From assembly GCF_001942345.1 (NCBI RefSeq), contig NZ_MKKI01000011.1, positions 62,001-126,000 on the forward strand: a stretch of DNA of 64,000 bases, written 5' to 3'. Below, in pieces: positions 1 to 64,000 of this stretch (within the stretch, counting starts at the first letter, position 1; every line of letters begins with the position of its first letter). The DNA comes from Corynebacterium sp. CNJ-954 (GTDB lineage Bacteria; Actinomycetota; Actinomycetes; Mycobacteriales; Mycobacteriaceae). The notes under the pieces were generated by a model. It had not been told where the DNA came from. It did not search any database and saw only the letters and a list, made by a program, of their open reading frames with translations. The translations under genes and the position numbers were made by a program.

Positions 1-1
1 C

Positions 2-325
2 GACTCGATCAGGGATGAAGCGGTGTCGACGATGGGTGCCCAGGTGCACCACCCGTCGCTGAAAGGGGTACCCACCGTTCAACGGGAGTACCTCGAGGCA
101 ATGGCTGCGCTAGCGGTGGACGGACCTGAGGGCACGGACGGCCCGGTCGCCACCGCCGCGATCGCCGAACGCCTCGGCAAGACCCAGCGAGCCGCCAGCG
201 ATCCACGGGCGAAGCTGATCGACCGGGACCTGATCTCCCCCGCCGGCTGGGGCAAGGTGCAGTTCACACTGCCCTACCTGGGTGACTGGCTGCGGGGCAG
301 CGGGACGGTACGACGGATCAGTTGA
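2..325 (+). CDS. AAA-type ATPase, C-terminal end (partial, cut by window start)
   Basis: The reading frame is open to the first base of the window, so the gene begins upstream. The visible 107 residues contain no Walker motifs. They look like the winged-helix tail of archaeal-type/Orc-like AAA ATPases found in actinobacteria: 'VQREYLEAMAAL' followed by a short helix-turn-helix ('ATAAIAERLGKTQRAAS') and a 'LIDRDLISPAGWGKVQFT' wing ending in a hydrophobic motif. The assignment rests on this tail alone, so the function (nucleotide-dependent DNA-associated ATPase) is an inference. It converges on cobA, and the two stop regions overlap by about 8 nt. Confidence 0.5.
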   Translation, partial: DSIRDEAVSTMGAQVHHPSLKGVPTVQREYLEAMAALAVDGPEGTDGPVATAAIAERLGKTQRAASDPRAKLIDRDLISPAGWGKVQFTLPYLGDWLRGSGTVRRIS

Positions 326-1361
326 ACAGCCCCGCGGTGTCAACCCGCCGTGCGGCAGCCTCACCGATGACGATGATCGCCGGCGATCCCAGCCCCTCAC
401 GCTCGATGGTCTCGCCGAGGGTGGCCAACGTTGCCTCCGTGACCCGCTGCTGCGGGGTCGACGCATGTTCGACCACGACCGCCGGGGTCGCGCCGTCACG
501 TCCACGGTCGATGAGTTCCGCGGCGATCGCCCCAGCGTGGCGCATCGCCATGATCAGAACCAGGGTGCCGGTGAGACCGGCGACAGCCGACCAGTTCACC
601 AGTGATTTCGCGTGCCCCGGCGGGACGTGACCGGAGACCACGGTGACGTCGTGGTTCAGCCCCCGATGGGTCAGCGAGATCCCCGCCGCCGCCGGCGCGG
701 ACGTCACCGAGGTCACGCCCGGGATCACCTGCACGGGGATTCCTGCTTCCGCGCACGCCACGACCTCCTCATGGCCCCGCCCGAAGATGTAGGCGTCCCC
801 GCCCTTGAGACGCACCACGTGCTTGCCGGCTGCCGCCCGGTCGATCATCAGCGCATTGATGCGCTCCTGCGGGACCTGGGTGGCGTACGGGATCTTGGCG
901 ACGTCGATGACCTCGGCTCCCCGCTCTGCGGCCTCCTCGGCGAGTGCGACAGCTCCGAGATGGTCGGTGAGGACCACGTCGGCCTCGTGCACGGCCCGGG
1001 TTCCGGCGACGGTGACCAGATCCGCGTCCCCCGGACCACCGCCGACGAGGGTGACGCTGCCGAGGGAACGCCCGCCACCACCGTGGCTCTTGTTCGCAGA
1101 GCCCGCTTCGGGATCCGACGGCATCTCCGCCGCCCCCCGCCGGTCATCCACCGGTACACCGTGGACCGACGCCCAATCCAGGGCGTCGGCAGCCGCAGCA
1201 GGCGCCGTGCCCGCAGGCACGCGCACCAGGGCGACATGCGTATCCGTCGGCACAGAACCGACGATCGGCACGGCACCCTGGTCACGGAGCAGCTCGGCGG
1301 CGACGGCGGCGTCCGGGCCGTCCACCACGAGCACCGGCACGCCGGTCAACACAAGACTCAT
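318..1361 (-). CDS. cobA: uroporphyrinogen-III C-methyltransferase (SUMT)
   Basis: SAM-dependent methylation of uroporphyrinogen III at C2 and C7 gives precorrin-2, the branch point to siroheme and cobalamin. Residues about 100-345 form the tetrapyrrole methylase domain, with the glycine-rich 'LVGGGPGDADLVTVAG' near the start, 'VRLKGGDAYIFGRGHEE' (SUMT hallmark) and 'IPGVTSVTSAPAAAGISLTH'. The first ~95 residues are an extra Ala/Asp/Gly-rich segment with a Rossmann-like opening ('VLVVDGPDAAVAAELLRDQG') but no complete CysG dehydrogenase/ferrochelatase domain. This may be a shortened precorrin-2 dehydrogenase-like fold or a lineage-specific extension. It sits 22 nt downstream of mqo on the same strand. 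Confidence 0.9.
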   Translation of the reverse strand: MSLVLTGVPVLVVDGPDAAVAAELLRDQGAVPIVGSVPTDTHVALVRVPAGTAPAAAADALDWASVHGVPVDDRRGAAEMPSDPEAGSANKSHGGGGRSLGSVTLVGGGPGDADLVTVAGTRAVHEADVVLTDHLGAVALAEEAAERGAEVIDVAKIPYATQVPQERINALMIDRAAAGKHVVRLKGGDAYIFGRGHEEVVACAEAGIPVQVIPGVTSVTSAPAAAGISLTHRGLNHDVTVVSGHVPPGHAKSLVNWSAVAGLTGTLVLIMAMRHAGAIAAELIDRGRDGATPAVVVEHASTPQQRVTEATLATLGETIEREGLGSPAIIVIGEAAARRVDTAGLFN

Positions 1362-1383
1362 GGGTTCAGAGTCTAGTCCCCTG

Positions 1384-2886
1384 CTACTTCTCGAGCTTCA
1401 GGGTCTTCTGGCTGCGCTCCCACTGCTCGTTGAACAGCGCGGTGTCCTTGGAGATACGGCCACCGTAGGACGGGATCATCTCCTTGAGCTTCGGAGCCCA
1501 GTCTGCCATCCGGTTACCGAAGCACCGCTCCAGCACCTCGATCATCGCCGAGGGGGCGATGGACGCTCCCGGGGACGCACCCATCAGACCGGCGATGCTG
1601 CCGTCACCGGAGTTGACCAGTGCGGTACCGAACTCCAGCGAACCGAACTTCGGCGCACCGATCGGCTTGATCACCTGGACGCGCTGTCCGGCGGTGACCA
1701 GCTCCCAGTCGTCGCCGTTGACGTTGGGCATGTACTCGCGCAGCGACTCCACGCGGGCCGCCTGGTCCTTGAGGACCTCCTCGACCAGGTACTTGGTCAG
1801 ACCCATCTCCTGGACAGCCACACCCAGGTAGGACGGGATGTTGCCCGGGCGCAGGGACTTGAACAGGTCCAGGAAGGAGCCGTTCTTCAGGAACTTCGGG
1901 GTCCAGCCGGCGTACGGGCCGAAGAGCAGGCCCTTCTTGCCGTCAATGATGCGGGTGTCCAGGTGCGGTACCGACATCGGCGGAGCGCCCTTGGCGGCCT
2001 TGCCGTAGACCTTCGCAGAGTGCTGTTCGATGACCTCGTCGTTCGTGCACCGCAGCCATTCACCGGAGATCGGGAATCCCGCGTAACCGCGGATCTCCGG
2101 GATGCCGGCCTTCTGCAGCAGCGGCAGGGCCATACCTCCGGCGCCGACGAACACGAAGTTCGCACGCACGGTGGAGGTGTCCCCGTTGTGCAGGTTCTTC
2201 ACCTCGAGCTTCCAGCCCGCACCGTCGCGGGAGATGTTGGTGACATTGTTGCCGTAGCGGACCTCGACGCCTTCGGCGGTGACGGCGTCCAGGTACTGGC
2301 GGGTCAGCGCACCGTAGTTGATGTCGGTACCGGCGTCGGTCCAGGAGATCGCGACCGGCTCGGAGAAGTCACGGCCGTCGGCCATGAGCGGGAGCTTCTC
2401 GCTGAAGACCTCCTCCGAGTCGGTGTACTGCATGTCCGGGAAGAGCGGGTGGTCCTTCAACGCCTCATAGCGGGCCTTGATGTAGTCCGCCTGTGCGGCA
2501 CCGTGACCGAAGGACATGTGCGGGGTGCGGTTGATCCACTCGCTGGGCTCACCGAGGGTTCCGTTCTCCACGAGGTAGGACCAGAACTGGCGGGAGGCCT
2601 GGAACTTCTCGTTGATGCCGACAGCCTTGGAGATGTCGATCTTGCCGTTGACCTCGGGCGTGTAGTTGAGCTCGCACAGGGCCGAGTGGCCGGTACCGGC
2701 GTTGTTCCACGGGGAGGAGGACTCTGCACCGGGGACATCCATACGCTCGATGATCAGCTGGCTCCAGTCAGGCTGGAGCTGACGCAGCATCACGGACAGG
2801 GTGGTGGAGATGACACCGGCGCCGATGAGGGCGACGTCGACGTGATCATTCTGGGAAGGTGACACGTTAAGCTCAATCCTTTTCAT
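1384..2886 (-). CDS. mqo: malate:quinone oxidoreductase
   Basis: FAD-dependent peripheral membrane enzyme that oxidises L-malate to oxaloacetate and passes electrons to menaquinone; it is the main malate-oxidising step of the corynebacterial TCA cycle. The chosen ATG gives 500 residues, the usual corynebacterial length. The FAD fold opens with 'VDVALIGAGVISTTLSVML'. Other family signatures are 'SSPWNNAGTGHSALCELNY', 'GTDINYGALTRQYLDA' and 'FGPYAGWTPKFL', and the C-terminus ends 'RSQKTLKLEK'. An upstream in-frame start at 3012 would add 42 residues without similarity to the family and overlap the divergent hydrolase gene, so it was not used. Confidence 0.96.
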   Translation of the reverse strand: MKRIELNVSPSQNDHVDVALIGAGVISTTLSVMLRQLQPDWSQLIIERMDVPGAESSSPWNNAGTGHSALCELNYTPEVNGKIDISKAVGINEKFQASRQFWSYLVENGTLGEPSEWINRTPHMSFGHGAAQADYIKARYEALKDHPLFPDMQYTDSEEVFSEKLPLMADGRDFSEPVAISWTDAGTDINYGALTRQYLDAVTAEGVEVRYGNNVTNISRDGAGWKLEVKNLHNGDTSTVRANFVFVGAGGMALPLLQKAGIPEIRGYAGFPISGEWLRCTNDEVIEQHSAKVYGKAAKGAPPMSVPHLDTRIIDGKKGLLFGPYAGWTPKFLKNGSFLDLFKSLRPGNIPSYLGVAVQEMGLTKYLVEEVLKDQAARVESLREYMPNVNGDDWELVTAGQRVQVIKPIGAPKFGSLEFGTALVNSGDGSIAGLMGASPGASIAPSAMIEVLERCFGNRMADWAPKLKEMIPSYGGRISKDTALFNEQWERSQKTLKLEK

Positions 2887-3069
2887 CGCTGCTTGTTCGC
2901 CGCAGCCGGTGGCGTTCTGGGCACTGCCATAAGCCACACGCGGCGTCCACAATGGTGCGATGATACGTCCCACTGCGGCTACTGGTACAACCCGCCCCTC
3001 AGCCCGTGGCAACCTACGGTCGTCTTCTGAACCGGTTCCGATGCGTGACCTCCCGCCGTCGGGGAGCGA

Positions 3070-3084
3070 TACACTGGCATCCCG
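3070..3084 (+). promoter_or_regulatory. -10 box of a leaderless promoter for the hydrolase gene
   Basis: TACACT at 3070-3075 is followed after 8 nt by the GTG at 3084. A good -10 hexamer this close to a start codon, with no Shine-Dalgarno sequence between, is the usual arrangement of leaderless mRNAs in corynebacteria. A weak -35 candidate (GTGACC) lies at 3045-3050. The same TACACT-to-start spacing recurs at 46021-46034. Confidence 0.55.
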
Positions 3085-4199
3085 TGAACGCCCTCAGCCA
3101 TCAGAATCTCGCCACCGTACTTTCCCGCCCACTGGGACAAAGCGTCCATGAACTGGACTTTGAGCCGGATATCCTGGGTGACGGCTACACACGCCACACC
3201 GTCGGCTTCGGTGCCGACCCGGACGGGGAGCCCGACGGAGCACCGGGCACGGTGTGCTGCACGCTCGTCCGTTACCGTCCGACAGACACACCGGAATGGG
3301 GGGAGCGCCCCGCCGTCCTGTTCGTCCACGGAATGACCGACTTCTTCTTCCAGACCCACGTCGCCGAGCACTTCCACGGACTGGGCTACGCCGTTTACGG
3401 TATCGACCTGCGCAAGTGCGGGCGGTCGCACCGCGAGGGGCAGACCTGGCACCATGTGACCTCCCAGTCGCTCTACGACGAGGACCTGGCGGTCGCGCTG
3501 TCGCTGCTCAGCGCCGGGCACGGGTCCACCACGCTCGTCGGCCATTCGACCGGCGGGCTGGATGTGACGATGTTCGTATCCCGCCTGCATACAGCGATGC
3601 AGCTCGGTGACACCGCGCGCGCTGCACTGCACGCCAGTATCGACGCGGTGATCCTGAACAGCCCGTGGCTGGACCTGCAGTTCGACCGTGTGACGAACCT
3701 GATCATCCGCCGCATCCTCCCCCATGTCGCCCGGTTCTGGCCGACGTGGCACGTCCCCGGCGGCATCAACCCGACCTACGGGCAGACCCTGCACGTCTCG
3801 AAGCACGGCGAGTGGGACTACGACCTGGAGCTCAAGCCACCGCTCCCCCGTCCGAAACAGGTCAGTTGGCTGGTGGGTGTCAGCCGGGAGATCAACAAGC
3901 TGCACGGCGGGTCATTCTCCACCGGAGTCCCCACCCTGCTGTTGTGTTCAGATGCCGACAGCGCCGGAAAGATGGTGTCCGACGCTACCGGGACAGACGT
4001 GCCGGAGCAGCAGGCTTTCGTGACCGACACCGTGCTGAAACCGTCACAGATGCAGGCGGCCGCCCACCTGGTGGACCCGCACTGCGAGGTCCGCGTCATT
4101 CCCGGGGCGATGCATGACGTCTTTCTCTCGCGTCCGGATGTCAGGGCCACGGCGTTCGACGCCGTCGACGCGTGGGTGGACGTACCATCGGTGCCATGA
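3084..4199 (+). CDS. alpha/beta hydrolase family protein
   Basis: Predicted 371-residue cytosolic serine hydrolase. 'AVLFVHGMTDFFF' is the oxyanion-hole strand with HG, 'TTLVGHSTGGLDVTMF' is the nucleophile elbow (G-H-S-x-G), and 'VRVIPGAMHDVFLSRPDVR' near the end supplies the catalytic His. Esterase or lipase-like activity on an unknown substrate is inferred from the fold. A hydrolase of this kind lies between mqo and mtr in corynebacteria. The GTG start was preferred over an upstream start at 3006 because it sits directly behind a -10 box and N-terminal similarity begins around 'LSHQNLATVLSRPLG'. Its stop overlaps the mtr start (ATGA), so the two are translationally coupled. Confidence 0.85.
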   Translation: MNALSHQNLATVLSRPLGQSVHELDFEPDILGDGYTRHTVGFGADPDGEPDGAPGTVCCTLVRYRPTDTPEWGERPAVLFVHGMTDFFFQTHVAEHFHGLGYAVYGIDLRKCGRSHREGQTWHHVTSQSLYDEDLAVALSLLSAGHGSTTLVGHSTGGLDVTMFVSRLHTAMQLGDTARAALHASIDAVILNSPWLDLQFDRVTNLIIRRILPHVARFWPTWHVPGGINPTYGQTLHVSKHGEWDYDLELKPPLPRPKQVSWLVGVSREINKLHGGSFSTGVPTLLLCSDADSAGKMVSDATGTDVPEQQAFVTDTVLKPSQMQAAAHLVDPHCEVRVIPGAMHDVFLSRPDVRATAFDAVDAWVDVPSVP

Positions 4200-5659
4200 C
4201 TGACACGCCTGAACACTTTGACCTCATCATCGTCGGCACCGGCTCGGGAAATTCGATTCCCGAGGACCTGAACGACCGGAAGATCGCCGTCGTCGAGAAA
4301 GGTGTCTTCGGCGGCACCTGCATCAACGTCGGCTGTATCCCGACCAAGATGTACGTCTACGCCGCCGATGTGGCACGCGAGCTGGCGGATGCCGGCCGGT
4401 ACAACCTCTATCCGATCGGCGGGGCGGCGGCCACTCCGATGCCGGTGGCCGGTTGGCGGGTGAACTGGGACGACCTCAAGGAGCGGGTCTTCGGAAAGCG
4501 GATCGACCCGATTTCCCGGGGTGGCGAGGAGTACCGGCGCGGTGACGAGACGCCGAACATCACCCTGTTCAGTGACATGGCCTCCTTCACCGGCGAGCGC
4601 ACCCTGCGTATCGGTGAGGGCGACCGTGCCCGGACAATCACCGGCGACCAGATTGTCCTGGCCACCGGCACACGGACGTGGGTGCCGGAGGTGATCGAGG
4701 AATCAGGTATCCCCTACCGCACGAACGCCGACATCATGAGGATGGATGAGCTGCCCCGCACCCTGGTGATCCTGGGTGGCGGGATCATCGCGGTGGAGTT
4801 CGCCCACATCTTCTCGGCACTGGGCGTGGAGGTGATCGTCATCAACCGGTCGGGGTCCCTGCTACGCCGTTTCGATTCGACCGTATCCTCGAGATTCACC
4901 GAGTTGGCGGGGTCCCAGTGGACGAACCTGCTGGGACACACGGTCACCGGTGCCCGTGCCGAGGGTGGCCTTGTCACTCTGACGCTGGACGACGGCCGGG
5001 AGATCGACTGCGACGAGGTACTGCTCGCCCAGGGGCGCGTCCCCAACGGCGACCTGCTGAATGCCTCGGCCGGAGGTGTGGACCTGGCCGAGGACGGCAG
5101 AATCCTCGTCGACGACTACGGTCGCACGTCAGCGGACGGGGTGTGGGCACTCGGCGATGCCGCCAATGAGCTGCAGCTCAAGCATGTGGCGAACCAGGAG
5201 GCCCGCGCGGTCTTCCACAATGTAGCCAAGGTCGGCAAGGTCGGCGAGGTCGGCGCGCCGGAGGACGACCTGGAGAAGTTCAAGCACGACAACGTCCCGG
5301 GCGGGATCTTCACCCACCCTCAGATCGGGTATGTCGGCATGACGGAGGACGAGGCGCGAACCTGGGCACAGGAGAACGGCCGCACCGTGACCGTGAAGGT
5401 GCAGGAGTACGCCGATGTCGCCTACGGGTGGGCCATGGAGGACACCACCGGGTTCTGCAAGCTGATCGCGGACGCGGACTCGCACCGCCTGCTGGGGGCC
5501 CACATCATGGGCCCGCAGGCCGCGACGCTGATTCAGCTGCTGGTGACCGCCATCGAGTTCGACCTCGATCTCGCCGAGTTCGCCACCAGGCAGTACTGGC
5601 CGCACCCCTCGTTGAGCGAGCTGGTGGAGAACGCCGTCCTGGGCCTGGATCTGCGCTAG
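4196..5659 (+). CDS. mtr: mycothione reductase
   Basis: NADPH-dependent flavoprotein disulfide reductase that keeps mycothiol, the major actinobacterial thiol, reduced. It has 487 residues from the ATG that overlaps the upstream stop. FAD-binding 'DLIIVGTGSGN' lies at residues 9-19. The redox-active pair is Cys42/Cys47 in 'GGTCINVGCIPTK'. The NADPH Rossmann motif 'LVILGGGIIAVEFAHIFSALG' starts near residue 190 and is followed by the second FAD motif 'GVWALGDAAN'. The C-terminal dimerisation domain ends with 'WPHPSLSELVENAVLGLDL', carrying the catalytic His-Pro. A different charged/aromatic insert after 'PIGG' separates it from lipoamide and glutathione reductases. Cotranscribed with the hydrolase gene. 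Confidence 0.95.
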   Translation: MTDTPEHFDLIIVGTGSGNSIPEDLNDRKIAVVEKGVFGGTCINVGCIPTKMYVYAADVARELADAGRYNLYPIGGAAATPMPVAGWRVNWDDLKERVFGKRIDPISRGGEEYRRGDETPNITLFSDMASFTGERTLRIGEGDRARTITGDQIVLATGTRTWVPEVIEESGIPYRTNADIMRMDELPRTLVILGGGIIAVEFAHIFSALGVEVIVINRSGSLLRRFDSTVSSRFTELAGSQWTNLLGHTVTGARAEGGLVTLTLDDGREIDCDEVLLAQGRVPNGDLLNASAGGVDLAEDGRILVDDYGRTSADGVWALGDAANELQLKHVANQEARAVFHNVAKVGKVGEVGAPEDDLEKFKHDNVPGGIFTHPQIGYVGMTEDEARTWAQENGRTVTVKVQEYADVAYGWAMEDTTGFCKLIADADSHRLLGAHIMGPQAATLIQLLVTAIEFDLDLAEFATRQYWPHPSLSELVENAVLGLDLR

Positions 5660-5718
5660 GTTTGTAGGGGAACCTAGTGTGGCGCCGGACCGATACCGGT
5701 CGCCGGAAGGGAACGACG

Positions 5719-6586
5719 ATGCGGTGTGTGGTCACGGGAGCGGCATCCGGTATCGGGCGCGAGGTGGCGTTACTCCTGGCGCGTGAGGGACATGAGGTGA
5801 TGATCACCGACCGGGACGAGGACGGTCTGGACGCGACGGCGCGTGACATCACGGAGATCCGTCCTGGGGCGTTGCTGGACGACCAGGCCCTGGACATCAC
5901 CGAGATCGACGAGGTCCGTTCCTGGGCGTCGCGGATCACCGGTGAGTTCGGGGCCCCGGATGAGGTCTTCCATGTCGCCGGCATCGCGATCTGGGGTGAT
6001 CCCCGCACCTGCCGCACGAGAAGTGGGCGAAGGTCATCGACGTCAACCTGATGGGCACAGTGCACATCGTCGAGACCCTCGTCCCGGCGATGACGGAGGC
6101 GGGGAGGATCGGGACGGGTCGGAGGGCGCGGCCACGCCGCCTGTGTTGCGTGTCATCGGCAGCTGGGATCATCGGACTTCCCTGGCACGCGGCGTACTCC
6201 GCCTCGAAGGGCGGTGTACTGGGCATGTGTGAGGTCCTGCGCTTCGACCTCGCCCGCACGGGGTGAGTGTGCATGTTGCCGTCCCCGGAGCGGTGGACAC
6301 TCCCCTGGTACGCACCATCGACATTAACGGGGTGGACCAGAGCGCTGAGCGGGTACAGAAGGTCAAGAAGCTGTTCCAGGGGCATGCAGCGACCCCTCCA
6401 CAGGCTGCGCAGAAGATCGTCGACGGGACACGGAAAGGCAGGTACCTGCTCTACACCAGCGGCGACATCCGGCTGGGACGTTGGGCGCAGGTCAATCTGC
6501 CGTGGGCGTACCGGGGAGTGATGCGGCTGCTGAACCGGGGACTACGCTGGGCCGCTGCAGACGCAGAACAGGGGCGCACCCGGTAG
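5719..6586 (+). pseudogene. short-chain dehydrogenase/reductase, two frameshifts
   Basis: The ATG at 5719 is preceded by GGAAGGGA. The protein would be about 289 residues: 'CVVTGAASGIGREVALLLA' (TGxxxGxG cofactor loop), 'FHVAGIAIWG' (NxG-like), 'SSAAGIIGLPWHAAYSASKGG' (catalytic Ser and YxxxK), 'VAVPGAVDTPLV', and a hydrophobic tail. Reading needs a frame change near 6008-6009 (one C missing in the run before 'LPHEKWAKVIDVNLMG') and another near 6259-6262 (one G missing in the G run before 'VSVHVAVPGAV'). All three pieces are otherwise well conserved and contiguous, so sequencing error is as likely as true loss. It ends inside the loop of the terminator that follows, and starts about 60 nt after mtr. 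Confidence 0.8.
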
Positions 6587-6603
6587 AAGAAGGTGCGCCC
6601 CTG
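6569..6603. terminator. bidirectional terminator hairpin
   Basis: A perfect 12-bp stem, CAGGGGCGCACC at 6569-6580 and GGTGCGCCCCTG at 6592-6603, with an 11-nt loop. It lies between the converging dehydrogenase gene, whose stop falls in the loop, and the small peptide gene. No long U-run follows on either strand. Confidence 0.7.
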
Positions 6604-6625
6604 TGCCGTTCCCGGACTGTCCGGC

Positions 6626-6826
6626 CTACTCGGAGGATCCCGAGCTGCCGATGACGTCGGCGATGGAGCCCGCGGTGCCCTGGTCGTGCTCGCCGCTGCC
6701 GATGCCGTTCTCCAGTTCCGCCGCACTGCCGCCGACGTTGTCGATCAACTGCTTGAAGCCCTGCCACAGGCCGTGGAGGAGGGTGGAGATGCCGTCGCCG
6801 AGGGAGCTGACGATGCTGGTGTCCAT
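6626..6826 (-). CDS. small acidic amphipathic protein, possible PorA/PorH-like peptide
   Basis: A 66-residue protein without a signal peptide: 'MDTSIVSSLGDGISTLLHGL' begins an amphipathic helix (S/G/L-rich, with W21) that runs to about residue 45 and is followed by a Gly/Ser/Asp-rich tail. The start has a plausible RBS (GAAAGG, about 9 nt upstream), and a strong terminator lies directly downstream, so it looks like a separate short transcript. Size, lack of signal sequence, acidity and helical periodicity recall the PorA/PorH peptides of the corynebacterial mycomembrane, but I cannot show homology. A different small secreted or membrane-active peptide is equally possible. Confidence 0.55.
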   Translation of the reverse strand: MDTSIVSSLGDGISTLLHGLWQGFKQLIDNVGGSAAELENGIGSGEHDQGTAGSIADVIGSSGSSE

Positions 6827-7216
6827 AAGAATTTACCTTTCAGGAAGTGGGAGAGAGCTGATTCTTTCAGTGTCTCAACTCAGAGCATAAACGGTACGGC
6901 ACCGATGCGCCTTTCTTCGGTGAACGATAGTACCCCCGGGGTTATCGGCATCTTACGCAGGTGAATGCGTCCGTGGTCGACAGTGGACACCATCCGCGCC
7001 ATGGCGCCGTAGACCTTAACGCCAACCGGCACAGCTTCAGCTGTACTGCGTAGACAATGTCGCTGTCCAACTCCGGGGCTTGACTATATAAATAAGCACG
7101 CTATAGTCTCGATCTTCGTCGCAATAATCAGGCACCTGACCGATGCCCCTCACCCCAGGGAAAGGAACCGCCCCAGGCCCACCCGCGCGAACCCCCACAC
7201 CGGCCCCGGAAGGACA
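6827..7216. other. 390-bp gene-free region with two outward promoters
   Basis: The sequence holds the leader of the small peptide gene on the left and the symporter promoter (7080-7107) on the right. I found no RNA gene, repeat or coding frame with protein-like composition. A short A/T-rich patch around 7081-7125 contrasts with the GC-rich surroundings. Confidence 0.5.
7080..7107 (+). promoter_or_regulatory. sigma-70-type promoter of the osmolyte symporter gene
   Basis: TTGACT at 7080-7085 and TATAGT at 7102-7107 with a 16-nt spacer in an A/T-rich stretch. Transcription would begin near 7114, about 100 nt before the coding region, leaving room for regulation. Confidence 0.65.
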
Positions 7217-8734
7217 GTGAACCCGACCATGTTCGGAACTCCCCCGAAGACACAGACCCCCGCACGACGCTGGAAAGCCGATGACGTCACCGTCACCGAA
7301 CCCGCCACCGTCAAGCGCGCCATCAACGCCGCCGCCATCGGAAACGTCACCGAGTGGTACGACTTCGGCGTCTACGGCTACCTCGCCCTCACCATCGAGG
7401 GGGTGTTTCTTCCCGAAGACTCCGGGCCCGCCGGCAAAATCATCGTCGCCGGACTCTTCGCGGTCTCGTTCCTCGTCCGCCCCATCGGCGGCCTGGTGTT
7501 CGGTCCACTGTCGGACCGGATCGGACGTAACCGCGTCCTGGCGATCACGATGATCATGATGGCCACCAGCACCTTCCTCATCGGCGTCATCCCGTCTTAC
7601 GCCGCCATCGGCATGCTGGCCCCGTTCCTGCTGCTGGCCTGCCGCCTGCTCCAGGGATTCTCCACCGGAGGCGAGTACTCCAACGCGATGACGTTCATCT
7701 CCGAGTATGCGCCCGACCGCAAACGCGGCTACTTCGGCAGCCTGCTCGAAGTCGGCACGTTCGGTGGCTACATCCTCGGCGCCTCCGTCGCGGTCATCCT
7801 GGAATCTGTCCTGTCAGACGGCCAGATGCAGTCCTGGGGATGGCGCCTGCCGTTCTTCGTCGCCCTACCGCTCGGATTCGTCGGCATCTACCTGCGCACC
7901 AAGCTCAAGGACACCCCTGCCTTCGAACAGCAGGAAGCCGCGAAGGATGCCCCCGAGAGCCAGTCCCACGCAGCACGGGACTTCGAGGGCAACGAAGCGA
8001 AGAAGATTCTCTCCCTGTGGCCGTCGATCCTGGTGTGCTGTGGGCTGGTCATCGCATGGAACGTGACCAACTACATGTTGACGTCATTCATGCCGTCCTA
8101 CTTCGACGAGGTCGGCAACCGGCAGGACGGCTACGAGATCTCCAGCCTGACCGCCAACGTCCTGGAGATCGCGGTGATGGCGGTGTGCCTGGTCCTGATC
8201 CCCGTCTTCGGAAAGCTCTCCGACCGGGTCGGGCGCCGTCCCGTCGTCCTGGCGGGTTGCCTGTCACTGATCGTCCTGTCCGTGCCCTCGATCCTGCTCA
8301 TCCGCGTCGACAACCTGGCGTGCGTGTTTATCGGCCTGTTGATCATGGGGCTGTCCCTGATCTGTTTCAGCTCGATCATGCCGTCCACCCTGCCTTCACT
8401 GTTCCCCACCGTGGTCCGGGCCGGGGCGCTGGCCATCGCCTTCAACGTCTCGATCTCACTGTTCGGTGGCACGACCTCCACGGTGATGGAGGCGCTGATC
8501 GCGGCGACCGGCAACCTCATGTGGCCGGGGTTCTACCTCATGCTCGCCGGTGTGATCGGACTGGTCGCACTGCGCTTCCTGCCGGAGAGCAACGGTCGTC
8601 CGATGTGGGGGTCCAACCCCGCAGCGGAGACCGAGCAGGAGGCTGTGGTCCATGCCGAAGAACTCAACCGACAGATCGACGAGTTGGAGCACGAGGCCAA
8701 TGACGCCAGCGGCGCGTCCGTCGGTGCGCGGTAG
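7217..8734 (+). CDS. proP: ProP-like proline/glycine betaine:H+ symporter (MHS family, MFS)
   Basis: A 505-residue, 12-helix metabolite:H+ symporter of the inner membrane. 'AINAAAIGNVTEWYDFGVYG' at the first helix, 'GPLSDRIGRNRVLAITMIMM' (MFS loop 2-3 signature) and 'QGFSTGGEYSNAMTFISEYA' match ProP closely. The cytosolic tail 'EEAVVHAEELNRQIDELE' is predicted coiled coil, like the regulatory tail of osmosensing ProP proteins. Import of proline, ectoine or glycine betaine under osmotic stress is therefore the likely role; a dicarboxylate MHS member cannot be excluded. The GTG at 7217 is close behind GGAAGGA; ATG 7229 is an alternative start. A typical promoter precedes it. Confidence 0.8.
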   Translation: MNPTMFGTPPKTQTPARRWKADDVTVTEPATVKRAINAAAIGNVTEWYDFGVYGYLALTIEGVFLPEDSGPAGKIIVAGLFAVSFLVRPIGGLVFGPLSDRIGRNRVLAITMIMMATSTFLIGVIPSYAAIGMLAPFLLLACRLLQGFSTGGEYSNAMTFISEYAPDRKRGYFGSLLEVGTFGGYILGASVAVILESVLSDGQMQSWGWRLPFFVALPLGFVGIYLRTKLKDTPAFEQQEAAKDAPESQSHAARDFEGNEAKKILSLWPSILVCCGLVIAWNVTNYMLTSFMPSYFDEVGNRQDGYEISSLTANVLEIAVMAVCLVLIPVFGKLSDRVGRRPVVLAGCLSLIVLSVPSILLIRVDNLACVFIGLLIMGLSLICFSSIMPSTLPSLFPTVVRAGALAIAFNVSISLFGGTTSTVMEALIAATGNLMWPGFYLMLAGVIGLVALRFLPESNGRPMWGSNPAAETEQEAVVHAEELNRQIDELEHEANDASGASVGAR

Positions 8735-8777
8735 GAAGAGGCCGGACTGAGCGACGCGACTCTCCACCACCGGGGCC

Positions 8778-9593
8778 GTGTCCACCGCCGACCATGTCCC
8801 GGAGGGGCGGATACACCGTCCCGAGACAGAAGAAACCGCCGAAGACGACGGCGATGCAGTCACCCGGGCCTTTCACGACGCCTGGCTGGGCAGCGTGTCC
8901 ACGAGCTTCCCCTGCGGCGTGGATCCCGCGACTATGTCGGTGCGCGCAGTCGCCCGGGGGCATGTGCCACCCGGCGTGATCGTGGTGCGGGTTCGCAGCG
9001 GCAACAAGCTCAAGACACCGCGGGCGTGGCCCGTCCCGCCTCCGACAGCGCCGACCCTCAACCGCCGGTTGGGACGGGTCCGTAAGAAATGGTCGTCGCC
9101 GACGTCGCAACTGCTCTGTAATCGAGTTCCCGAACTCGAGCAGCGTCCACGCCTGGTCAACGTGTACACCGATGCCTCCACCGCTCCCGGATCATCCTTC
9201 GCCGCCATCGGACTGGTGTGTCCGGAGCTCTCCATGATCGCCTCCGGGGTGCTGCCACGTGCACGGTCACGACAGAACCTCGATATCTCGGCTGCTGAGC
9301 TCACAGGTGTGGCGGCAGCGGCGCCGCTTTTCGACGGATTCGCGGACACGGTGGTGATCCACAGCGACTCCGTGGCCGCGGTAGCGTGGTGGGCGTAACC
9401 CGCTGCGGATTCCGGGCCGGCAGCTGTGTATCAAGGACAGTGTCGTCGCCGTGCAGCGTGAGGTGGAGCGGAACTCTCGTGGCGCAGTGCGCCCTGGGGC
9501 GAACCCGTGGAAACGCGGTCGGCGAAGTTTGCGGGTCTCGTCGAAGAAGTCACCGCCCGCTACTCCGGTCAGGACGTACGCCTGTCCGCCTGA
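8778..9593 (+). pseudogene. RNase HI-like domain protein, frameshifted
   Basis: The first frame, from GTG 8778, reads about 206 residues with an RNase H-type core: 'RLVNVYTDASTAPGSSFAAI' (first Asp), 'LDISAAELTGVAAA' (Glu) and 'TVVIHSDSVAAVAWW' (second Asp). It stops at 9398. The continuation lies in another frame ('PLRIPGRQLCIKDSVVAVQR') and then in a third ('FAGLVEEVTARYSGQDVRLS'), ending at 9593. At least two frame changes, near 9385 and near 9500-9530, are needed, and the segment around the last one cannot be read cleanly in any frame. The gene is probably dead. The normal substrate would be RNA-DNA hybrids, by analogy only. Confidence 0.6.
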
Positions 9594-9642
9594 ACACGTC
9601 GTCCGGGAAGATCAGCCTGCTCCCCTGGCACGGTGGGAACCA

Positions 9643-10299
9643 CTACACCAGCATGTAGCCCTCGCGGTCCCGACCATAGCGGCCGCTGCTGGTGAGGATC
9701 ATGATGAACTCCACCATCGTCCAGATCCAGAGAGCTCCCATCATCAGGTAGCCCAGGATCGCGAGAAGCCCGCCGCCGATGATCATGTCCGCGTCCTCGT
9801 CAACGTAGTAGGTATCCCCGGAGTATGTCCTGACCATTTCGGTACCGGTACCCGCGATGGCGAGCGAATAACCCACGATCACGATCACCCAGGTGACGAT
9901 GAGGAAGATCAACTGGGCGATCGCGCAGCCCTTGTTGCCGATGTAGAAGTTGTGGGCGCCGGTGCCGCCCAGGAAGAACGCCAGCAGCGCCGCCACGACC
10001 TTCTTCTTGGTGGACGGTGGCGGCGCGGGGTATCCCGGGTACATGGCGGCGCCCACGTAGGGGCCGGGCTGGGCAGGGTTGCCGTACTGGCCCGGGTACC
10101 CGGGCAGGCCGTTCCCGGGCCCATGAGGAGCGCCGTACGCCTGGGTCTGGTCTCCCGTGGCGGGGCTAGCGGGGCTACCGTAAGGACTGTCCTGCATAGG
10201 CTCCCCGGACCACCGTCCCACGGCACCATCTGCACTACGTTCATTGTCGGAGCCTTGAGAGCTCAGGAATCCCGGGCCAGTCACAGTGTGTTCTCCCAC
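9643..10299 (-). CDS. TM2 domain membrane protein
   Basis: A protein of up to 218 residues. The first ~110 are Gly/Pro/Tyr/Gln-rich and disordered. They are followed by the TM2 signature 'KKKVVAALLAFFLGGTGAHN' with 'FYIGNKGCAIAQLIFLIVTW' (first helix pair, residues ~113-160) and two further hydrophobic segments near residues 175-210. TM2 proteins are small membrane proteins of mostly unknown function. The start is uncertain: GTG 10299 gives the longest form, while ATG 10197 ('MQDSPYGSP') is preceded by GGGGAG. It stands alone between a broken gene and a divergent-looking spacer. Confidence 0.75.
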   Translation of the reverse strand: MGEHTVTGPGFLSSQGSDNERSADGAVGRWSGEPMQDSPYGSPASPATGDQTQAYGAPHGPGNGLPGYPGQYGNPAQPGPYVGAAMYPGYPAPPPSTKKKVVAALLAFFLGGTGAHNFYIGNKGCAIAQLIFLIVTWVIVIVGYSLAIAGTGTEMVRTYSGDTYYVDEDADMIIGGGLLAILGYLMMGALWIWTMVEFIMILTSSGRYGRDREGYMLV

Positions 10300-10348
10300 C
10301 TAGTATCGGAAATATAAGAGTGCGCACAGCCTATCGCGACAGCAGGAT

Positions 10349-10873
10349 CTACCGGGCACCGGCCTCCAGGATCCCTGTGACCAGGCGGTAGCTGGCTGCG
10401 TACGCTCCTGCCCACTCGCTGGCGCGCGGTCCCGCGACATTCACCACGAGTCCGCTCCCCTGTTGTCGCAGCCACTCTGACACGTCGTGTACAACTACGG
10501 TCATATTGCTCCGGTCCCATGCTGAGGCATCGAGAACCAGGTGGGGACGCTGCCAATGGCGTGCGAATCCCACCGTCAGGTCGGTACCCGGCGACGTCCC
10601 GCCCGGAGCGGTCAGTATGAGCGAGATGTCACTGTCACGGACGTTCCACCCGGTGCGTTGCCTCGTCCCTGACGACGGAGTCTCCGTCAACTCCGGGTAC
10701 TCCGCGAGGAGCCCCGGAGGTGCCGGGTGATCCTCCGCCCACCCGCCTGCAGGACACCAGCCCGCGACGGGAATATCAGCAGCTCGGGCAGCATCGAGCG
10801 CTCCCCTGTCGACACCTGACTGACCGCCGGAGCGGATGGTGGCGATCATCTGCGCTACTTTCCTCGGGTACAC
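10349..10873 (-). CDS. putative molybdenum carrier / SLOG-like (cpYpsA) protein
   Basis: A 174-residue soluble protein with the signature of the 'putative molybdenum carrier' Pfam family, now placed in the SLOG nucleotide-binding Rossmann superfamily: 'IRSGGQSGVDRGALDAARAA' at the N-terminus, 'VAGWCPAGGWAED', 'ELTETPSSGTRQRTGWNVRD' and 'SLILTAPGGTSPGTDLTVGF'. SLOG proteins bind nucleotide-derived ligands and are often found near defence genes; the molybdenum role is weakly supported. ATG 10849 ('MIATIRSGG') is an alternative start closer to the conserved region. Its position beside hipBA and helicase genes suits an accessory role. Confidence 0.75.
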   Translation of the reverse strand: MYPRKVAQMIATIRSGGQSGVDRGALDAARAADIPVAGWCPAGGWAEDHPAPPGLLAEYPELTETPSSGTRQRTGWNVRDSDISLILTAPGGTSPGTDLTVGFARHWQRPHLVLDASAWDRSNMTVVVHDVSEWLRQQGSGLVVNVAGPRASEWAGAYAASYRLVTGILEAGAR

Positions 10874-11258
10874 ACGGAACTGGCATTCACAACAGATACA
10901 CTAAGGGAAATCTGACCTTCAGGGTGGCCACCATCGCACACCTGCACCACATGGCCCTCCCCTCATTGAGTCGGCACTCAATCTAGCAGAGCCCGTCCCG
11001 CACCAGAATGCCGCCGATTCACTGAAGTTCCAAGACATTCATCCTGTTGCCCACGCTGGCAGCCGCGACGCTCACGCGGTTGTTGACTGGATCCGGCACG
11101 ACAGACTACCGGCAATCCGTTCCACAAGTGAATGACTCCAATGAACCGTGTCGTCGAGCGGCGACACATCCCAGGATTGTCAGTGAGCGACACTGACCAT
11201 CATGAGCTTGAGAGACGGCATCACCGTAGGCGTGCCCTCACACTTGCAACCAGTAGTC
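10874..11258. other. 385-bp region without a supported gene
   Basis: A plus-strand frame from about 10905 to 11130 has protein-like composition ('HAGSRDAHAVVDWIRHDRLP') but no usable start codon, so it may be a gene remnant. GATACACT at 10895-10902 resembles a plus-strand -10 box with no gene behind it. I saw no RNA gene or repeat. Confidence 0.35.
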
Positions 11259-12477
11259 TCATTCCAGCCGGCCGACCCACCGCTCAGTCGTCTCCAGCAG
11301 CCGCGTCACCACGGAACTCCCGTACCTGCTGACGCTGTCCACGTCTGCCGCCGCATGCATACTATCGATGAGACGCGCCATCTGCCGATCAATCTCCGTG
11401 ACCATCCAGTCAGGATCCACATGGAGGTGCATCGCCTCGTCAACCCACCGTCGGCGGGTCAGTAGGGACACCCGGAAGATGCCGTCGATCCCCATCGACA
11501 GATCGCCGGAACCCCCGTCGGTGTAAGCAAGATGGGAGTTGACGTCGTACAGCGGGGCAAGCCGCACGTTCCCACCACGCAGAACAACTGAGTAATTCCG
11601 CGCATGGGCGTCTGTTCCGCAGATCAACCAGTTGAAGGTCAACGCCTGGACAAGGCGCCGAGTGTCTTCATCGGCGTTACTGCTGAGATTCGCGATGAGT
11701 TCCGCCACCTCGCGTGCTCCCGCGCCCCACTGTGACTCATACTTTCTGAATGGCGGTGTCCCTGTTGCCTGGCACATATCCTCCTGGTGCACGCGGACCC
11801 ACCGGCCGTCAGGAAGACGAGCGCGGTCGTAGCGTTCGACGACGAGACAGCGGAGACCGTCAAATTCACTGACGTCGACATGCGCTGCGCTCAACCCCAG
11901 TCGGCGAGCGGTGCCCATCGTAACGGCCTCGACAAGATCCTGGTCCTCCATACCGGGGTTTGCCGGCTTAAGGATGTGCGTCGACGGTGACGCACCGTGG
12001 GGGCTTGACCACACACTCCCGTCCTTCCGGAGGGCGATCTTCGCCTGCACACCGGCGAGTGAGAATTTTCCGTCCGGCACGGCTTCCGACGAGACCGGAA
12101 GATCCGCCATCGCTCTACGCAACATGTCGCCGATCTCGGAGTTGTCCACGGGTCGCAGGTCGCCACTGCGTGACAACGCTGCCTCCAGTCGCTCGGGACG
12201 GACAAACTGTGCCGCACCGGCAACATCCTCTCCGACAAAGCGCAGAAGTGCAAAGGTGCTTGAGTCCTTAGCTATGGAGAATCGTCGGCGCCATTGACGG
12301 AGAGCCTCGGGACGGTCCGGGCATAGTGACCGAGAGCGGAGTGAACGTCCCGACACCGGAATCCGAGTATCGCAGCCTCATCTTCTTCGGCCCGTTCCGC
12401 TGGATGTCGCCGACGACCCTGCCGTTCATTACGACGGCCAGGGTTTCTTCGGGGCGAGGGCCGAGCCGCGCGCTCAA
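11259..12477 (-). pseudogene. hipA: HipA-type Ser/Thr kinase toxin, disrupted near the N-terminus
   Basis: HipA kinases phosphorylate GltX or related targets and cause dormancy; HipB neutralises them. The gene begins at TTG 12477, overlapping the hipB stop. The first frame gives the HipA N1 domain ('LAVVMNGRVVGDIQRNG', 'GTFTPLSVTMPG') and then runs off. The second frame resumes with 'PEALRQWRRRF', 'GEDVAGAAQFV', 'SLAGVQAKIAL' (Gly-rich loop), 'LVVERYDR', 'FNWLICGTDAHARNYSVVLR' (catalytic Asp/Asn) and 'LAPLYDVNSHLAY' (DFG-like Asp). At the junction (about 12325-12345) the frame changes, and roughly 15-20 residues usual in this family appear to be missing, so this is a deletion rather than a single-base error. 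Confidence 0.75.
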
Positions 12478-12767
12478 TGCTCCAGCGTCCTGTCAAGCAA
12501 CTCATTCAGGTCAATGAGGTCGTCATCGGGGTCTGGGTGTGGCGCAGGCTCCGGCGACATCTCCACGGTAACCTCCAGGGCGCTCAACACCCGATAGACC
12601 ATGTCCAACGGCGCAGTCCACTTGTCTCCCAACTCAAACGCATTGAGCCACTGGCGTCCAACCTTCGCCTTCGCCGCCAACGCTGACTGCGTGACCCCCA
12701 GCTCCAGACGGACATCCCTGAGCAGAGGCCCGAGATCGTCGGGGCGATGGACACTTATTGTCGTCAT
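12474..12767 (-). CDS. hipB: HipB-like XRE-family antitoxin/repressor
   Basis: A 97-residue DNA-binding antitoxin. The helix-turn-helix lies at about residues 12-66 ('LGPLLRDVRLELGVTQSALA', 'AKVGRQWLNAFELG'). It is followed by an acidic tail ending 'LIDLNELLDRTLEH'. The ATG at 12767 was chosen because the longer frame reads through Arg/Cys-rich sequence with no similarity and because the start lies inside a perfect palindrome, as expected for autoregulation. The stop overlaps the TTG of hipA by 4 nt. Since hipA is broken, hipB may persist only as a repressor. Confidence 0.8.
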   Translation of the reverse strand: MTTISVHRPDDLGPLLRDVRLELGVTQSALAAKAKVGRQWLNAFELGDKWTAPLDMVYRVLSALEVTVEMSPEPAPHPDPDDDLIDLNELLDRTLEH

Positions 12768-12801
12768 GCAGCGACAATACGATATGTCGCCGTATGGCGA
12801 C
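12757..12801. promoter_or_regulatory. HipB operator array (overlapping palindromes)
   Basis: Two perfect palindromes share the motif TGTCGC/GCGACA. ATTGTCG-8 nt-CGACAAT spans 12757-12778 and covers the hipB start codon; GTCGCC-GTAT-GGCGAC spans 12786-12801. The inner half-sites GCGACA (12771-12776) and TGTCGC (12785-12790) form a third inverted pair. The array lies between hipB and the divergent mksF/jetA remnant that starts at 12863, so it could once have governed both. Confidence 0.6.
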
Positions 12802-12862
12802 TTGCACTCACGAGACGCCTGTCCTCCTCCCCGTGATGAGACCACATGGAACAATGGCGCCC

Positions 12863-14178
12863 ATGAGCATCGAAGCCCGGGCACTGTCAGTGGCCCGCCT
12901 GCAGTAGGCGTCTCCCGCTGTCACGCTTCTGCGCAGTTCCATGGCCCCGGCGCTGCTGGCGATGGTCGACGAGCACTTCCTCCCAGGGCACCCGCCAACG
13001 CCCGGCGACCGAAGTATACGAACTTCTCAATGCAGACCTCCGCGCACTCACCGGTCACCACCCCGGCATCTTCGATCTGCCCCGCTCGGCAGCGACCGCC
13101 ACCCGGGTGGAATCCTTGACCGACTCCCTGCGCAACCTGGCCCGTGACATCGACCCCGATATCGCTACGCGCCTGCAAACCCTGCAGGATCAACGCGATT
13201 GATCTCGACCGGCAGATCGAACGTGTCGAATACCGCGGCTACGAGGTCCTCGGTCCGTCCCAGGTCGCCGAGCGCGTCGCCGACATCCTCGACCAAGCGT
13301 CGGCGATCCCCGGTGACTTCGCCCGGGCGTCACGCGACCTGGAGGACCTGAACCGTTCACTGCGCCGGCAACTCCTCGACTCCGACTACTCACGCGGCGA
13401 TGTCCTGGACGAGATCTTCGACGGAGTGGACCTCATCGGAGAGTCCGACGCCGAACGCAGTTTCAACGGTTTCTACCGTGTCCTGCTCGACAAGGAGCGA
13501 GCCGCGTGGATCCGACCGGCGGATCGACAACGTCCTCACCTCTCCGCAGGGCGCGGACCTCCCGACACTCGCAACTACGTGACCTCCGAAGAGTTCGCCG
13601 AGGACCGGCGCATGGTGGAACTCCTGCGGTCCGCCCGTACCGCCGCGGCAGACGCTGTCTCCGGCGGCGGGCAGGACGTCCGCACCTACCGGAAGATGGA
13701 GGCACCCCTGGTACGGATCGGTATGCCGGGGACGTCGGTGAGCACGCTGTCGCTGCGCAACCCCGGGGACGAGACGGTGGAAAACGCCCCCGGCACCGTC
13801 ACCGAGGCGACCGTAGGCACCGCCGAACTGCTCGCCGCCGTCCGTGTCAGCGAGATCGATGTGGCGGAGCTGCACGACAACATCGATGCCACGCTGTCCG
13901 CGGACACAGGCCGGACCACTGCATCCGTCGTCACCGTCCTTCATCATCACCCCGCCAGCCAGGGCCTGGCATCCGTGGTCGGACCGCTGCACCTGGCGAT
14001 CCGCCATGGCACACCCGCCGACGGAGTGGAGCGGGTCACCTGGGACGATGCCGACGGTCAGCGACGCACCGCCACCATCTCCCGCTGGATCTTCGCCGCA
14101 GACTCCCCAGGCACCCGAGACACCTCCAGAAACCGAGAGTCACGCATGACTATGCGTCGGAGAACGGTGAGCCTGTGA
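12863..14178 (+). pseudogene. DUF3375 protein (MksF/JetA of Wadjet-type systems), multiply disrupted
   Basis: JetA/MksF is the kleisin-like subunit of the SMC-like MksBEFG (Wadjet) complex that excludes plasmids. The start 'MSIEARALSVARLQ' is intact, but TAG follows at 12905. The frame continues as 'PAVTLLRSSMAPALLAMVDE', shifts near 13008 to 'EVYELLNADLRALTGHHPG', and a middle block is missing before 'VESLTDSLRNLARDID'. A stop lies at 13198. The third frame then gives 'EVLGPSQVAERVADILDQAS', 'LRRQLLDSDYSRGDVLDEIF' and 'SFNGFYRVLLDKERAAWI'. Another deletion follows before 'YVTSEEFAEDRRMVELLRSA', and the conserved end includes 'PASQGLASVVGPLHLAIR'. No mksE, mksB or mksG sequence follows. With a stop, at least two frame changes and two internal losses, the gene is certainly non-functional. 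Confidence 0.8.
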
Positions 14179-14506
14179 GACCGAGCCGGGAGAACTCGGC
14201 GCCGAGGAGCCGGGTGTCGAACGGCGCGTTGTGGGCGACGAAGACGCGACCGCTGAGTTGCTCGGCGAGTTCACCGGCAATGTCGCCGAAGGTCGGGGCA
14301 TGCACCAGGACGCTGCCGCTGATGCCGTGGATCCGGGTCTTCCGAATGTCACGCTGACGGTTGACCAGCGTGGTCCAGCGGTCGGTGACAGTGCCGTCGG
14401 GGGCTGCATGGACGACGGCTACCTCAAGAATGCGTTCCCGGTTGCTGAATCCGGTGGTCTCCACGTCAACGACGGCGAAGGGGCTGCGATGAGTCTGAGT
14501 GGTCAC
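14150..14506 (-). pseudogene. DnaQ-like 3'-5' exonuclease, C-terminally truncated
   Basis: A 118-residue fragment of a DEDD exonuclease. Exo I is 'FAVVDVETTGFSNRERILEV' with the DxE pair, and Exo II is 'RVFVAHNAPFDTRLLGAEFS' with the Asp. The Exo III motif (H/Y-x4-D), which supplies the last metal-binding Asp, is absent because the frame ends just after 'LGLTGSPFSDA'. Family members are usually 180 residues or more. The truncation point coincides with the end of the DUF3375 remnant, so one deletion or rearrangement probably joined the two genes. As it stands the product should lack nuclease activity. Confidence 0.65.
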
Positions 14507-14592
14507 CGAGAGGAAACTATATCGTGCAGGACGGACATGGAAGGCTGGTAGACCGTGGGTCTGCCCACCGTGAGCGGCCAGTTCCTACCTGC

Positions 14593-15288
14593 TCACTCAC
14601 CGATCAGTGACGTGTCGTTCACCCTTTCGACAGACCACTCCCCGGCTGCGTAGACGAGCGTGGATACCGAAGCGTTCTTGATCGCTTCGTTGAACGGATG
14701 TCCCAGAGCATGCAGCACAACCAGGATGGTGACCCCGCTGGAGACAACGAGCACATTCTCATGCCCCCTGGTCCCTGCCTCAGCGACAATGTCCTCGAAC
14801 TCCTGAAGCACACGGGCTGCCACCTCCCGTGCTGTCTCCGTCGGCATCGTCGGAACGGGATTCGCCTCCTCCAGAGACTCGAATAGTTTGAGGAGCACGG
14901 ATTCTCCGTCAACCCTCTCCTCCAACCCCGCGAGCGAGTCGACGTTCGCCTGTGCGAGCACGGCGTCGTACATCACCCGGTTGGGGCCTCCCTCGAATCC
15001 TCCGAAAGACATCTCACGCAGGTTCGGCGTCACCGTCACCGGGATATCCACGCCCATAACGGCGAGAACCGTTTCCGCAGTTTCTCGGTGGCGAACCATG
15101 TCCGCGGAGTAGGCGGCGTCGATCGTCATGTCGGCATCGCTGAGTGCTGCACCCAGTCGGACCGCGTCCTCCTTACCCGCTGTTGTCAGCGGCGAGTCCG
15201 ACCAACCCTGCACACGGTCCAACTCGTTCAGCCAGGTCCGTCCGTGCCGGGTCAGGTAGATCGTCACAGTCTGCGGCGCGTGCGTCAT
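14593..15288 (-). CDS. histidine phosphatase family protein
   Basis: A 231-residue protein of the phosphoglycerate mutase-like branch. 'TIYLTRHGRTWLNELDRVQG' at residues 9-28 carries the catalytic RHG; 'DSPLTTAGKEDAVRLGAAL', 'AYSADMVRHRETAETVLAV' (conserved Arg) and 'LREMSFGGFEGG' follow, and 'NVLVVSSGVTILVVLHALG' holds the C-terminal conserved region. In that last motif the usual His of 'SHG' is replaced by Ser (SSG), which is odd for an active phosphatase. The ATG at 15288 has GAGAGAAG just upstream; the longer frame from 15534 adds 82 residues without similarity. Substrate unknown. Confidence 0.75.
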   Translation of the reverse strand: MTHAPQTVTIYLTRHGRTWLNELDRVQGWSDSPLTTAGKEDAVRLGAALSDADMTIDAAYSADMVRHRETAETVLAVMGVDIPVTVTPNLREMSFGGFEGGPNRVMYDAVLAQANVDSLAGLEERVDGESVLLKLFESLEEANPVPTMPTETAREVAARVLQEFEDIVAEAGTRGHENVLVVSSGVTILVVLHALGHPFNEAIKNASVSTLVYAAGEWSVERVNDTSLIGE

Positions 15289-15537
15289 CGAGCTTCTCTC
15301 ATTCAGTCGGTCTCCTCTTTCCGGTACCGGCTGCGCCGGTGTTGTCCGCAACCACACTGTAGATCTCCTGCCCCTCACCTGCTGAGGCAGCCCACCATGG
15401 TCGACACACCACGCCGGTGCGGACAACTGGCACGGGCTGGTCGATGTCCGTAACGGACCATCCTTCGACTTTGTCGACACAGTTTCGGTCGTAAGGTCTA
15501 CGCCCAAGGTGGAAAAGAGCCCGGGCGCCGGCACGAC

Positions 15538-15945
15538 TCAAAGAAGAGCAAGGCAGTCGAGCTTCACGCGGAGGTCCTCGCGGTCACTCGCTACGAGTCC
15601 TTGAGGTGAACCGTCGATACCAATGGTGCTCCGTTCGGCCTTGCCTGCAACCGTGGCCACGAGTATCTCCGCGTCGAGGTGAAAGGGAACAACTGGCGGT
15701 GCCGGCGAAGTCGAACTCACAGTTAATGAGGTCTCCAGTGCGCGGGAACACCCATCGGAACTCTTCGTGGTATCCAACATCCATGCGGCGAAGAAAACCG
15801 GCGTCGACGGAGGGACCTTTTTTACCCCACCGGTGGTGGCGAGGCGCGGATCCTCCGGAACTGGCAGCCCGACGATGCAGACCTGGTCGCCAGCAAATAC
15901 CGTTACCGAATCCCTGATGACCAGGCTGAGTCCCTTTCAACCACG
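15538..15945 (-). pseudogene. degraded unknown ORF
   Basis: No intact start exists, but protein-like sequence runs through two frames on the minus strand: 'VTVFAGDQVCIVGLPVPEDP' and 'PPSTPVFFAAW' in one, 'MDVGYHEEFRWVFPRTGDLI' in the next, and 'PFHLDAEILVATVAGKAERS' back in the first, ending at a stop at 15538. The amino-acid composition is more natural than in the overlapping antisense frames. I do not recognise the family. Together with its neighbours it suggests a decayed accessory gene; the rest of the spacer up to 16064 shows nothing else. Confidence 0.3.
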
Positions 15946-16064
15946 GACTCTGACGCATAGGGGCAGACCGGCAGGTAGTGTGAATCGGGTAAGAGCGACC
16001 CGACAGGCTTCCGCTGGGACATGCCTCCACGTCGCACGAGATTTCGTGCTGCCTGGAGAAAGAC

Positions 16065-18095
16065 TTGCCCCTGCTCCGGACCTCAGGTTCCGACATCCTG
16101 AACAACTTCGCGGGTCCCACCGCCCTCGTTAACGCCATGACCACCAAGGCTTACTTCGACGGTCACGGCCGGGTTTCGCCGGCCGAGGAGCGATCCTGGG
16201 CTGCCAGCATCCCGGCACTCGCCTCGGTACTGGATCAGGCCGGGCTCGGCTGTGTCCCGGTTCTGTTGGAGCACCAGCTCCCGCTGACCTCGAAGCGTGT
16301 GGACGCGATTATCGCCGGGACGCATCCTGTCACGGGTCAGCCGTCCTATATCGTCGTCGAGCTGAAGCAGTGGTCACGTGCCGCACTCTTCGAGGACAGC
16401 ACCGAACTGGTGGAGATCCCTGGCATCCTCGGCCCACCCCGCTCACACCCTGTCCTCCAGGTCGACGACTACCGGTCGTATCTCACGGGCTTCGCCACCG
16501 TCCTTGCTGGTCATCCCGAACGCGTCCACGGGGTCGCCTACCTGCACAACGCGACATCGCGCACCGACATCGACGGGTTGGATGACCTCCACCCGACTAC
16601 TGTTCCTGAGTCGGCGACACGGTTGTTCACCGGTGCCGACATCGGCGCATTCAGCGACTTCCTCACCTCACGGATCGCGCCGTCCGACGCCTCCTCACCG
16701 GCGGACGAGCTGACGAACACCTCCTTCGCCCCGTCCCGCCAGTTGCTCGCCCACGCTGCGACAGAGATCCGGGAGCGCGAGGAATTCGTTCTGATCGACC
16801 GGCAGCACGACGCTGTACGCCTGGTCCTCCACCAGGTCAGGCAGGCCTACGAGTCGGACAACAAACGGGTCATCGTCGTCTCCGGTGGGCCCGGCTCCGG
16901 AAAGTCCGTGGTCGCCCTGTCCTTGCTCGGCGAACTCGCCCGTGACGGACGGCGGGTGCTCCACGCCACCGGCTCGAATGCCTTCACCCAGACCCTGCGG
17001 AAGGTCGCCGGGCACCGCAGCAAGGAAACCCAGCAGCTCTTCAAGTACTTCAACAGTTTCCAGGAGGCGGACAAACACAGTCTCGATGTGTTGGTCGCCG
17101 ACGAGTCACACCGCATCCGCGAGACCTCCACCAGTCGCTACAGCCCGGCCCACCTGAGGGCGATGAAACGGCCACAGCTGGACGAACTGATCGACGTCGC
17201 CCGCGTACCGGTGTTCCTCCTGGACGAGAAACAGGTGGTCCGTCCTGGCGAGGTGGGGTCGCTCCATGAGATCTCCCGCTTCGCCGAGGACAAGGGGCTC
17301 GAGGTGATGCACGTTGAACTGGATGAACAGTTCCGGTGCGGCGGCAGCCTGGCCTACACGAACTGGGTGGAGAGCCTGCTACGGCTTGACACCGACGGTG
17401 GATCCGACGTCCGGGGTTCCAGGATTTCCGCCGCCGCGGGCACCACTGTGCGGAGCGATCTCGACTACGCCGAAGTGCACGGAGTCGCCCACCGCACCAC
17501 CGACGAGGACGGGCCGCCGTTCCTGCCGCCGGACCCGCACGTGTCGGTGACGGTGGCAGAGTCACCGGAGCAGATGGAGTCGTTCCTCCGGAGGAAGCTG
17601 GATGAAGGCTACTCGGCGAGAATGTCAGCCGGTTTCTGCTGGCACTGGTCGAAACCGAGGAAGGGTGACCACGACCTCGTCAACGATGTCCAGCTCGGCG
17701 ACTGGTCGCGCCCGTGGAACAACCCCGAGGACCGGAAGGTCGGTGACGCTCCCCCTCGTTTCCGGTGGGCTACTGGCGACGGTGGTTTCGGACAGATCGG
17801 GTGCATCTACACCGCACAGGGCTTCGAGTACGACTGGTCGGGTGTGATCATCGGCCCTGACCTGGTGTGGAGGGACGGCGACTTCATCACGGTCCGGGCC
17901 CACAACGCCGACCCCGGACTGGCGAAGAAGGACCTCACCGACGACGAGTTCGACACCCTCATCCGGCACGTCTACAAGGTGCTCCTCACCCGCGGGATGC
18001 AGGGGACAGTGATCTACTCCCCCGACCGGCAGACCCGTAACGCGTTGAGGCGGCTGGTCAACGACCACGACGACCACGGTAAGGAGGCAAACTGA
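16065..18095 (+). CDS. PD-(D/E)XK nuclease-SF1 helicase fusion (DUF2075)
   Basis: A 676-residue predicted DNA-processing enzyme. Residues ~60-105 look like a PD-(D/E)XK nuclease core: Glu69, Asp80 ('KRVDAIIAG') and Glu99-x-Lys101 ('YIVVELKQWS'). A DUF2075-type superfamily 1 helicase follows. Walker A 'GGPGSGKS' lies at 274-281, Walker B 'VLVADESH' at 342-349, 'VELDEQFRCGG' near 426, 'IGCIYTAQGFEYDW' near 590 and the arginine-bearing 'LLTRGMQGTVIYSPD' near 648. The TTG start has GGAGAAAG 6 nt upstream; ATG 16137 is a weaker option without an RBS. Its stop shares one base with the start of the next gene (TGATG), with AAGGAGG before it, so the pair is one operon. Both domains appear intact amid decayed neighbours. 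Assignment of the nuclease rests on motifs. Confidence 0.85.
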   Translation: MPLLRTSGSDILNNFAGPTALVNAMTTKAYFDGHGRVSPAEERSWAASIPALASVLDQAGLGCVPVLLEHQLPLTSKRVDAIIAGTHPVTGQPSYIVVELKQWSRAALFEDSTELVEIPGILGPPRSHPVLQVDDYRSYLTGFATVLAGHPERVHGVAYLHNATSRTDIDGLDDLHPTTVPESATRLFTGADIGAFSDFLTSRIAPSDASSPADELTNTSFAPSRQLLAHAATEIREREEFVLIDRQHDAVRLVLHQVRQAYESDNKRVIVVSGGPGSGKSVVALSLLGELARDGRRVLHATGSNAFTQTLRKVAGHRSKETQQLFKYFNSFQEADKHSLDVLVADESHRIRETSTSRYSPAHLRAMKRPQLDELIDVARVPVFLLDEKQVVRPGEVGSLHEISRFAEDKGLEVMHVELDEQFRCGGSLAYTNWVESLLRLDTDGGSDVRGSRISAAAGTTVRSDLDYAEVHGVAHRTTDEDGPPFLPPDPHVSVTVAESPEQMESFLRRKLDEGYSARMSAGFCWHWSKPRKGDHDLVNDVQLGDWSRPWNNPEDRKVGDAPPRFRWATGDGGFGQIGCIYTAQGFEYDWSGVIIGPDLVWRDGDFITVRAHNADPGLAKKDLTDDEFDTLIRHVYKVLLTRGMQGTVIYSPDRQTRNALRRLVNDHDDHGKEAN

Positions 18096-19921
18096 TGTCT
18101 TCCTCCGCACCGTCGGACTCCCCGTTGACCGCACATTCCTACGAGATCAGGACGTACGCGTTCTCGCAGGACGGACACCGCGCCCTTCATCTTGACACCA
18201 CGATGCACGACTGGCCTGTGGTGTACGTGCTGCACCGGCCCGCCACCTCGTCCAAGGGCCAGGGCGAGGTCTACATCGGCGAATCGCTGAACATGGACAA
18301 GCGTTTCGGTGACCATCTGAAGAACGAGGCGAAAGCGCACCTCGACGTGGCCGAGGTCATTGTCGACGACACCTTCAACAAGTCCTCCTGCCTGGACCTG
18401 GAGTCTTTCCTGATCAACCTCAGTTCGGGAGACGAGTCGAACAGGACGCTGAACAGCAATGCCGGTCAGCAGGAGAAGAACTACTACAACCGCTCGTACT
18501 ACCAACTGCGGTTCCGGGAGATTTTCGACGATCTCCGGGCGAAAGGCATCTTCTCGAAGTCGATCCAGCAGATCGAGAACTCCGAGATGTTCAAGTATTC
18601 GCCGTTCAAGTCACTCAATGAGGACCAGATGTCGGTGGTCAGCGACATCCTGGACGGGCTGGTCGAGGACTTCGCGTCACCGCCCGACGAAAACCAGGTC
18701 GCCGTGGTGCAGGGGGACCCGGGAACGGGAAAGACCATCGTCGCCACCTTCCTGATGAAGCTACTGGCAGACCTCGGTTCCTTCGTCGACGACACGGACG
18801 AGAAGAGAGAGTCGCTCTTCGAAGACTTCTACCTGGACGACGTGCGGGCGCTCTTCCGGAACAGGAGGATCGGACTGGTGGTTCCCATGCAGGATCTGCG
18901 TAAGACACTGACCCGGGTCTTCGCCTCAACCCCGGGACTGTCTGCGGAGATGGTCCGCAGCCCACGCGAAGTGGCCCTTGATGCTGAACGCTATGACCTG
19001 TTGATCGTGGATGAGGCCCACCGTCTCAGCCAGTTCGGAGCCCAGTCGATCGGCGCGTTGACCAAGGAGTTCCGCGAGATCAACGAGAGGCTCTTCCACG
19101 GTGAGCGTCCGGCGGCGTCCCAGTTGGACTGGCTTCGGGAGCGGTCGGACAACACCATCCTGTTGGTGGACACGTCCCAGACGGTGAAACCGATCGACCT
19201 GTCGACGTCGGTGTTGCGGGCACTCATCGATGCCCGGGATGCTGATCACAGGCGCGAGTATGTGCTGCATTCGCAGATGCGTTCAATCGGCGGCAATGAC
19301 TACATCGACTACGTCAAGCAGGTGCTCTCGTCCTATCCACCGGAGGCGCGGACGGACTTCGGCCCCTATCAGATCGGTCTCGTCGACGATCCACGTACTC
19401 TCGTCGACCTGATTCGGACGAAGAATGATGCCCACGGGTTGTCCAGGGTGGTGGCGGGCTATGCCTGGGACTGGGTGAGTAAGAAGAACCCGGAGAAGTT
19501 CGACATTCACCTCGACCACGGCGTGCAACTGAGGTGGAATTCGACGGTCACCGACTGGATCAATTCGTCGAAGTCCTCCGACGAGGCCGGGTCGATCCAC
19601 ACTGTCCAGGGGCACGACCTGAACTACGCAGGCGTGATCTTCGGTCGGGATCTGCAGTACGACCTCGAGAATGAGCGACTGATCGTCAGTCGCGAGGACT
19701 ACCGGGACAAGACGGGCAAGCGGAACAACAAGCTCGCCGGTCGCGACACCACCGATGAGATGTTGCTGGAGTTCGTCACGAACATCTACTACGTACTGAT
19801 GACCCGCGGGGTCCACGGGACCTTCATCCATGTGGTTGACCCCGGCTTGCGCGAGTACCTGGGCAGGTATTTTCCGGTGTTAACCCCGAGAGCGGAAAGT
19901 CCCAATTGGACGTTACGATAG
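18095..19921 (+). CDS. GIY-YIG nuclease-SF1 helicase fusion (DUF2075)
   Basis: A 608-residue second fusion. Residues ~40-130 are a GIY-YIG domain: 'VVYVLH' (42-47, GIY position), 'GEVYIGES' (Y60-I61-G62), Arg70, His74 and Glu103 in 'CLDLESFLI' as the likely metal-binding Glu. The helicase half has Walker A 'GDPGTGKT' (207-214), Walker B '[15 protein letters not shown]' (about 301-315), the switch-like '[11 protein letters not shown]', '[10 protein letters not shown]', '[17 protein letters not shown]' and '[17 protein letters not shown]'. It starts one base inside the stop of the previous gene. Its stop overlaps the convergent CoA-transferase gene by 9 nt with no terminator between. The predicted job is DNA-dependent ATPase/translocase action coupled to cleavage, perhaps defence or repair. 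Confidence 0.88.
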
Positions 19922-20575
19922 TTCCGAGGTAGTCAGCTCCACACCCGTGGCCACCACGACCTCCTCCACCGTCACTCCCGGCGCGACTTCCCGGAGAACG
20001 AGTTGTCCACCCAGCCCAGAACCACCGTCCCGCACCACGTCAATGACCGCCATGTCGGTGATGATGCGGTCGACCACGCCCTGTCCGGTCAGTGGCAGCG
20101 TGCATTCGGGCAGGATCTTCGGCGAACCGTCCTTCGCCACATGGTTCATCAGCACAATCACCTTCCGCGCACCGTGTACCAGATCCATGGCCCCGCCCAT
20201 GCCCTTGACCATCTTGCCGGGCACCATCCAGTTGGCCAGGTCCCCGTGCCGGGAGACCTCCATTCCTCCCAACACCGCGACGTCCACGTGTCCCCCGCGG
20301 ATCATGCCGAAGGACAGGGAGGAGTCGAAGAATGCCGCACCCGGGTTCACGGTCACCGTCTCCTTGCCCGCGTTGATGAGATCGGGGTCCAGCTCCGTCG
20401 GTGTGGGGTACGGTCCGGTGCCGAGGATGCCGTTCTCGCTGTGCAGGACAACGTGCACGTCCTCGGGCAGGTGGTTCGGGATCAGCGTGGGCATGCCGAT
20501 ACCGAGGTTCACGTACTGCCCGTTCTCGAGTTCCTGCGCGGCGCGTGCCGCCATCTGTTCTTTCGTCCAGCTCAT
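19913..20575 (-). CDS. scoB: 3-oxoacid CoA-transferase, subunit B
   Basis: Beta subunit (220 residues) of a family I CoA-transferase that moves CoA between an acyl-CoA donor, often succinyl-CoA, and a 3-oxoacid. '[19 protein letters not shown]' and '[16 protein letters not shown]' are conserved; the Glu of SENG forms the CoA thioester intermediate. '[20 protein letters not shown]' and '[19 protein letters not shown]' follow. The ATG overlaps the scoA stop (ATGA), so the two subunits are coupled. The true substrate may be the product of the AtuA-type enzyme encoded upstream rather than acetoacetate. Confidence 0.93.
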
Positions 20576-21393
20576 CGCTTCTGCTCGCTCTCGTGGTTGT
20601 CGTCCCGCACGGTCCGCTTCTCGATCCTTTTTTCCTGCGGACCGGTCTCCACGATGCGTTGCACGAAGATGCCGGGCAGGTGGACCTGCGCCGGATCGAT
20701 CTCGCCGGGTTCCACGAGTCGCTCCACCTCGGCGATGGTGACCGTTCCCGCCATGGCGCACAGGGGGTTGAAGTTCATCGCGGATTTCGCGAACACCAGG
20801 TTGCCTTCGGTGTCGCCGATCTCGGCGTGGATCAGGGCGACGTCCGCGGGCAGTGCCTCTTCCAGGACGTACCGGCGTCCGCCGAACTCGCGGACCTCCT
20901 TGGGCGGGGAGGCGACGGCGACCGAGCCGTCCTCCCGGTACCTCCACGGCAGTCCGCCGTCGGCGATGGGTGTGCCCACCCCGGCGGGGGTGTAGAAGGC
21001 CGGGACGCCGATACCAGCGGCACGTAGCTTCTCTGCCAGAGTGCCCTGCGGGGTCAGTTCAACCTCGAGTTCCCCGGCGAGGTACTGGCGGGCGAACTCC
21101 CTGTTCTCCCCCACGTACGATGCGACGACACGGCGGACCTGGCGGTTGTTGAGCAGCAGGCCCAGACCCCAGTCGTCGACGCCGCAGTTGTTGGAGTAGA
21201 TCTCCAGGTCGCCGACGCCGGTGTCGACGAGGGCGGCGATGAGGTTGTCGGGGATGCCGTTGAGTCCGAAGCCGCCGACGGCGAGCCGGGCGCCGTCGGC
21301 GATGTCGCGGACGGCCTTCTGCGGTGTCGCGACGACTTTCGCTGTGAGGCTGGTGGGGCGGGTGGAGTGCGTGGAGTGAGGCGAGTCGGTCAT
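20572..21393 (-). CDS. scoA: 3-oxoacid CoA-transferase, subunit A
   Basis: Alpha subunit, 273 residues. '[20 protein letters not shown]' carries the glycine-rich CoA-binding loop, followed by '[14 protein letters not shown]' and '[20 protein letters not shown]'. '[20 protein letters not shown]' and 'FYTPAGVGT' complete the typical subunit A pattern. The charged tail '[11 protein letters not shown]' overlaps scoB. The start overlaps the end of the small AtuA-related gene by 4 nt. It works with subunit B in the cytosol to activate a carboxylic acid as a CoA ester. Confidence 0.93.
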
Positions 21394-21722
21394 CGTTGTT
21401 CTCCTTCTCGGTCGTCGTGCTCACGGATCGGGAGGGTGAGCATGTGGTAGCTGAGTGTCTTCCCGTGCCCGTCGAGCACCGGGGAGCCGGTGACGCCGCC
21501 GCCGAGCACGCCGCGCAGCTCGCAGACGAAGGATTCGACGGTGGCCACGTCCCGGACGGTGACGTCCCGGACATCGCAGCAGAAGTGCTCTCCCACAGCG
21601 TCTTCGGTGAGGTGTGCGCGCAGCTGCCGGTAGTTGTGAGGGGTGCGGGGCAGGACGGCGACGATGAGGGTGTCACCCTTGTCGCCGGTGCGCGCGTCGG
21701 CGTAGTCGTCGAGCGTGTTCAT
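21390..21722 (-). CDS. AtuA-related C-terminal domain as a separate protein
   Basis: A 110-residue stand-alone version of the small domain that ends many AtuA/DUF1446 proteins: 'DYADARTGDKGDTLIVAVLP' (A-R-x-GDKGD signature), 'NYRQLRAHLTEDAVGEHF', 'ESFVCELRGVLGGGVTGSP' and 'LSYHMLTLPI'. It directly follows the large AtuA-type gene and shares its end base region, so the two polypeptides probably form one enzyme. The overlap with scoA makes it part of the same translationally coupled operon. Reaction unknown; in acyclic terpene degradation AtuA acts on hydroxy-acyl intermediates. Confidence 0.75.
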   Translation of the reverse strand: MNTLDDYADARTGDKGDTLIVAVLPRTPHNYRQLRAHLTEDAVGEHFCCDVRDVTVRDVATVESFVCELRGVLGGGVTGSPVLDGHGKTLSYHMLTLPIREHDDREGEQR

Positions 21723-23077
21723 CAGCGGTCTCCTTTCACGGTGGTGACTCGGGCGGCGATACGTTCGCGGGGCAGCAGTGCCGATCGGATGGCGAGGACT
21801 TCACTGCTCGCGGTGCGTGCTCCCCCACCGGCGGCGGGTCCGGCACAGTAGAGCGCCTCGACCTCCCAGCCGATCGCGCGGGCCTGAGTGTCGGTGTCGA
21901 CGCGTGCGGCCACGCGCAGGCGGACCTCCGGTGGGTCGGGACGGTCCGTCGACGGCATCATGCCGCGGAAGGCGGCGCCGTCGCCGATGAACTCCACGCT
22001 GACGGTTGTCGGGTCGATGCCGTGGACGTGCTCCAGCCGGTGCCGGACGATGTCCCAGGCCATTTCCGCCCGCTGGCGGGCGCGGGGTCCGGCGTAGGTG
22101 ATCTGCCCTTCACCGAGCCAGCCGCCCCGGAACCCCAGGGTGACTTTCAGGGTCCCGGTGCGGGGACGTCCGGTCGCCCCGCTGACCCGCACGGCGTCGG
22201 TTCCCACCTCCTCGAGGTGGACGCCGGAGAAGTCGGCAGTCACGTCCGGGGTGAGGTAGGCCGACGGGTCGGCGACTTCGTAGAGCATCTGTTCACGCAC
22301 CGTCTGCCGGGTGAGCATGCCGCCGGTGTCGGCGAGTTTGCCGAGCACCGCAGTGCCGTCGTCGTTGATGTCGGCGAAGGGGAACCCGAGGTCCGCCATG
22401 CCGGGCACGGGCTTGGTCACCGGGTCGGCGAAGTAGCCGCCGGTGACCTGCCCGGCGCATTCCAGCAGGTGGCCGATGAACGTCCCGGCACCCAGGTGTC
22501 CCCAGTCGTCGAGGTCCCAGCCGAATTCGTGGACCATGGGTGCCAGGAACAGGGAGGGGTCGGCGAGCCGTCCGGTGACGATGACGTCCGCACCTGCCCC
22601 GAAGGCCGGGAGGACGTGCTCGACGCCGAGGTAGGCGTGCGCGGAGACCAGTCCGGCGTCGTCGGACGACAGCGGCCGGCCGGTCTCCCAGACGTCCGGG
22701 TCCTCCGAGCGGATCTCGGACAGCACGCTGTCGCCGGTCAGGTAGGCCACGGTGACCGGCCGGTCCGGCACCACCTCGGCGGCCACACGGGCGATCAGTC
22801 GGGCGGCGGCCTCGGGGTGCGCGGCGCCTGAGTTCGTGACCACGGTCGTTCCCTGTGCCACGGTGTGCGGCAGGACGGCGCGCATCCGGGTCTCCAGCAG
22901 CGGGTCATAGCCGGTGGCCGGATTGCTGAGCCGGCGGAGCTGCCCGGCGGCGACGGTGCGTTCCCCGAGGCACTCGAACACGAGGTAGTCGAGGTTCCCG
23001 TCCTTCGCGAGTTTCACGGCCGGGTCGAGGCGGTCACCGGCGAATCCTGCGCCGGATCCGATTCTGATGGTTGGCAT
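21722..23077 (-). CDS. acyclic terpene utilization AtuA family protein (DUF1446)
   Basis: A 451-residue protein with 'IRIGSGAGFAGDRLDPAVKL' at the start, 'LDYLVFECLGERTVA', 'VVTNSGAAHPEAAARLIARV', 'ADVIVTGRLADPSLFLAPMV' and 'GHLLECAGQVTGGYFADP', all typical of DUF1446. The usual C-terminal ferredoxin-like domain is not fused but encoded by the next gene. Family proteins take part in catabolism of branched or hydroxylated acids before CoA activation, but the chemistry is not settled. Together with a CitMHS carrier and a CoA-transferase, it points to uptake and breakdown of a hydroxy-polycarboxylate or similar acid. It is 20 nt from the carrier gene. Confidence 0.85.
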   Translation of the reverse strand: MPTIRIGSGAGFAGDRLDPAVKLAKDGNLDYLVFECLGERTVAAGQLRRLSNPATGYDPLLETRMRAVLPHTVAQGTTVVTNSGAAHPEAAARLIARVAAEVVPDRPVTVAYLTGDSVLSEIRSEDPDVWETGRPLSSDDAGLVSAHAYLGVEHVLPAFGAGADVIVTGRLADPSLFLAPMVHEFGWDLDDWGHLGAGTFIGHLLECAGQVTGGYFADPVTKPVPGMADLGFPFADINDDGTAVLGKLADTGGMLTRQTVREQMLYEVADPSAYLTPDVTADFSGVHLEEVGTDAVRVSGATGRPRTGTLKVTLGFRGGWLGEGQITYAGPRARQRAEMAWDIVRHRLEHVHGIDPTTVSVEFIGDGAAFRGMMPSTDRPDPPEVRLRVAARVDTDTQARAIGWEVEALYCAGPAAGGGARTASSEVLAIRSALLPRERIAARVTTVKGDR

Positions 23078-23097
23078 CGAAGATATCTCCTAGAAAG

Positions 23098-24471
23098 CTA
23101 GAACGTCAGGGCGCCGGTGATGATCGCGGTCACGGTGATCACCAGGGTGGTTCCCCATGCCCAGAGGAATGTGAAGCGCTGGTGCTTGCCCAGTTCCACC
23201 TTCGCCATGCCGATCAGGATGAACGTGGAGGCGGTCAGCGGACTGAGTGGGAAGCCGGTGGTCATCTGCCCGGCGATGGCACCGCGGGCGATCATCGCCG
23301 GGTCGACGCCCATGACGTCGGCGGTGTGGGCGAAGACCGGCAGCACGCCGAAGTAGAATGCGTCCGGGGTGAACACCAGGCTCAGCGGCATTGACACGAC
23401 CGAGACGAGGACGGGCAGGAATCCGCCGAAGCTCTCGGGGATGACGTCTGCCAGGCTCTGGGCCATGTTCTCGATCATTCCGGTGTTGCCGAGGATGCCG
23501 GTGAACACGCCGGCGGCGAAGACCATGGAGGTCACCAGGACCACGTTGGCTCCGTGCTCACGGAACAGCTGTTGCTGGTCCTTCCACTTCGGGATGTTCA
23601 CGCAGGCGGCGATGGTGAACGCCACGATGAAGCAGACCTCCATCGGGACCGCGTGGGTGAACAACACGACGACCAGGATGAGGGTGAGGATCAGGTTGAC
23701 CGCCATCCGCCACTTGGGGACCCCGTGGTCGCGGCGGGCATGGTCGGCGTGATCAGCGTGATCCTCCTCCGCGGGAGTATCGACGGTCCCGTCTTGCGCG
23801 GGGAGCTCGTCGCCTCCGGAGCCCACGGCCACCGGTGCCGGGGTGTCCAGGGAGATCGTCCCGAGACGCTTGCGCTCCATGCGCCCGATGAGGTAGCTGG
23901 CGAACAGGACCCATACCCCGCCGGCGATCATGGGGATGATCATCGGGGTGAAGACCTCACCCGCGGTCATGTCCAGCGCGGCCATGGCGCGCAGTGTGGG
24001 ACCGCCCCAGGGCAGGATGTTCATCAGGCCGGCACCGAGAGCGACGATGGCGGTGAGTGCCAGCGGTCGCATACCGATGCGCCGGTAGATCGGCAGGAAG
24101 GCCGAGAGGGTGATCAGGAACGTCGCCGCGCCGTCGCCGTCGAGGTGGACACACATCGTCACGACCGCCGTGCCGATGGCGATCTTCACCGGGTCACCTT
24201 TGGCCCAGCTGACCATCCGTCGGATCAGCGGGTCGAACAGACCTGCCTCCATCATGACGGCGAAGAACAGGATGGCGAAGGTCATCATCACCGCGATGGG
24301 TGCGACCTGCAGCAGACCGTCGCCGATGAACTCTCCGAGGTCGCCTCCCTGTCCGGCGAGGACCGCGAAGATGATCGGCACGAGCACCAGACCCACCAGG
24401 ACCGAGGTCCGGGTGAACAGGGTCAGCGCCAGGAAGATCCCCACCGTGAGGAATCCGAACAGAGCAAGCAC
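23098..24471 (-). CDS. CitMHS-family citrate/organic acid transporter
   Basis: A 457-residue polytopic membrane carrier with about 12 helices. The opening 'MLALFGFLTVGIFLALTLFT' and 'LVGLVLVPIIFAVLAG', then 'VVTMCVHLDGDGAATFLITL' and 'LMNILPWGGPTLRAMAAL', match the CitMHS family (metal-citrate:H+ symporters such as CitM). A cytosolic His/Asp-rich loop ('EEDHADHADHARRDHG', residues ~235-250) could bind divalent cations. First gene of the operon running to scoB and divergent from a LysR gene, so import of the pathway's substrate is the likely role. The substrate may be citrate or a related tricarboxylate. Confidence 0.88.
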   Translation of the reverse strand: MLALFGFLTVGIFLALTLFTRTSVLVGLVLVPIIFAVLAGQGGDLGEFIGDGLLQVAPIAVMMTFAILFFAVMMEAGLFDPLIRRMVSWAKGDPVKIAIGTAVVTMCVHLDGDGAATFLITLSAFLPIYRRIGMRPLALTAIVALGAGLMNILPWGGPTLRAMAALDMTAGEVFTPMIIPMIAGGVWVLFASYLIGRMERKRLGTISLDTPAPVAVGSGGDELPAQDGTVDTPAEEDHADHADHARRDHGVPKWRMAVNLILTLILVVVLFTHAVPMEVCFIVAFTIAACVNIPKWKDQQQLFREHGANVVLVTSMVFAAGVFTGILGNTGMIENMAQSLADVIPESFGGFLPVLVSVVSMPLSLVFTPDAFYFGVLPVFAHTADVMGVDPAMIARGAIAGQMTTGFPLSPLTASTFILIGMAKVELGKHQRFTFLWAWGTTLVITVTAIITGALTF

Positions 24472-24633
24472 GTGGCTCTCCTATCGACGTAATGGCGACC
24501 CCGTGGTCTGTATCAGCCTGTGGCAGTCTTTGACGGCCGGTGACTGCCTGTGACCTGGGTCGCGTGGACGTCCTCAGTATGAACAATCCCATTTAGTTGC
24601 GTCAAACAACAATATTGCATAGATTCTTGCGGT
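24472..24633. promoter_or_regulatory. divergent LysR-controlled intergenic region
   Basis: 162 bp between the start codons of the carrier operon and the LysR gene. It contains the short palindrome CAATATTG at 24610-24617 inside an A/T-rich patch about 17 nt before the LysR start. The divergent arrangement is standard for LysR autoregulation with activation of the opposing operon; the exact binding site is not established. Confidence 0.5.
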
Positions 24634-25593
24634 ATGCGGATAACTGACATCACAGTCGACCAGATGCGGGTCATCGCGTGTGTCGCCGACCAGGGAGGTT
24701 TCACCCCCGCCGCCGAACGGTTGAGCCAGTCCCAGTCTTCCCTGAGCAGGATCGTCTCGCAGGTGGAGAAGGCTGCCGGAACCCGACTGTTCGAGAGGAC
24801 CACACGCAGCTTCGCCCTCACCGACGCCGGCACCGAGTTCCTGCGTGCTGCGCGGGTGATCCTGCAGACCTATGACCGCGAGATAAACAACGTCGCCAGT
24901 TACATCAACGGTCCCAACGGCCGTCTGCGTCTTGCCACGCTGCCGTCACTGGCGGCGACACTCCTGCCCCCGTTCATCGACCGGTTCCGACGCGCGTTCC
25001 CCAACGTCAGCATCAACCTCCAGGACCTCATGGCGGCCAATATCATCGAGGAATGCCGCTACGGCTCCGTGGACCTCGCCATCACCGCCGAGGACCCGGA
25101 ACTCATCGGAGGCCTTCCGGAGCACTTCCACTTCTCCCCCATCGCCGAGGAGCGCTTCGCCTGCATCCTGCCCGCCACGCACGCCCTGGCCCAGAAGCCC
25201 GGCATCGACTGGGACGATCTGGCGGGACGCTCCTTCGTCTCCTTCACCGAGGCCAGCTCGGTCCGACGCATCACCGACCGCGAACTGGCGGCGCGGGGCA
25301 TCCACCCGTCCCAGACAGTGACCGCCGGGACGATCTCCGCGGTCACGGGGCTGTGTGCGGCGAACCTGGGGATCTCCGCGGTCCCCGGTTTCGTGATCCC
25401 GATGACCCGCGTGCCGGGCGTCGCCCTCCGCCCGTTCCGGGGGGAGCCGGTCACCCGAAGAATCGGGGTCCTGGTGGACACCACGCGCAGACTCTCCCCC
25501 GCCGCCGAAGAGTTCCTGGCGCTCATCACGACCACACCGCCGGACGAGGTGTCGCTGCCGGACTTCACCACCTGGACGGGATTGTCCGGTTAG
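24634..25593 (+). CDS. LysR-family transcriptional regulator
   Basis: A 319-residue regulator. The winged helix-turn-helix is at residues 8-67: 'MRVIACVADQGGFTPAAERL', then 'SQSSLSRIVSQVEKAAGTRL' and 'FERTTRSFALTDAG'. The effector-binding domain runs from about residue 95, beginning 'GRLRLATLPSLAATLLPPFI'. The divergent organic-acid operon is the obvious target, with its substrate or a CoA-free intermediate as probable inducer. The ornithine cyclodeaminase-type gene 38 nt downstream on the same strand may be cotranscribed. The start ATG lies within the A/T-rich intergenic patch and has no strong RBS. Confidence 0.93.
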   Translation: MRITDITVDQMRVIACVADQGGFTPAAERLSQSQSSLSRIVSQVEKAAGTRLFERTTRSFALTDAGTEFLRAARVILQTYDREINNVASYINGPNGRLRLATLPSLAATLLPPFIDRFRRAFPNVSINLQDLMAANIIEECRYGSVDLAITAEDPELIGGLPEHFHFSPIAEERFACILPATHALAQKPGIDWDDLAGRSFVSFTEASSVRRITDRELAARGIHPSQTVTAGTISAVTGLCAANLGISAVPGFVIPMTRVPGVALRPFRGEPVTRRIGVLVDTTRRLSPAAEEFLALITTTPPDEVSLPDFTTWTGLSG

Positions 25594-25631
25594 GTAACCT
25601 GTCCCCCACTGACCCATCAGGAAGGACCACC

Positions 25632-26555
25632 ATGTCTATCCCCTTCATCTCCGCCGACACCGTCCGCGAACGGGTGCCGATGGCCGCGGCCGTCGATGCG
25701 ATCGAGCAGACTCTCCGCGACGGTTTCGACACGGCGGCCGCCCAACCCCGCAGCAGTGTTCCTCTCGACCACGGCAGTTTCCTGCTCATGCCTGCCGAGA
25801 TCAACGGGTCCGCCGGGGTGAAGGTCGCCTCTGTCGCACCGGCGAACCCGGCCGCCGGGCTCCCGAAGATCCAGGGCCTCTACCTCCTCTTCGACGGTGA
25901 GACTCTGGAGCCGACCGCGGTCATGGAAGGCAGCTCGCTCACCGAGATCCGCACCCCTGCCCTGTCTGCCCTGGGCGTCCGGCACCTGGCGGCTGACAAG
26001 CCGCTGGATGTGGTTCTCTTCGGCACCGGGCCGCAGGCCTACCGCCACGTCCATGCCACCGCGGCGGTGCGGAACCTCGCTTCGGTCACGGTGTTCGGAC
26101 GTCGCGGGGAAAAGGTCACGGAGCTCGTGGACCGCCTCAGCGCCGACGGTGTCACCGCCCGGGCTGGCACGGATGCGACACAGGACATCCCCGCAGCCGA
26201 CCTGGTGCTCTGCTGCACCAGTGCCCGTGAACCGTTGTTCGACGGCGCCCTGGTCAGTGACGACGCACTGGTGGTGGCGATGGGGTCGCACGAACCCGAC
26301 GCGCGGGAAACCGACGATGCCCTGCTGGCACGGTCGACGGTCTACGTCGAGGACGTCGACACCGCCCTGCGTGAGGCCGGTGACGTACGCATCGCGGTCG
26401 ACAACGGGACAGTCGGCGTCGATGCGCTGCACACCCTCAGCGACCTGGTGAACCACGGAGCGGACGATGCTGCCGGGCCGAGTTTCTTCAAGACGGTGGG
26501 CATGGGCTGGCAGGATCTCGCCGTGGCGCAGGTGGCCTACCGTCCGGCGGGATGA
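25632..26555 (+). CDS. ornithine cyclodeaminase / mu-crystallin family protein
   Basis: A 307-residue NAD(P)-dependent enzyme with 'VPMAAAVDAIEQTLRDGFDT' at the N-terminus, 'GSAGVKVASVAPANPA' (substrate-side Lys) and 'PKIQGLYLLFDGETLEPTAV', then 'MEGSSLTEIRTPALSALGV' and the Rossmann motif 'DVVLFGTGPQAYRHVHATAA'. The final part has 'VAMGSHEPDARETDDALL'. Members include ornithine cyclodeaminases, ketimine reductases and alanine dehydrogenases; the sequence alone does not decide which. The ATG follows GAAGGA by 6 nt. It sits downstream of the LysR gene and so may belong to the same regulon. Confidence 0.88.
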   Translation: MSIPFISADTVRERVPMAAAVDAIEQTLRDGFDTAAAQPRSSVPLDHGSFLLMPAEINGSAGVKVASVAPANPAAGLPKIQGLYLLFDGETLEPTAVMEGSSLTEIRTPALSALGVRHLAADKPLDVVLFGTGPQAYRHVHATAAVRNLASVTVFGRRGEKVTELVDRLSADGVTARAGTDATQDIPAADLVLCCTSAREPLFDGALVSDDALVVAMGSHEPDARETDDALLARSTVYVEDVDTALREAGDVRIAVDNGTVGVDALHTLSDLVNHGADDAAGPSFFKTVGMGWQDLAVAQVAYRPAG

Positions 26556-26660
26556 CCGGTGCGGGGGGCGACCGTCGAGACCGGTGACAGCACCCACCCC
26601 CTGTCGTATCGTGGAAAGACAGAGTGCCCAACACCGCCGTCGCCAGGACAGGAATCCACC

Positions 26661-26993
26661 ATGATCACCCGTGTACTTGCCCACTGCACCGTCTCCGACC
26701 TCGCCCGGGCACGGGACTGGTACGGCGGACTCTTCGAGCGGACCCCGGATGCCGAGCCGATGCCCGGGCTGATCGAATGGCACATCGGTGACAGCGCCGG
26801 TCTCCAGGTCTGGTCGGAACCAGATCGGGCCGGAGCGTCGAGCGTGGTGCTCGGAGACACCGACATCGACGTTGTAGCGGCACGGATGACCAGGTTGGGA
26901 ATCGACCACGATGGTCCGCAACCCGGTGGCGGCGCACGGATCCTCCCGCTGTCCGACCCGGACGGCAACCGGGTCGTCTTCTTCGGTACCTAG
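26661..26993 (+). CDS. VOC-superfamily (glyoxalase/bleomycin resistance-like) protein
   Basis: A 110-residue single-domain protein made of two beta-alpha-beta-beta-beta modules: 'RVLAHCTVSDLARARDWYGG' opens the first, 'IEWHIGDSAGLQVWSE' gives the first metal-side Glu region, and 'DPDGNRVVFFGT' closes the fold. Metal-dependent lyase, dioxygenase or simple ligand-binding function cannot be told apart. The ATG has AGGAA about 8 nt upstream, and a longer frame from 26559 adds residues without similarity. It lies 105 nt after the ornithine cyclodeaminase-family gene on the same strand. Confidence 0.82.
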   Translation: MITRVLAHCTVSDLARARDWYGGLFERTPDAEPMPGLIEWHIGDSAGLQVWSEPDRAGASSVVLGDTDIDVVAARMTRLGIDHDGPQPGGGARILPLSDPDGNRVVFFGT

Positions 26994-27036
26994 ATGATGG
27001 AGACGATTCACCGGGCAGGATATCGTCACCGTCACC

Positions 27037-27360
27037 GTGCCCCCAATGTCCCCATGCCCCGGCTCCTCCACACGCCCCTCCAACGCAGTCGACGGCCTCG
27101 AACGCACCTGGAGTGTGTGCACCACCGACAGTGGTTGGCACATGGTGCAACGGTTGGCCTACGAAGCTCCCGACCTGGTCACAGGCATCGTCTCGGGGAA
27201 CGCCGAAACCACCGCCTGGGACGGTGACTCTCCTGTCCAGCTCATCGCGGGGCATCACAGCGGCCATTGTTCCCCCACCGCGACCGGACGCCGGGGCAAC
27301 ACCGGTGGCGCCCGCTACGACAGTCCCGGCGTGATCTGGGAACTATTCTCAGGGAGGTAG
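27037..27360 (+). pseudogene. remnant of a PHB depolymerase-like esterase
   Basis: The frame carries scattered but ordered pieces of an LpqC/poly(hydroxybutyrate) depolymerase-type alpha/beta hydrolase: 'HMVQRLAYEAPDLVTGIVSG' (follows the nucleophile elbow in this family), 'PVQLIAGHHSGHC' (a distorted 'HG..D' strand), and the typical end 'SPGVIWELFSGR'. The Ser-containing G-x-S-x-G elbow is lost ('TTDSGWHMVQ') and the region is far shorter than the normal ~300 residues. With no signal sequence or catalytic triad it should be inactive. The rest of the 26994-27528 spacer holds only the inverted repeat described separately. Confidence 0.45.
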
Positions 27361-27398
27361 AGCCGACTACGGCTGCCTGCGTCCCCGCCCTGACATGT

Positions 27399-27460
27399 CA
27401 TCTGAGTCACCCGCCAGGTCACGACACTGCCATTTTCTGGTCTGACGGGTGACTCAGATG
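27399..27460. repeat. 15-bp perfect inverted repeat (19 bp with one mismatch), 32-nt centre
   Basis: CATCTGAGTCACCCG at 27399-27413 pairs perfectly with CGGGTGACTCAGATG at 27446-27460; the match extends inward for four more positions with one mismatch. It lies between the esterase remnant and the convergent xylB end. It could act as a bidirectional terminator, but the long centre and lack of U-runs make a mobile-element footprint (solo inverted repeats) or protein-binding site worth considering. Confidence 0.6.
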
Positions 27461-27528
27461 TCGCAGGACCTATCGGGCCGCAGACCGGAGCGACGGATGG
27501 TGCACCCCAGTCCCCACGCACGACTGCC

Positions 27529-28950
27529 CTATGCCAGGCCCCAGTTCCAGTCCTTCGTCGCGGTGCGCAGGTGGGCGTACGAGCGCACCGTCCGGCCGTT
27601 GAAGGGGGCTGAAGCCGGGGACGTCCCCGCAATCGACCACTCCGGTGGTCGGCGGTCCCCGGACAGCGCCCACGCTGCCTGACGGGCCGCACCGAGAGCG
27701 ACGTACTCGGCAGGGGCCGGGACCAGGACGTCGACACCGAAGATGGACGGTGCCACGGCGCGGACTGCCGCGGACCGGGCGCCGCCACCGATCAACAAGA
27801 CACGGGTAGCCTCCACCCCGGTCGCTCCGACCAGTGCCTCCACCGCGTCCTTCATCGAGCACAGCAGTCCCTCCACCGTGGCGCGGGCGAAATCTTCCCT
27901 GGTGGTCGCGGTCGTGATGCCCTGCAGGATGCCTGTCGCATCCGGACGGTTCGGGGTGCGTTCCCCGTCGAGGTACGGCTGCAGCACCAGTCCACCGGCA
28001 CCCGGGGTGGACGCCAGGGCCAGCCGCTCAAACTCCTCCCAGTCCACGCCCAGCAGGCGGCGTCCCATGTCCAGAACCCGGGCGGCGTTCAGTGTGGCCA
28101 CCAGTGGCAGGTAGCGTCCCGAAGCATCGGCGAATCCGGTGACCATGCCTGCCGAATCGTGCACGCTGTCCGGGACGACCGCCGAGGCCACACCGGAGGT
28201 GCCGATCGACACGCAGACGTCCCCGGGCTGCAGAGCGAGGCCGAGCGCGGCGCCCTGGTTGTCCCCCGTGCCCGGCGCGATGATCGTGCCGCGGGCAGCA
28301 GCGGCGCGGTTGGCTGAGGCGGCCACCGTCCCAACCCTCTCATTGGGGCCGGCCAGCCGCGGCAGCTCGACCGGGTGGCCGAGCGCGCGTTCGGCGAGTT
28401 CGGGGAGCCACCGTCGCTCCCGGGTGCTGTAGTACCCGGTGCCCGAGGCCTCCCCGTGGTCGGTGATCTTCTCCGCGTAACCGGAGAGGTACCACGTCAG
28501 GTAGTCGTGCGGGAGGAGCACGCTGGCGGTGCTGGCGGCATTGTGCGGTTCATGGTCGCGCATCCAGCGCAGTTTCGTCGCGGTGATGGAGGCGACGTAC
28601 CGGCTGCCGGTGAGGTTCACGCAGGCGCGCTCCCCGCCGATCTCGGCGATGAGGTCCTCTGCGGCGCGCGCCGAGCGGGTGTCGTTCCACAGCAGGGCGT
28701 CACGGACGACGTCACCGTCGGTGTCGAGCGCCACCATGCCGTGCTGTTGTCCCGCCACGGAGACGGCGTCAGCCCGGTCGAGCAGTCCCTCGGTCGCCTC
28801 AGCCATGGCCTCCACCCAGGCCCGTGGGTCGACTTCGGTACCGTCCGGGTGACTGGCGCGCCCCTCGTCGACGACCTCCCCGGTGTCCGCGTCCACCAGC
28901 AGGGCTTTGCAGGACTGTGTGGAACTGTCGATCCCCAGAACCAGAGCCAT
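27529..28950 (-). CDS. xylB: xylulokinase
   Basis: A FGGY-family carbohydrate kinase of 473 residues that phosphorylates D-xylulose to D-xylulose 5-phosphate, feeding the pentose phosphate pathway. 'LVLGIDSSTQSCKALLVD' opens the first actin-like domain, 'SVAGQQHGMVALD' binds substrate, 'GTGDNQGAALGLAL' holds the catalytic Asp, 'VCVSIGTSGVASAV' is the ATP phosphate loop, and 'RVLLIGGGARSAAVRAVAPS' is the adenosine motif. The ATG lies 1 nt after the stop of the deoR-type gene, so the two are cotranscribed. The nearby polyol dehydrogenase would supply D-xylulose from D-arabitol. Confidence 0.93.
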   Translation of the reverse strand: MALVLGIDSSTQSCKALLVDADTGEVVDEGRASHPDGTEVDPRAWVEAMAEATEGLLDRADAVSVAGQQHGMVALDTDGDVVRDALLWNDTRSARAAEDLIAEIGGERACVNLTGSRYVASITATKLRWMRDHEPHNAASTASVLLPHDYLTWYLSGYAEKITDHGEASGTGYYSTRERRWLPELAERALGHPVELPRLAGPNERVGTVAASANRAAAARGTIIAPGTGDNQGAALGLALQPGDVCVSIGTSGVASAVVPDSVHDSAGMVTGFADASGRYLPLVATLNAARVLDMGRRLLGVDWEEFERLALASTPGAGGLVLQPYLDGERTPNRPDATGILQGITTATTREDFARATVEGLLCSMKDAVEALVGATGVEATRVLLIGGGARSAAVRAVAPSIFGVDVLVPAPAEYVALGAARQAAWALSGDRRPPEWSIAGTSPASAPFNGRTVRSYAHLRTATKDWNWGLA

Positions 28951-28951
28951 C

Positions 28952-29803
28952 TCAGTTGTCTCCTTCGGTTGATGCGAGCACGTGGAGAGCCGCCCCGGCG
29001 CTCTCCAGCAGCGTCCGGTCGGCATCGCTGACATCGCTGTCGACGATGACGTGGTCGAACTCCTCCACATCGGCGACCTTGAAGACTCCGGGGGCACCGA
29101 ACTTCGTCGAGTCGACGACGAGAACCCTGACCGGGGCGATGTCCAGTAACGCACGTTTGGTCTCGGCCGCCTCGGTGTCAGGGTGGAACAACGCCATACC
29201 TGACGTTCCCCCGGCGGTACCCGGCACCGGACGGAGCGAGGTCGTCGACACGAAGGTCACGTCCGCCGACAACCGGCGCAGCTGTTCGGAGGTCATCGCC
29301 CCGAGGAAAGAGTCGGTCTCGGGGATGTACTGGCCGCCGCACCCGATCAGCCGGATATTCGCGGCGCCGGTGCGTTGTCGGTGCAGACTCATCGCCGCCA
29401 GTGAATGCGTGATCAGTGCTGACGGATTGCGTTCCGGTAGCAGGGTGACCAGTGGTTCGAGCGTGGTGGAGTCGTCGATGGCGACAACCGAACCGTCCTC
29501 GATGAGCTCTGCGGCGAGAGTGCACAGCCTGCTCTTGACGTCCCGGTGCAACTGCCGCCGCTGACCGACGCCGAGTTCACTCATCGACGGGGTGACCGAG
29601 CGTGCCCCACCACGGACACGCTCCAGCAGATGGTCGGCGGCAAGACTGTCGAGGTCGCGGTGCACGGTCATCTGGCTGACGTCGAAATGGCGGGCGAGTT
29701 CCTCGACCCGGGCCGTGCCGTGGCGGGTGACGTAGGCCACGATGTTCTCACGGCGCTTGTCGGGACGTTTCTCCGCACCCGGCGCAGGTGTTGGCTGTGG
29801 CAT
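28952..29803 (-). CDS. DeoR-family repressor (AtlR-like regulator of polyol use)
   Basis: A 283-residue regulator. The N-terminal helix-turn-helix is 'VEELARHFDVSQMTVHRDLD' with the wing 'RVRGGARS'. The C-terminal sugar-phosphate sensor (DeoRC) has 'SVVAIDDSTTLEPLVTLLP', 'IRLIGCGGQYIPETDSFLG' and 'ADVTFVSTTSL'. It is cotranscribed with xylB and divergent from the polyol transporter and dehydrogenase, so it probably represses both units and responds to a phosphorylated pentulose. ATG 29803 was chosen over 29854 because the conserved region starts soon after. TATCGT lies 7 nt before it, another possible leaderless start. Confidence 0.88.
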   Translation of the reverse strand: MPQPTPAPGAEKRPDKRRENIVAYVTRHGTARVEELARHFDVSQMTVHRDLDSLAADHLLERVRGGARSVTPSMSELGVGQRRQLHRDVKSRLCTLAAELIEDGSVVAIDDSTTLEPLVTLLPERNPSALITHSLAAMSLHRQRTGAANIRLIGCGGQYIPETDSFLGAMTSEQLRRLSADVTFVSTTSLRPVPGTAGGTSGMALFHPDTEAAETKRALLDIAPVRVLVVDSTKFGAPGVFKVADVEEFDHVIVDSDVSDADRTLLESAGAALHVLASTEGDN

Positions 29804-29960
29804 AACGGCCACGATAGCACGGCCACATTGTGAGGTAGCCCCCGTTTTAAACATCGTTCTGTTGTAAGTCGTGACTTTCTAACATCATGACGGTAGGTTG
29901 ACCGCAGTGGCTCATGACATGTGACCCACATCCCCTGCCTCCCCCACACCAGGAGCACAG
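29804..29960. promoter_or_regulatory. divergent promoter region of the polyol locus
   Basis: 157 bp between the DeoR-type repressor and the transporter gene, A/T-richer than its flanks around 29850-29890. TCATGAC occurs twice in direct orientation, near 29886 and near 29911, and could be part of a DeoR operator. I cannot assign the -35 and -10 boxes with confidence. Confidence 0.4.
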
Positions 29961-31313
29961 ATGACTACCCTCACCACCCAACCCAGGACCGCCGGGCTCC
30001 TCGACCGGCTCGGCGTCCCACGCGCCCTGATCTGGGGCTTCATCGGACTCACCATCTTCATGATCGGCGACGGCGTGGAGACCAACATCCTCGAGCCTTT
30101 CCTGCGCGACGACCACGGGTTCTCCACCTCCCGGGTCGGCACACTGGTCACCGTCTACGGCATCGCCGTCGCCGTCGCCGCCTTCTTCGCCGCCGCACTC
30201 TCCGACCTGTGGGGACCGCGCCGGGTGATGATGCTCGGCGTGGGGGTGTGGGTCACCCTGGAACTGGCGTTTCTCTGCCTTGCACTGACCACCTCGAACC
30301 CGTGGCTGATCTTCATCACCTACGGACTCCGCGGCTTCGGCTACCCGCTGTTCGCCTACGGCTTCCTCGTGTGGATCACCGCCGTGGCCCCTGCCGAAGA
30401 CCGGGCCACCGGCGTGGGATGGTTCTACGTCGGCTTCTCCGCCGGACTACCCACCCTCGGCGCACTGACGGCCACGGTATCGCTGTCCCTGCTGAACCTG
30501 GACTTCTACCAGACACTCTGGCTCTCCCTCTCGCTGGTTGTCATCGGTGCCGGCATCGCGCTCACCGGCATCCGTGAGCCTGTCGGGCGCCGCCCCCTGG
30601 TCGACAACCCCGAAGAGGTCAGCGCCACACTCTCCCGCGGGTTCAAGTTGCTGGCCACCGACAAGAGGGCACGACGGGTGACCTACATCCGCACCATCAA
30701 CTCTGTACCGACCTACGCCATGGCCGTCTACTTCCCCGCGTACTTCACCGACGAGCTCGGCTGGAAACTCGGATGGTTCCTCATCCTCACCACCGTGATC
30801 TACGCGGTCAACCTGCCGTTCAACCCACTCTACGGACGCATCGGCGACCGCCTCGGCTGGGCCACCACCATGTTCTGGGCAGGGGCGGTCGCCTGTGCCG
30901 TCACCCTCGCTGCGGTGTACTTCACCCCGCTGATCGGGCGCTCCCTGAATGTCTCCGACCCGGTGGTCTACGGGGTCACGCTCTTCTTCGGTGCACTGTT
31001 CGGAGTCTCGCTGGCCGGTTACGTCCCCCTCTCCGCGATCGCCGTGGCCATCGACCCGGAGCACCCGGGGGCTGCGATGTCCACCTACAACCTCGGTGTC
31101 GGTGCCGCGGTTGCCGTCGGCCCCCTGCTGGTCGCGGTTTTCCTGCCCCTGGTCGGCGCGACCGGGCTGACGTTGATCATGATCGCGCTGTACCTCGTCG
31201 CCGCCTACCTCTCGTTGACCCTGCGTGGAAACCAACCGGGGTTCGACGGCGTGCCTGACAACGTCCCCGAACCCCTCGCCGAACAGGCCGCCGCCGCGGC
31301 CGAGAATAACTGA
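29961..31313 (+). CDS. MFS polyol transporter (RbtT-like)
   Basis: A 450-residue, 12-helix major facilitator. 'WGFIGLTIFMIGDGVETNIL' forms the first helix with the charged GDG-E motif seen in ribitol/arabitol carriers, 'LSDLWGPRRVMMLGVGVWVT' is the loop 2-3 signature, and 'LRGFGYPLFAYGFLVWITAV' follows. The second half begins 'RRVTYIRTINSVPTYAMAVY'. The tail is Ala/Glu-rich. Placed 34 nt before a long-chain polyol dehydrogenase and across from xylulokinase, it most likely imports D-arabitol or a similar sugar alcohol. An in-frame upstream start is not needed; the ATG follows AGGAG. Confidence 0.88.
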   Translation: MTTLTTQPRTAGLLDRLGVPRALIWGFIGLTIFMIGDGVETNILEPFLRDDHGFSTSRVGTLVTVYGIAVAVAAFFAAALSDLWGPRRVMMLGVGVWVTLELAFLCLALTTSNPWLIFITYGLRGFGYPLFAYGFLVWITAVAPAEDRATGVGWFYVGFSAGLPTLGALTATVSLSLLNLDFYQTLWLSLSLVVIGAGIALTGIREPVGRRPLVDNPEEVSATLSRGFKLLATDKRARRVTYIRTINSVPTYAMAVYFPAYFTDELGWKLGWFLILTTVIYAVNLPFNPLYGRIGDRLGWATTMFWAGAVACAVTLAAVYFTPLIGRSLNVSDPVVYGVTLFFGALFGVSLAGYVPLSAIAVAIDPEHPGAAMSTYNLGVGAAVAVGPLLVAVFLPLVGATGLTLIMIALYLVAAYLSLTLRGNQPGFDGVPDNVPEPLAEQAAAAAENN

Positions 31314-31347
31314 CCCCCCCCCACACTGCCCAAGGAGCCCCGCCACC

Positions 31348-32850
31348 ATGTCCCACCCCCTGACCACCTCCCTCCTCCCCGAGCTCGCAAACATCACCGG
31401 GGGCCGTACCGCCGTCCCGTCCTACGACCGCTCACAGGTGTCCCCCGGGATCGTGCACATCGGCGTCGGCGGCTTCCATCGCGCCCACCAGGCAATGTAC
31501 CTCGACCGCCTGATGAACCAGGGCCGGGCGATGGACTGGGGCATCATCGGCCTCGGCGTGATGCCGTCCGACGTTCGCATGCGCGACGCACTCGCCGGCC
31601 AGGACCACCTCTACACCCTCACGACGAAAGCGCCGGACGACACCGAGGACGCCCGCATCATCGGGAGCATCATCGACTACGTCTTCGCCCCCGACGACCC
31701 CGCCGCCGCAGTCGCGATGCTCACCGACCCACAGATACGCATCGTCAGCCTGACCGTCACCGAAGGCGGCTACAACATCGACCACGTCACCGGTTCCTTC
31801 GTCGAGGATTCCGAGCACATCGCGCACGACCGTGCCGCACTGCGGGCAGGTGACTACGCCAGCCTCCGCACGTTCTTCGGCCTGGTCACCGCCGCGCTGG
31901 CCGAGCGACGGCGTGCCGGGAACGCACCGTTCACGATCATGAGCTGCGACAACATCCAGGGAAACGGGGACGTCGCCCGCGCCACGTTCGTGGCATTTGC
32001 CCGCTCCGTCGACGCCGGGCTCGGACGTTGGGTCGACGACGCAGTCGCCTTCCCCAACTCCATGGTCGACCGGATCACCCCCGAAACCACCGAGGCCGAC
32101 CGCTCCGACGTCGCTGCCCGGGGCTACACCGACGCTTGGCCGGTGGTCTCCGAGGACTTCACCCAGTGGGTGTTGGAAGACAACTTCACCGCGGGGCGTC
32201 CCCGCTACGAGGACGCCGGGGTCCAGCTCGTCGACGACGTCGTCCCTTATGAGCTGATGAAGTTGCGGCTGCTCAATGCATCCCACCAGGGCCTGTGCTA
32301 CTTCGGCTATCTGGCCGGACACCGGATGGTGCACGACGTCATGGCCGATCCCCGCTTCGGTAAGTTTCTGCTGGCCTACATGACCGACGAAGCGACACCG
32401 ACCCTGAAGCCATTGCCCGGGGTTGACCTGGACGCCTACCGCCGGACGCTCATCCGCCGCTTCGGCAACGCCGCAGTGAAGGACACCGTGCCCAGGCTGT
32501 GTGCGGAAAGCTCGGACCGGATCCCCAAGTGGCTGCTCCCCGTCGTCCGGGAGAACCTTGCTGCCGGACGGCCGGTCCGCCTGTCCGCCGCCATCGTCGC
32601 CTCGTGGGCCCGCTACGCCGAGGGCTTCGACGAGAACGGTGAGCCAATCACCGTCATCGACCGCATGGCTGGCCGGATCACCACCACGGCCGCCCGGAAC
32701 GGGGAGGACGTCCTGGCGTTCCTGCGTGACCGTGAGATCTTCGGTGACCTGGCGGACTCCGCCGAGTTCACGTCCGCCTACGCAACGGTTCTGCGGTCCC
32801 TGCACGGTTCGGGGGCGGATGCCACCCTCGACATGCTGCTGCGTGCGTGA
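31348..32850 (+). CDS. mtlD: mannitol/D-arabitol dehydrogenase (long-chain polyol dehydrogenase)
   Basis: A 500-residue NAD-dependent enzyme oxidising D-arabitol to D-xylulose or mannitol to fructose. The N-terminal NAD fold begins 'GIVHIGVGGFHRAHQAMYLD'; 'VSLTVTEGGYNID' and 'TIMSCDNIQGNGDVARATFV' are family motifs, and the catalytic 'MKLRLLNASHQGLCYFGYLA' carries the Lys, Asn and His of the K-x5-N-x2-H signature. ATG 31348 is preceded by AAGGAG; a longer frame overlaps the transporter end. With xylB and the RbtT-like carrier it completes a D-arabitol to xylulose 5-phosphate pathway, as known in C. glutamicum. Confidence 0.92.
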   Translation: MSHPLTTSLLPELANITGGRTAVPSYDRSQVSPGIVHIGVGGFHRAHQAMYLDRLMNQGRAMDWGIIGLGVMPSDVRMRDALAGQDHLYTLTTKAPDDTEDARIIGSIIDYVFAPDDPAAAVAMLTDPQIRIVSLTVTEGGYNIDHVTGSFVEDSEHIAHDRAALRAGDYASLRTFFGLVTAALAERRRAGNAPFTIMSCDNIQGNGDVARATFVAFARSVDAGLGRWVDDAVAFPNSMVDRITPETTEADRSDVAARGYTDAWPVVSEDFTQWVLEDNFTAGRPRYEDAGVQLVDDVVPYELMKLRLLNASHQGLCYFGYLAGHRMVHDVMADPRFGKFLLAYMTDEATPTLKPLPGVDLDAYRRTLIRRFGNAAVKDTVPRLCAESSDRIPKWLLPVVRENLAAGRPVRLSAAIVASWARYAEGFDENGEPITVIDRMAGRITTTAARNGEDVLAFLRDREIFGDLADSAEFTSAYATVLRSLHGSGADATLDMLLRA

Positions 32851-32928
32851 ACGGGGGTAACACATACCCGGCCGGGCTCTTGTCTGGGCTGTTTCACCTG
32901 TAGTAGGTTCGGTACGGCCCGCTACAAG

Positions 32929-32947
32929 TAAACGTAGCCTACGGTTA
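32929..32947. promoter_or_regulatory. DtxR-like iron box
   Basis: TAAACGTAGCCTACGGTTA is a 19-bp palindrome with one mismatched pair and the central TAGCCTA core of corynebacterial DtxR sites. It lies 87 nt before the start of the siderophore-binding lipoprotein gene, so iron-dependent repression of that gene is likely. Confidence 0.65.
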
Positions 32948-33033
32948 TAGACGTTTCACTGAGACAACAGCCCGGCTGAGTGCCACACACGGCGCCCACG
33001 CTCCCCTCGCCGGGCAGGAGAGGATCCCCCTTC

Positions 33034-34065
33034 ATGCTGCACACTGCCCGTCGCTTCCCCGCGCGAACCGTCCGCCGCACGTTGACCGCCACCGTCCTCG
33101 CCGGTGGACTGGTGCTCGCCGGCTGCTCCTCCGACGACTCCGACAACGCCTCGGAGGACAACACCTCCTCCGACAGTGCCGGAGCCGGTGCCGAGGAGTC
33201 CGAGGTCACCATCACGAACATGTACGGTGAGGCGACGTACAACACCAACCCGGAGACCGTTGTCGCCATCGGCACCGCGGTGGACAATCTCCTGGCTCTG
33301 GGCATCACCCCGGACGTCATCGTCGAACGTGGCGACGACGCCGACGCAGACTGGAAGAACCCGCAGTTGGAGGGTGTCGAGCGCATCCCGATGTCCGAGG
33401 ACTTCCCGCTCGAGGAGGTCGCCTCGCACAACCCTGACCTTGTGGTCGGTGACACCTACCGCATCAAGGAGGACGCCTACGACGAGTTGTCCAAGGTCAC
33501 CGACGTTCTACCCGGTATGGACGAGGACGCCAGCTGGGAACCTCAGCTGGAGGCGCTCGCCGAGATCTACGGCCTGGAGGACAAGGCGAAGGAGGTCATC
33601 GACGCCGACGAGGAGGCCTTCGCTGCCGTGCGCGATGAGCTGCCCGGACTCGAGGGAAAGACTGCGTTGACCGTGCAGGACCGCGGCGGACAGTTCGGCG
33701 TGATCGCCGATCCGGAGAACATCGCCAACAAGTTCTACTCCCGACTGGGGATGACTCTGCCGGCGTCGTTCACCGACGGCTCGCTGAAGATCGAGGGTGG
33801 TCGTGCCCAGATCTCCTACGAACGTGTGTCGGATCTGGCGGCGAACTTCATGGGTATGTACGCCACAGAGGGCATGGACAAGATCCGCGCTATCTCCGGC
33901 TACGACCAGCTGCCGCAGGTGGAGTCCGGTGCCGTGATCGAGGACAACAAGGCCGTCATGGCGGCGTTGAACATTCCGTCCTCACTGTCGAACGCATGGC
34001 TGCTGGAGCAGGTGCGCGACCAGTTGGAGATCGTCGACGGCGAGGACGCGGTCGACGCGGAATAG
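33034..34065 (+). CDS. iron-siderophore ABC transporter substrate-binding lipoprotein
   Basis: A 343-residue secreted lipoprotein. The Arg-rich N-terminus and 'LTATVLAGGLVLAGC' give a type II signal peptide with lipobox Cys31, followed by an acidic linker. The periplasmic-binding type III fold shows 'PETVVAIGTAVDNLLALGIT', 'NPDLVVGDTYRIKEDAYDEL', 'SKVTDVLPGMDEDASWEPQL' and 'KIEGGRAQISYERVSDLAAN', as in FepB/FecB family proteins. It binds a ferric siderophore for a permease encoded elsewhere; no permease or ATPase is adjacent. AGGAGAGG lies upstream of the ATG, a DtxR-like box further up, and a strong terminator behind. Confidence 0.9.
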   Translation: MLHTARRFPARTVRRTLTATVLAGGLVLAGCSSDDSDNASEDNTSSDSAGAGAEESEVTITNMYGEATYNTNPETVVAIGTAVDNLLALGITPDVIVERGDDADADWKNPQLEGVERIPMSEDFPLEEVASHNPDLVVGDTYRIKEDAYDELSKVTDVLPGMDEDASWEPQLEALAEIYGLEDKAKEVIDADEEAFAAVRDELPGLEGKTALTVQDRGGQFGVIADPENIANKFYSRLGMTLPASFTDGSLKIEGGRAQISYERVSDLAANFMGMYATEGMDKIRAISGYDQLPQVESGAVIEDNKAVMAALNIPSSLSNAWLLEQVRDQLEIVDGEDAVDAE

Positions 34066-34104
34066 AGCATCGCTGTAGTGCACGTGGCTACCCGCACTAC
34101 AGAG

Positions 34105-34139
34105 GGGGCCTGGAGACCGTTCACTGGTCTCCAGGCCCC
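34105..34139. terminator. Rho-independent-type terminator hairpin
   Basis: A perfect 14-bp stem, GGGGCCTGGAGACC (34105-34118) and GGTCTCCAGGCCCC (34126-34139), with a 7-nt loop. It ends the siderophore-binding gene and may also serve the convergent ESX-like gene; only a short T-containing tail follows. Confidence 0.8.
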
Positions 34140-34183
34140 TCGTTGCACAGTGGCCCCCGCCGGGGCCCGGGTGAACCCCGCTG

Positions 34184-35859
34184 CTACCGGATAACCTTCT
34201 TCACTGTTGTCTTCTTCTCACCCAGGAACTGGCGACGGAAGTAAGTGTCCAGCAGGGAGCCACCTACGGTTGTCCGACGGGTTTTCTGACGCCTCCCCTG
34301 CCCGCTACTGAACAGGGAACCTGTCGAAGCACCTTTTCCCTGGCCGGTTCTGGTCCCTTTCTGCCCGCCTGTACCGACAGGTGCGGTACCGGCACTGCCC
34401 GCACGATGACCCTGAGCGCCGTTGCCGTTTCCGGCGGCGGGTGTTGCCCCACCCGTGCCTGGGACCGCGCCTCGGGCACCAGTTCCGTTCTGGGTGGCGC
34501 CCGCCCCCGCATGAGGTCCGCCCCCGATGGTGTGACCTGTGGAGGGTGAGCGAGGGGCAGTGACACTGACACCCTTGGGCAAAAGGGGTTGTGTGACACC
34601 ACCAGCGATATTCCGGGGGCTTCCGGGAGACGTGGTGCCCGTCGGTGTCGACCGGCCGCCGGCACCTGGTCCGGGGGCGATACCGTTGGCAGTTGACCGT
34701 CCGGCAGTGGCGGACGCCGGTGACGCTGCCTGCGCTCCACCGGACGCGTTCTGGATGGCACCGGCCGGTCCCGGGCTAGTCTGACCGACCTGCGCGGCCT
34801 GTGAAGTTCCGGCTGGAGTCGTGGCAACCTGCCCTGTTTGTGGCGTTGCAGCATTGGGCTGGGCCGCAGCCTGGCCGGCTCCGGGAGCTGTGGCTCCGCC
34901 AGCTACCTGGGTGACAGTCTCCTGGGCGGCCATGGTCGCGGCGCCGCCGGAGTGGAGAGTCCCGGTGCCGGTGTGATTGACCACGGGGACGGTCAGGTTC
35001 GTCACCAGAGGACGCGCCGTGTCGAGCGCGGGTTGCAGGTAACCGGAAACGAAAGCTGCGACCTGCGCCTGGGATTTTGCCGCAATAGCGGCAGCACCTG
35101 CCCCGCCGGTGGCAACACCTGCAGCGGTAGCTTCGGCGCATTCTCAGCCTCCATCGCGACGAGCTGTGCATGGGCGGCCACTCTGATCGGCGGTAGTTGC
35201 AGCATCGAGGTTGCCATCGCTGTGGAGTTGGCGGCGACTGTTGCACATTGGTTCGCGATGGTCGATATTGCCTGTTCCGCCATGGAGAACGCGCTGCCTT
35301 CGGTGGTACCGGCAATCAGGGCGGCTGCACTCTGCAGTGATTCAGACGCCTGGAGCATCCTGCGACCGGCCGACGCCCATGACTCCGATGCGGCGATGAT
35401 TCCACTGTCGTCTCCGGCGAACATCATGGTGAGTGCTTTCAGCGGAGTGGCCGCTTCAATTGCCGCAACAGGCGGCACGTAGGCGAGATCCAGCACTGGG
35501 ATTTCCGGTCGTGGCGGCATGCCGAAGTGGACTTCCTTGTCCGGTGCGTCTGTGTAACTGAGCATACCGGTGAATGTGTCCACCGACAGGTATTCCTGTT
35601 CCGTCAATGCACCGATCAACGGCACGAGCGAATCGTGCAGCCACTGTACGTTCGTGGTGGCTGCCTGGGTCGCAACAGTCAGAGAGCCCGGGTGCGCACC
35701 GAGATACGCAGAGTACTGCGTGGCCACCGCACCGAGTGCGGGTGAGGTTGTGAATGTTGCCGCACTAGCCAAATTATGCGCACCAAACCCTATAACAGCC
35801 CAAGCTGAATCAATTTTTCGAATGACCGATTCGAACTCACCACCATCAAACTTAAACAA
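34184..35859 (-). CDS. large ESX/PPE-like helical protein with Gly/Ala-rich tail (one frameshift)
   Basis: Reading as one gene of about 558 residues needs one missing G restored near 35136. The first frame ends 'QLVAMEAENAP'; the second continues 'AEATAAGVATGGAGAAAIAA' and 'QVAAFVSGYLQPALDTARP'. The N-terminal ~290 residues are helical and Ala/Ser-rich ('SWASAGRRMLQASESLQSAA', 'TIANQCATVAANSTAMATSM'), reminiscent of WXG/PPE-type type VII substrates but without a clear WXG. The rest is low-complexity G/A/T/P/Q sequence ending in a basic tail ('RRQKTRRTTVGG', 'FRRQFLGEKKTTVKKVIR'). No signal peptide. TTG 35859 follows GGAGG. It overlaps the upstream lipoprotein gene by 8 nt. I cannot name a family. 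Confidence 0.6.
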
Positions 35860-36649
35860 CTTTGCCTCCGATAGAATTCACTATTACCTGCAACATTTTC
35901 TCCGATCCCTTACATTCATCCATACCCCCGGAATTACTATGCGTTGCCCGCAAGCTATAATCATCCTTCGTCAACCTTTTGACTGAAAAACACCCCACAC
36001 TCTCTGCGAGTTCGCCAGAATCCACGTATTCATAACGCGAATAATTTGACTGTTCCAATCGCCCGTCCGGTATAACTTTTTCAATCTGATACTGAGTACC
36101 CCATATCACGCCTCGAACTTCCATCGAGATCATTTGCTCACTCGGATTTGGAACCATTGCACACTGGACTTGCCCCGGCCCCACTTCCCCTCTTTCGAGC
36201 GCCTCAAACCCAAGCTCCTCCATCCTCCGGATCACTTCCGGATGGCACGGATCAGGCATGTCCTCCCACTGCGGTAGCAGCGCCCTCTCCCCGATCGGTT
36301 CCAGAGCAACCGGGTGACCGACGAAACGTTGCGACTCAAAGACCAGCTTCTCCAACGGGTCAGGAGGCTCCGTCTCAAACCAGAGTCCCGTGTGCCCGGT
36401 CGGCTGGATCATCCGACCGTCCTCCGTCACCACGGGCTCGTCAACCCCCTCTCCCACCGGTGGAGCTGCGGCAGTCGCGTTGGGCTGCTCCTCCCCGGAA
36501 GATCTCCCGGCGCTGGCCTCGTCCCCCACCGATGAACAGGCGGTGACCATCAGCACCAACACCAGCACAACCAGGGCGCACGGCACCACCAACAACCGGT
36601 GCGAACCGTCATCCCCCACAACAGAATCCTGGTGGACCATAGGCCCCAC
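35852..36649 (-). CDS. DUF3558-like lipoprotein
   Basis: A 265-residue secreted lipoprotein: hydrophobic 'LLVVPCALVVLVLVLMVTAC' with lipobox Cys38, a disordered Ser/Glu/Ala linker to about residue 70, and a C-terminal domain with 'DMPDPCHPEVIRRMEELGFE', 'GQVQCAMVPN' and 'SVGCFSVKRL'. The Pro-Cys at the helix start and the later Cys in a 'C.W/V' strand are the DUF3558 pattern of actinobacterial lipoproteins. Function unknown. The 3' part (35850-36070) is unusually A/T-rich for this window, suggesting transfer. Start 36649 or ATG 36640. It is the first gene of a two-gene unit with the ESX-like protein, suggesting a shared envelope role. Confidence 0.65.
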   Translation of the reverse strand: MGPMVHQDSVVGDDGSHRLLVVPCALVVLVLVLMVTACSSVGDEASAGRSSGEEQPNATAAAPPVGEGVDEPVVTEDGRMIQPTGHTGLWFETEPPDPLEKLVFESQRFVGHPVALEPIGERALLPQWEDMPDPCHPEVIRRMEELGFEALERGEVGPGQVQCAMVPNPSEQMISMEVRGVIWGTQYQIEKVIPDGRLEQSNYSRYEYVDSGELAESVGCFSVKRLTKDDYSLRATHSNSGGMDECKGSEKMLQVIVNSIGGKVV

Positions 36650-36764
36650 CCCACCCCTTCACTACATCCAGACAGCCACTGTTCCCCGCGGCCCCCGCCC
36701 ACACCCCCGATGGGTCAGACCAACACAGGGTAACCCACATTCACAGGAACGTCCAGAGGTAAAA

Positions 36765-37358
36765 CTACCCTCGTTGCCCTTTCTTCCTGTCAACCGGCGT
36801 TCCCAGCACCGACAACGCCGTCGCCAGACCCGAATAGTTCGTCACCAGAATCACCAGAGCCACGAGCTCCCGGTCAGACAGATAGCTGGCCAGAGCCGAC
36901 CAGGTCGACTCATCGACCTCACCGACGGCCACGATCTGGTCCACCGCATCCAGGATCACGCCCCAACGACGCGTCTGCCCGTGCGACTCCCCTTCCATCG
37001 CCTCAATCTGGGCACCGGTCAGCCCAACCGACATACCGAGCTTCCGATGGTGGGACGCTTCATACTCCGACCCCTTCAGGTGAGCGACACGGAGGATCAC
37101 CAACTCCGTCTCCTTGCGTGACAGGTAGCCGAACGGCATCATCGTCGCCGAATACACCAGCCACGCCTTGAACAGGCGGCGGGCCCGTCCGATCGTGGAG
37201 AAGACCCCCATCGTCTCAGTCCCCTGCACCCGGGCCCCGAGACGCGCAATCAGGTGGTTGACCACCCCCAGCTCTCGCACCCCCGGCACTTTCTCGCCGG
37301 GGCGCACGATACGCCTCGCACCCTCCGTGGACACCGACTCGGACCCAGATACGTTCAT
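36765..37358 (-). CDS. carboxymuconolactone decarboxylase family (AhpD-like fold) protein
   Basis: A 197-residue all-helical protein. The core 'TMMPFGYLSRKETELVILRV' and 'SEYEASHHRKLGMSVGLTGA' match the CMD family. The conserved region has the E-x3-H-H pattern typical of decarboxylase-like members and no Cys-x2-Cys, so AhpD-type peroxidase activity is unlikely. 'VVNHLIARLGARVQGTE' precedes it. The substrate is unknown. It is flanked by a lipoprotein gene and map with no overlap, and reads from the same strand as both. Confidence 0.82.
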   Translation of the reverse strand: MNVSGSESVSTEGARRIVRPGEKVPGVRELGVVNHLIARLGARVQGTETMGVFSTIGRARRLFKAWLVYSATMMPFGYLSRKETELVILRVAHLKGSEYEASHHRKLGMSVGLTGAQIEAMEGESHGQTRRWGVILDAVDQIVAVGEVDESTWSALASYLSDRELVALVILVTNYSGLATALSVLGTPVDRKKGQRG

Positions 37359-37432
37359 ACCCCAACACGCTACCTGAGCCCCCTGCCTCGGCGACGTGCT
37401 TCAGAGAATTCACGTCCCGGAACAACAGTGCG

Positions 37433-38317
37433 CTACTTGACCGTCTGGTCCTTCTCGTCCTCACGCAGGGTCAGAACGTCCACGCCGGTCTCGGTGACGA
37501 CCATCGTGTGCTCGAACTGAGCCGACCACTTGCCGTCCTTGTTCTGCACGGTCCAGTCGTCGTCCCAGATATCGTAGGGAAGATCGCCGAGATTCAGCAT
37601 CGGCTCGATCGTCAACGTCATCCCCGGCTCGAGAACCGTGTCGTAGGCCGGCTCCTCGTGGTGCAGTACCACCAGCCCGTTGTGGAACGTCGGGCCGACA
37701 CCGTGGCCAGTGAAATCGCGGACCACCGAGTACCCGAACCGCTTCGCGTACGCCTCGATCACCCGTCCGATCACATTGATCTCCCGACCGGGCTTCACCG
37801 CCTTGATGCCCCGCCACATCGCGGCGTAGGTCCGTTCAACCAGCAGACGGTGCTCCTCCGCCACGTCCCCCGCCAGGTACGTGGCGTTCGTGTCACCATG
37901 CACGCCGTTCTTGTAGGCGGTGACATCGATGTTCACGATGTCACCGTCCTGAACCACGGTGGTGTCCGGAATGCCGTGGCAGACGATCTCATTGAGACTG
38001 ATGCACGACGCCTTCGGGAAACCCCGGTAGCCCAGGCACGACGGATAGGCACCGTGGTCGCACATGTACTCGTGCGCGACACGGTCGATCTCGTCGGTGG
38101 TCACCCCTGGAGCCACCACCGCCCCGGCAGCGGACAGTGCGCCTGCTGCGATCCGCGACGACTCACGCATCGCCTCTACGACCTCCGGTGTCTGCACCCA
38201 CGGCTCACCGACATTCTCCTGAACGGAGTCCTTCCACACGTACTCCGGACGTTCAATACTGTCCGGAACCTTGCGGATCGGGGTGGGTGTACCGGGTGTC
38301 AGAAGCGCTCTACTCAT
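37433..38317 (-). CDS. map: methionine aminopeptidase, type I
   Basis: A 294-residue metal-dependent enzyme that removes N-terminal Met from new proteins. The pita-bread fold has '[20 protein letters not shown]' (His), '[20 protein letters not shown]' (two Asp ligands), '[18 protein letters not shown]' (His ligand), '[10 protein letters not shown]' (Glu) and '[20 protein letters not shown]' (last Glu). A ~40-residue N-terminal extension with '[13 protein letters not shown]' resembles the actinobacterial MapB-type linker. ATG 38317 starts 11 nt after the upstream pbp stop; the longer frame would overlap it. Cotranscription with pbp is likely. Confidence 0.95.
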
Positions 38318-38328
38318 GAGGCCCCAGC

Positions 38329-40200
38329 CTACTCCCCGTCCAGATTGTCGAAGAACCGCTGGGTCACCGCCACCGAATGCTCGGAGCCACCACCCAACAC
38401 GATCATCGTCGCGAAAGCCAGGTCGTCGCGGTAGCCCATGAACCACGCATGGGAACCCTCGTTGATCTCGGCCTCACCGGTCTTGCCGTACACCTCGCCG
38501 GCGCCGGAGATCGCCGAACCCGAGCCGCTGGTCACCACCGCCCGCATCATGTCCCGCAGGTTATCCAGGACGTGCGGGGCCAGCGGTTCGCCCTCCACGG
38601 CATCCTTGCCGTCGGGGTCCAGGGTGTGCACGTCATCGGTGTCGATGAGGTTCGGCACCGGGGTGCGGCCGTTCGCAGCGGTCGAAGCCACCAGCGCCAT
38701 ACCGAACGGGCTGGCCAGGTCGAGCCCCTGGCCGTACCCTGCCTCGGTCCGGTCGAGCATGACCTCACCTTCCGGTACCTGACCGGTCATGGTGGTCAGT
38801 CCCGGAATGTCGTAGTCGCGCCCCAGACCGAACTTCCTGGCCTCCTCCTTCAGCTCCCCTGGTGCCATGTCCGTCGAGATACGGGCGAACGTGGTGTTAC
38901 AGGACTGCGCGAATGCATTGCGCATCGAGGTGTCCCCGAGCGAGAAAGAGTTGTAGTTGGTGACGACACGTCCACCGATGTCCTGGGTCGACGGGCAGGA
39001 CACTGTCGAGTCGGCGGTCAGCTCCTCCTTCTCCACTCCTGCCGCGGCGGTAATCACCTTGAAGGTCGATCCGGGAGGGTACTGTCCCGACAGCGCCACG
39101 TCACCGTGCTTGTCCGCTTCGGCTGTCTGCGCGACGGCCAGGACCTCCCCGGTGGAGGGACGCATCACCACCATCATCGCCTGGTCATTCGGACGGGTGT
39201 CGACTGCCTTCTGCGCCGCTTCCTGCACCTGCCTCGACAAGCTCACCTTGACCGCAGGCGACGGTTCGGCGGCGGTACGTTCCATGGTGCGCACCACTGA
39301 CGCGTTCTGGTTCACCGCCACAACCTCCCACCCCGGCTCACCCGCCAGTTCGGGCTCGACCAGTTGAGTGACACGGGACATGATGTCCGGCGCGAAACCG
39401 GGATCGGGGCGCACCATGTCGGGCTCTTCGTTCAGCCGGACACCACTGACAGACTCCAGGTCCTGCCGGACACGGTCACCGAATTCTCCCGGGATCGTCG
39501 TCACCGAGTAGGTCCCGTCGGCGTCCAACGCCGCCGAGGACACCCGCGCTGTGTCGATCGTGGGGATCGCGTCTTCGTCAGCATGTGCTGCGTCGAGCAC
39601 ACGCGCGATCTGATCGACCGTCCCCTGGATGCCGCCGTTCTTCTTCGCTTCATCCGTGTCCAGCAGAACCCGCCACGTGGTGCCCGGAGTGGCGAGGACG
39701 GCACCGTCGGAGCCGACGATGTCAGCGACCTGGGCCTCGACGCGACGCAGTTCAAGATGCTGGTCCGCCCCGAGGTCGGGATGCAGGACGGACGACCGCC
39801 ACCGCACCGTCCAGTCACCGTCGGTGCGGGTGGCGGTCAGCGTCGCGTCATAACGGAAGGTGCGGTCCCCCGGCAAGGTCCACGCCATCGTGTAGTCGGC
39901 AGTGGCCACGTTGTCGTCGGTCCGGATGTCACTCACTTCGGCATCGAGGGATTCCGCCTGCAGCGCCGACCAGGATTCGTCCAACGCCGTGGACGCCACC
40001 GATGAATCATCGGTGAGGTCGGCGGCCGCATCGATGTCCCGTGACTCGACGGCAGCGAGGAAGTCGCCGATGACGTCGTCGGCGACGTCCGGACGTGGAG
40101 TACATGCGGTAGCCGCGACAGTGACGGCAGTGAGGATCAGGCACAGGACGGTGGCGGCGATGGTGCGTCTCGGGGCCTGCGTCCCCGGAATCTGGATCAT
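38329..40200 (-). CDS. class B penicillin-binding protein (lipoprotein-type, MecA_N domain)
   Basis: A 623-residue transpeptidase of peptidoglycan cross-linking. The N-terminal segment '[16 protein letters not shown]' ends in Cys33, a likely lipobox. An NTF2-like MecA_N domain (residues ~37-145) is followed by the dimerisation domain. The transpeptidase has Ser378-T-F-Lys381 ('[14 protein letters not shown]'), Ser433-C-Asn435 ('[10 protein letters not shown]') and Lys573-T-Gly575 ('[10 protein letters not shown]'). '[19 protein letters not shown]' is also typical. The MecA_N domain is common in low-affinity PBPs, so intrinsic tolerance to some beta-lactams is possible. Its stop is close to the map start. 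Confidence 0.92.
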
Positions 40201-40298
40201 GCTCCGACGCTAGCAGCGCACAGCGCTGCTTCCCCGCACAAACACGAACGCATCATCCGTCACGTACTCGCGGCGGACGATGCGTCCAGGACGGCCGT

Positions 40299-41471
40299 CT
40301 AGCTTGTGACCTTGACCTGTGGGGTGCCGGTGAGACCAGCCGCGGCGAGAACCTCGGGGTCCATGTCCTCGGCGATCTTCATCGCCTCCTCGATGAGGAC
40401 CTCCACGATCTCGTCCTCCGGCACGGTACGGATGACCTCGCCCTTGACGAAGATCTGGCCCTTACCGTTACCCGAGGCGACACCCAGGTCAGCGTCGCGC
40501 GCCTCACCCGGACCGTTGACCACACAGCCCATCACGGCGACACGCAGCGGCACCTCCATACCCTCCAGCCCGGCGGTGACCCGCTCGGCGAGACTGTAGA
40601 CGTCCACCTGGGCGCGTCCACAGGACGGGCAGGACACGATCTCCAGCTTCCGGGGACGCAGGTTCATCGACTGCAGGATCTGGTCGCCGACCTTGATCTC
40701 CTCCACCGGGTCAGCCGACAGGGAGGTACGGATCGTGTCGCCGATGCCCTCGGCCAGCAGTGCACCGAACGCCACCGCGGACTTGATGGTGCCCTGGAAG
40801 GCAGGGCCTGCCTCGGTGACACCGAGGTGCAACGGGTAGTCCGACTGCGCGGCCAGCTGACGGTAGGCCTCGACCATGATCACCGGGTCGTTGTGCTTCA
40901 CCGAGATCTTCAGGTCGCCGAAACCGTGTTCCTCGAACAGGCTCGCCTCCCACAGCGCCGACTCGACCAGCGCCTCCGGGGTCGCCTTGCCGTACTTCTC
41001 CATGATGCGCTTGTCGAGGGAACCGGCGTTGACACCGATACGGATCGGGATGCCGGCGTCTCCGGCAGCCTTGGCGACTTCCTTGACCCGGCCGTCGAAC
41101 TCCTTGATATTGCCCGGGTTCACCCGCACCGCGGCACAGCCGGCGTCGATCGCGGCGAAGATGTACTTGGGCTGGAAATGGATGTCCGCGATCACCGGGA
41201 TCGGCGACTTCTTGGCGATGGCGGGCAGCGCCTCGGCATCGATGGTCTTCGGGCAGGCGACGCGCACCATGTCGCAGCCGGACGCGGTCAGCTGGGCGAT
41301 CTGCTGGAGGGTCGCGTTGACGTCGTGCGTCTTCGTCGTCGTCATCGACTGGACGCTGACAGGGTAGTCACTTCCGACGCCGACGTTGCCGACCATGAGC
41401 TGGCGGGTCTTGCGACGGGGAGCCAGCACCGGCGGCGGGGCGTCGGGCAAACCGAGGGAAATTCCGGTCAT
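40299..41471 (-). CDS. ispG: 4-hydroxy-3-methylbut-2-en-1-yl diphosphate synthase
   Basis: A 390-residue [4Fe-4S] enzyme of the MEP isoprenoid pathway, converting MEcPP to HMBPP. The TIM barrel starts '[20 protein letters not shown]'. '[20 protein letters not shown]' and '[20 protein letters not shown]' are conserved, and the cluster ligands are in '[20 protein letters not shown]' and '[17 protein letters not shown]'. It stands upstream of pbp on the same strand with a 98-nt gap and downstream of rip1/dxr, so two MEP-pathway genes are grouped here. The longer N-terminus '[20 protein letters not shown]' is usual for actinobacterial IspG. Confidence 0.96.
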
Positions 41472-41557
41472 GTGTGGTCTAGTCCTTCTTTCCGTGTGGA
41501 TCTACGTGCTCAGTCTACTCCCGCCTGCCGTGACGGGCTAAAACAACGGCGGCAACG

Positions 41558-42784
41558 TCACTGCGGCAACTGAAGTGGGTTCACCACGTCAGCGAGAATC
41601 ACCGTCAGCCCGAACACCAGCAGAACTGCGGTGGCGACGTAGGTCACCGGCATCACCTTGACGTAGTCGACCGGGCCACCGGCCTCCAGTCCCCGCAGTC
41701 GCCGCAACCGGTCACGGAGCTTCTCGTAGATGACGATGACCGCATGTCCGCCGTCCAGTGGTGGCAGCGGCACCAGGTTGAACACCGCCAGGAAGAAGTT
41801 CAGGTTCGCCAGCAACAGCAGGAAGCTCATCCACTGGTCCTTCTCCACCATCTGACCACCGATGTGCGAGGCACCCACCACGCTGACCGGACTGTCGACG
41901 GAACGTTCTGCCCCGAAGATGGACTGCACAACCGGCCAGTAGCGTTCCGGCAGGTGGATCAGGGCGTCAACGGTCTGTTTGCCGAGGTTCCATGTGAAGT
42001 CCGCCGTGCCGCCGACGGCGGTCACCGGGTTGTAGTCGACGTTCGGCGTGGGCTGCACCTCGAACTGCACACCGATCGCGCCGACGGTCTGGCCTTCCCG
42101 CTCGACGAGCTCCACCTGCAAATCCAGGTTCCGGTCCTGCCCGTCGCGTTCAATGGTGGCGGGGACGGTGACAGTCTCCCCCACGGCCGCTCCACCCTCG
42201 CCGGCGACGCGCCCCGCATCCTGGACCGCGGCGACGACATCCGGGAACTCCTCGATCGTCTGACCGCCGACCTCGCGGAATGTGTCACCGACCTGCAGGC
42301 CGGACGCCGCCGCGGAGCCGTCACCGGTGCAGGAGGTGTCACCCTTGTCGCTTCCGCGCGAACAGACCAGCTCGGCAGCTGTGGCAGGCTGCGGCGGCGG
42401 GGTCGTGTCGGGCAGACCGAAACTCACCGCCACCCCGAAGATGATCAACACCCCCAGCACGATGTTGACCAGGATCCCCGCCATCATCACGAAGACCCGC
42501 TTCCACGCGGGCTTGTTGATCATCAGGTGGGGTTCTTCCTCCTCCGTCCACGGGTCATTCACCGTCATCCCGGCGATGTCGCAGAACCCTCCCAGAGGAA
42601 TGGCCTTGAGCCCGTACTCGGTGTGTCCACGCGTGGTGGACCACACGGTCGGTCCGAAACCGATGAAGTAGCGCCGTACGCGCATGCCGCACACTCGTGC
42701 GGCGACCATGTGTCCCGCCTCGTGCAGGGCGATCGTGACGCCGATACCCAGGGCGAAGAGGATGACGCCTAGCGCAAAGCTCAC
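41558..42784 (-). CDS. RseP/Rip1-type site-2 metalloprotease
   Basis: A 408-residue intramembrane zinc protease. '[20 protein letters not shown]' has the HExxH site in the first helix, a PDZ domain lies around residues 160-260 ('[20 protein letters not shown]'), and '[20 protein letters not shown]' provides the third ligand Asp (NxxPxPxLDGG). Such proteases cut anti-sigma factors or other single-pass proteins after a first cleavage and influence envelope composition. The start overlaps the dxr stop (ATGA), so the two are translationally coupled, as in other actinobacteria. Confidence 0.93.
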
Positions 42785-43965
42785 CGGCCCATCCTTTCGT
42801 GGGCCCTGGCGCGTGCCTCGCGTTCCGCATCGAGGACGTCCCCGATGTCGCGGGGGCGACCGACCCGGTCAGCGCAGTCCTCCATGACGTCGGCGATGGT
42901 GTCCACGATCCGGGGGAAAGCCAATGCACCGGCGAGGAACTCCACGGCAGCCTCCTCGTTCGCGGCGTTGTACACGGCCGGCATGCACCCGCCGGCGGAC
43001 ACTGCCTCGCGTGCCAGGCGGACCGCCGGGAAGACCTCGTCGTTGAGAGGCTCGAACTCCCAGCTGGAGGCCGTGGAGAAGTCCAGGGCGCGTTGGGCGC
43101 CGGGCACCCGTTCCGGCCAGCCCAACGCCAGACTGATCGGCAACTTCATGGACGGCGGTGACGCCTGGGCGATCGTCGCACCGTCCCGGAAGGTCACCAT
43201 CGAATGCACGATGGACTGGGGGTGCACGGTCACGTCGATCCTGTCGGCCGGAACGCCGAACAGCAGCGATGCCTCGATGAGTTCGAGTCCCTTGTTGACC
43301 ATCGACGACGAGTTGAGCGTGTTCATCTGCCCCATGGACCAGGTCGGATGATTCGCCGCCTGCAACGGGGACACGTCCTGCAGCTGTTCGCGCGTCCACC
43401 CGCGGAAAGGCCCGCCGGACGCGGTGAGCACCAGGGAGTCCACGTCCTCGTGACGTCCGGACCAGAGACACTGCGCCATCGCCGAATGCTCGGAATCCAC
43501 CGGCACCAGCTGTCCCTCCGCCGCCGCAGTGATCACGAGTTCACCGCCGGCGACCAGAGACTCCTTGTTGGCCAGCGCCAGTCGTACCTGCCCGTTGAGT
43601 GTCGCCAGGGTGGCATCCAGACCCAGCGAACCCACGAGAGCATTCAGGACGACGTCCTCGGCGCCCAGTCCCAGCGAGTCGGTCAGTCCCTCCACCAGTT
43701 GGCGGGCGGAATCCACCCCGCGGACGACATGACCGTCCAACTCCCGGTCGACCTCGTCAGCGGTGCGCTCGCTGGCGACCGCCACCTGGTGGGCGGCCAG
43801 GCCGAAGGCCCGGATCTGGTCAAGCAGGACGTCCGGCTTCGACCCGTGTGCAGAGACCCCGACCAGGTCGAAGCGGTCGGGGTTCTGTGCGATGATCTCG
43901 AGCGCCTGGGTACCGATCGAACCGGTGCTTCCGAGCACCACTACTCGTTTCTTCACCCAGCCCAT
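42781..43965 (-). CDS. dxr: 1-deoxy-D-xylulose 5-phosphate reductoisomerase
   Basis: A 394-residue NADPH-dependent enzyme for the second MEP-pathway step. The NADPH fold is '[20 protein letters not shown]'. '[14 protein letters not shown]' and '[16 protein letters not shown]' include the metal and substrate ligands, '[20 protein letters not shown]' is the mobile loop, and '[20 protein letters not shown]' follows. The C-terminal extension '[17 protein letters not shown]' is charged. Start ATG 43965 ('[12 protein letters not shown]') was preferred over 44037, which adds residues without similarity. It leads the dxr-rip1-ispG group. Confidence 0.95.
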
Positions 43966-44218
43966 TGTTCCACGCCTCCACGACCGCGCGGTAGTCGGGA
44001 GGCCACGCCTGCAACTCCCCCAGGAGACCTCCAGCAACCCTCCAGCTGCCGGTCAGCAAGAGGGTGAGGGCGGCGCGGACTGGGTCACGGGCCGGGAACG
44101 GACCCAAACGGGGGAACCCGCACCGGGTCGGAAGTTCTCCCCACCGCGGGGATGTGTCACAATGGATCCGATAATTCGGCAGGTGACCACTGCCGTCCTA
44201 GTTCAGGAGGATATCGAC

Positions 44219-44683
44219 GTGGCCGATCACGGAAATCATGGCACGAAGGTGGCAGTGTACAACGGCGTCTCCACCGAGGATGAGCCGTCCGCTGCCTGGG
44301 GCTGGCACCAGTTCCCCCGGAAGACGACGATCGTCGTCGGTTACCTCGGCGGGCTCTCCATGTTCGGCATGTTGTTCGGTAACCACAAGGGTCATGTGGA
44401 GAGCATCTGGCTGATCGCCATCGGTGTCCTCGTCCTGCTGGGGACCACGCTGTACGCGCGTCACTCCTCCCCCAACTGGAAGCCGAAGCCTGCCCGTGCG
44501 ACTGTGACCGCGCACAACAAGCCGGCCGGGCACCAGGAACCGGACTGGGCCGCCGACCAGCGTAACCTCACCGGAGCCTACGCCAACATGACCACCGCCG
44601 AGCTCCGGTCCTGGAACCTGCCCGGTGTCGGGTCCGACGGTGTCGAGAGCGTCGAGACGCCGAAGCACGCCCTGCACCACTAG
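44219..44683 (+). CDS. DUF2631 membrane protein
   Basis: A 154-residue small membrane protein of the actinobacterial DUF2631 family. 'AVYNGVSTEDEPSAAWGWHQ' at residues ~11-30 is followed by 'TTIVVGYLGGLSMFGMLFG' and 'SIWLIAIGVLVLLGTTLYA' as two transmembrane helices, and 'YANMTTAELRSWNLPGV' in the cytosolic tail. Function unknown. GTG 44219 lies 8 nt after AGGAGG; the upstream ATG 44163 would add 18 residues with no RBS. It is divergent from dxr across 253 nt in which I see no other feature, and is followed by a strong terminator. Confidence 0.8.
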   Translation: MADHGNHGTKVAVYNGVSTEDEPSAAWGWHQFPRKTTIVVGYLGGLSMFGMLFGNHKGHVESIWLIAIGVLVLLGTTLYARHSSPNWKPKPARATVTAHNKPAGHQEPDWAADQRNLTGAYANMTTAELRSWNLPGVGSDGVESVETPKHALHH

Positions 44684-44703
44684 CGGAGCTGACACTCCGG
44701 TGT

Positions 44704-44755
44704 CGACAAAGCCCCGTATCGTCCGTCGAGTAACGGACGGTGCGGGGCTTTGTCG
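44704..44755. terminator. terminator with nested hairpin
   Basis: CGACAAAGCCCCG at 44704-44716 pairs with CGGGGCTTTGTCG at 44743-44755 (13 bp, perfect). Between them a second stem (CGTCCGT/ACGGACG) forms a compact inner hairpin. It ends the DUF2631 gene. Confidence 0.8.
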
Positions 44756-44759
44756 TTCC

Positions 44760-44834
44760 CCGGCCCCTGAGACGGACGCTCCCGGTTGGTTCCAGTCCAG
44801 GAGACCAACCGGGAGCGTCCGTGTCAGGGGCCGG
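44760..44834. terminator. 31-position near-perfect hairpin behind rlmN
   Basis: The arms 44760-44790 and 44804-44834 pair at 30 of 31 positions (an 11-bp outer and a 19-bp inner block separated by one G-G mismatch) around a 13-nt loop. It lies 19 nt past the rlmN stop and directly next to the DUF2631 terminator. Much longer than usual for a terminator; see findings. Confidence 0.7.
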
Positions 44835-44852
44835 CTGAACGGGCTGAGGCGA

Positions 44853-45977
44853 TCAGCGTTCCTCAGCCGCGAGCTGTCCGCAGGCGGCCGCGATCTCCTG
44901 GCCGCGGGTGTCACGCACGGTGCACGCGACACCCTGCGCCACGACCCGCCGGACGAACTCGTCCTGCACGGGCTTCGGCGACGCATCCCACTTCGAGCCG
45001 GGCGTCGGGTTCAACGGGATGAGGTTCACGTGCACCTGGTTGCCGAGCGCTCCCCGCAACTTCTTGCCGAGCAGATCGGCACGCCACGGGTGATCGTTGA
45101 TGTCGCGGATGAGAGCGTACTCGATGGAGACACGGCGACCGGACTTGTCGGCGTAGTACCGTGCCGCCTCAAGGACTTCGTCGACGGACCAACGGTTGTT
45201 GACCGGGACAAGGGTGTCGCGCAGTTCATCGTCCGGGCAGTGCAGGCTGACAGCCAGGCGCATGTGCATGCCTTCGTCCGCGAGCTTACGGATCGCCGGA
45301 GCGAGCCCCACGGTCGAGACCGTGATGTTACGCGCCGAGATACCGAAACCTTCCGGAGACGGGGAGGTGATGCGCCTGATCGCCTTGACCACGCGTTTGT
45401 AGTTGGCGAGAGGCTCCCCCATCCCCATGAACACGATATTCGACAGGCGCCCCTCGCCACCCTCGACCTCGCCGTCGCGCATCGCTTTCGCCGCCGCGCG
45501 GACCTGTTCGACGATCTCCGCGGTGGACAGGTTACGGTCCAACCCACCCTGACCCGTGGCACAGAACGGGCAGGCCATGCCGCAACCAGCCTGGGACGAA
45601 ATACAGAGGGTCGCGCGGTCCGGGTAACGCATCAGGACGGACTCGAGCATGGTGGCGTCGTGCAACTTCCACAGCGTCTTACGGGTCTGTCCGTCGTCAC
45701 AGGAGATGTTGCGCACCGACTCCATCAGCGTGGGGAACAGTGTGTCCTTGACGGTGCCGCGCAGGCCCTCCGGAAGGTCCGTCATCTGCGACGGGTCCCC
45801 CTCCAGGCGCCCGTAGTACTGACGCGCGATCTGGTTGGCACGGAAGCCGGGCAAACCGGCGTCGGTGACCGCCGACTTGACCTCGTCGTCAGTGAGGTCA
45901 GCCAGATGGGTGGGTGGCATGCCCCTGGTGGGAGCACGGAACTGCAGTTGTACCGGTGTAGTCATGGTGTCGGCCAT
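44853..45977 (-). CDS. rlmN: dual-specificity rRNA/tRNA adenine C2-methyltransferase
   Basis: A 374-residue radical SAM enzyme that methylates A2503 of 23S rRNA and A37 of some tRNAs. The cluster motif C-x3-C-x2-C is in '[17 protein letters not shown]'. '[20 protein letters not shown]' and '[20 protein letters not shown]' are typical, and the C-terminal methyl-carrying Cys is in '[18 protein letters not shown]'. Either ATG 45977 or ATG 45965 could start the protein; no clear RBS precedes either, so it may be leaderless. It is divergent from the LapA-domain gene, the two starts being 57-69 nt apart. Confidence 0.94.
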
Positions 45978-46020
45978 TATTGCACGTCGAGGAGGGGGTG
46001 AGCACATCGTGTCATGCCAC

Positions 46021-46034
46021 TACACTGGGCGGCA
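46021..46034 (+). promoter_or_regulatory. -10 box of a leaderless promoter for the LapA-domain gene
   Basis: TACACT at 46021-46026 is followed by 7 nt and the ATG at 46034, nearly the same spacing as at 3070-3084. No Shine-Dalgarno sequence fits between. Confidence 0.55.
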
Positions 46035-46537
46035 TGACTAAGAGCCCCGGGAATGATTACTCAGACGACCTGTCCGTCCCCGCCACCGATGCGGCGGAAG
46101 CAGCCGAGAACGCCGAGTTCAGCACAGGCACCACCGGCACAGACCTCGCCGAGACGACAGCCTCGGGCACCAGCCCCGACACCGTGGACTCCGGAGCTGC
46201 TGGAGAACCGGCAGGCCCCACAGACTCAGCGCAGCCTGCGGACGAGAAGCCGACCGTCGCGGGATCGATCGCAGGGTCAACGTGGGTGGGCCTGTCCATC
46301 GGCGCCGTCATCCTGATTCTGCTGCTCGTTTTCATCCTGCAGAACCAGGACTCGGTCCGGCTGCAGATGTTCGTCTGGCAGTGGAACTTCCCCATCGGCG
46401 TAGGCATGCTGATCGCCGCCATCGCCGGAGCGCTCGTCATGGCGTGTGTCGGCGCGGTGAGGATCCTGCAGCTGCGACGGCAGATCAACCATCCGGACGG
46501 TGCTCGCGGAAAGGGAGCCAAGGCAAAGAACCGCTGA
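46034..46537 (+). CDS. LapA domain (DUF1049) membrane protein
   Basis: A 167-residue protein. The first ~75 residues are acidic and Ala/Thr/Ser-rich. They are followed by 'WVGLSIGAVILILLLVFILQ' (first helix), 'NQDSVRLQMFVWQWNFPIGV' (the LapA N-Q-x motif) and 'IAAIAGALVMACVGAVRIL' (second helix), with a basic tail. In E. coli LapA-type proteins help lipopolysaccharide transport; here a general role in envelope assembly is all that can be said. ATG 46034 is favoured by the -10 box in front. It converges on cdsA. Confidence 0.82.
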   Translation: MTKSPGNDYSDDLSVPATDAAEAAENAEFSTGTTGTDLAETTASGTSPDTVDSGAAGEPAGPTDSAQPADEKPTVAGSIAGSTWVGLSIGAVILILLLVFILQNQDSVRLQMFVWQWNFPIGVGMLIAAIAGALVMACVGAVRILQLRRQINHPDGARGKGAKAKNR

Positions 46538-46552
46538 CCCCTGTCCCCGCTC

Positions 46553-47485
46553 TCACAGTGCCGCGACGGCGGTCATCACGATCCAGGTGAGCATTGCCGC
46601 CGGCAGCATGCCGTCGAGGCGGTCCATCAGTCCACCGTGGCCCGGAATCATCGCGGACATGTCCTTGATCTTCAGGTCGCGCTTGAACTGCGACTCGACG
46701 AGGTCCCCTACGGTCGCGCAGAGTGCCAGTCCGGCACCCAGCGACAGCCCCAGCACGTAGTGCATGGGGTCGCGCAGGTCCAGGAGGAACAGCACCGACA
46801 GCATGCCGACCAGTGCCGCGAAAATGACCGAGCCGGCGAACCCCTCCCAGGATTTCTTCGGACTGATCGCGGGCACCATCGGATGACTTCCGAAGAACAC
46901 ACCGGCCGCGTACCCGCCCACATCTGAGGCAATCACGCACAGCATGAATGTCAGGACGAAGCTCCACCACGGAACATCCTGGTAGGACAGCTGTGACAGC
47001 ATCCCCGCGAATGCCCCGCACATCGGTATCCACACCAGGACGAACAGCGAGATGCCGATGTCGCGTAACCAGTTCGTCGGCGGCACCGTCCTGCCGTTGT
47101 GGAAGAGACGGGCCACCACCGCCGCCACAGCACTCAGGGCGAAGGCTGAGACGAGGCCGGTCACGCCGAACGGCCAGGACAGCCAGATCATGGCCTGTCC
47201 GCCGATGAGGATGACCGGGAGGTTGAGTCCGTAGCCGTTCTCCCGCAGTCGGCTCCAGACCTCGTAGGTGGCCAACCCCATGGCCGCGGCGATCAGGGGG
47301 TACCAGACGTACGGGATGGCGAGGCCCGCCACCACCAGCACGCCGAGGGCGACCCCACTGGCGATGGCGACGGGAAGGTTCCGCCCGGCGGAGTTCTTCG
47401 GCTGCGGCAGGCGGTAGCCGGCCCGTCCCACGGTGTTCGCGGCATTCACGGCGCCGTCTGGCTCTGATGGACGTCCAGCAGACAC
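46553..47485 (-). CDS. cdsA: phosphatidate cytidylyltransferase
   Basis: A 310-residue membrane enzyme with about eight helices that makes CDP-diacylglycerol from phosphatidate and CTP, the entry to all phospholipids. The family signature spans residues ~265-295: 'ATVGDLVESQFKRDLKIKDM' and 'IPGHGGLMDRLDGMLPA'. 'ISPKKSWEGFAGS' is also conserved. The N-terminal ~35 residues are cytosolic and variable. The GTG start shares one base with the frr stop (TAGTG), indicating coupling. Confidence 0.94.
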   Translation of the reverse strand: MSAGRPSEPDGAVNAANTVGRAGYRLPQPKNSAGRNLPVAIASGVALGVLVVAGLAIPYVWYPLIAAAMGLATYEVWSRLRENGYGLNLPVILIGGQAMIWLSWPFGVTGLVSAFALSAVAAVVARLFHNGRTVPPTNWLRDIGISLFVLVWIPMCGAFAGMLSQLSYQDVPWWSFVLTFMLCVIASDVGGYAAGVFFGSHPMVPAISPKKSWEGFAGSVIFAALVGMLSVLFLLDLRDPMHYVLGLSLGAGLALCATVGDLVESQFKRDLKIKDMSAMIPGHGGLMDRLDGMLPAAMLTWIVMTAVAAL

Positions 47486-48042
47486 TAGACCTCCATCAAC
47501 TCCTTTTCCTTCGACTCTACGACGGCATCGACCTGCCCGACGTACTGCTGGGTGACCTTGTCCAGCTCCTTCTCTGCCGCCTTGACCTCATCCTCGCCTG
47601 CCTCCCCGTCCTTCTGGATCTTCGACAGGCTGTCCATGCCCTTCCGGCGGATGTTGCGGATCGCGATCTTCGCGTCCTCGCCCTTCGACTTCGCGACCTT
47701 GACCAGGTCGCGACGCCGCTCCTCCGTCAGCTGCGGTACCGTCACACGCAGGACGTGGCCGTCGTTGGTGGGGTTCACCCCGAGGTCGGAATTGCGGATC
47801 GCATTCTCGACCTCCTGCATCGCCGACATCTCGTAGGGTTTGATGATCAGCATGCGGGGCTCGGGAACGCTGATCGTCGCCATCTGGGTGATCGGGGTGC
47901 GCACACCGTAGTACTCGGCGAACACGCCGTTGAACATGGCGGGGTTCGCGCGGCCGGTCCGGATGGTCATCAGGTCCTCACGGACGTGCTCCACCGAGCG
48001 GCTCATGTAGTCCTCGGACTCGAGCAGGGTGTCGTCAATCAT
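47485..48042 (-). CDS. frr: ribosome recycling factor
   Basis: A 185-residue cytosolic factor that, with EF-G, splits the post-termination ribosome. '[20 protein letters not shown]' and '[20 protein letters not shown]' form the first domain, '[20 protein letters not shown]' and '[12 protein letters not shown]' the helical bundle. The ATG at 48042 was preferred; longer starts add non-homologous residues. It lies between pyrH and cdsA on the same strand, the common bacterial order tsf-pyrH-frr-cdsA. Confidence 0.97.
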
Positions 48043-48192
48043 TGCGGTCCTCTTGTCGAAGATAAAACTGTTGCGGGCAGGTCTTGCTGTTCCAGTGACG
48101 AATCTACCAGTCACCGGACCTGAGTTTCCCAGAAGTTCACCACTACCTCATGCAGGGGTGGTCAATTCTGCCGTCAGAGACGGGTGCGGAGA

Positions 48193-48942
48193 TCAGGACG
48201 CCGGGGTCGCGACCAGGGTGCCGATCTGTTCCCCCGCCACGGCGCGGGCGATGTTGCCGTCGGTGAGGAGGTTGAAGACGAGCATCGGCATGTTGTTGTC
48301 CATGCAGAGGCTGAATGCCGTGGCATCGGCGACCTTGAGCCCACGTTCGATGACTTCGCGGTGGCTGATCTCGTGGAAAAGCTCGGCGTCCGGGTTGGTG
48401 CGCGGGTCGTCGTCGTAGACGCCGTCGACGCCCTTGGCCATCAACAGGACCTCACAACCGATCTCCAGGGCACGCTGGGCGGCCGTGGTGTCCGTCGAGA
48501 AGTACGGCATGCCCATACCCGCACCGAAGATCACCACGCGACCTTTCTCGAGGTGCCGGTCGGCGCGCAACGGGAGGTACGGCTCGGACACCTGCGCCAT
48601 GTTGATGGCAGTCTGGACGCGGGAGTCGATACCCTGCTGCTCCAGGAAGTCCTGCAGGGCCAGACAGTTCATCACCGTGCCCAGCATGCCCATGTAGTCG
48701 GAACGCGCACGGTCAAGGCCGCGCTGCTGCAGTTCGGCACCCCGGAAGAAGTTGCCGCCACCGATCACCACGGCGATTTCCGCACCGGTGGCCGCAACCT
48801 CGGCGATCTGGCGGGCCACGTTCTCGACGACGTCGGGGTCGATGCCGACCTTGCCGCCGCCGAACATCTCTCCCCCCAGCTTCAACATGACCCTCTTGTA
48901 GCCGGTCGAGGTGTCTCCAGTGCTTGCAGTGCTTTCGGCCAC
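48193..48942 (-). CDS. pyrH: UMP kinase
   Basis: A 249-residue amino acid kinase-fold enzyme that makes UDP from UMP and is feedback-controlled by UTP/GTP. '[15 protein letters not shown]' is the phosphate loop (slightly unusual, with Met for Ala), '[20 protein letters not shown]' the UMP site, 'NFFRG' to '[20 protein letters not shown]' conserved, and '[15 protein letters not shown]' a nucleotide loop. Lies 150 nt upstream of frr and downstream of tsf after a terminator-like hairpin, so it may have its own promoter. Confidence 0.96.
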
Positions 48943-49024
48943 CGTGGGATCTCCTTGTGGGGTGTAGGTACGGTCTGTATCCGATTGATCATCCTAGCGT
49001 GCCGGACTGCTCCGGACAGCACTG

Positions 49025-49062
49025 AACCCGCCGACCCCGCATGAGCGGGGGCGACGGGTCCA
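49025..49062. terminator. terminator hairpin between tsf and pyrH
   Basis: CCCCGC-ATGA-GCGGGG at 49035-49050 forms a 6-bp GC stem that can be lengthened with mismatches to the flanking AACCCG and CGGGT arms (49025-49062). It lies about 40 nt after the tsf stop. Confidence 0.55.
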
Positions 49063-49103
49063 GTGCCGTTTCGCCTGTGGGGCGGGGCGAGGGTGCCGGG
49101 AGC

Positions 49104-49921
49104 CTAGCTCTGGCCGACCTCGAAGCGCACGAAACCGTTCAGCGTGACACCGGCCTCGTCCATGACCTGCTTGACGGTCTTCTTGGACTCGGTGACGGAC
49201 GGCTGATCCAGCAGGCAGGCATCCTTGAAGTAGCCCTTGAGGCGGCCTTCGATGATGTTCGGCAGAGCCTTCTCCGGCTTACCTTCCTCGCGAGCGGTGG
49301 CCTCGGCGATCTCGCGCTCCTTGGCGACGGTCTCCTCCGGGACGTCCTCGCTGGACAGGTAGGTGCCTTCAACGCGGCGACCTGCATGGCAGCTGCCTTG
49401 GCTGCACCCTCGTCGTCACCGGTGTAGGAGACGAGCACGCCGACTGCCGGGGGCAGGTCGGACGAACGGTGGTGCAGGTAGACGGCGACCTTGTCACCCT
49501 CGATGGTGACGGCGCGACGCAGTTCGAGCTTCTCACCGATCTTGGCGGACAGCTCCTGGATGACGGTCTCGGCGGACTTGCCGTCGACGTCGGCAGCTGC
49601 CAGGGCCTCCGGGCTGTTGGCCTTGGCGGCGGCAGCAGCCTCGGCGATTCGGTTGGCCAGTTCGATGAACTCGGCGTTCTTCGCGACGAAGTCGGTCTCC
49701 GAGTTGATCTCGACCATGGTGTTACCGGAGACGGCGATGAGGCCCTCGGCCGCGGTGCGCTCGGCGCGCTTGCCCACGTCCTTGGCACCCTTGATGCGCA
49801 GGATCTCGACGGCCTTGTCGAAGTCCCCTTCGGACTCTTCGAGGGCCTTCTTGCAGGCCATCATGCCGGAGCCGGTGAGCTCGCGGAGCTTCTTGACTTC
49901 GGCGGCGGTGTAGTTCGCCAT
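49104..49921 (-). CDS. tsf: elongation factor Ts, with one frameshift in the sequence
   Basis: EF-Ts recycles EF-Tu-GDP and is essential. Start '[20 protein letters not shown]' and '[20 protein letters not shown]' are canonical. '[16 protein letters not shown]' is the EF-Tu contact motif. The frame holds to '[15 protein letters not shown]' and is then lost. Restoring one G near 49372-49374 gives the normal end: '[20 protein letters not shown]', '[20 protein letters not shown]' and '[11 protein letters not shown]', stopping at 49104. The whole would be 272 residues, the usual length. Since the gene cannot be dispensable, a sequence error is the most likely cause. It follows rpsB by 54 nt. Confidence 0.93.
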
Positions 49922-49975
49922 GTGAGGCGATCCTCCTTCAGATGGTGGAAGTGAAAAGTACAGACGTGGAGAGAA

Positions 49976-50812
<837 letters not shown>

Positions 50813-51417
50813 GATAGTTCAGGAGAGTTCGCTGACCGGGGATCCTCCCGGCCGCCGCTCCCCTTCCTCGCTTTCAAAAGTTCAGGTTGACGGTTCTTCT
50901 ACGGCCGACTTGCCCACGGTTTCCGTCGGTTCATCGGTCGTCCTGGCAGGCATCCCCGGGTTGTCCCCGCCCACTTAACCCCGCTGGTTCAGCGGGGACC
51001 GTTGAAGGACGGGCCACAGAGTCGGATCACGCGATACCTACGCGATGTCAGCACACCCGTCGGATGCGACGTTTCGGGCCCTCCCCCGTTCCTGGCACAG
51101 ATCGCGTGTGACTGTGACGTTCCCGGAGACCGTTCTCGGCAACCGACGGAACCCGCCGGCTGAGTGCCGCGCCGCACTGGCGGACATACTGCGGGTGTTG
51201 AATCTACCTGCTGCCAGGGGATCCCACAACTCTTTCACCTGTGGGTGTGTGCAAGTCCCACCGGGGGGACGGCCACGCAGCGACTCCGGCGCCACTGAGG
51301 CCCCACCCACCACTCTGGCCCCGCATCGGTGCCACGACTCCAAAGTCGACGGATGAGTTGTCCACAACTCCGGTATCACCCCGACACATGCTCTGCGGCC
51401 AGGGGGAGAATGGGGCC
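50813..51417. other. 605-bp gene-free region between rpsB and the LytM-like gene
   Basis: It holds the divergent promoters and long leaders of both genes. CCCCGCTG-GTT-CAGCGGGG at 50979-50997 is a perfect 8-bp hairpin in the presumed rpsB leader. TTGTCCACA at 51358-51366 matches the actinobacterial DnaA box and lies within GAGTTGT-CC-ACAACTC. A plus-strand frame at 51045-51356 lacks protein-like features and was not called. Confidence 0.5.
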
Positions 51418-51954
51418 ATGACGGGGATGACGGGGATGACACAGACACATCGACAGCGACGACCGGCGCTCTTCACCGCATGGCTCAGTGTGGTGCTCGC
51501 GGTGTCGTCGCTGACGCCGGCAGGAGCCCAGACCGAACGACACCACGTGCGGCCGGTACCGGGGCAGGTGGTGCGTCCGGCGGACATCCCGACAGAGAAC
51601 TGGCTGCCGGGACACCGAGGCGTGGACCTCCACGCTCTTCCCGGGGATGCGGTGGCGGCCAGTGCCGGGGGAACCGTACATTTCGCCGGAGTAGTGGCCG
51701 GAAACCCCGTGGTCTCGATCAACCACTCCCCGACCCTACGCACCACATACGAGCCGGTCATAGCCAGCGTGTCGGGAGGTGACCACGTTTCTCCGGGCGA
51801 GGTCATCGGCGTCCTGGCCGATGCCGGCTCGCTGCCGGAGACGGCACGGCGCGAGGACGGGCTGTCGTGGGGCGCACGCACCGGAGACGGTCATGAACGT
51901 TACATCGACCCGATGAGTCTGCTCGCACCCGTCGTTGTGCGCCTGTGGAGCTGA
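51418..51954 (+). CDS. secreted LytM/M23-like protein with a degenerate active site
   Basis: A 178-residue exported protein: signal peptide 'RPALFTAWLSVVLAVSSLTP' with cleavage near 'AGA-QT', then a short LytM fold. 'GHRGVDLHALPGDAVAASAG' has the H-x3-D metal pair and 'GTVHFAGVVAGNPVVSINHS' the beta sheet. The second metal motif, normally L-H-W-G, reads 'DGLSWGARTG', so the ligand His is Ser. It is therefore probably not a hydrolase but a LytM-type activator or wall binder. ATG 51418 follows GGGGGAGAA; the upstream frame is not needed. It converges with xerC, 44 nt apart. Confidence 0.8.
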   Translation: MTGMTGMTQTHRQRRPALFTAWLSVVLAVSSLTPAGAQTERHHVRPVPGQVVRPADIPTENWLPGHRGVDLHALPGDAVAASAGGTVHFAGVVAGNPVVSINHSPTLRTTYEPVIASVSGGDHVSPGEVIGVLADAGSLPETARREDGLSWGARTGDGHERYIDPMSLLAPVVVRLWS

Positions 51955-51998
51955 CGGTCCCGCTGGTCGCAGAAGAGGAGGCTCCGGCCGTTGTCCCG

Positions 51999-52979
51999 TC
52001 ATCGCTGGTATCCGGACCGGGGGTGGGCCTGCCGGTAGACCTGACGGAGTCGTTCCGAACCGACGTGCGTGTATATCTGGGTCGTCTGCATCGACGCGTG
52101 TCCGAGAAGTTCCTGGACTACCCGGAGGTCGGCGCCCCCTTCGAGGACTGCAGTAGCGCTGCTGTGTCGGAGCCCGTGTGGGGAGATACCGGGTGTTCCT
52201 GCCTCATTTGCTGCAGTATGGACGATCTCACGGACCCGTCGTTGGTCGATTCTTCCTCCCCTGCTTCCGAGGAACAGCGCGGACACCGTGGGTTGGTTAC
52301 CGGACCGGCGAGCCGACAAGCGAGGGCGGACGGCGATCCAGGCGTCCATCGCCTCACGCGCCCTGGAACCGAACGGGACGACGCGGGTCTTGTTTCCTTT
52401 TCCCGTTACCCGGAGGTCGCGGTCCCCGAGGTCCGCCAGGTCGGCGCCGCAGAGTTCAGAGACCCGGATACCGCTGGCGTAGAGCAGTTCCAGGATCGCC
52501 CAGTCACGCAGCGCCAGGACACGACGGTGGTCGTCTGTCGGATTGTCCGGGTCAACGGGCGCCGACTCGGCCCGCTCCCGCGCGTGGTCGAGGAGAGTGT
52601 CCGCCTGGTCGTTGTCGAGCACCCTCGGCAGATGCCGCTGGGGGCCGGGCGCCTGCAGTGCGGAGACCGGGTTATGCGGGAGTCGTCCGGTGTGGCTGAG
52701 CCAGCTGCCGAACCCCCGCATGCTGGAAACGAGTCGCGCCACAGAGGCCCGGGAGGCCCCGGATTCCAGGGCCCAGTCCAGGACATCGCGACCTCGGTCG
52801 AGGGTGAACTGGTCGATGTCGTCGAGCCCCTCGCAGGCAGCACGGAGATCACGACCGTAGGCGGTGACGGTGTTGGCTGCACGCCCTTTCACCAGCGACA
52901 GATACTCGAGATAGGAGTCGATGGTCTCGTTCACGGGGCCCTCATCACCGGGCTCTTCAGGGACACGGAGACTGCTCAT
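51999..52979 (-). CDS. xerC: tyrosine recombinase XerC
   Basis: A 326-residue site-specific recombinase that resolves chromosome dimers at dif with XerD. The N-terminal SAM-like domain starts 'VNETIDSYLEYLSLVKGRAA'. Catalytic residues are Arg in 'LYASGIRVSELCGADL', Lys in 'VTGKGNKTRVVPFG', His-x2-Arg in 'ISPHGLRHSSATAVLEGGAD', His in 'LLGHASMQTTQIYTHV' and Tyr in the same motif. ATG 52979 was chosen because the start at 53063 overlaps dprA. As usual in corynebacteria it follows dprA. Confidence 0.94.
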   Translation of the reverse strand: MSSLRVPEEPGDEGPVNETIDSYLEYLSLVKGRAANTVTAYGRDLRAACEGLDDIDQFTLDRGRDVLDWALESGASRASVARLVSSMRGFGSWLSHTGRLPHNPVSALQAPGPQRHLPRVLDNDQADTLLDHARERAESAPVDPDNPTDDHRRVLALRDWAILELLYASGIRVSELCGADLADLGDRDLRVTGKGNKTRVVPFGSRAREAMDAWIAVRPRLSARRSGNQPTVSALFLGSRGGRIDQRRVREIVHTAANEAGTPGISPHGLRHSSATAVLEGGADLRVVQELLGHASMQTTQIYTHVGSERLRQVYRQAHPRSGYQR

Positions 52980-53019
52980 GACCACAGATCCTAGTCCCCC
53001 GGGCCCGGTTCCGACCTCC

Positions 53020-54257
53020 TTATGTTCTGCCGCTGTGCTCCCGGACCTTGATCCATCGGTCACGGGACCGGGTCACCAGATTCAGTGTCTCGAGGTCGGT
53101 GATGATCCTCGCCACCGCGTTGATCGGGAGGGAGGTCTCGGCACTGATCTGTTCCAACCCACCGAGGGTGTCGTTGTCCACCCCGCAGGCGTCGTAGACC
53201 CGGAGCTGGTCCGTGTTGAGTCGTTGTACGGGCGTGGCACCGAACTCCAGACTGAGCTGACGTTCGGTGTCGACGGTCCCCAGCGGCTCAAGGATTTCAC
53301 GGATGTCCGCGGCCCGGGTGATCAGTATCCCTGCACCGTCGCGGATCCGTTTGTGGCATCCGATGTAGTCGGCGGAATCGACCGGCCCCGGCAGCACCAT
53401 GACCGGCCGGTACATCGTATCGGCCCAGTTCGCTGTGTTCACCGCACCCGACCGGTATCCCGCAGCGAGCAGGACGGTGCCCTGTGAGAGCGCCGCGACG
53501 AGCCGGTTACGGGTGAGGAAGCGGTGTCGGGCCGCCCGTTGGTGTGGCGGATACTCCGAGATCACCAGCCTCTGCCGGACGCTGCGTGGAACAGACGTTC
53601 ATTGGACCTGGGGTAGACCTGGCCGGGGCCGGTGGCTGTGACTACGACCGTCCTTCCTCCGGCACTGAGAGCTCCGGAGTGGGCCGCGGTGTCGATGCCC
53701 AGAGCACCACCGGACACCACCGTGTACCCGGCGCTGGCGAGTTCACCCGCCATGGCGTGGGTGGTGCGGTTGCCGTACGCCGTCGACGACCGCGTGCCGA
53801 CCATGGCCACGCTGCGGTCGACAACTTCGTTGAGCTTCGCGGCGCCGGTGGCCCAGAGTGCGAAAGGCTGTGTGGCCTGCCCCCGGATTCCGTCGACCAT
53901 GGTGTCCGGCCCGATATTCATGAACGAGGCGGCGAGCAACTCCGTGGGCCACTCATCAGAGTCTGGTGTGAGCAGTCTCCACCCGCTTTCCCGGGCGAAC
54001 GTGAGGTCGCTTTCAGCGTCGACGTCGGCTCGGCGGCGGGTACTTTCCAGAAGAGCATCCGGCAGAGCGGGATCACGCCGACGGATCATGCCCGCCGCTC
54101 GTTCAACATCAGCTGGTGCGGTGGTGTCCACGCTGGCGGGTGCCCCGTCTTCCACACCGTCAGGCCACAGCAGGTCCAGCAGTTCCGTCTGCGATGCCTC
54201 CACCACCCGGCGCAGGTACATCCAGGCCTTCTGTCGCGCCACGTCATCGTCCCCCAT
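53020..54257 (-). CDS. dprA: DNA-processing protein DprA, with one frameshift in the sequence
   Basis: DprA binds incoming single-stranded DNA and loads RecA during transformation. The full protein would be 412 residues: an N-terminal SAM-like region, the Rossmann fold 'VAMVGTRSSTAYGNRTTHAM' and 'YTVVSGGALGIDTAAHSGAL', then 'PGQVYPRSNERLFHAASGRG'. The frame ends there; adding one base at the C pair 53569-53570 continues to 'LVISEYPPHQRAARHRFLTR', 'NRLVAALSQGTVLLAAGYRS' and the winged-helix end 'AVARIITDLETLNLVTRSRD'. The C-terminal 'LGATPVQRL' region is intact. ATG 54257 follows GGGAGAC. The comM stop lies 23 nt upstream. Confidence 0.88.
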
Positions 54258-54279
54258 CTCTGTCTCCCTCATAATCCCC

Positions 54280-55866
54280 TCACGCTCCGGCCCGGTCGAC
54301 CGGACTGGTGTACAGCTCAAGTGCATCCAGGACCTGGGATGTCCCGGGCCTGGCGCCGCCGCTGAGGTCGGCCATCGTCCATGCAACGCGGAGAGTACGG
54401 TCGACCCCACGGTGCGATACCACCCCCACCCGCAGTTTCTCCTGCAGAAGTGCCATGCCGGCATCGTCGGCGGGATGCTCCCGGCGCAGGATCGGGCCTG
54501 GGACCGCAGCATTGGAGGCCCAGCGTTTCCACCGGTGCACTGAACGGTCCCTCGCCTCGATAACCCGGTCCCGGACCCTGGCGCTGGACTCTCCGGCCAC
54601 AGATGCCACATCATCCACCGGGATGAGGCCACTGGTGGGGTCGGTCCAGGTGCGCACCGACAGGTCCACCCGGTCCAGCAACGGCCCCGACAGCCTGTGA
54701 AGGTAACGGTCCCGGACACCTCCCCGACACCGGCAGTCCACCGGCTCCGCCGCCCCACAGGGACACGGGTTCGAGGCAAGTACCAGCTGGAACCGTGCGG
54801 GGAAGCGCACTGTGCCGTGATGGCGTGCCACGTCGATACGACCGGTCTCCATCGGGGTGCGTAGCAGTTCCAGTGTCCCGGTGGCGACCTCGGGGGCCTC
54901 GTCAATGAAGAGCACACCGTTGTGGGCGATGCTCACGGCACCGGGCCGGATCCTGCCACTTCCGCCACCGGTCAGCGCTGCTCTCGTGACCGAGTGGTGT
55001 GGAGCGACGAACGGCCGATCACCGCGCCAGACCTGCTCCAACCTGTCCCGGGCGCCGGCAACCGAGAGCACCGCCGCCGTTTCGAGCTGTTCGTCCTCCC
55101 GGAGAGGAGGGAGAATACCCGGCAGTCGTTCCGCCAGCATCGATTTTCCGGATCCCGGCGGTCCCGACAACCACAGGTGATGTCCTCCTGCAGCCGCTAT
55201 CTCAAGGCCGCGACGGGCCTCCTGCTGACCGCACACCTCCGAAAGGTCCGGTCCGGGGGCAGACGTCGGCAGGACATCCCGCTGCTGCAGTTCACACGTC
55301 CCGATTCCCTCCACCAGCTCGCCGCGGATCCACGGAGCCAGGTCTCGCAGGTGGGCAAGACCGACGACCTCCAGACCAGTCACCCGCGCAGCCCGGGAGG
55401 CCTCGACCCCGTTCCCCCGCGGCACCGCCGCACGGCAGAAGCCGGCGCGGTCCGCCGCCAGGAGCATCGGCAACACGCCGTCCACGGGCCGCACCGTGCC
55501 GTCGAGGCCGAGCTCCCCGAGCACGATCGTCGACCGGGATTCCTCTGCCGGGACCACTCCCTGAGCCACGAGGATCGCCAGGACCATCGGAAGATCGAAC
55601 CCCGACCCTCTCTTGGGGACAGAAGCCGGCGACAGGCTCATGACCACCCTGCTCTTCGGCCATTCCAGGCCGCTGTTGATCATCGCCGAACGTACACGGT
55701 CACGCGCCTGGACCACCGCCGTGTCACCCAGCCCCACAATGCTCATTCCGGGCAGTCCCCGACTGATGTCGCACTCCACCATCACCGGTGTGCCGCTGAC
55801 TCCGCTCAGGGCCATGCCGCGTGCCTGTCCCACCCGTACCGGAGAACGTTCACTGAACGTGGTCAC
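54280..55866 (-). CDS. comM: YifB/ComM family Mg-chelatase-like AAA+ ATPase
   Basis: A 528-residue protein thought to act as a branch-migration helicase during natural transformation. An N-terminal S5-like/Lon-like domain ('GLPGMSIVGLGDTAVVQARD', 'GSGFDLPMVLAILVAQGVVP') precedes the AAA+ core: Walker A 'LSGPPGSGKSMLAERLPGIL', Walker B 'GVLFIDEAPE', and 'MLASNPCPCG'-type region 'LVLASNPCPCGAAEPVDCRC', a Cys-rich loop. The C-terminal lid ends 'LDALELYTSP'. Its start overlaps the yraN stop (ATGA) and it is followed by dprA. Confidence 0.93.
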   Translation of the reverse strand: MTTFSERSPVRVGQARGMALSGVSGTPVMVECDISRGLPGMSIVGLGDTAVVQARDRVRSAMINSGLEWPKSRVVMSLSPASVPKRGSGFDLPMVLAILVAQGVVPAEESRSTIVLGELGLDGTVRPVDGVLPMLLAADRAGFCRAAVPRGNGVEASRAARVTGLEVVGLAHLRDLAPWIRGELVEGIGTCELQQRDVLPTSAPGPDLSEVCGQQEARRGLEIAAAGGHHLWLSGPPGSGKSMLAERLPGILPPLREDEQLETAAVLSVAGARDRLEQVWRGDRPFVAPHHSVTRAALTGGGSGRIRPGAVSIAHNGVLFIDEAPEVATGTLELLRTPMETGRIDVARHHGTVRFPARFQLVLASNPCPCGAAEPVDCRCRGGVRDRYLHRLSGPLLDRVDLSVRTWTDPTSGLIPVDDVASVAGESSARVRDRVIEARDRSVHRWKRWASNAAVPGPILRREHPADDAGMALLQEKLRVGVVSHRGVDRTLRVAWTMADLSGGARPGTSQVLDALELYTSPVDRAGA

Positions 55867-56330
55867 CAGCCCACCCCCTCATAGTGGGTGATCTCACCTG
55901 CGGTGATATCCAGGACGTCGAAGCGCACCACCGGCGCCCTGTGGTCCGGATTGCGGCGGAGCCACTCTGCGCCGGCATGCCGCATCGCGGCGAGCTTGGC
56001 CGGGGTCACCGCCTCCGCACCGGTGCCGTAGCGCCCGTCAAGACGCCACTTGACCTCGACGAAAACGATGGTGTCGTCGCTGCCCGTCTCTCCACCGGCG
56101 AGAACGATGTCCACCTCTCCACGCGCGGTGAAGAAGTTGCGGTCGAGCAACCGGTACCCGCGGTCAACGAAATAGGCGGCTGCCTCGTCCTCACCGGCTT
56201 GGCCGACCTGCCGGAGATTCCTGCGCGGACGTATCCCGCGGGGTGAGGGTCCTCCAGACGGGTCCTGGGGCCCACGGTGGCTGTGGTTGCTGTGGTTGCT
56301 GTGGTTGGGAGCGTTCGTGGCTGGCGACAT
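55863..56330 (-). CDS. UPF0102 (YraN) nuclease-fold protein
   Basis: A 155-residue protein. The family core is at residues ~42-150: 'GQAGEDEAAAYFVDRGYRLL', 'DRNFFTARGEVDIVLAGGET', 'TIVFVEVKWRLDGRYGTGAE' and 'VVRFDVLDITAGEITHYEGV'. The E-x(n)-D-x(n)-E-x-K arrangement is that of a restriction-endonuclease-like fold (GEVDI ... FVEVKWR). The first ~40 residues include an Asn/His/Ser-rich run. The stop overlaps comM. Exact activity is unknown, but it travels with the DNA uptake/processing genes. Confidence 0.92.
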   Translation of the reverse strand: MSPATNAPNHSNHSNHSHRGPQDPSGGPSPRGIRPRRNLRQVGQAGEDEAAAYFVDRGYRLLDRNFFTARGEVDIVLAGGETGSDDTIVFVEVKWRLDGRYGTGAEAVTPAKLAAMRHAGAEWLRRNPDHRAPVVRFDVLDITAGEITHYEGVGW

Positions 56331-56414
56331 AGCTCAGCACTCTGGCACACCACCGGGACTACCCCGTGCCGGTTCACCGTCATCTCTGCATGATGCTGTG
56401 GAGAACCGGATACC

Positions 56415-56423
56415 TGTGGACAA
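56415..56423 (-). promoter_or_regulatory. DnaA-box-like site upstream of yraN
   Basis: TGTGGACAA, the reverse of the actinobacterial DnaA box TTGTCCACA, at 56415-56423. A near match, TGTGGAGAA, lies at about 56397-56405. Both are in the spacer between DUF2469 and the yraN-comM-dprA unit. Confidence 0.35.
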
Positions 56424-56461
56424 ACGGACCGCCTGACCCGAAACACCACCCCGCTCAGGGG

Positions 56462-56767
56462 TCAGTCAGGCATACGCAGATCAGGCTTGTCGAGTTCCTC
56501 GATATTGACGTCCTTGTAGGTGATCACCCGGACGTAGCGGACGAACCGGGCCGGGCGGTACATGTCCCACACCCAGGCATCCGACATCCGCACCTCGTAG
56601 TAGACCTCTCCGTTTGCGTTACGGGGCAACAGCTCCACGGCATTGGCGAGATAGAACCGACGCTCGGTCTCCACAACGTAACTGAACTGGCTGACCACGT
56701 CCCGGTACTCACGGTACATGGACAGCTCCACGTTGGCCTCGTAGTCCTCAAGCTCCTCGGCGCTCAC
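56462..56767 (-). CDS. DUF2469 protein
   Basis: A 101-residue conserved actinobacterial protein of unknown function. It is rich in acidic and aromatic residues: 'EDYEANVELSMYREYRDVVS', 'FSYVVETERRFYLANAVELL' and 'MSDAWVWDMYRPARFVRYVR' with 'VITYKDVNIEEL' near the end. It is normally encoded between rnhB and yraN, as here. The start overlaps the rnhB stop by 4 nt, so it is translated as part of the lepB-rnhB unit. Confidence 0.93.
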   Translation of the reverse strand: MSAEELEDYEANVELSMYREYRDVVSQFSYVVETERRFYLANAVELLPRNANGEVYYEVRMSDAWVWDMYRPARFVRYVRVITYKDVNIEELDKPDLRMPD

Positions 56768-57444
56768 GGTTGCTGGTCATCTCCCTCTTCGATCGGCGGT
56801 CCGGCCTGCCACCGTCGGTGGGCGGCGGCCACATTGGAGTAAGTGTAACGGTGCTCGGGGGTCCCACCGAGCAGACTCACCGAGACCATGTGCGACGCAG
56901 TACCGTAACCCTTGTGTCCGGCCAGTCCGTAACCGGGATATTCGCTGTCCATCCGGGCCATCACCCGGTCGCGGGAGACCTTCGCCAACACACTCGCCGC
57001 AGAAATACAGCGGGCGATCAGATCCCCCTTGACCACGGGAAGGTGCGGCCGCGGAAAACCGTTGACCTTCATCGCGTCAGTGAGGATATAGCCGGGGCGT
57101 ACCTCGAGACGCGCCACGGCGCGTCGCATCCCGCCCAGGTTCGCGTGCTGGATGCCCCAGGTGTCCACGTAGGACGCCGGGACATGCACCACCGCCCAGT
57201 CATCGGCGACCTCCCTGACGACGTCGAAGAAGTGGTCTCGCTTCTTCGGTGTCAGCTTCTTGGAGTCGGTCAGCCCGCAGAGCTCAGGAATCGGGCCGGG
57301 CGGAAGGACGCAGGCCGCCACGGTCACGGGACCGCAGCACGCACCGCGTCCAGCCTCGTCGACTCCTGCGACCGGCCCCAGACCAGCCTTGTGCACAGCC
57401 CACTCCAGCGTCCTGCCGTCCGGCATGCTCCGCACCGGTGCCAC
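56764..57444 (-). CDS. rnhB: ribonuclease HII
   Basis: A 226-residue enzyme that nicks at ribonucleotides in DNA. 'GPVAGVDEAGRGACCGPVTV' carries the DE pair of the active site and the GRG loop, 'YILTDAMKVNGFPRPHLPVV' the third Asp, 'DLIARCISAASVLAKVSRDR' the conserved helix, and 'EYPGYGLAGHKGYGTASHMV' the C-terminal part. GTG 57444 lies 2 nt after the lepB stop. It continues into DUF2469. This gene is intact, in contrast to the broken RNase H-like gene near 9 kb. Confidence 0.94.
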   Translation of the reverse strand: MAPVRSMPDGRTLEWAVHKAGLGPVAGVDEAGRGACCGPVTVAACVLPPGPIPELCGLTDSKKLTPKKRDHFFDVVREVADDWAVVHVPASYVDTWGIQHANLGGMRRAVARLEVRPGYILTDAMKVNGFPRPHLPVVKGDLIARCISAASVLAKVSRDRVMARMDSEYPGYGLAGHKGYGTASHMVSVSLLGGTPEHRYTYSNVAAAHRRWQAGPPIEEGDDQQP

Positions 57445-57446
57445 CT

Positions 57447-58358
57447 CTACTGCTGGATATCCGGCGAAGCGACACCGCCGATACGGTCCAACGGCCAGAT
57501 CCTGGCGGTGACCTTGCCGACGACATCGTCAACCGGCACCGTTCCCTGGCGTTCATCGCCGATGTGGAACCGCGAATCGCCGGAGTTCGTCCGGTTGTCA
57601 CCCATCACCCACAGGTTTCCCTCCGGGACGGTCACCGGGCCGAAGTAGGCGCCCTGACAGGCGTCCGATCCGGTCATCGGATCGACCTGGTACGTCAGGG
57701 GTGAACGCGTGTACGAGTCGTCGACCTTCTTGCCGTCGACCATAACCCCGGGGTCACCCGCCTGACACTGCACGGTCTGTCCTCCGGTAGCAATAACTCG
57801 CTTGACCAGAGCATTCTCGTCGGGGGCGAGTATGCCGATGTAAGACAACGCGGTCTGGAGACCGCTGACGACACTGTTGTCGGACCGCTGTGAGACATAC
57901 TGGTCGTTCCAGGACTCAGGGCCGTTGAAGACGACGACATCGCCCGGCGACGGCTCGCCACCGAAACTGTAGGACAGCTTGTTGACGAAGATCCTGTCAC
58001 CGACGCAGTCCTCACACCCGTGCAACGTGGGCTCCATCGACTCCGAGGGAATCAGATAGGGGCGCCCGACAAACGAGTTGAACAGCGCCAGCAGCACCAG
58101 GGCGATCACCAGGATGATGGGGAACTCGACCCACCACGGGTACGTCCGCTTCTTCTTCCGTGCGGCCTCCTCCCGTCGTGCGGCCACCTTCTGCCGTTCC
58201 GTCATCGGGGCCTGCTCGACGGTGCTCGGCGTACTCTGACGGGACCCCCACGTGTCGTCCACGTCTGTCGTGTCCGGCACATCAGTGCGGCCTGCACTTC
58301 CTGCAGCAGCGCCGTCGGTCGTGGTGCCCGTGTCGTCGGGGTCGTTCGGATCAGTCAC
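57447..58358 (-). CDS. lepB: signal peptidase I
   Basis: A 303-residue membrane-anchored serine protease that cleaves Sec and Tat signal peptides. A long acidic cytosolic N-terminus (residues 1-73) precedes one transmembrane helix ('WWVEFPIILVIALVLLALFN'). The catalytic pair is Ser107 in 'YLIPSESMEPTLHG' and Lys186 in 'NALVKRVIATGGQTV'. 'GNLWVMGDNRTNSGDSRFHI' is box E. A Cys-containing insert ('CEDCVGDR') just after the Ser is common in actinobacterial LepB. First gene before rnhB on this strand. Confidence 0.95.
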   Translation of the reverse strand: MTDPNDPDDTGTTTDGAAAGSAGRTDVPDTTDVDDTWGSRQSTPSTVEQAPMTERQKVAARREEAARKKKRTYPWWVEFPIILVIALVLLALFNSFVGRPYLIPSESMEPTLHGCEDCVGDRIFVNKLSYSFGGEPSPGDVVVFNGPESWNDQYVSQRSDNSVVSGLQTALSYIGILAPDENALVKRVIATGGQTVQCQAGDPGVMVDGKKVDDSYTRSPLTYQVDPMTGSDACQGAYFGPVTVPEGNLWVMGDNRTNSGDSRFHIGDERQGTVPVDDVVGKVTARIWPLDRIGGVASPDIQQ

Positions 58359-58439
58359 GGCAACAGACGTTACCAGTCAATGGTTCCAGGTCCGCTTCCC
58401 AACGAGGCCTGTCTCCCCTTTTACGGCCCGGATGCCGAC

Positions 58440-59396
58440 TCAGAACTCCGCGAAGCGCCAGTACAGCTTCTGTTCCTTGAAGGCCGCGTTGATCCAGGTG
58501 TCGTAGGCATGGATGCCGACCGGGGTGTAGGTGATGGTCACGTTGTCCTTTCCGTGCAACCTGGTCCACAGGTCCCATGCCGCTGTGGCCCCGAGGCTGC
58601 CGACCTCAATCCCTGCTCCGGCCACTGTGGTTCCGAGATCGTAATCGCTGCGCGCGTCCGGGATACCCGTGGCGACCGCCATATGTACCGGCATGGTGAG
58701 GTTCCCGACGTTGATCCACGGGTTGTCCTGCATCCGGGAGCGTTCAGAGTCCCATGGAACACCCGCATTGTCCTCACCGTGGGTGATCGCCGTACCGTCC
58801 ACCGCCAGTCGCCCAGCCAACATCTGGTTGTTGTAGAAACCGCTCAGCGCCAGAACAGACCGGTACATCCCCGGGTGTTTCGAGGCGAGGTTCACCGCCG
58901 AATACGCTCCCATACTCAAACCCACAACTCCCGTCCGTTCGCGTCCCCCGTCCGGCACATCGAATTCCCTCTCAAGATAGGCGGGCAGCTCCCGTGTGAG
59001 AAAAGTCTCGTACTTGAGTTCCTTGCCGTTCGGTGCGGTGGAGTCCCAGTCGACCCAGAACGATCGTGAATCCGCCGAGGGAAAGACGATCGTCGCATCA
59101 TCGTCGGCGACGTAATCCATCGCCCTGCCGCTCCACCCGTCTCCCCCGTCAACCCCGTCGAGGAATTGGATGACCTTGTCATTGCCCGGCGTGACGGCAG
59201 GCTTCACCACCACCGGGACGGCCCGCTGCATCGACTCGGACCAGACGTTGCACGTCACAGACGCGGCAGTGTGGTGTCGACACGTGTCCGGCGTGTCGGC
59301 GGCAGCACCCGGCACGCCGGAGATCAGCGAAACTCCGGTGGCCGCCACCAGAGTGGCCAGGACTTTACGGGCGATACCCCCACATGAAATCGTCAT
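58440..59396 (-). CDS. corynomycolyl transferase-like secreted esterase (antigen 85 family)
   Basis: A 318-residue exported enzyme that probably transfers corynomycolic acids onto trehalose or arabinogalactan. Signal peptide residues 1-33 ('KVLATLVAATGVSLISGVPG', cleavage near AAA-DT). Nucleophile Ser161 in 'GVVGLSMGAYSAVNLASKHP' and His296 in 'VGIHAYDTWI'; 'IQFLDGVDGGDGWS' is the acyl-site loop. 'FPSADSRSFWVDWDS' matches mycolyltransferase strands. It lacks the C-terminal LGFP repeats of the largest member. ATG 59396 has TACCTT 7 nt upstream, so it may be leaderless. Confidence 0.85.
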   Translation of the reverse strand: MTISCGGIARKVLATLVAATGVSLISGVPGAAADTPDTCRHHTAASVTCNVWSESMQRAVPVVVKPAVTPGNDKVIQFLDGVDGGDGWSGRAMDYVADDDATIVFPSADSRSFWVDWDSTAPNGKELKYETFLTRELPAYLEREFDVPDGGRERTGVVGLSMGAYSAVNLASKHPGMYRSVLALSGFYNNQMLAGRLAVDGTAITHGEDNAGVPWDSERSRMQDNPWINVGNLTMPVHMAVATGIPDARSDYDLGTTVAGAGIEVGSLGATAAWDLWTRLHGKDNVTITYTPVGIHAYDTWINAAFKEQKLYWRFAEF

Positions 59397-59477
59397 GCTG
59401 GACAAGGTACAGCGGTGCCCCTCCCCGTATGCGGCTTCCGCCGCAATAGCCCCGGTCACCACACCCGTCCGTGTCGG

Positions 59478-61019
59478 TTACCGCAACGGCGGGCCCCACC
59501 GCGCCTCGTCCCGGAGCTTGCCTTTGAGAAGTTTCCCGCCGGGGTTGCGTGGCAGCGGTTCATCAACGACGATCAAGTACTGCGGGACCTTGAAATCAGA
59601 CAGTGACCGGGAGACCCTGTCAATCACGGAAGCCTGGTCGATGTCGACACCATCGGTGTACAGGATCGCGCCAACTTTCTCCCCCATCACGTCATCGGGC
59701 ACCGCGATCACCGCAGCGTCAACGACCTCCTGCAGAGCCGTCAGTGCGGACTCCACCTCAATACTGGAGATGTTCTCACCACCTCGGTTGATGATGTCCT
59801 TCGCCCGATCGATGATGTACACCCGACCGGCTTCGTCGACGCGGACGATATCACCGGTGTGCAGCCATCCGTCGATGACCGTCTCCACAGTTTCCTCGGG
59901 ACGCCGCCAGTACCAGGTGGCCACATTCGCACCGCGGGCAACGAGTTCTCCGACCAGAGGATCATCAGGGTCTATGGGGTCAACCCCCAACTCCACGGAC
60001 GGGGCAGCATAACCTACCGAGTCAGCGTGCTCGACACCGTCAGCGTGCGGCAGCATCGTCAACACCGAGCTTGTCTCGGTCATGCCGTAGCCGTTACCCA
60101 CCTCGGCCTGGGGAAAAGCTTCGTGCAGCGTCTTGACCAGCGACGGCGCAATGGGCGCGCCCCCGTACGTGACCCACCTCAACGTTGCGGTGTCCACCTC
60201 AGCGAATCTGTCGTGCCGCACCAGCAACGCGTAGATGGCCGGCACCGTCACAATGAAGTTGATGTGATCGTCCCGTAACGAATCGATGAAGACGTCCTGG
60301 TCGAACGCCGGCATGATCCGCGCGGTTCCACCCATCCAGAGTGCCGTGAGCAACTGGGTGTTGCATCCGGTGACGTGGAACAGCGGAACGCTGATCAAGG
60401 TACGTAGTTCACCGGGTGCCATCAGACCGAAGTCGAGGTTGCGCAGGCAGTTGGCCACGTTGGAGAGGAAAGCCTCATGGCTCGTCGGTACACCTTTCGG
60501 GTCCCCGGTGGTCCCGGAGGTGTAGAAGAGTGCAGCAATATCGTCGAGGCCCAGCCCCTCCTCCAGATAAGGGTCGCCGACCGGCAACGGCATACCGTCA
60601 ACGAGGTCGACGGTGGTACCGGAATCCTCGAGGACAAATGCGGTTTCAGCCGGTGTTGAGCGGGTGTTCACCGCGACAACGACACCACCCGCCATGATCA
60701 CACCCCAGAAAGCTGTCACCCAGTTCACTCCCGCGTGGTACCTGACAGCCACACGGTCGCCACGTTGAAGACCGCCCTCCTTCAGTCCTCCCGCGACCCG
60801 CTGTGCGGTCTCCCAGAGTTCACGGTACGTCGCACTGTCTCCGCCGACCTCACTGACCGCCTCTTCGTCGGGTCCCCGTTGGACCGACGCCCCCAGCATG
60901 GCAACCAGTGACTCCGGCAGTTCCGCCCACCGGCGCACTCCGGCGTCGTCACAAACGATGCCGTGGTCAGCGTACGGATTGTGCCTGCGACCCACGACCG
61001 TGATCCGATCTGAAACCAT
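59478..61019 (-). CDS. AMP-dependent acyl-CoA synthetase
   Basis: A 513-residue adenylate-forming enzyme that activates a carboxylic acid to its CoA ester. The P-loop motif is 'ALFYTSGTTGDPKGVPTSHE'. 'GNGYGMTETSSVLTML' is motif A5, 'GWLHTGDIVRVDEAGRVYII' with 'DRAKDIINRGGENISSIEVE' motifs A7-A8, and 'LPRNPGGKLLKGKLRDEARW' carries the A10 Lys. 'FHVTGCNTQLLTALWMGGTA' lies in the acyl pocket. Medium-chain or aromatic acids are plausible. ATG 61019 follows AGGAG. It is divergent from the lactonase-type gene, possibly a coregulated pair. Confidence 0.9.
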   Translation of the reverse strand: MVSDRITVVGRRHNPYADHGIVCDDAGVRRWAELPESLVAMLGASVQRGPDEEAVSEVGGDSATYRELWETAQRVAGGLKEGGLQRGDRVAVRYHAGVNWVTAFWGVIMAGGVVVAVNTRSTPAETAFVLEDSGTTVDLVDGMPLPVGDPYLEEGLGLDDIAALFYTSGTTGDPKGVPTSHEAFLSNVANCLRNLDFGLMAPGELRTLISVPLFHVTGCNTQLLTALWMGGTARIMPAFDQDVFIDSLRDDHINFIVTVPAIYALLVRHDRFAEVDTATLRWVTYGGAPIAPSLVKTLHEAFPQAEVGNGYGMTETSSVLTMLPHADGVEHADSVGYAAPSVELGVDPIDPDDPLVGELVARGANVATWYWRRPEETVETVIDGWLHTGDIVRVDEAGRVYIIDRAKDIINRGGENISSIEVESALTALQEVVDAAVIAVPDDVMGEKVGAILYTDGVDIDQASVIDRVSRSLSDFKVPQYLIVVDEPLPRNPGGKLLKGKLRDEARWGPPLR

Positions 61020-61213
61020 CGAAGAACTCCTGTGCGATCCGGACGACGAAACGGCCGGACGCAGTGCCGGTCGCCCACAATATAGTTGTGATGCAGAACA
61101 CACTAGGGCATACTTGCTGAAAATGAAACCGGATTCAAGAAGTACCGGGGCGGTATCAGTCCTCTTCTTCATCGAGGTCCACCTGCATCCGTCACGCCAG
61201 TAAAGGAGAAGAC

Positions 61214-62191
61214 ATGAGCACCGTGGAAACCGTCAAAGGCCCCATTGACATCGATGACATGGGCATCACCCTGATGCACGAGCACATCTTCACGATCGGC
61301 ACGGAAATGCGCCAGAACTTCCCGGACTATCCGGACCCCTGGGATGAGGAGCAGCGTGTCGCCGACGCTGTCGCCAAGGTGAATGCCGTCTACGAGAAGG
61401 GTGTGCGGACTCTCGTCGACCCGACGGTGATCGGCCTCGGCAGGTACATACCGCGGATTCAGCGGATCAACGAGCAGGTCGAGATGAACATCATCGCGGC
61501 GACCGGCATCTACACCTACCACGAGGCACCGGTGCAGTTTCACTTCACCGGGCCGGGCCGGGTCTTCCCGAAGGAGGTTGACCCGATGACCGAACTGTTC
61601 ATCGGCGACATCCGCAACGGAATCGCCGATACCGGGGTGAAGGCCGGCCTGCTCAAGTGCGCCATCGACGAATACCATCTGACCACCGATGTGGAACGGG
61701 TGATGAGAGCCGTCGGACAGGCTCATGTCGAAACCGGCACGCCGATCACCGTGCACACCCACGCCGCCGACAGGACCGGTCTTATTGCTCTACGCGTCCT
61801 CGGCGAGGAGGGCGTGGACCTGACCAAGGTCGTGGTCGGGCACAGTGGAGACACGACGGACACCGACTACCTCAGGGAACTCGCCGACAGCGGCGCCGTT
61901 CTGGGAATGGACCGCTTCGGAATCGACACCTTCTCCCCGTTCGAAGACCGGGTCAATACGGTGGTGGCGATGGTGGACCTGGGGTACACCGACTCCATGG
62001 TGTTGTCGCACGACGCCTCCTGCTACTCGGACTTCTACAGCATCGAGGACGTCACCACGGCCCTACCCAACTGGCACTTCACGCATATCCACGATGACGT
62101 GCTCCCGGCGCTGCGGGAGCGCGGGGTCACCGACGACCAGATCGAGACCATGATGGTGCACAACCCACGGAAGTACTTCACCAAGCCCTGA
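61214..62191 (+). CDS. phosphotriesterase-family lactonase
   Basis: A 325-residue binuclear-metal TIM-barrel hydrolase. Metal ligands: His22 and His24 in 'LMHEHIFT', Lys148 (carbamylated Lys) in 'AGLLKCAID', His181 (HTH at 181-183), His210 ('VVVGHSGDT') and Asp267 ('VLSHDASCY'). The sequence fits phosphotriesterase-like lactonases and related enzymes better than true organophosphate hydrolases. A lactone opened here could give the acid used by the divergent acyl-CoA synthetase. AAGGAG lies 6 nt before the ATG, and a strong terminator follows. Confidence 0.9.
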   Translation: MSTVETVKGPIDIDDMGITLMHEHIFTIGTEMRQNFPDYPDPWDEEQRVADAVAKVNAVYEKGVRTLVDPTVIGLGRYIPRIQRINEQVEMNIIAATGIYTYHEAPVQFHFTGPGRVFPKEVDPMTELFIGDIRNGIADTGVKAGLLKCAIDEYHLTTDVERVMRAVGQAHVETGTPITVHTHAADRTGLIALRVLGEEGVDLTKVVVGHSGDTTDTDYLRELADSGAVLGMDRFGIDTFSPFEDRVNTVVAMVDLGYTDSMVLSHDASCYSDFYSIEDVTTALPNWHFTHIHDDVLPALRERGVTDDQIETMMVHNPRKYFTKP

Positions 62192-62237
62192 CCTCTCCAC
62201 GCGACGCGCCCCTGATGAGGCGAAGGCCAGGAGACAC

Positions 62238-62277
62238 GCAGAACGCCCCGGAGCTGAGATGCTCCGGGGCGTTCTGC
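62238..62277. terminator. bidirectional terminator, 17-bp perfect stem
   Basis: The left arm 62238-62254 and right arm 62261-62277 pair without mismatch around a 6-nt loop (TGAGAT). It lies between the convergent lactonase and rplS genes, about 60 nt after the rplS stop, and can serve both. Confidence 0.85.
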
Positions 62278-62337
62278 CGGTTCGGCGTAAGTCCTGCACC
62301 CTCCACCGTCACTCGTACGGTGGAGTCACAGTGATAC

Positions 62338-62679
62338 TTAGCGCTTCTCCTTGATCTTGGCTGCCTTACCACGCAGGTCGCGGAGGTAGTACAGCTTCGC
62401 ACGACGGACCTTACCGCGGGTCAGGACGTCGATGTGATCGATGTTCGGGGAGTGGACCGGGAAGGTACGCTCCACGCCGACGCCGAAGGAAACCTTGCGG
62501 ACCGTGAAGGTCTCGCGGATACCGGAGTTCTGACGGCGGATGACGACGCCGCGGAACACCTGGACACGGCTCTTGGTGCCCTCGATGACCTTGACGTGGA
62601 CGTCGAGGGTGTCGCCGGGACGGAAGTCGGGGATGTCGCTACGCAGCTGTGCGGCGTCGACCTTGTCGAGATAGTGCAT
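62338..62679 (-). CDS. rplS: 50S ribosomal protein L19
   Basis: A 113-residue ribosomal protein at the 30S-50S interface. '[20 protein letters not shown]', '[20 protein letters not shown]', '[20 protein letters not shown]' and '[20 protein letters not shown]' cover the whole conserved protein, followed by '[18 protein letters not shown]'. ATG 62679 was chosen; a longer frame begins with unrelated residues. AAGGAAAC precedes the start at a suitable distance. Confidence 0.97.
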
Positions 62680-62836
62680 GTTAGTTTCCTTGCTGTGTCT
62701 TCGATCGGACAGAGGACCCACGACCTGCTCAGACGAGCGGTACGCGTTCATGCCCACACCATTGAATTTTGGCACGTCCCCGCCCCGGTGAGGAGGCGGA
62801 GTTCACGCAACCCAGCCATTATGCCAGCGTCAGACC

Positions 62837-64000
<1,164 letters not shown>

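Follow-up and report, generated by a model that had tools for sequence, protein, structure and literature searches.

A coupled pair of nuclease-helicase genes with unlike N-terminal nucleases in Corynebacterium, probably directed against invading DNA

AdnAB of mycobacteria consists of two subunits, each carrying a motor and a nuclease, and both nucleases are RecB-like and C-terminal. The pair of genes described here, located in the window (the whole stretch of 64,000 nucleotides of Corynebacterium sp. CNJ-954 DNA that was analysed), is akin to AdnAB in encoding two motor-nuclease proteins, P0001 and P0002, a comparison of architecture, but differs in having two different nucleases, both N-terminal. 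Human SLFN11 and SLFN14 share with the pair the motor fold and the placement of the nuclease N-terminal to the motor; the human Schlafens, however, have a different N-terminal nuclease and are single proteins. Hachiman (HamAB) is a two-protein nuclease-helicase defence complex with nuclease and helicase on separate subunits, whereas both are present on each protein of the window pair. Nhi has been presented as a single-gene nuclease-helicase (PMC12904381). Nhi and AbiO, although sharing helicase similarity with the pair, are single-gene defence, in contrast to the two proteins and two nuclease types of the window. The MazG domain, which is linked to relatives of the pair (see below), is predicted in defence and not validated, according to one report (PMC13092281).

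Both proteins carry the motor of the PF09848 family (DUF2075, presently named SLFN-g3_helicase in Pfam), and plasmids carry many homologues of both types annotated as 'DUF2075 domain-containing protein', with 25 records of the P0001 type and 18 of the P0002 type. This family name, however, refers to single proteins, and the pairing of a PD-(D/E)XK-type (PD) with a GIY-YIG-type (GIY) protein as well as the MazG linkage lie outside it. Within the open-access literature, we found no description of the pair and nothing joining DUF2075 with GIY-YIG or with MazG; judged by title and start of the abstract, no article addressed the function of DUF2075, and none on GIY-YIG with MazG was on this subject.

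An initial sequence-only reading had been unable to match the two genes to a named system, and PADLOC likewise gave no strong match. PDC-S41 matched 27/27 P0001 family members at E<=1e-10 (59 bits on P0001, in pieces, with the best stretch at 582–660) and PDC-S14 matched P0002 over its GIY portion (28 bits); each is a one-gene candidate to which no named system corresponds, and their matches to the pair are weak or partial. The Nhi model aligned residues 240–429 of P0001 with positions 180–334 of its 470 (32.9 bits). As Nhi membership needs a match over nuclease and helicase and this one is confined to the motor (residues 238–429), it was rejected, as were AbiO (31 bits) and GajB, whose PADLOC matches were motor-only or weak. 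No NCBIfam match near the cut-off was obtained for either protein.

Genes, motors and nuclease domains of the pair

The pair comprises the following features:
16065..18095, + strand: P0001, PD-(D/E)XK-like nuclease and SF1 (SLFN-g3) helicase, 676 aa, start TTG, open frame
16173..16679, + strand: P0001 PD-(D/E)XK-like domain, residues 37–205, with E69, D80, E99, K101, Q132 and Y136
16782..18068, + strand: P0001 SF1 helicase domain, residues 240–668, from PF09848, Foldseek and VIA
18081..18087, + strand: AAGGAGG, a ribosome-binding-site-like sequence ahead of P0002
18095..19921, + strand: P0002, GIY-YIG nuclease and SF1 (SLFN-g3) helicase, 608 aa, open frame
18206..18544, + strand: P0002 GIY-YIG domain, residues 38–150, from PF01541 in homologous segments and from a profile
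18602..19870, + strand: P0002 SF1 helicase domain, residues 170–592, from PF09848

As originally read, the two genes are intact, with coordinates and frames confirmed, and overlap by one base (P0001 TGA at 18093–18095, P0002 ATG at 18095–18097); the P0001 N-terminus aligns from residue 1 on in two further loci (L031 and L032). The SF1 helicase with Walker motifs proposed for each gene was recovered, with PF09848 scores of 260 bits for P0001 and 202 bits for P0002 against a gathering cut-off of 24, Walker A at residues 274–281 and 207–214, and Walker B at residues 346–348 and 306–309, respectively. Both P0001 (dN/dS 0.15–0.19) and P0002 (0.09–0.12) are under purifying selection; the intact genes and the combined range of 0.09–0.19 are in line with the selection on the pair suggested beforehand. 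A recent tandem duplication was rejected, given that the two proteins share ~25% identity over the motor and that each has closer relatives elsewhere.

For P0001, the PD-(D/E)XK-like fold is predicted from three sources, namely motifs, the secondary structure of the model and weak NERD matches in relatives. E69, D80, E99-x-K101 and Q132-x3-Y136 are invariant across 27 aligned homologues; among 45 sequences, individual exceptions occur. In the structure model, the motif residues lie on a helix-strand-strand-strand-helix-strand order corresponding to the PD-(D/E)XK core, with an acidic residue, D and E-x-K following each other on the predicted core elements, and the core initially read from Asp80 and Glu99-x-Lys101 thus falls on the expected secondary-structure elements. 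NERD was weakly matched in 4/17 relatives and was not matched by P0001 of the window. A PDB profile search with the nuclease domain yielded no relative, and the Foldseek and VIA-align lists reported no nuclease-fold match for residues 1–235; because the motor fills these lists, this absence is not evidence against the fold. Searching solved structures by sequence gave no good relative (best E 0.066 for P0001 and none for P0002).

For P0002, Y44, Y60-x-G62, R70, H74, E103 and N120 are invariant among 18 homologues. PF01541 (GIY-YIG) matches 18/18 N-terminal segments of these homologues at E<=0.01; with the window protein, it scored 20.3 bits on the whole sequence, just below the cut-off of 22.6, and 23.7 bits, just above it, on the N-terminal segment. 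The P0002 GIY-YIG profile finds T4 endonuclease II, I-TevI and UvrC. P0002 combines the catalytic Y, YxG, R and E with a family match, and the GIY-YIG domain first recognised by Tyr60-Ile61-Gly62, Arg70 and Glu103 was confirmed. The structure model of P0002 was poor (pLDDT 64, pTM 0.46), and its fold search was left out of the nuclease assignment, model confidence being low. Accordingly, the view that unlike nuclease types are joined to the same kind of motor was upheld, with the named catalytic residues kept in both proteins.

With the P0001 model, Foldseek ranked SLFN11 first, and SLFN14 was also matched, which would fit a Schlafen-like pair cleaving RNA (e.g. tRNA) upon infection and causing growth stop. 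However, the SLFN11 match lies within the motor (VIA Z 20.3, range 240–654), the nuclease domains differ in kind from those of Schlafens, and the PD-(D/E)XK and GIY-YIG families are mostly DNA-cutting; we thus regard RNA cleavage as highly improbable. In VIA, the motor also matched UvrD (Z 22.4), and this structural likeness, together with the AdnAB-like architecture noted above, would suit a pair engaged in repair or recombination of the cell's own broken DNA. This explanation is unlikely in view of the patchy distribution in the genus (P0001 in 12/242 and P0002 in 17/242 Corynebacterium genomes) and of the defence genes neighbouring two of the paired loci (L031 and L138).

Recurrence of the pair and its proposed exchange with a MazG-like partner

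Among the 242 Corynebacterium genomes, a GIY-YIG helicase lies directly downstream on the same strand in 9/10 close P0001 homologues, so that the pair is kept as an adjacent unit of constant order. The pair recurs more than by chance, since nine Corynebacterium genomes carry it, always with the PD gene first. The three outcomes named beforehand as speaking against the reading, namely N-terminal domains without nuclease folds, a pair not conserved as a unit and a match to a named system, were not encountered, the fold of P0001 being judged on motifs, predicted secondary structure and the weak NERD matches.

Whereas the PD partners of the pairs fall in one clade of ten members, the nine paired GIY proteins belong to two distant clades, and a single clade was rejected (AU p 2.9e-37); pairing has thus arisen, or the GIY partner has been swapped, at least two times. 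Within the six-member pair lineage, PD and GIY proteins are co-inherited (r 0.97, 15 comparisons). L156 was left out throughout, being the same locus as L032; the PD tree was built without L046 and L101, the larger GIY tree without two long-branched sequences (L072, L074) and five broken genes (L174, L176–L179), and G772, with a P0001 fragment, stood outside the locus set.

The nuclease-helicases are recurrently linked to MazG-like pyrophosphohydrolases (Pfam PF12643), a partner and a partner exchange that the sequence-only reading did not mention. In a phylum sample of 32 genes, a MazG-like gene lies <=230 bp from 17/32 nuclease-helicase genes, of both helicase types; among 36 genomes considered, seven whose PF09848 genes were all distant, unclear or fragmentary were dropped (L079, L081, L082, L083, L105, L108, L110), and the second gene of G446 (L077) was likewise outside the sample. 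Among 45 corynebacterial GIY genes, 18 have a MazG neighbour, nine a PD helicase and 18 neither, and both together occur at 0/45 loci; this mutual exclusion would have a chance of 0.005 if the neighbours were independent, a figure behind which stand only two pairing lineages. The 18 genes with neither partner, four of which are in broken frames, indicate that MazG is dispensable. No third common upstream gene was seen at these 18 loci except near-copies and the antisense of the divergent exonuclease. MazG was sought there in open segments of >=40 residues, by which a broken copy could be missed. The 64-kb window contains no MazG-like ORF, and the window pair accordingly does not have the MazG-linked arrangement.

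These arrangements also bear on a second explanation, in which two independent single-protein defence enzymes stand side by side in defence islands with common transcription and no joint mechanism. P0001 types outside Corynebacterium have no GIY neighbour in 16/16 family loci, drawn from 40 further genomes of the family that carry P0001, which implies that P0001 can work alone; Corynebacterium G695 (L152) has a P0001 type without GIY neighbour, the GIY type has no PD neighbour in 36/45 corynebacterial genomes, and defence genes cluster. On the other hand, adjacency recurs with GIY partners of two distant clades, the PD gene always leading and both genes sharing a strand, MazG is found in no paired locus, and the window trio of loci has the one-base overlap between PD and GIY genes. 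We therefore consider independent enzymes a possible explanation, at well below an even chance.

The reading that we favour is of a nuclease-helicase with modular build that acts against invaders and in which MazG can be replaced by a second nuclease-helicase. Each product combines an SF1 motor resembling Schlafen group 3 with a nuclease at the N-terminus; this nuclease is putatively of the PD-(D/E)XK type in P0001, where a QxxxY motif is present, and of the GIY-YIG type in P0002. Many relatives have one nuclease-helicase, PD or GIY, beside a MazG-like NTP pyrophosphohydrolase; in two separate lineages of Corynebacterium, the partner's place upstream of the GIY protein is instead occupied by a P0001-type protein. 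Most likely, the motors would engage invading DNA at exposed ends or at single-strand/double-strand junctions and translocate at the expense of ATP, and the two nucleases would cut the two strands. While the pair probably helps to destroy invading DNA, we give slightly better than even chances to the full proposal of a single module against phage or plasmid, made up of both genes and coupled in translation, with motors and two nucleases acting on invading DNA and the PD protein in MazG's place. We infer the defence activity, as well as the two-subunit complex suggested by the sequence-only reading, the DNA target, the cutting mode and the contribution of MazG or the reason for its absence. More tentatively, and rather doubtfully, the GIY-YIG motor protein may belong to a modular immune system in which its partner is either a nucleotide-hydrolysing MazG-like enzyme or a full second nuclease-helicase; the Corynebacterium form would then be an obligate machine of two motors and two unlike nucleases that parallels AdnAB in defence and was assembled at least two times. 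The findings place a helicase family mostly known as DUF2075, and related to the motors of human Schlafens, in a two-gene module that can be tested, and the alternation of MazG with a second nuclease-helicase offers a clean way to test the partner's role.

Genomic surroundings of the pair

Two remnants lie upstream of the pair in the window and are given as context only:
12827..14100, + strand: Wadjet jetA remnant, tblastn, three pieces
14144..14524, − strand: DnaQ-type exonuclease gene remnant (PDC-S48-like), tblastn 78.5% over 135 aa

The frame 13144–14178 matches the JetA model with 299 bits in two stretches, and the exonuclease is intact (1160 aa, PDC-S48 450 bits) beside the pair of C. 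kalidii (L031). The initial impression that nearly every neighbour is broken thus holds for JetA and the exonuclease, but not for the histidine phosphatase (14593–15534) and cpYpsA (10349–10873), which have good Pfam family matches, or for the HipA_C domain, which is nearly complete (positions 1–202 of 213).

The suggested defence-island context was found at some paired loci. The C. kalidii pair resides in a Septu/BREX-type island with Septu, PDC-S48, PDC-M07, PglW and PglX; JetA, JetC and JetD (Wadjet) lie directly upstream of the L138 pair, and L154 has Jet homologues; seven neighbours tested in three further paired loci (L137, L151, L153), in contrast, had no PADLOC match at E<=1e-15.

An origin as a phage gene was not supported, as 4 among 50,697 phage records match P0002 and 3 match P0001. 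In viral contigs, at least one partial match to the P0002 profile was confirmed among the matches listed and carries little weight, and the P0001 profile found seven loci. Near the P0001 type, a MazG-like ORF is present in 3/16 family loci, on the opposite strand in L069 and L094 and on the same strand in L091. Tandem PD+PD pairs were also observed, in L069–L071, L075 and L076.

Nuclease and motor domains of the two proteins

The two genes share one base at 18095, as the sequence-only reading had it, with AAGGAGG just upstream, and both products carry the SF1 motor PF09848 (DUF2075, now SLFN-g3_helicase), a family whose name refers to Schlafen group 3.

16065–18095, + strand: P0001 (PD), PD-(D/E)XK-like nuclease and SF1 helicase, 676 aa, TTG start; PF09848, 260 bits (cut-off 24)
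18095–19921, + strand: P0002 (GIY), GIY-YIG nuclease and SF1 helicase, 608 aa; PF09848, 202 bits (cut-off 24)

Human SLFN11 was the top Foldseek match (E 1.2e-11) to the AlphaFold model of P0001 (pLDDT 81, pTM 0.80), and VIA-align superposed the P0001 motor on UvrD with Z 22.4 (rmsd 3.6 over 306 residues) and on SLFN11 with Z 20.3 (rmsd 3.3 over 278 residues). The model of P0002 was of poor quality (pLDDT 64, pTM 0.46).

N-terminal to the P0001 motor, E69, D80, E99-x-K101 and Q132-x3-Y136 were invariant in 27 aligned homologues, and the model places a helix at 39–58, strands at 65–71, 78–86 and 93–101, a helix at 129–143 and a strand at 154–160, a predicted order of elements that is the one of the PD-(D/E)XK core. 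Both observations support the core proposed earlier for this protein. QxxxY is a mark of RecB/Cas4-type PD-(D/E)XK members; NERD, a PD-(D/E)XK family, matched 4/17 P0001 relatives weakly and the window protein itself not at all, and a PDB profile search with the P0001 nuclease domain returned no match. The GIY-YIG domain assigned to P0002 likewise held, PF01541 being matched by all 18 homologous N-terminal segments, and a profile of P0002-type segments retrieved T4 endonuclease II (E 7e-5) along with I-TevI and UvrC, both as weaker matches.

Conservation and origin of the pairing

Its relatives place the genome of the window in Corynebacterium. P0001 was detected in 12 and P0002 in 17 of 242 Corynebacterium genomes (E≤1e-30). 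Ten of the 12 P0001 proteins are close full-length homologues (at least 51% identity over the best segment), and the gene order of the window was found in nine of them, a GIY-YIG helicase gene lying next downstream on the same strand (genomes G000, G659, G747, G613, G726, G690, G637, G719 and G803; G747 corresponds to locus L032 of a Corynebacterium MAG, and G659 was counted by coordinates shared with the C. kalidii locus L031). The close homologue in G695 is solo, as is a PD gene of 31% identity in G771; the P0001 fragment of G772 was left out of locus inspection. Beyond Corynebacterium, a family sample of 201 genomes contained P0001 in another 40, and none of the 16 loci examined from these 40 had a GIY helicase beside the P0001-type gene. 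The same TGATG overlap is present in the C. kalidii and MAG pairs, and dN/dS (NG86, three comparisons) was 0.15–0.19 for P0001 and 0.09–0.12 for P0002.

In a 38-protein GIY tree, the nine paired GIY proteins formed two distant clades, each amid MazG-linked or solo relatives. Forcing them into one group cost 404 log-likelihood units (AU p 2.9e-37), and a 54-row GIY tree was concordant, a single origin being recovered in 0% of its 200 bootstrap replicates. The nine PD partners formed a single ten-member clade together with one solo PD protein (by SH-aLRT only). Identity between the two lineages was 52–56% for PD versus 24–27% for GIY, and inside the six-member lineage (L137, L138, L150, L151, L153, L154) PD and GIY identity were correlated (r 0.97, 15 comparisons). 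Taken together, the two GIY clades, the single PD clade, the identity contrast and this correlation indicate that pairing originated twice, or that the GIY member of a pair was swapped, each pair then being inherited as a unit.

A stretch like GGGCCCAACGGACTTCC (variant form in L137) follows soon after the PD stop codon, before the GIY gene, in all six loci; the pairs of the window, L031 and L032 instead have the one-base overlap there.

MazG at related loci and a proposed action

Among 396 genomes of a phylum sample, 36 had PF09848 matches, 29 of which supplied 32 genes with a clear nuclease domain. A MazG-like ORF lay within 230 bp of 17 of the 32 (one on the opposite strand), namely 7/10 GIY and 10/22 PD genes; just one other turned up at a greater distance in the stretches covered (7.9 kb, L086). 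A genome-contig scan gave a MazG-like ORF at 16/19 loci, the other three being two pairs and a gene cut by a contig end. The small protein was MazG-like PF12643 by Pfam in five of six submitted stretches (the sixth was submitted out of frame), and is annotated as nucleotide pyrophosphohydrolase in a plasmid record.

Forty-five Corynebacterium genomes carry a GIY helicase gene: MazG stands alongside it in 18 (once beside a broken gene), a PD helicase upstream in nine, neither in 18 (four in broken frames) and both in none. The chance of zero MazG-plus-PD loci under independence is 0.005; since only two pairing lineages lie behind the nine pairs, the mutual exclusion is suggestive only. Because paired loci lack MazG, we suggest that a second nuclease-helicase renders it needless or assumes its role there.

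We propose, as the likeliest mode of action, that the two Schlafen-like SF1 motors with their attached nucleases would act on invading DNA, the motors exposing strands that the PD and GIY domains would then cut; MazG, where relatives have it, may act by hydrolysing (d)NTPs or modified nucleotides. MazG is a predicted, unvalidated defence domain according to DefensePredictor (PMC13092281), and PD-T4-3 and PD-lambda-1 are listed with GIY-YIG nucleases in a table of PMC10952713. Searches of the open-access literature turned up no account that links DUF2075 to MazG or to GIY-YIG. PADLOC gave no strong model for the pair, with matches to the candidate defence models PDC-S41 (59 bits, P0001) and PDC-S14 (28 bits, GIY part), in keeping with the initial statement that no named system matched.

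Defence context and neighbouring genes

Among the paired loci inspected, Jet genes of Wadjet, or their remnants, lie near four pairs, and a DnaQ-type exonuclease (PDC-S48-like) near the GIY helicase of three.

Wadjet: window 12827–14100; L138 719–7347; L154 12854–19395; L031 93–467
Exonuclease: window 14144–14524; L031 2624–6106; L032 4945–5724

In C. kalidii, one flank holds Septu ptuB-ptuA and the exonuclease gene (PDC-S48), intact there and reduced to a remnant both in the window and in L032; the other holds PDC-M07A/B, pglW and pglX. L138 (G726) has JetA, JetC and JetD directly upstream of the pair, with an unscanned frame in the JetB position, and L154 has homologues of all four jet genes (85–90% identity), JetC and JetD in two pieces each. 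The two tested frames on each side in L032 yielded an exonuclease fragment only, and in L137, L151 and L153 together seven neighbours were compared with PADLOC and none matched at E≤1e-15.

We rate the pair among nuclease-helicase defence candidates. The anti-invader and partner-exchange readings are made slightly less likely by the absence of MazG from 18 further GIY loci and by the fact that a defence context was found for some pairs only.

The JetA and exonuclease neighbours described as broken in the window were both recovered as remnants beside the pair. The same description of hipA is uncertain because the C-terminal domain of this HipA_C protein is nearly complete (11259–12884, with an HTH gene upstream). 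A cpYpsA SLOG-family gene lies near the island (10349–10873). PDC-S48-like exonuclease genes also occur near GIY helicases in L157, L165, L170, L175 and L178.

Four loci carry tandem PD+PD nuclease-helicase genes, one of them on a Hymenobacter plasmid and three in other genomes.

L070 3841–7836
L075 8636–12866
L076 8111–12433
L069 8296–12291

In L075 and L076 the second tandem gene has ELKRW instead of ELKQW, and that of L075 is without the QxxxY tyrosine.
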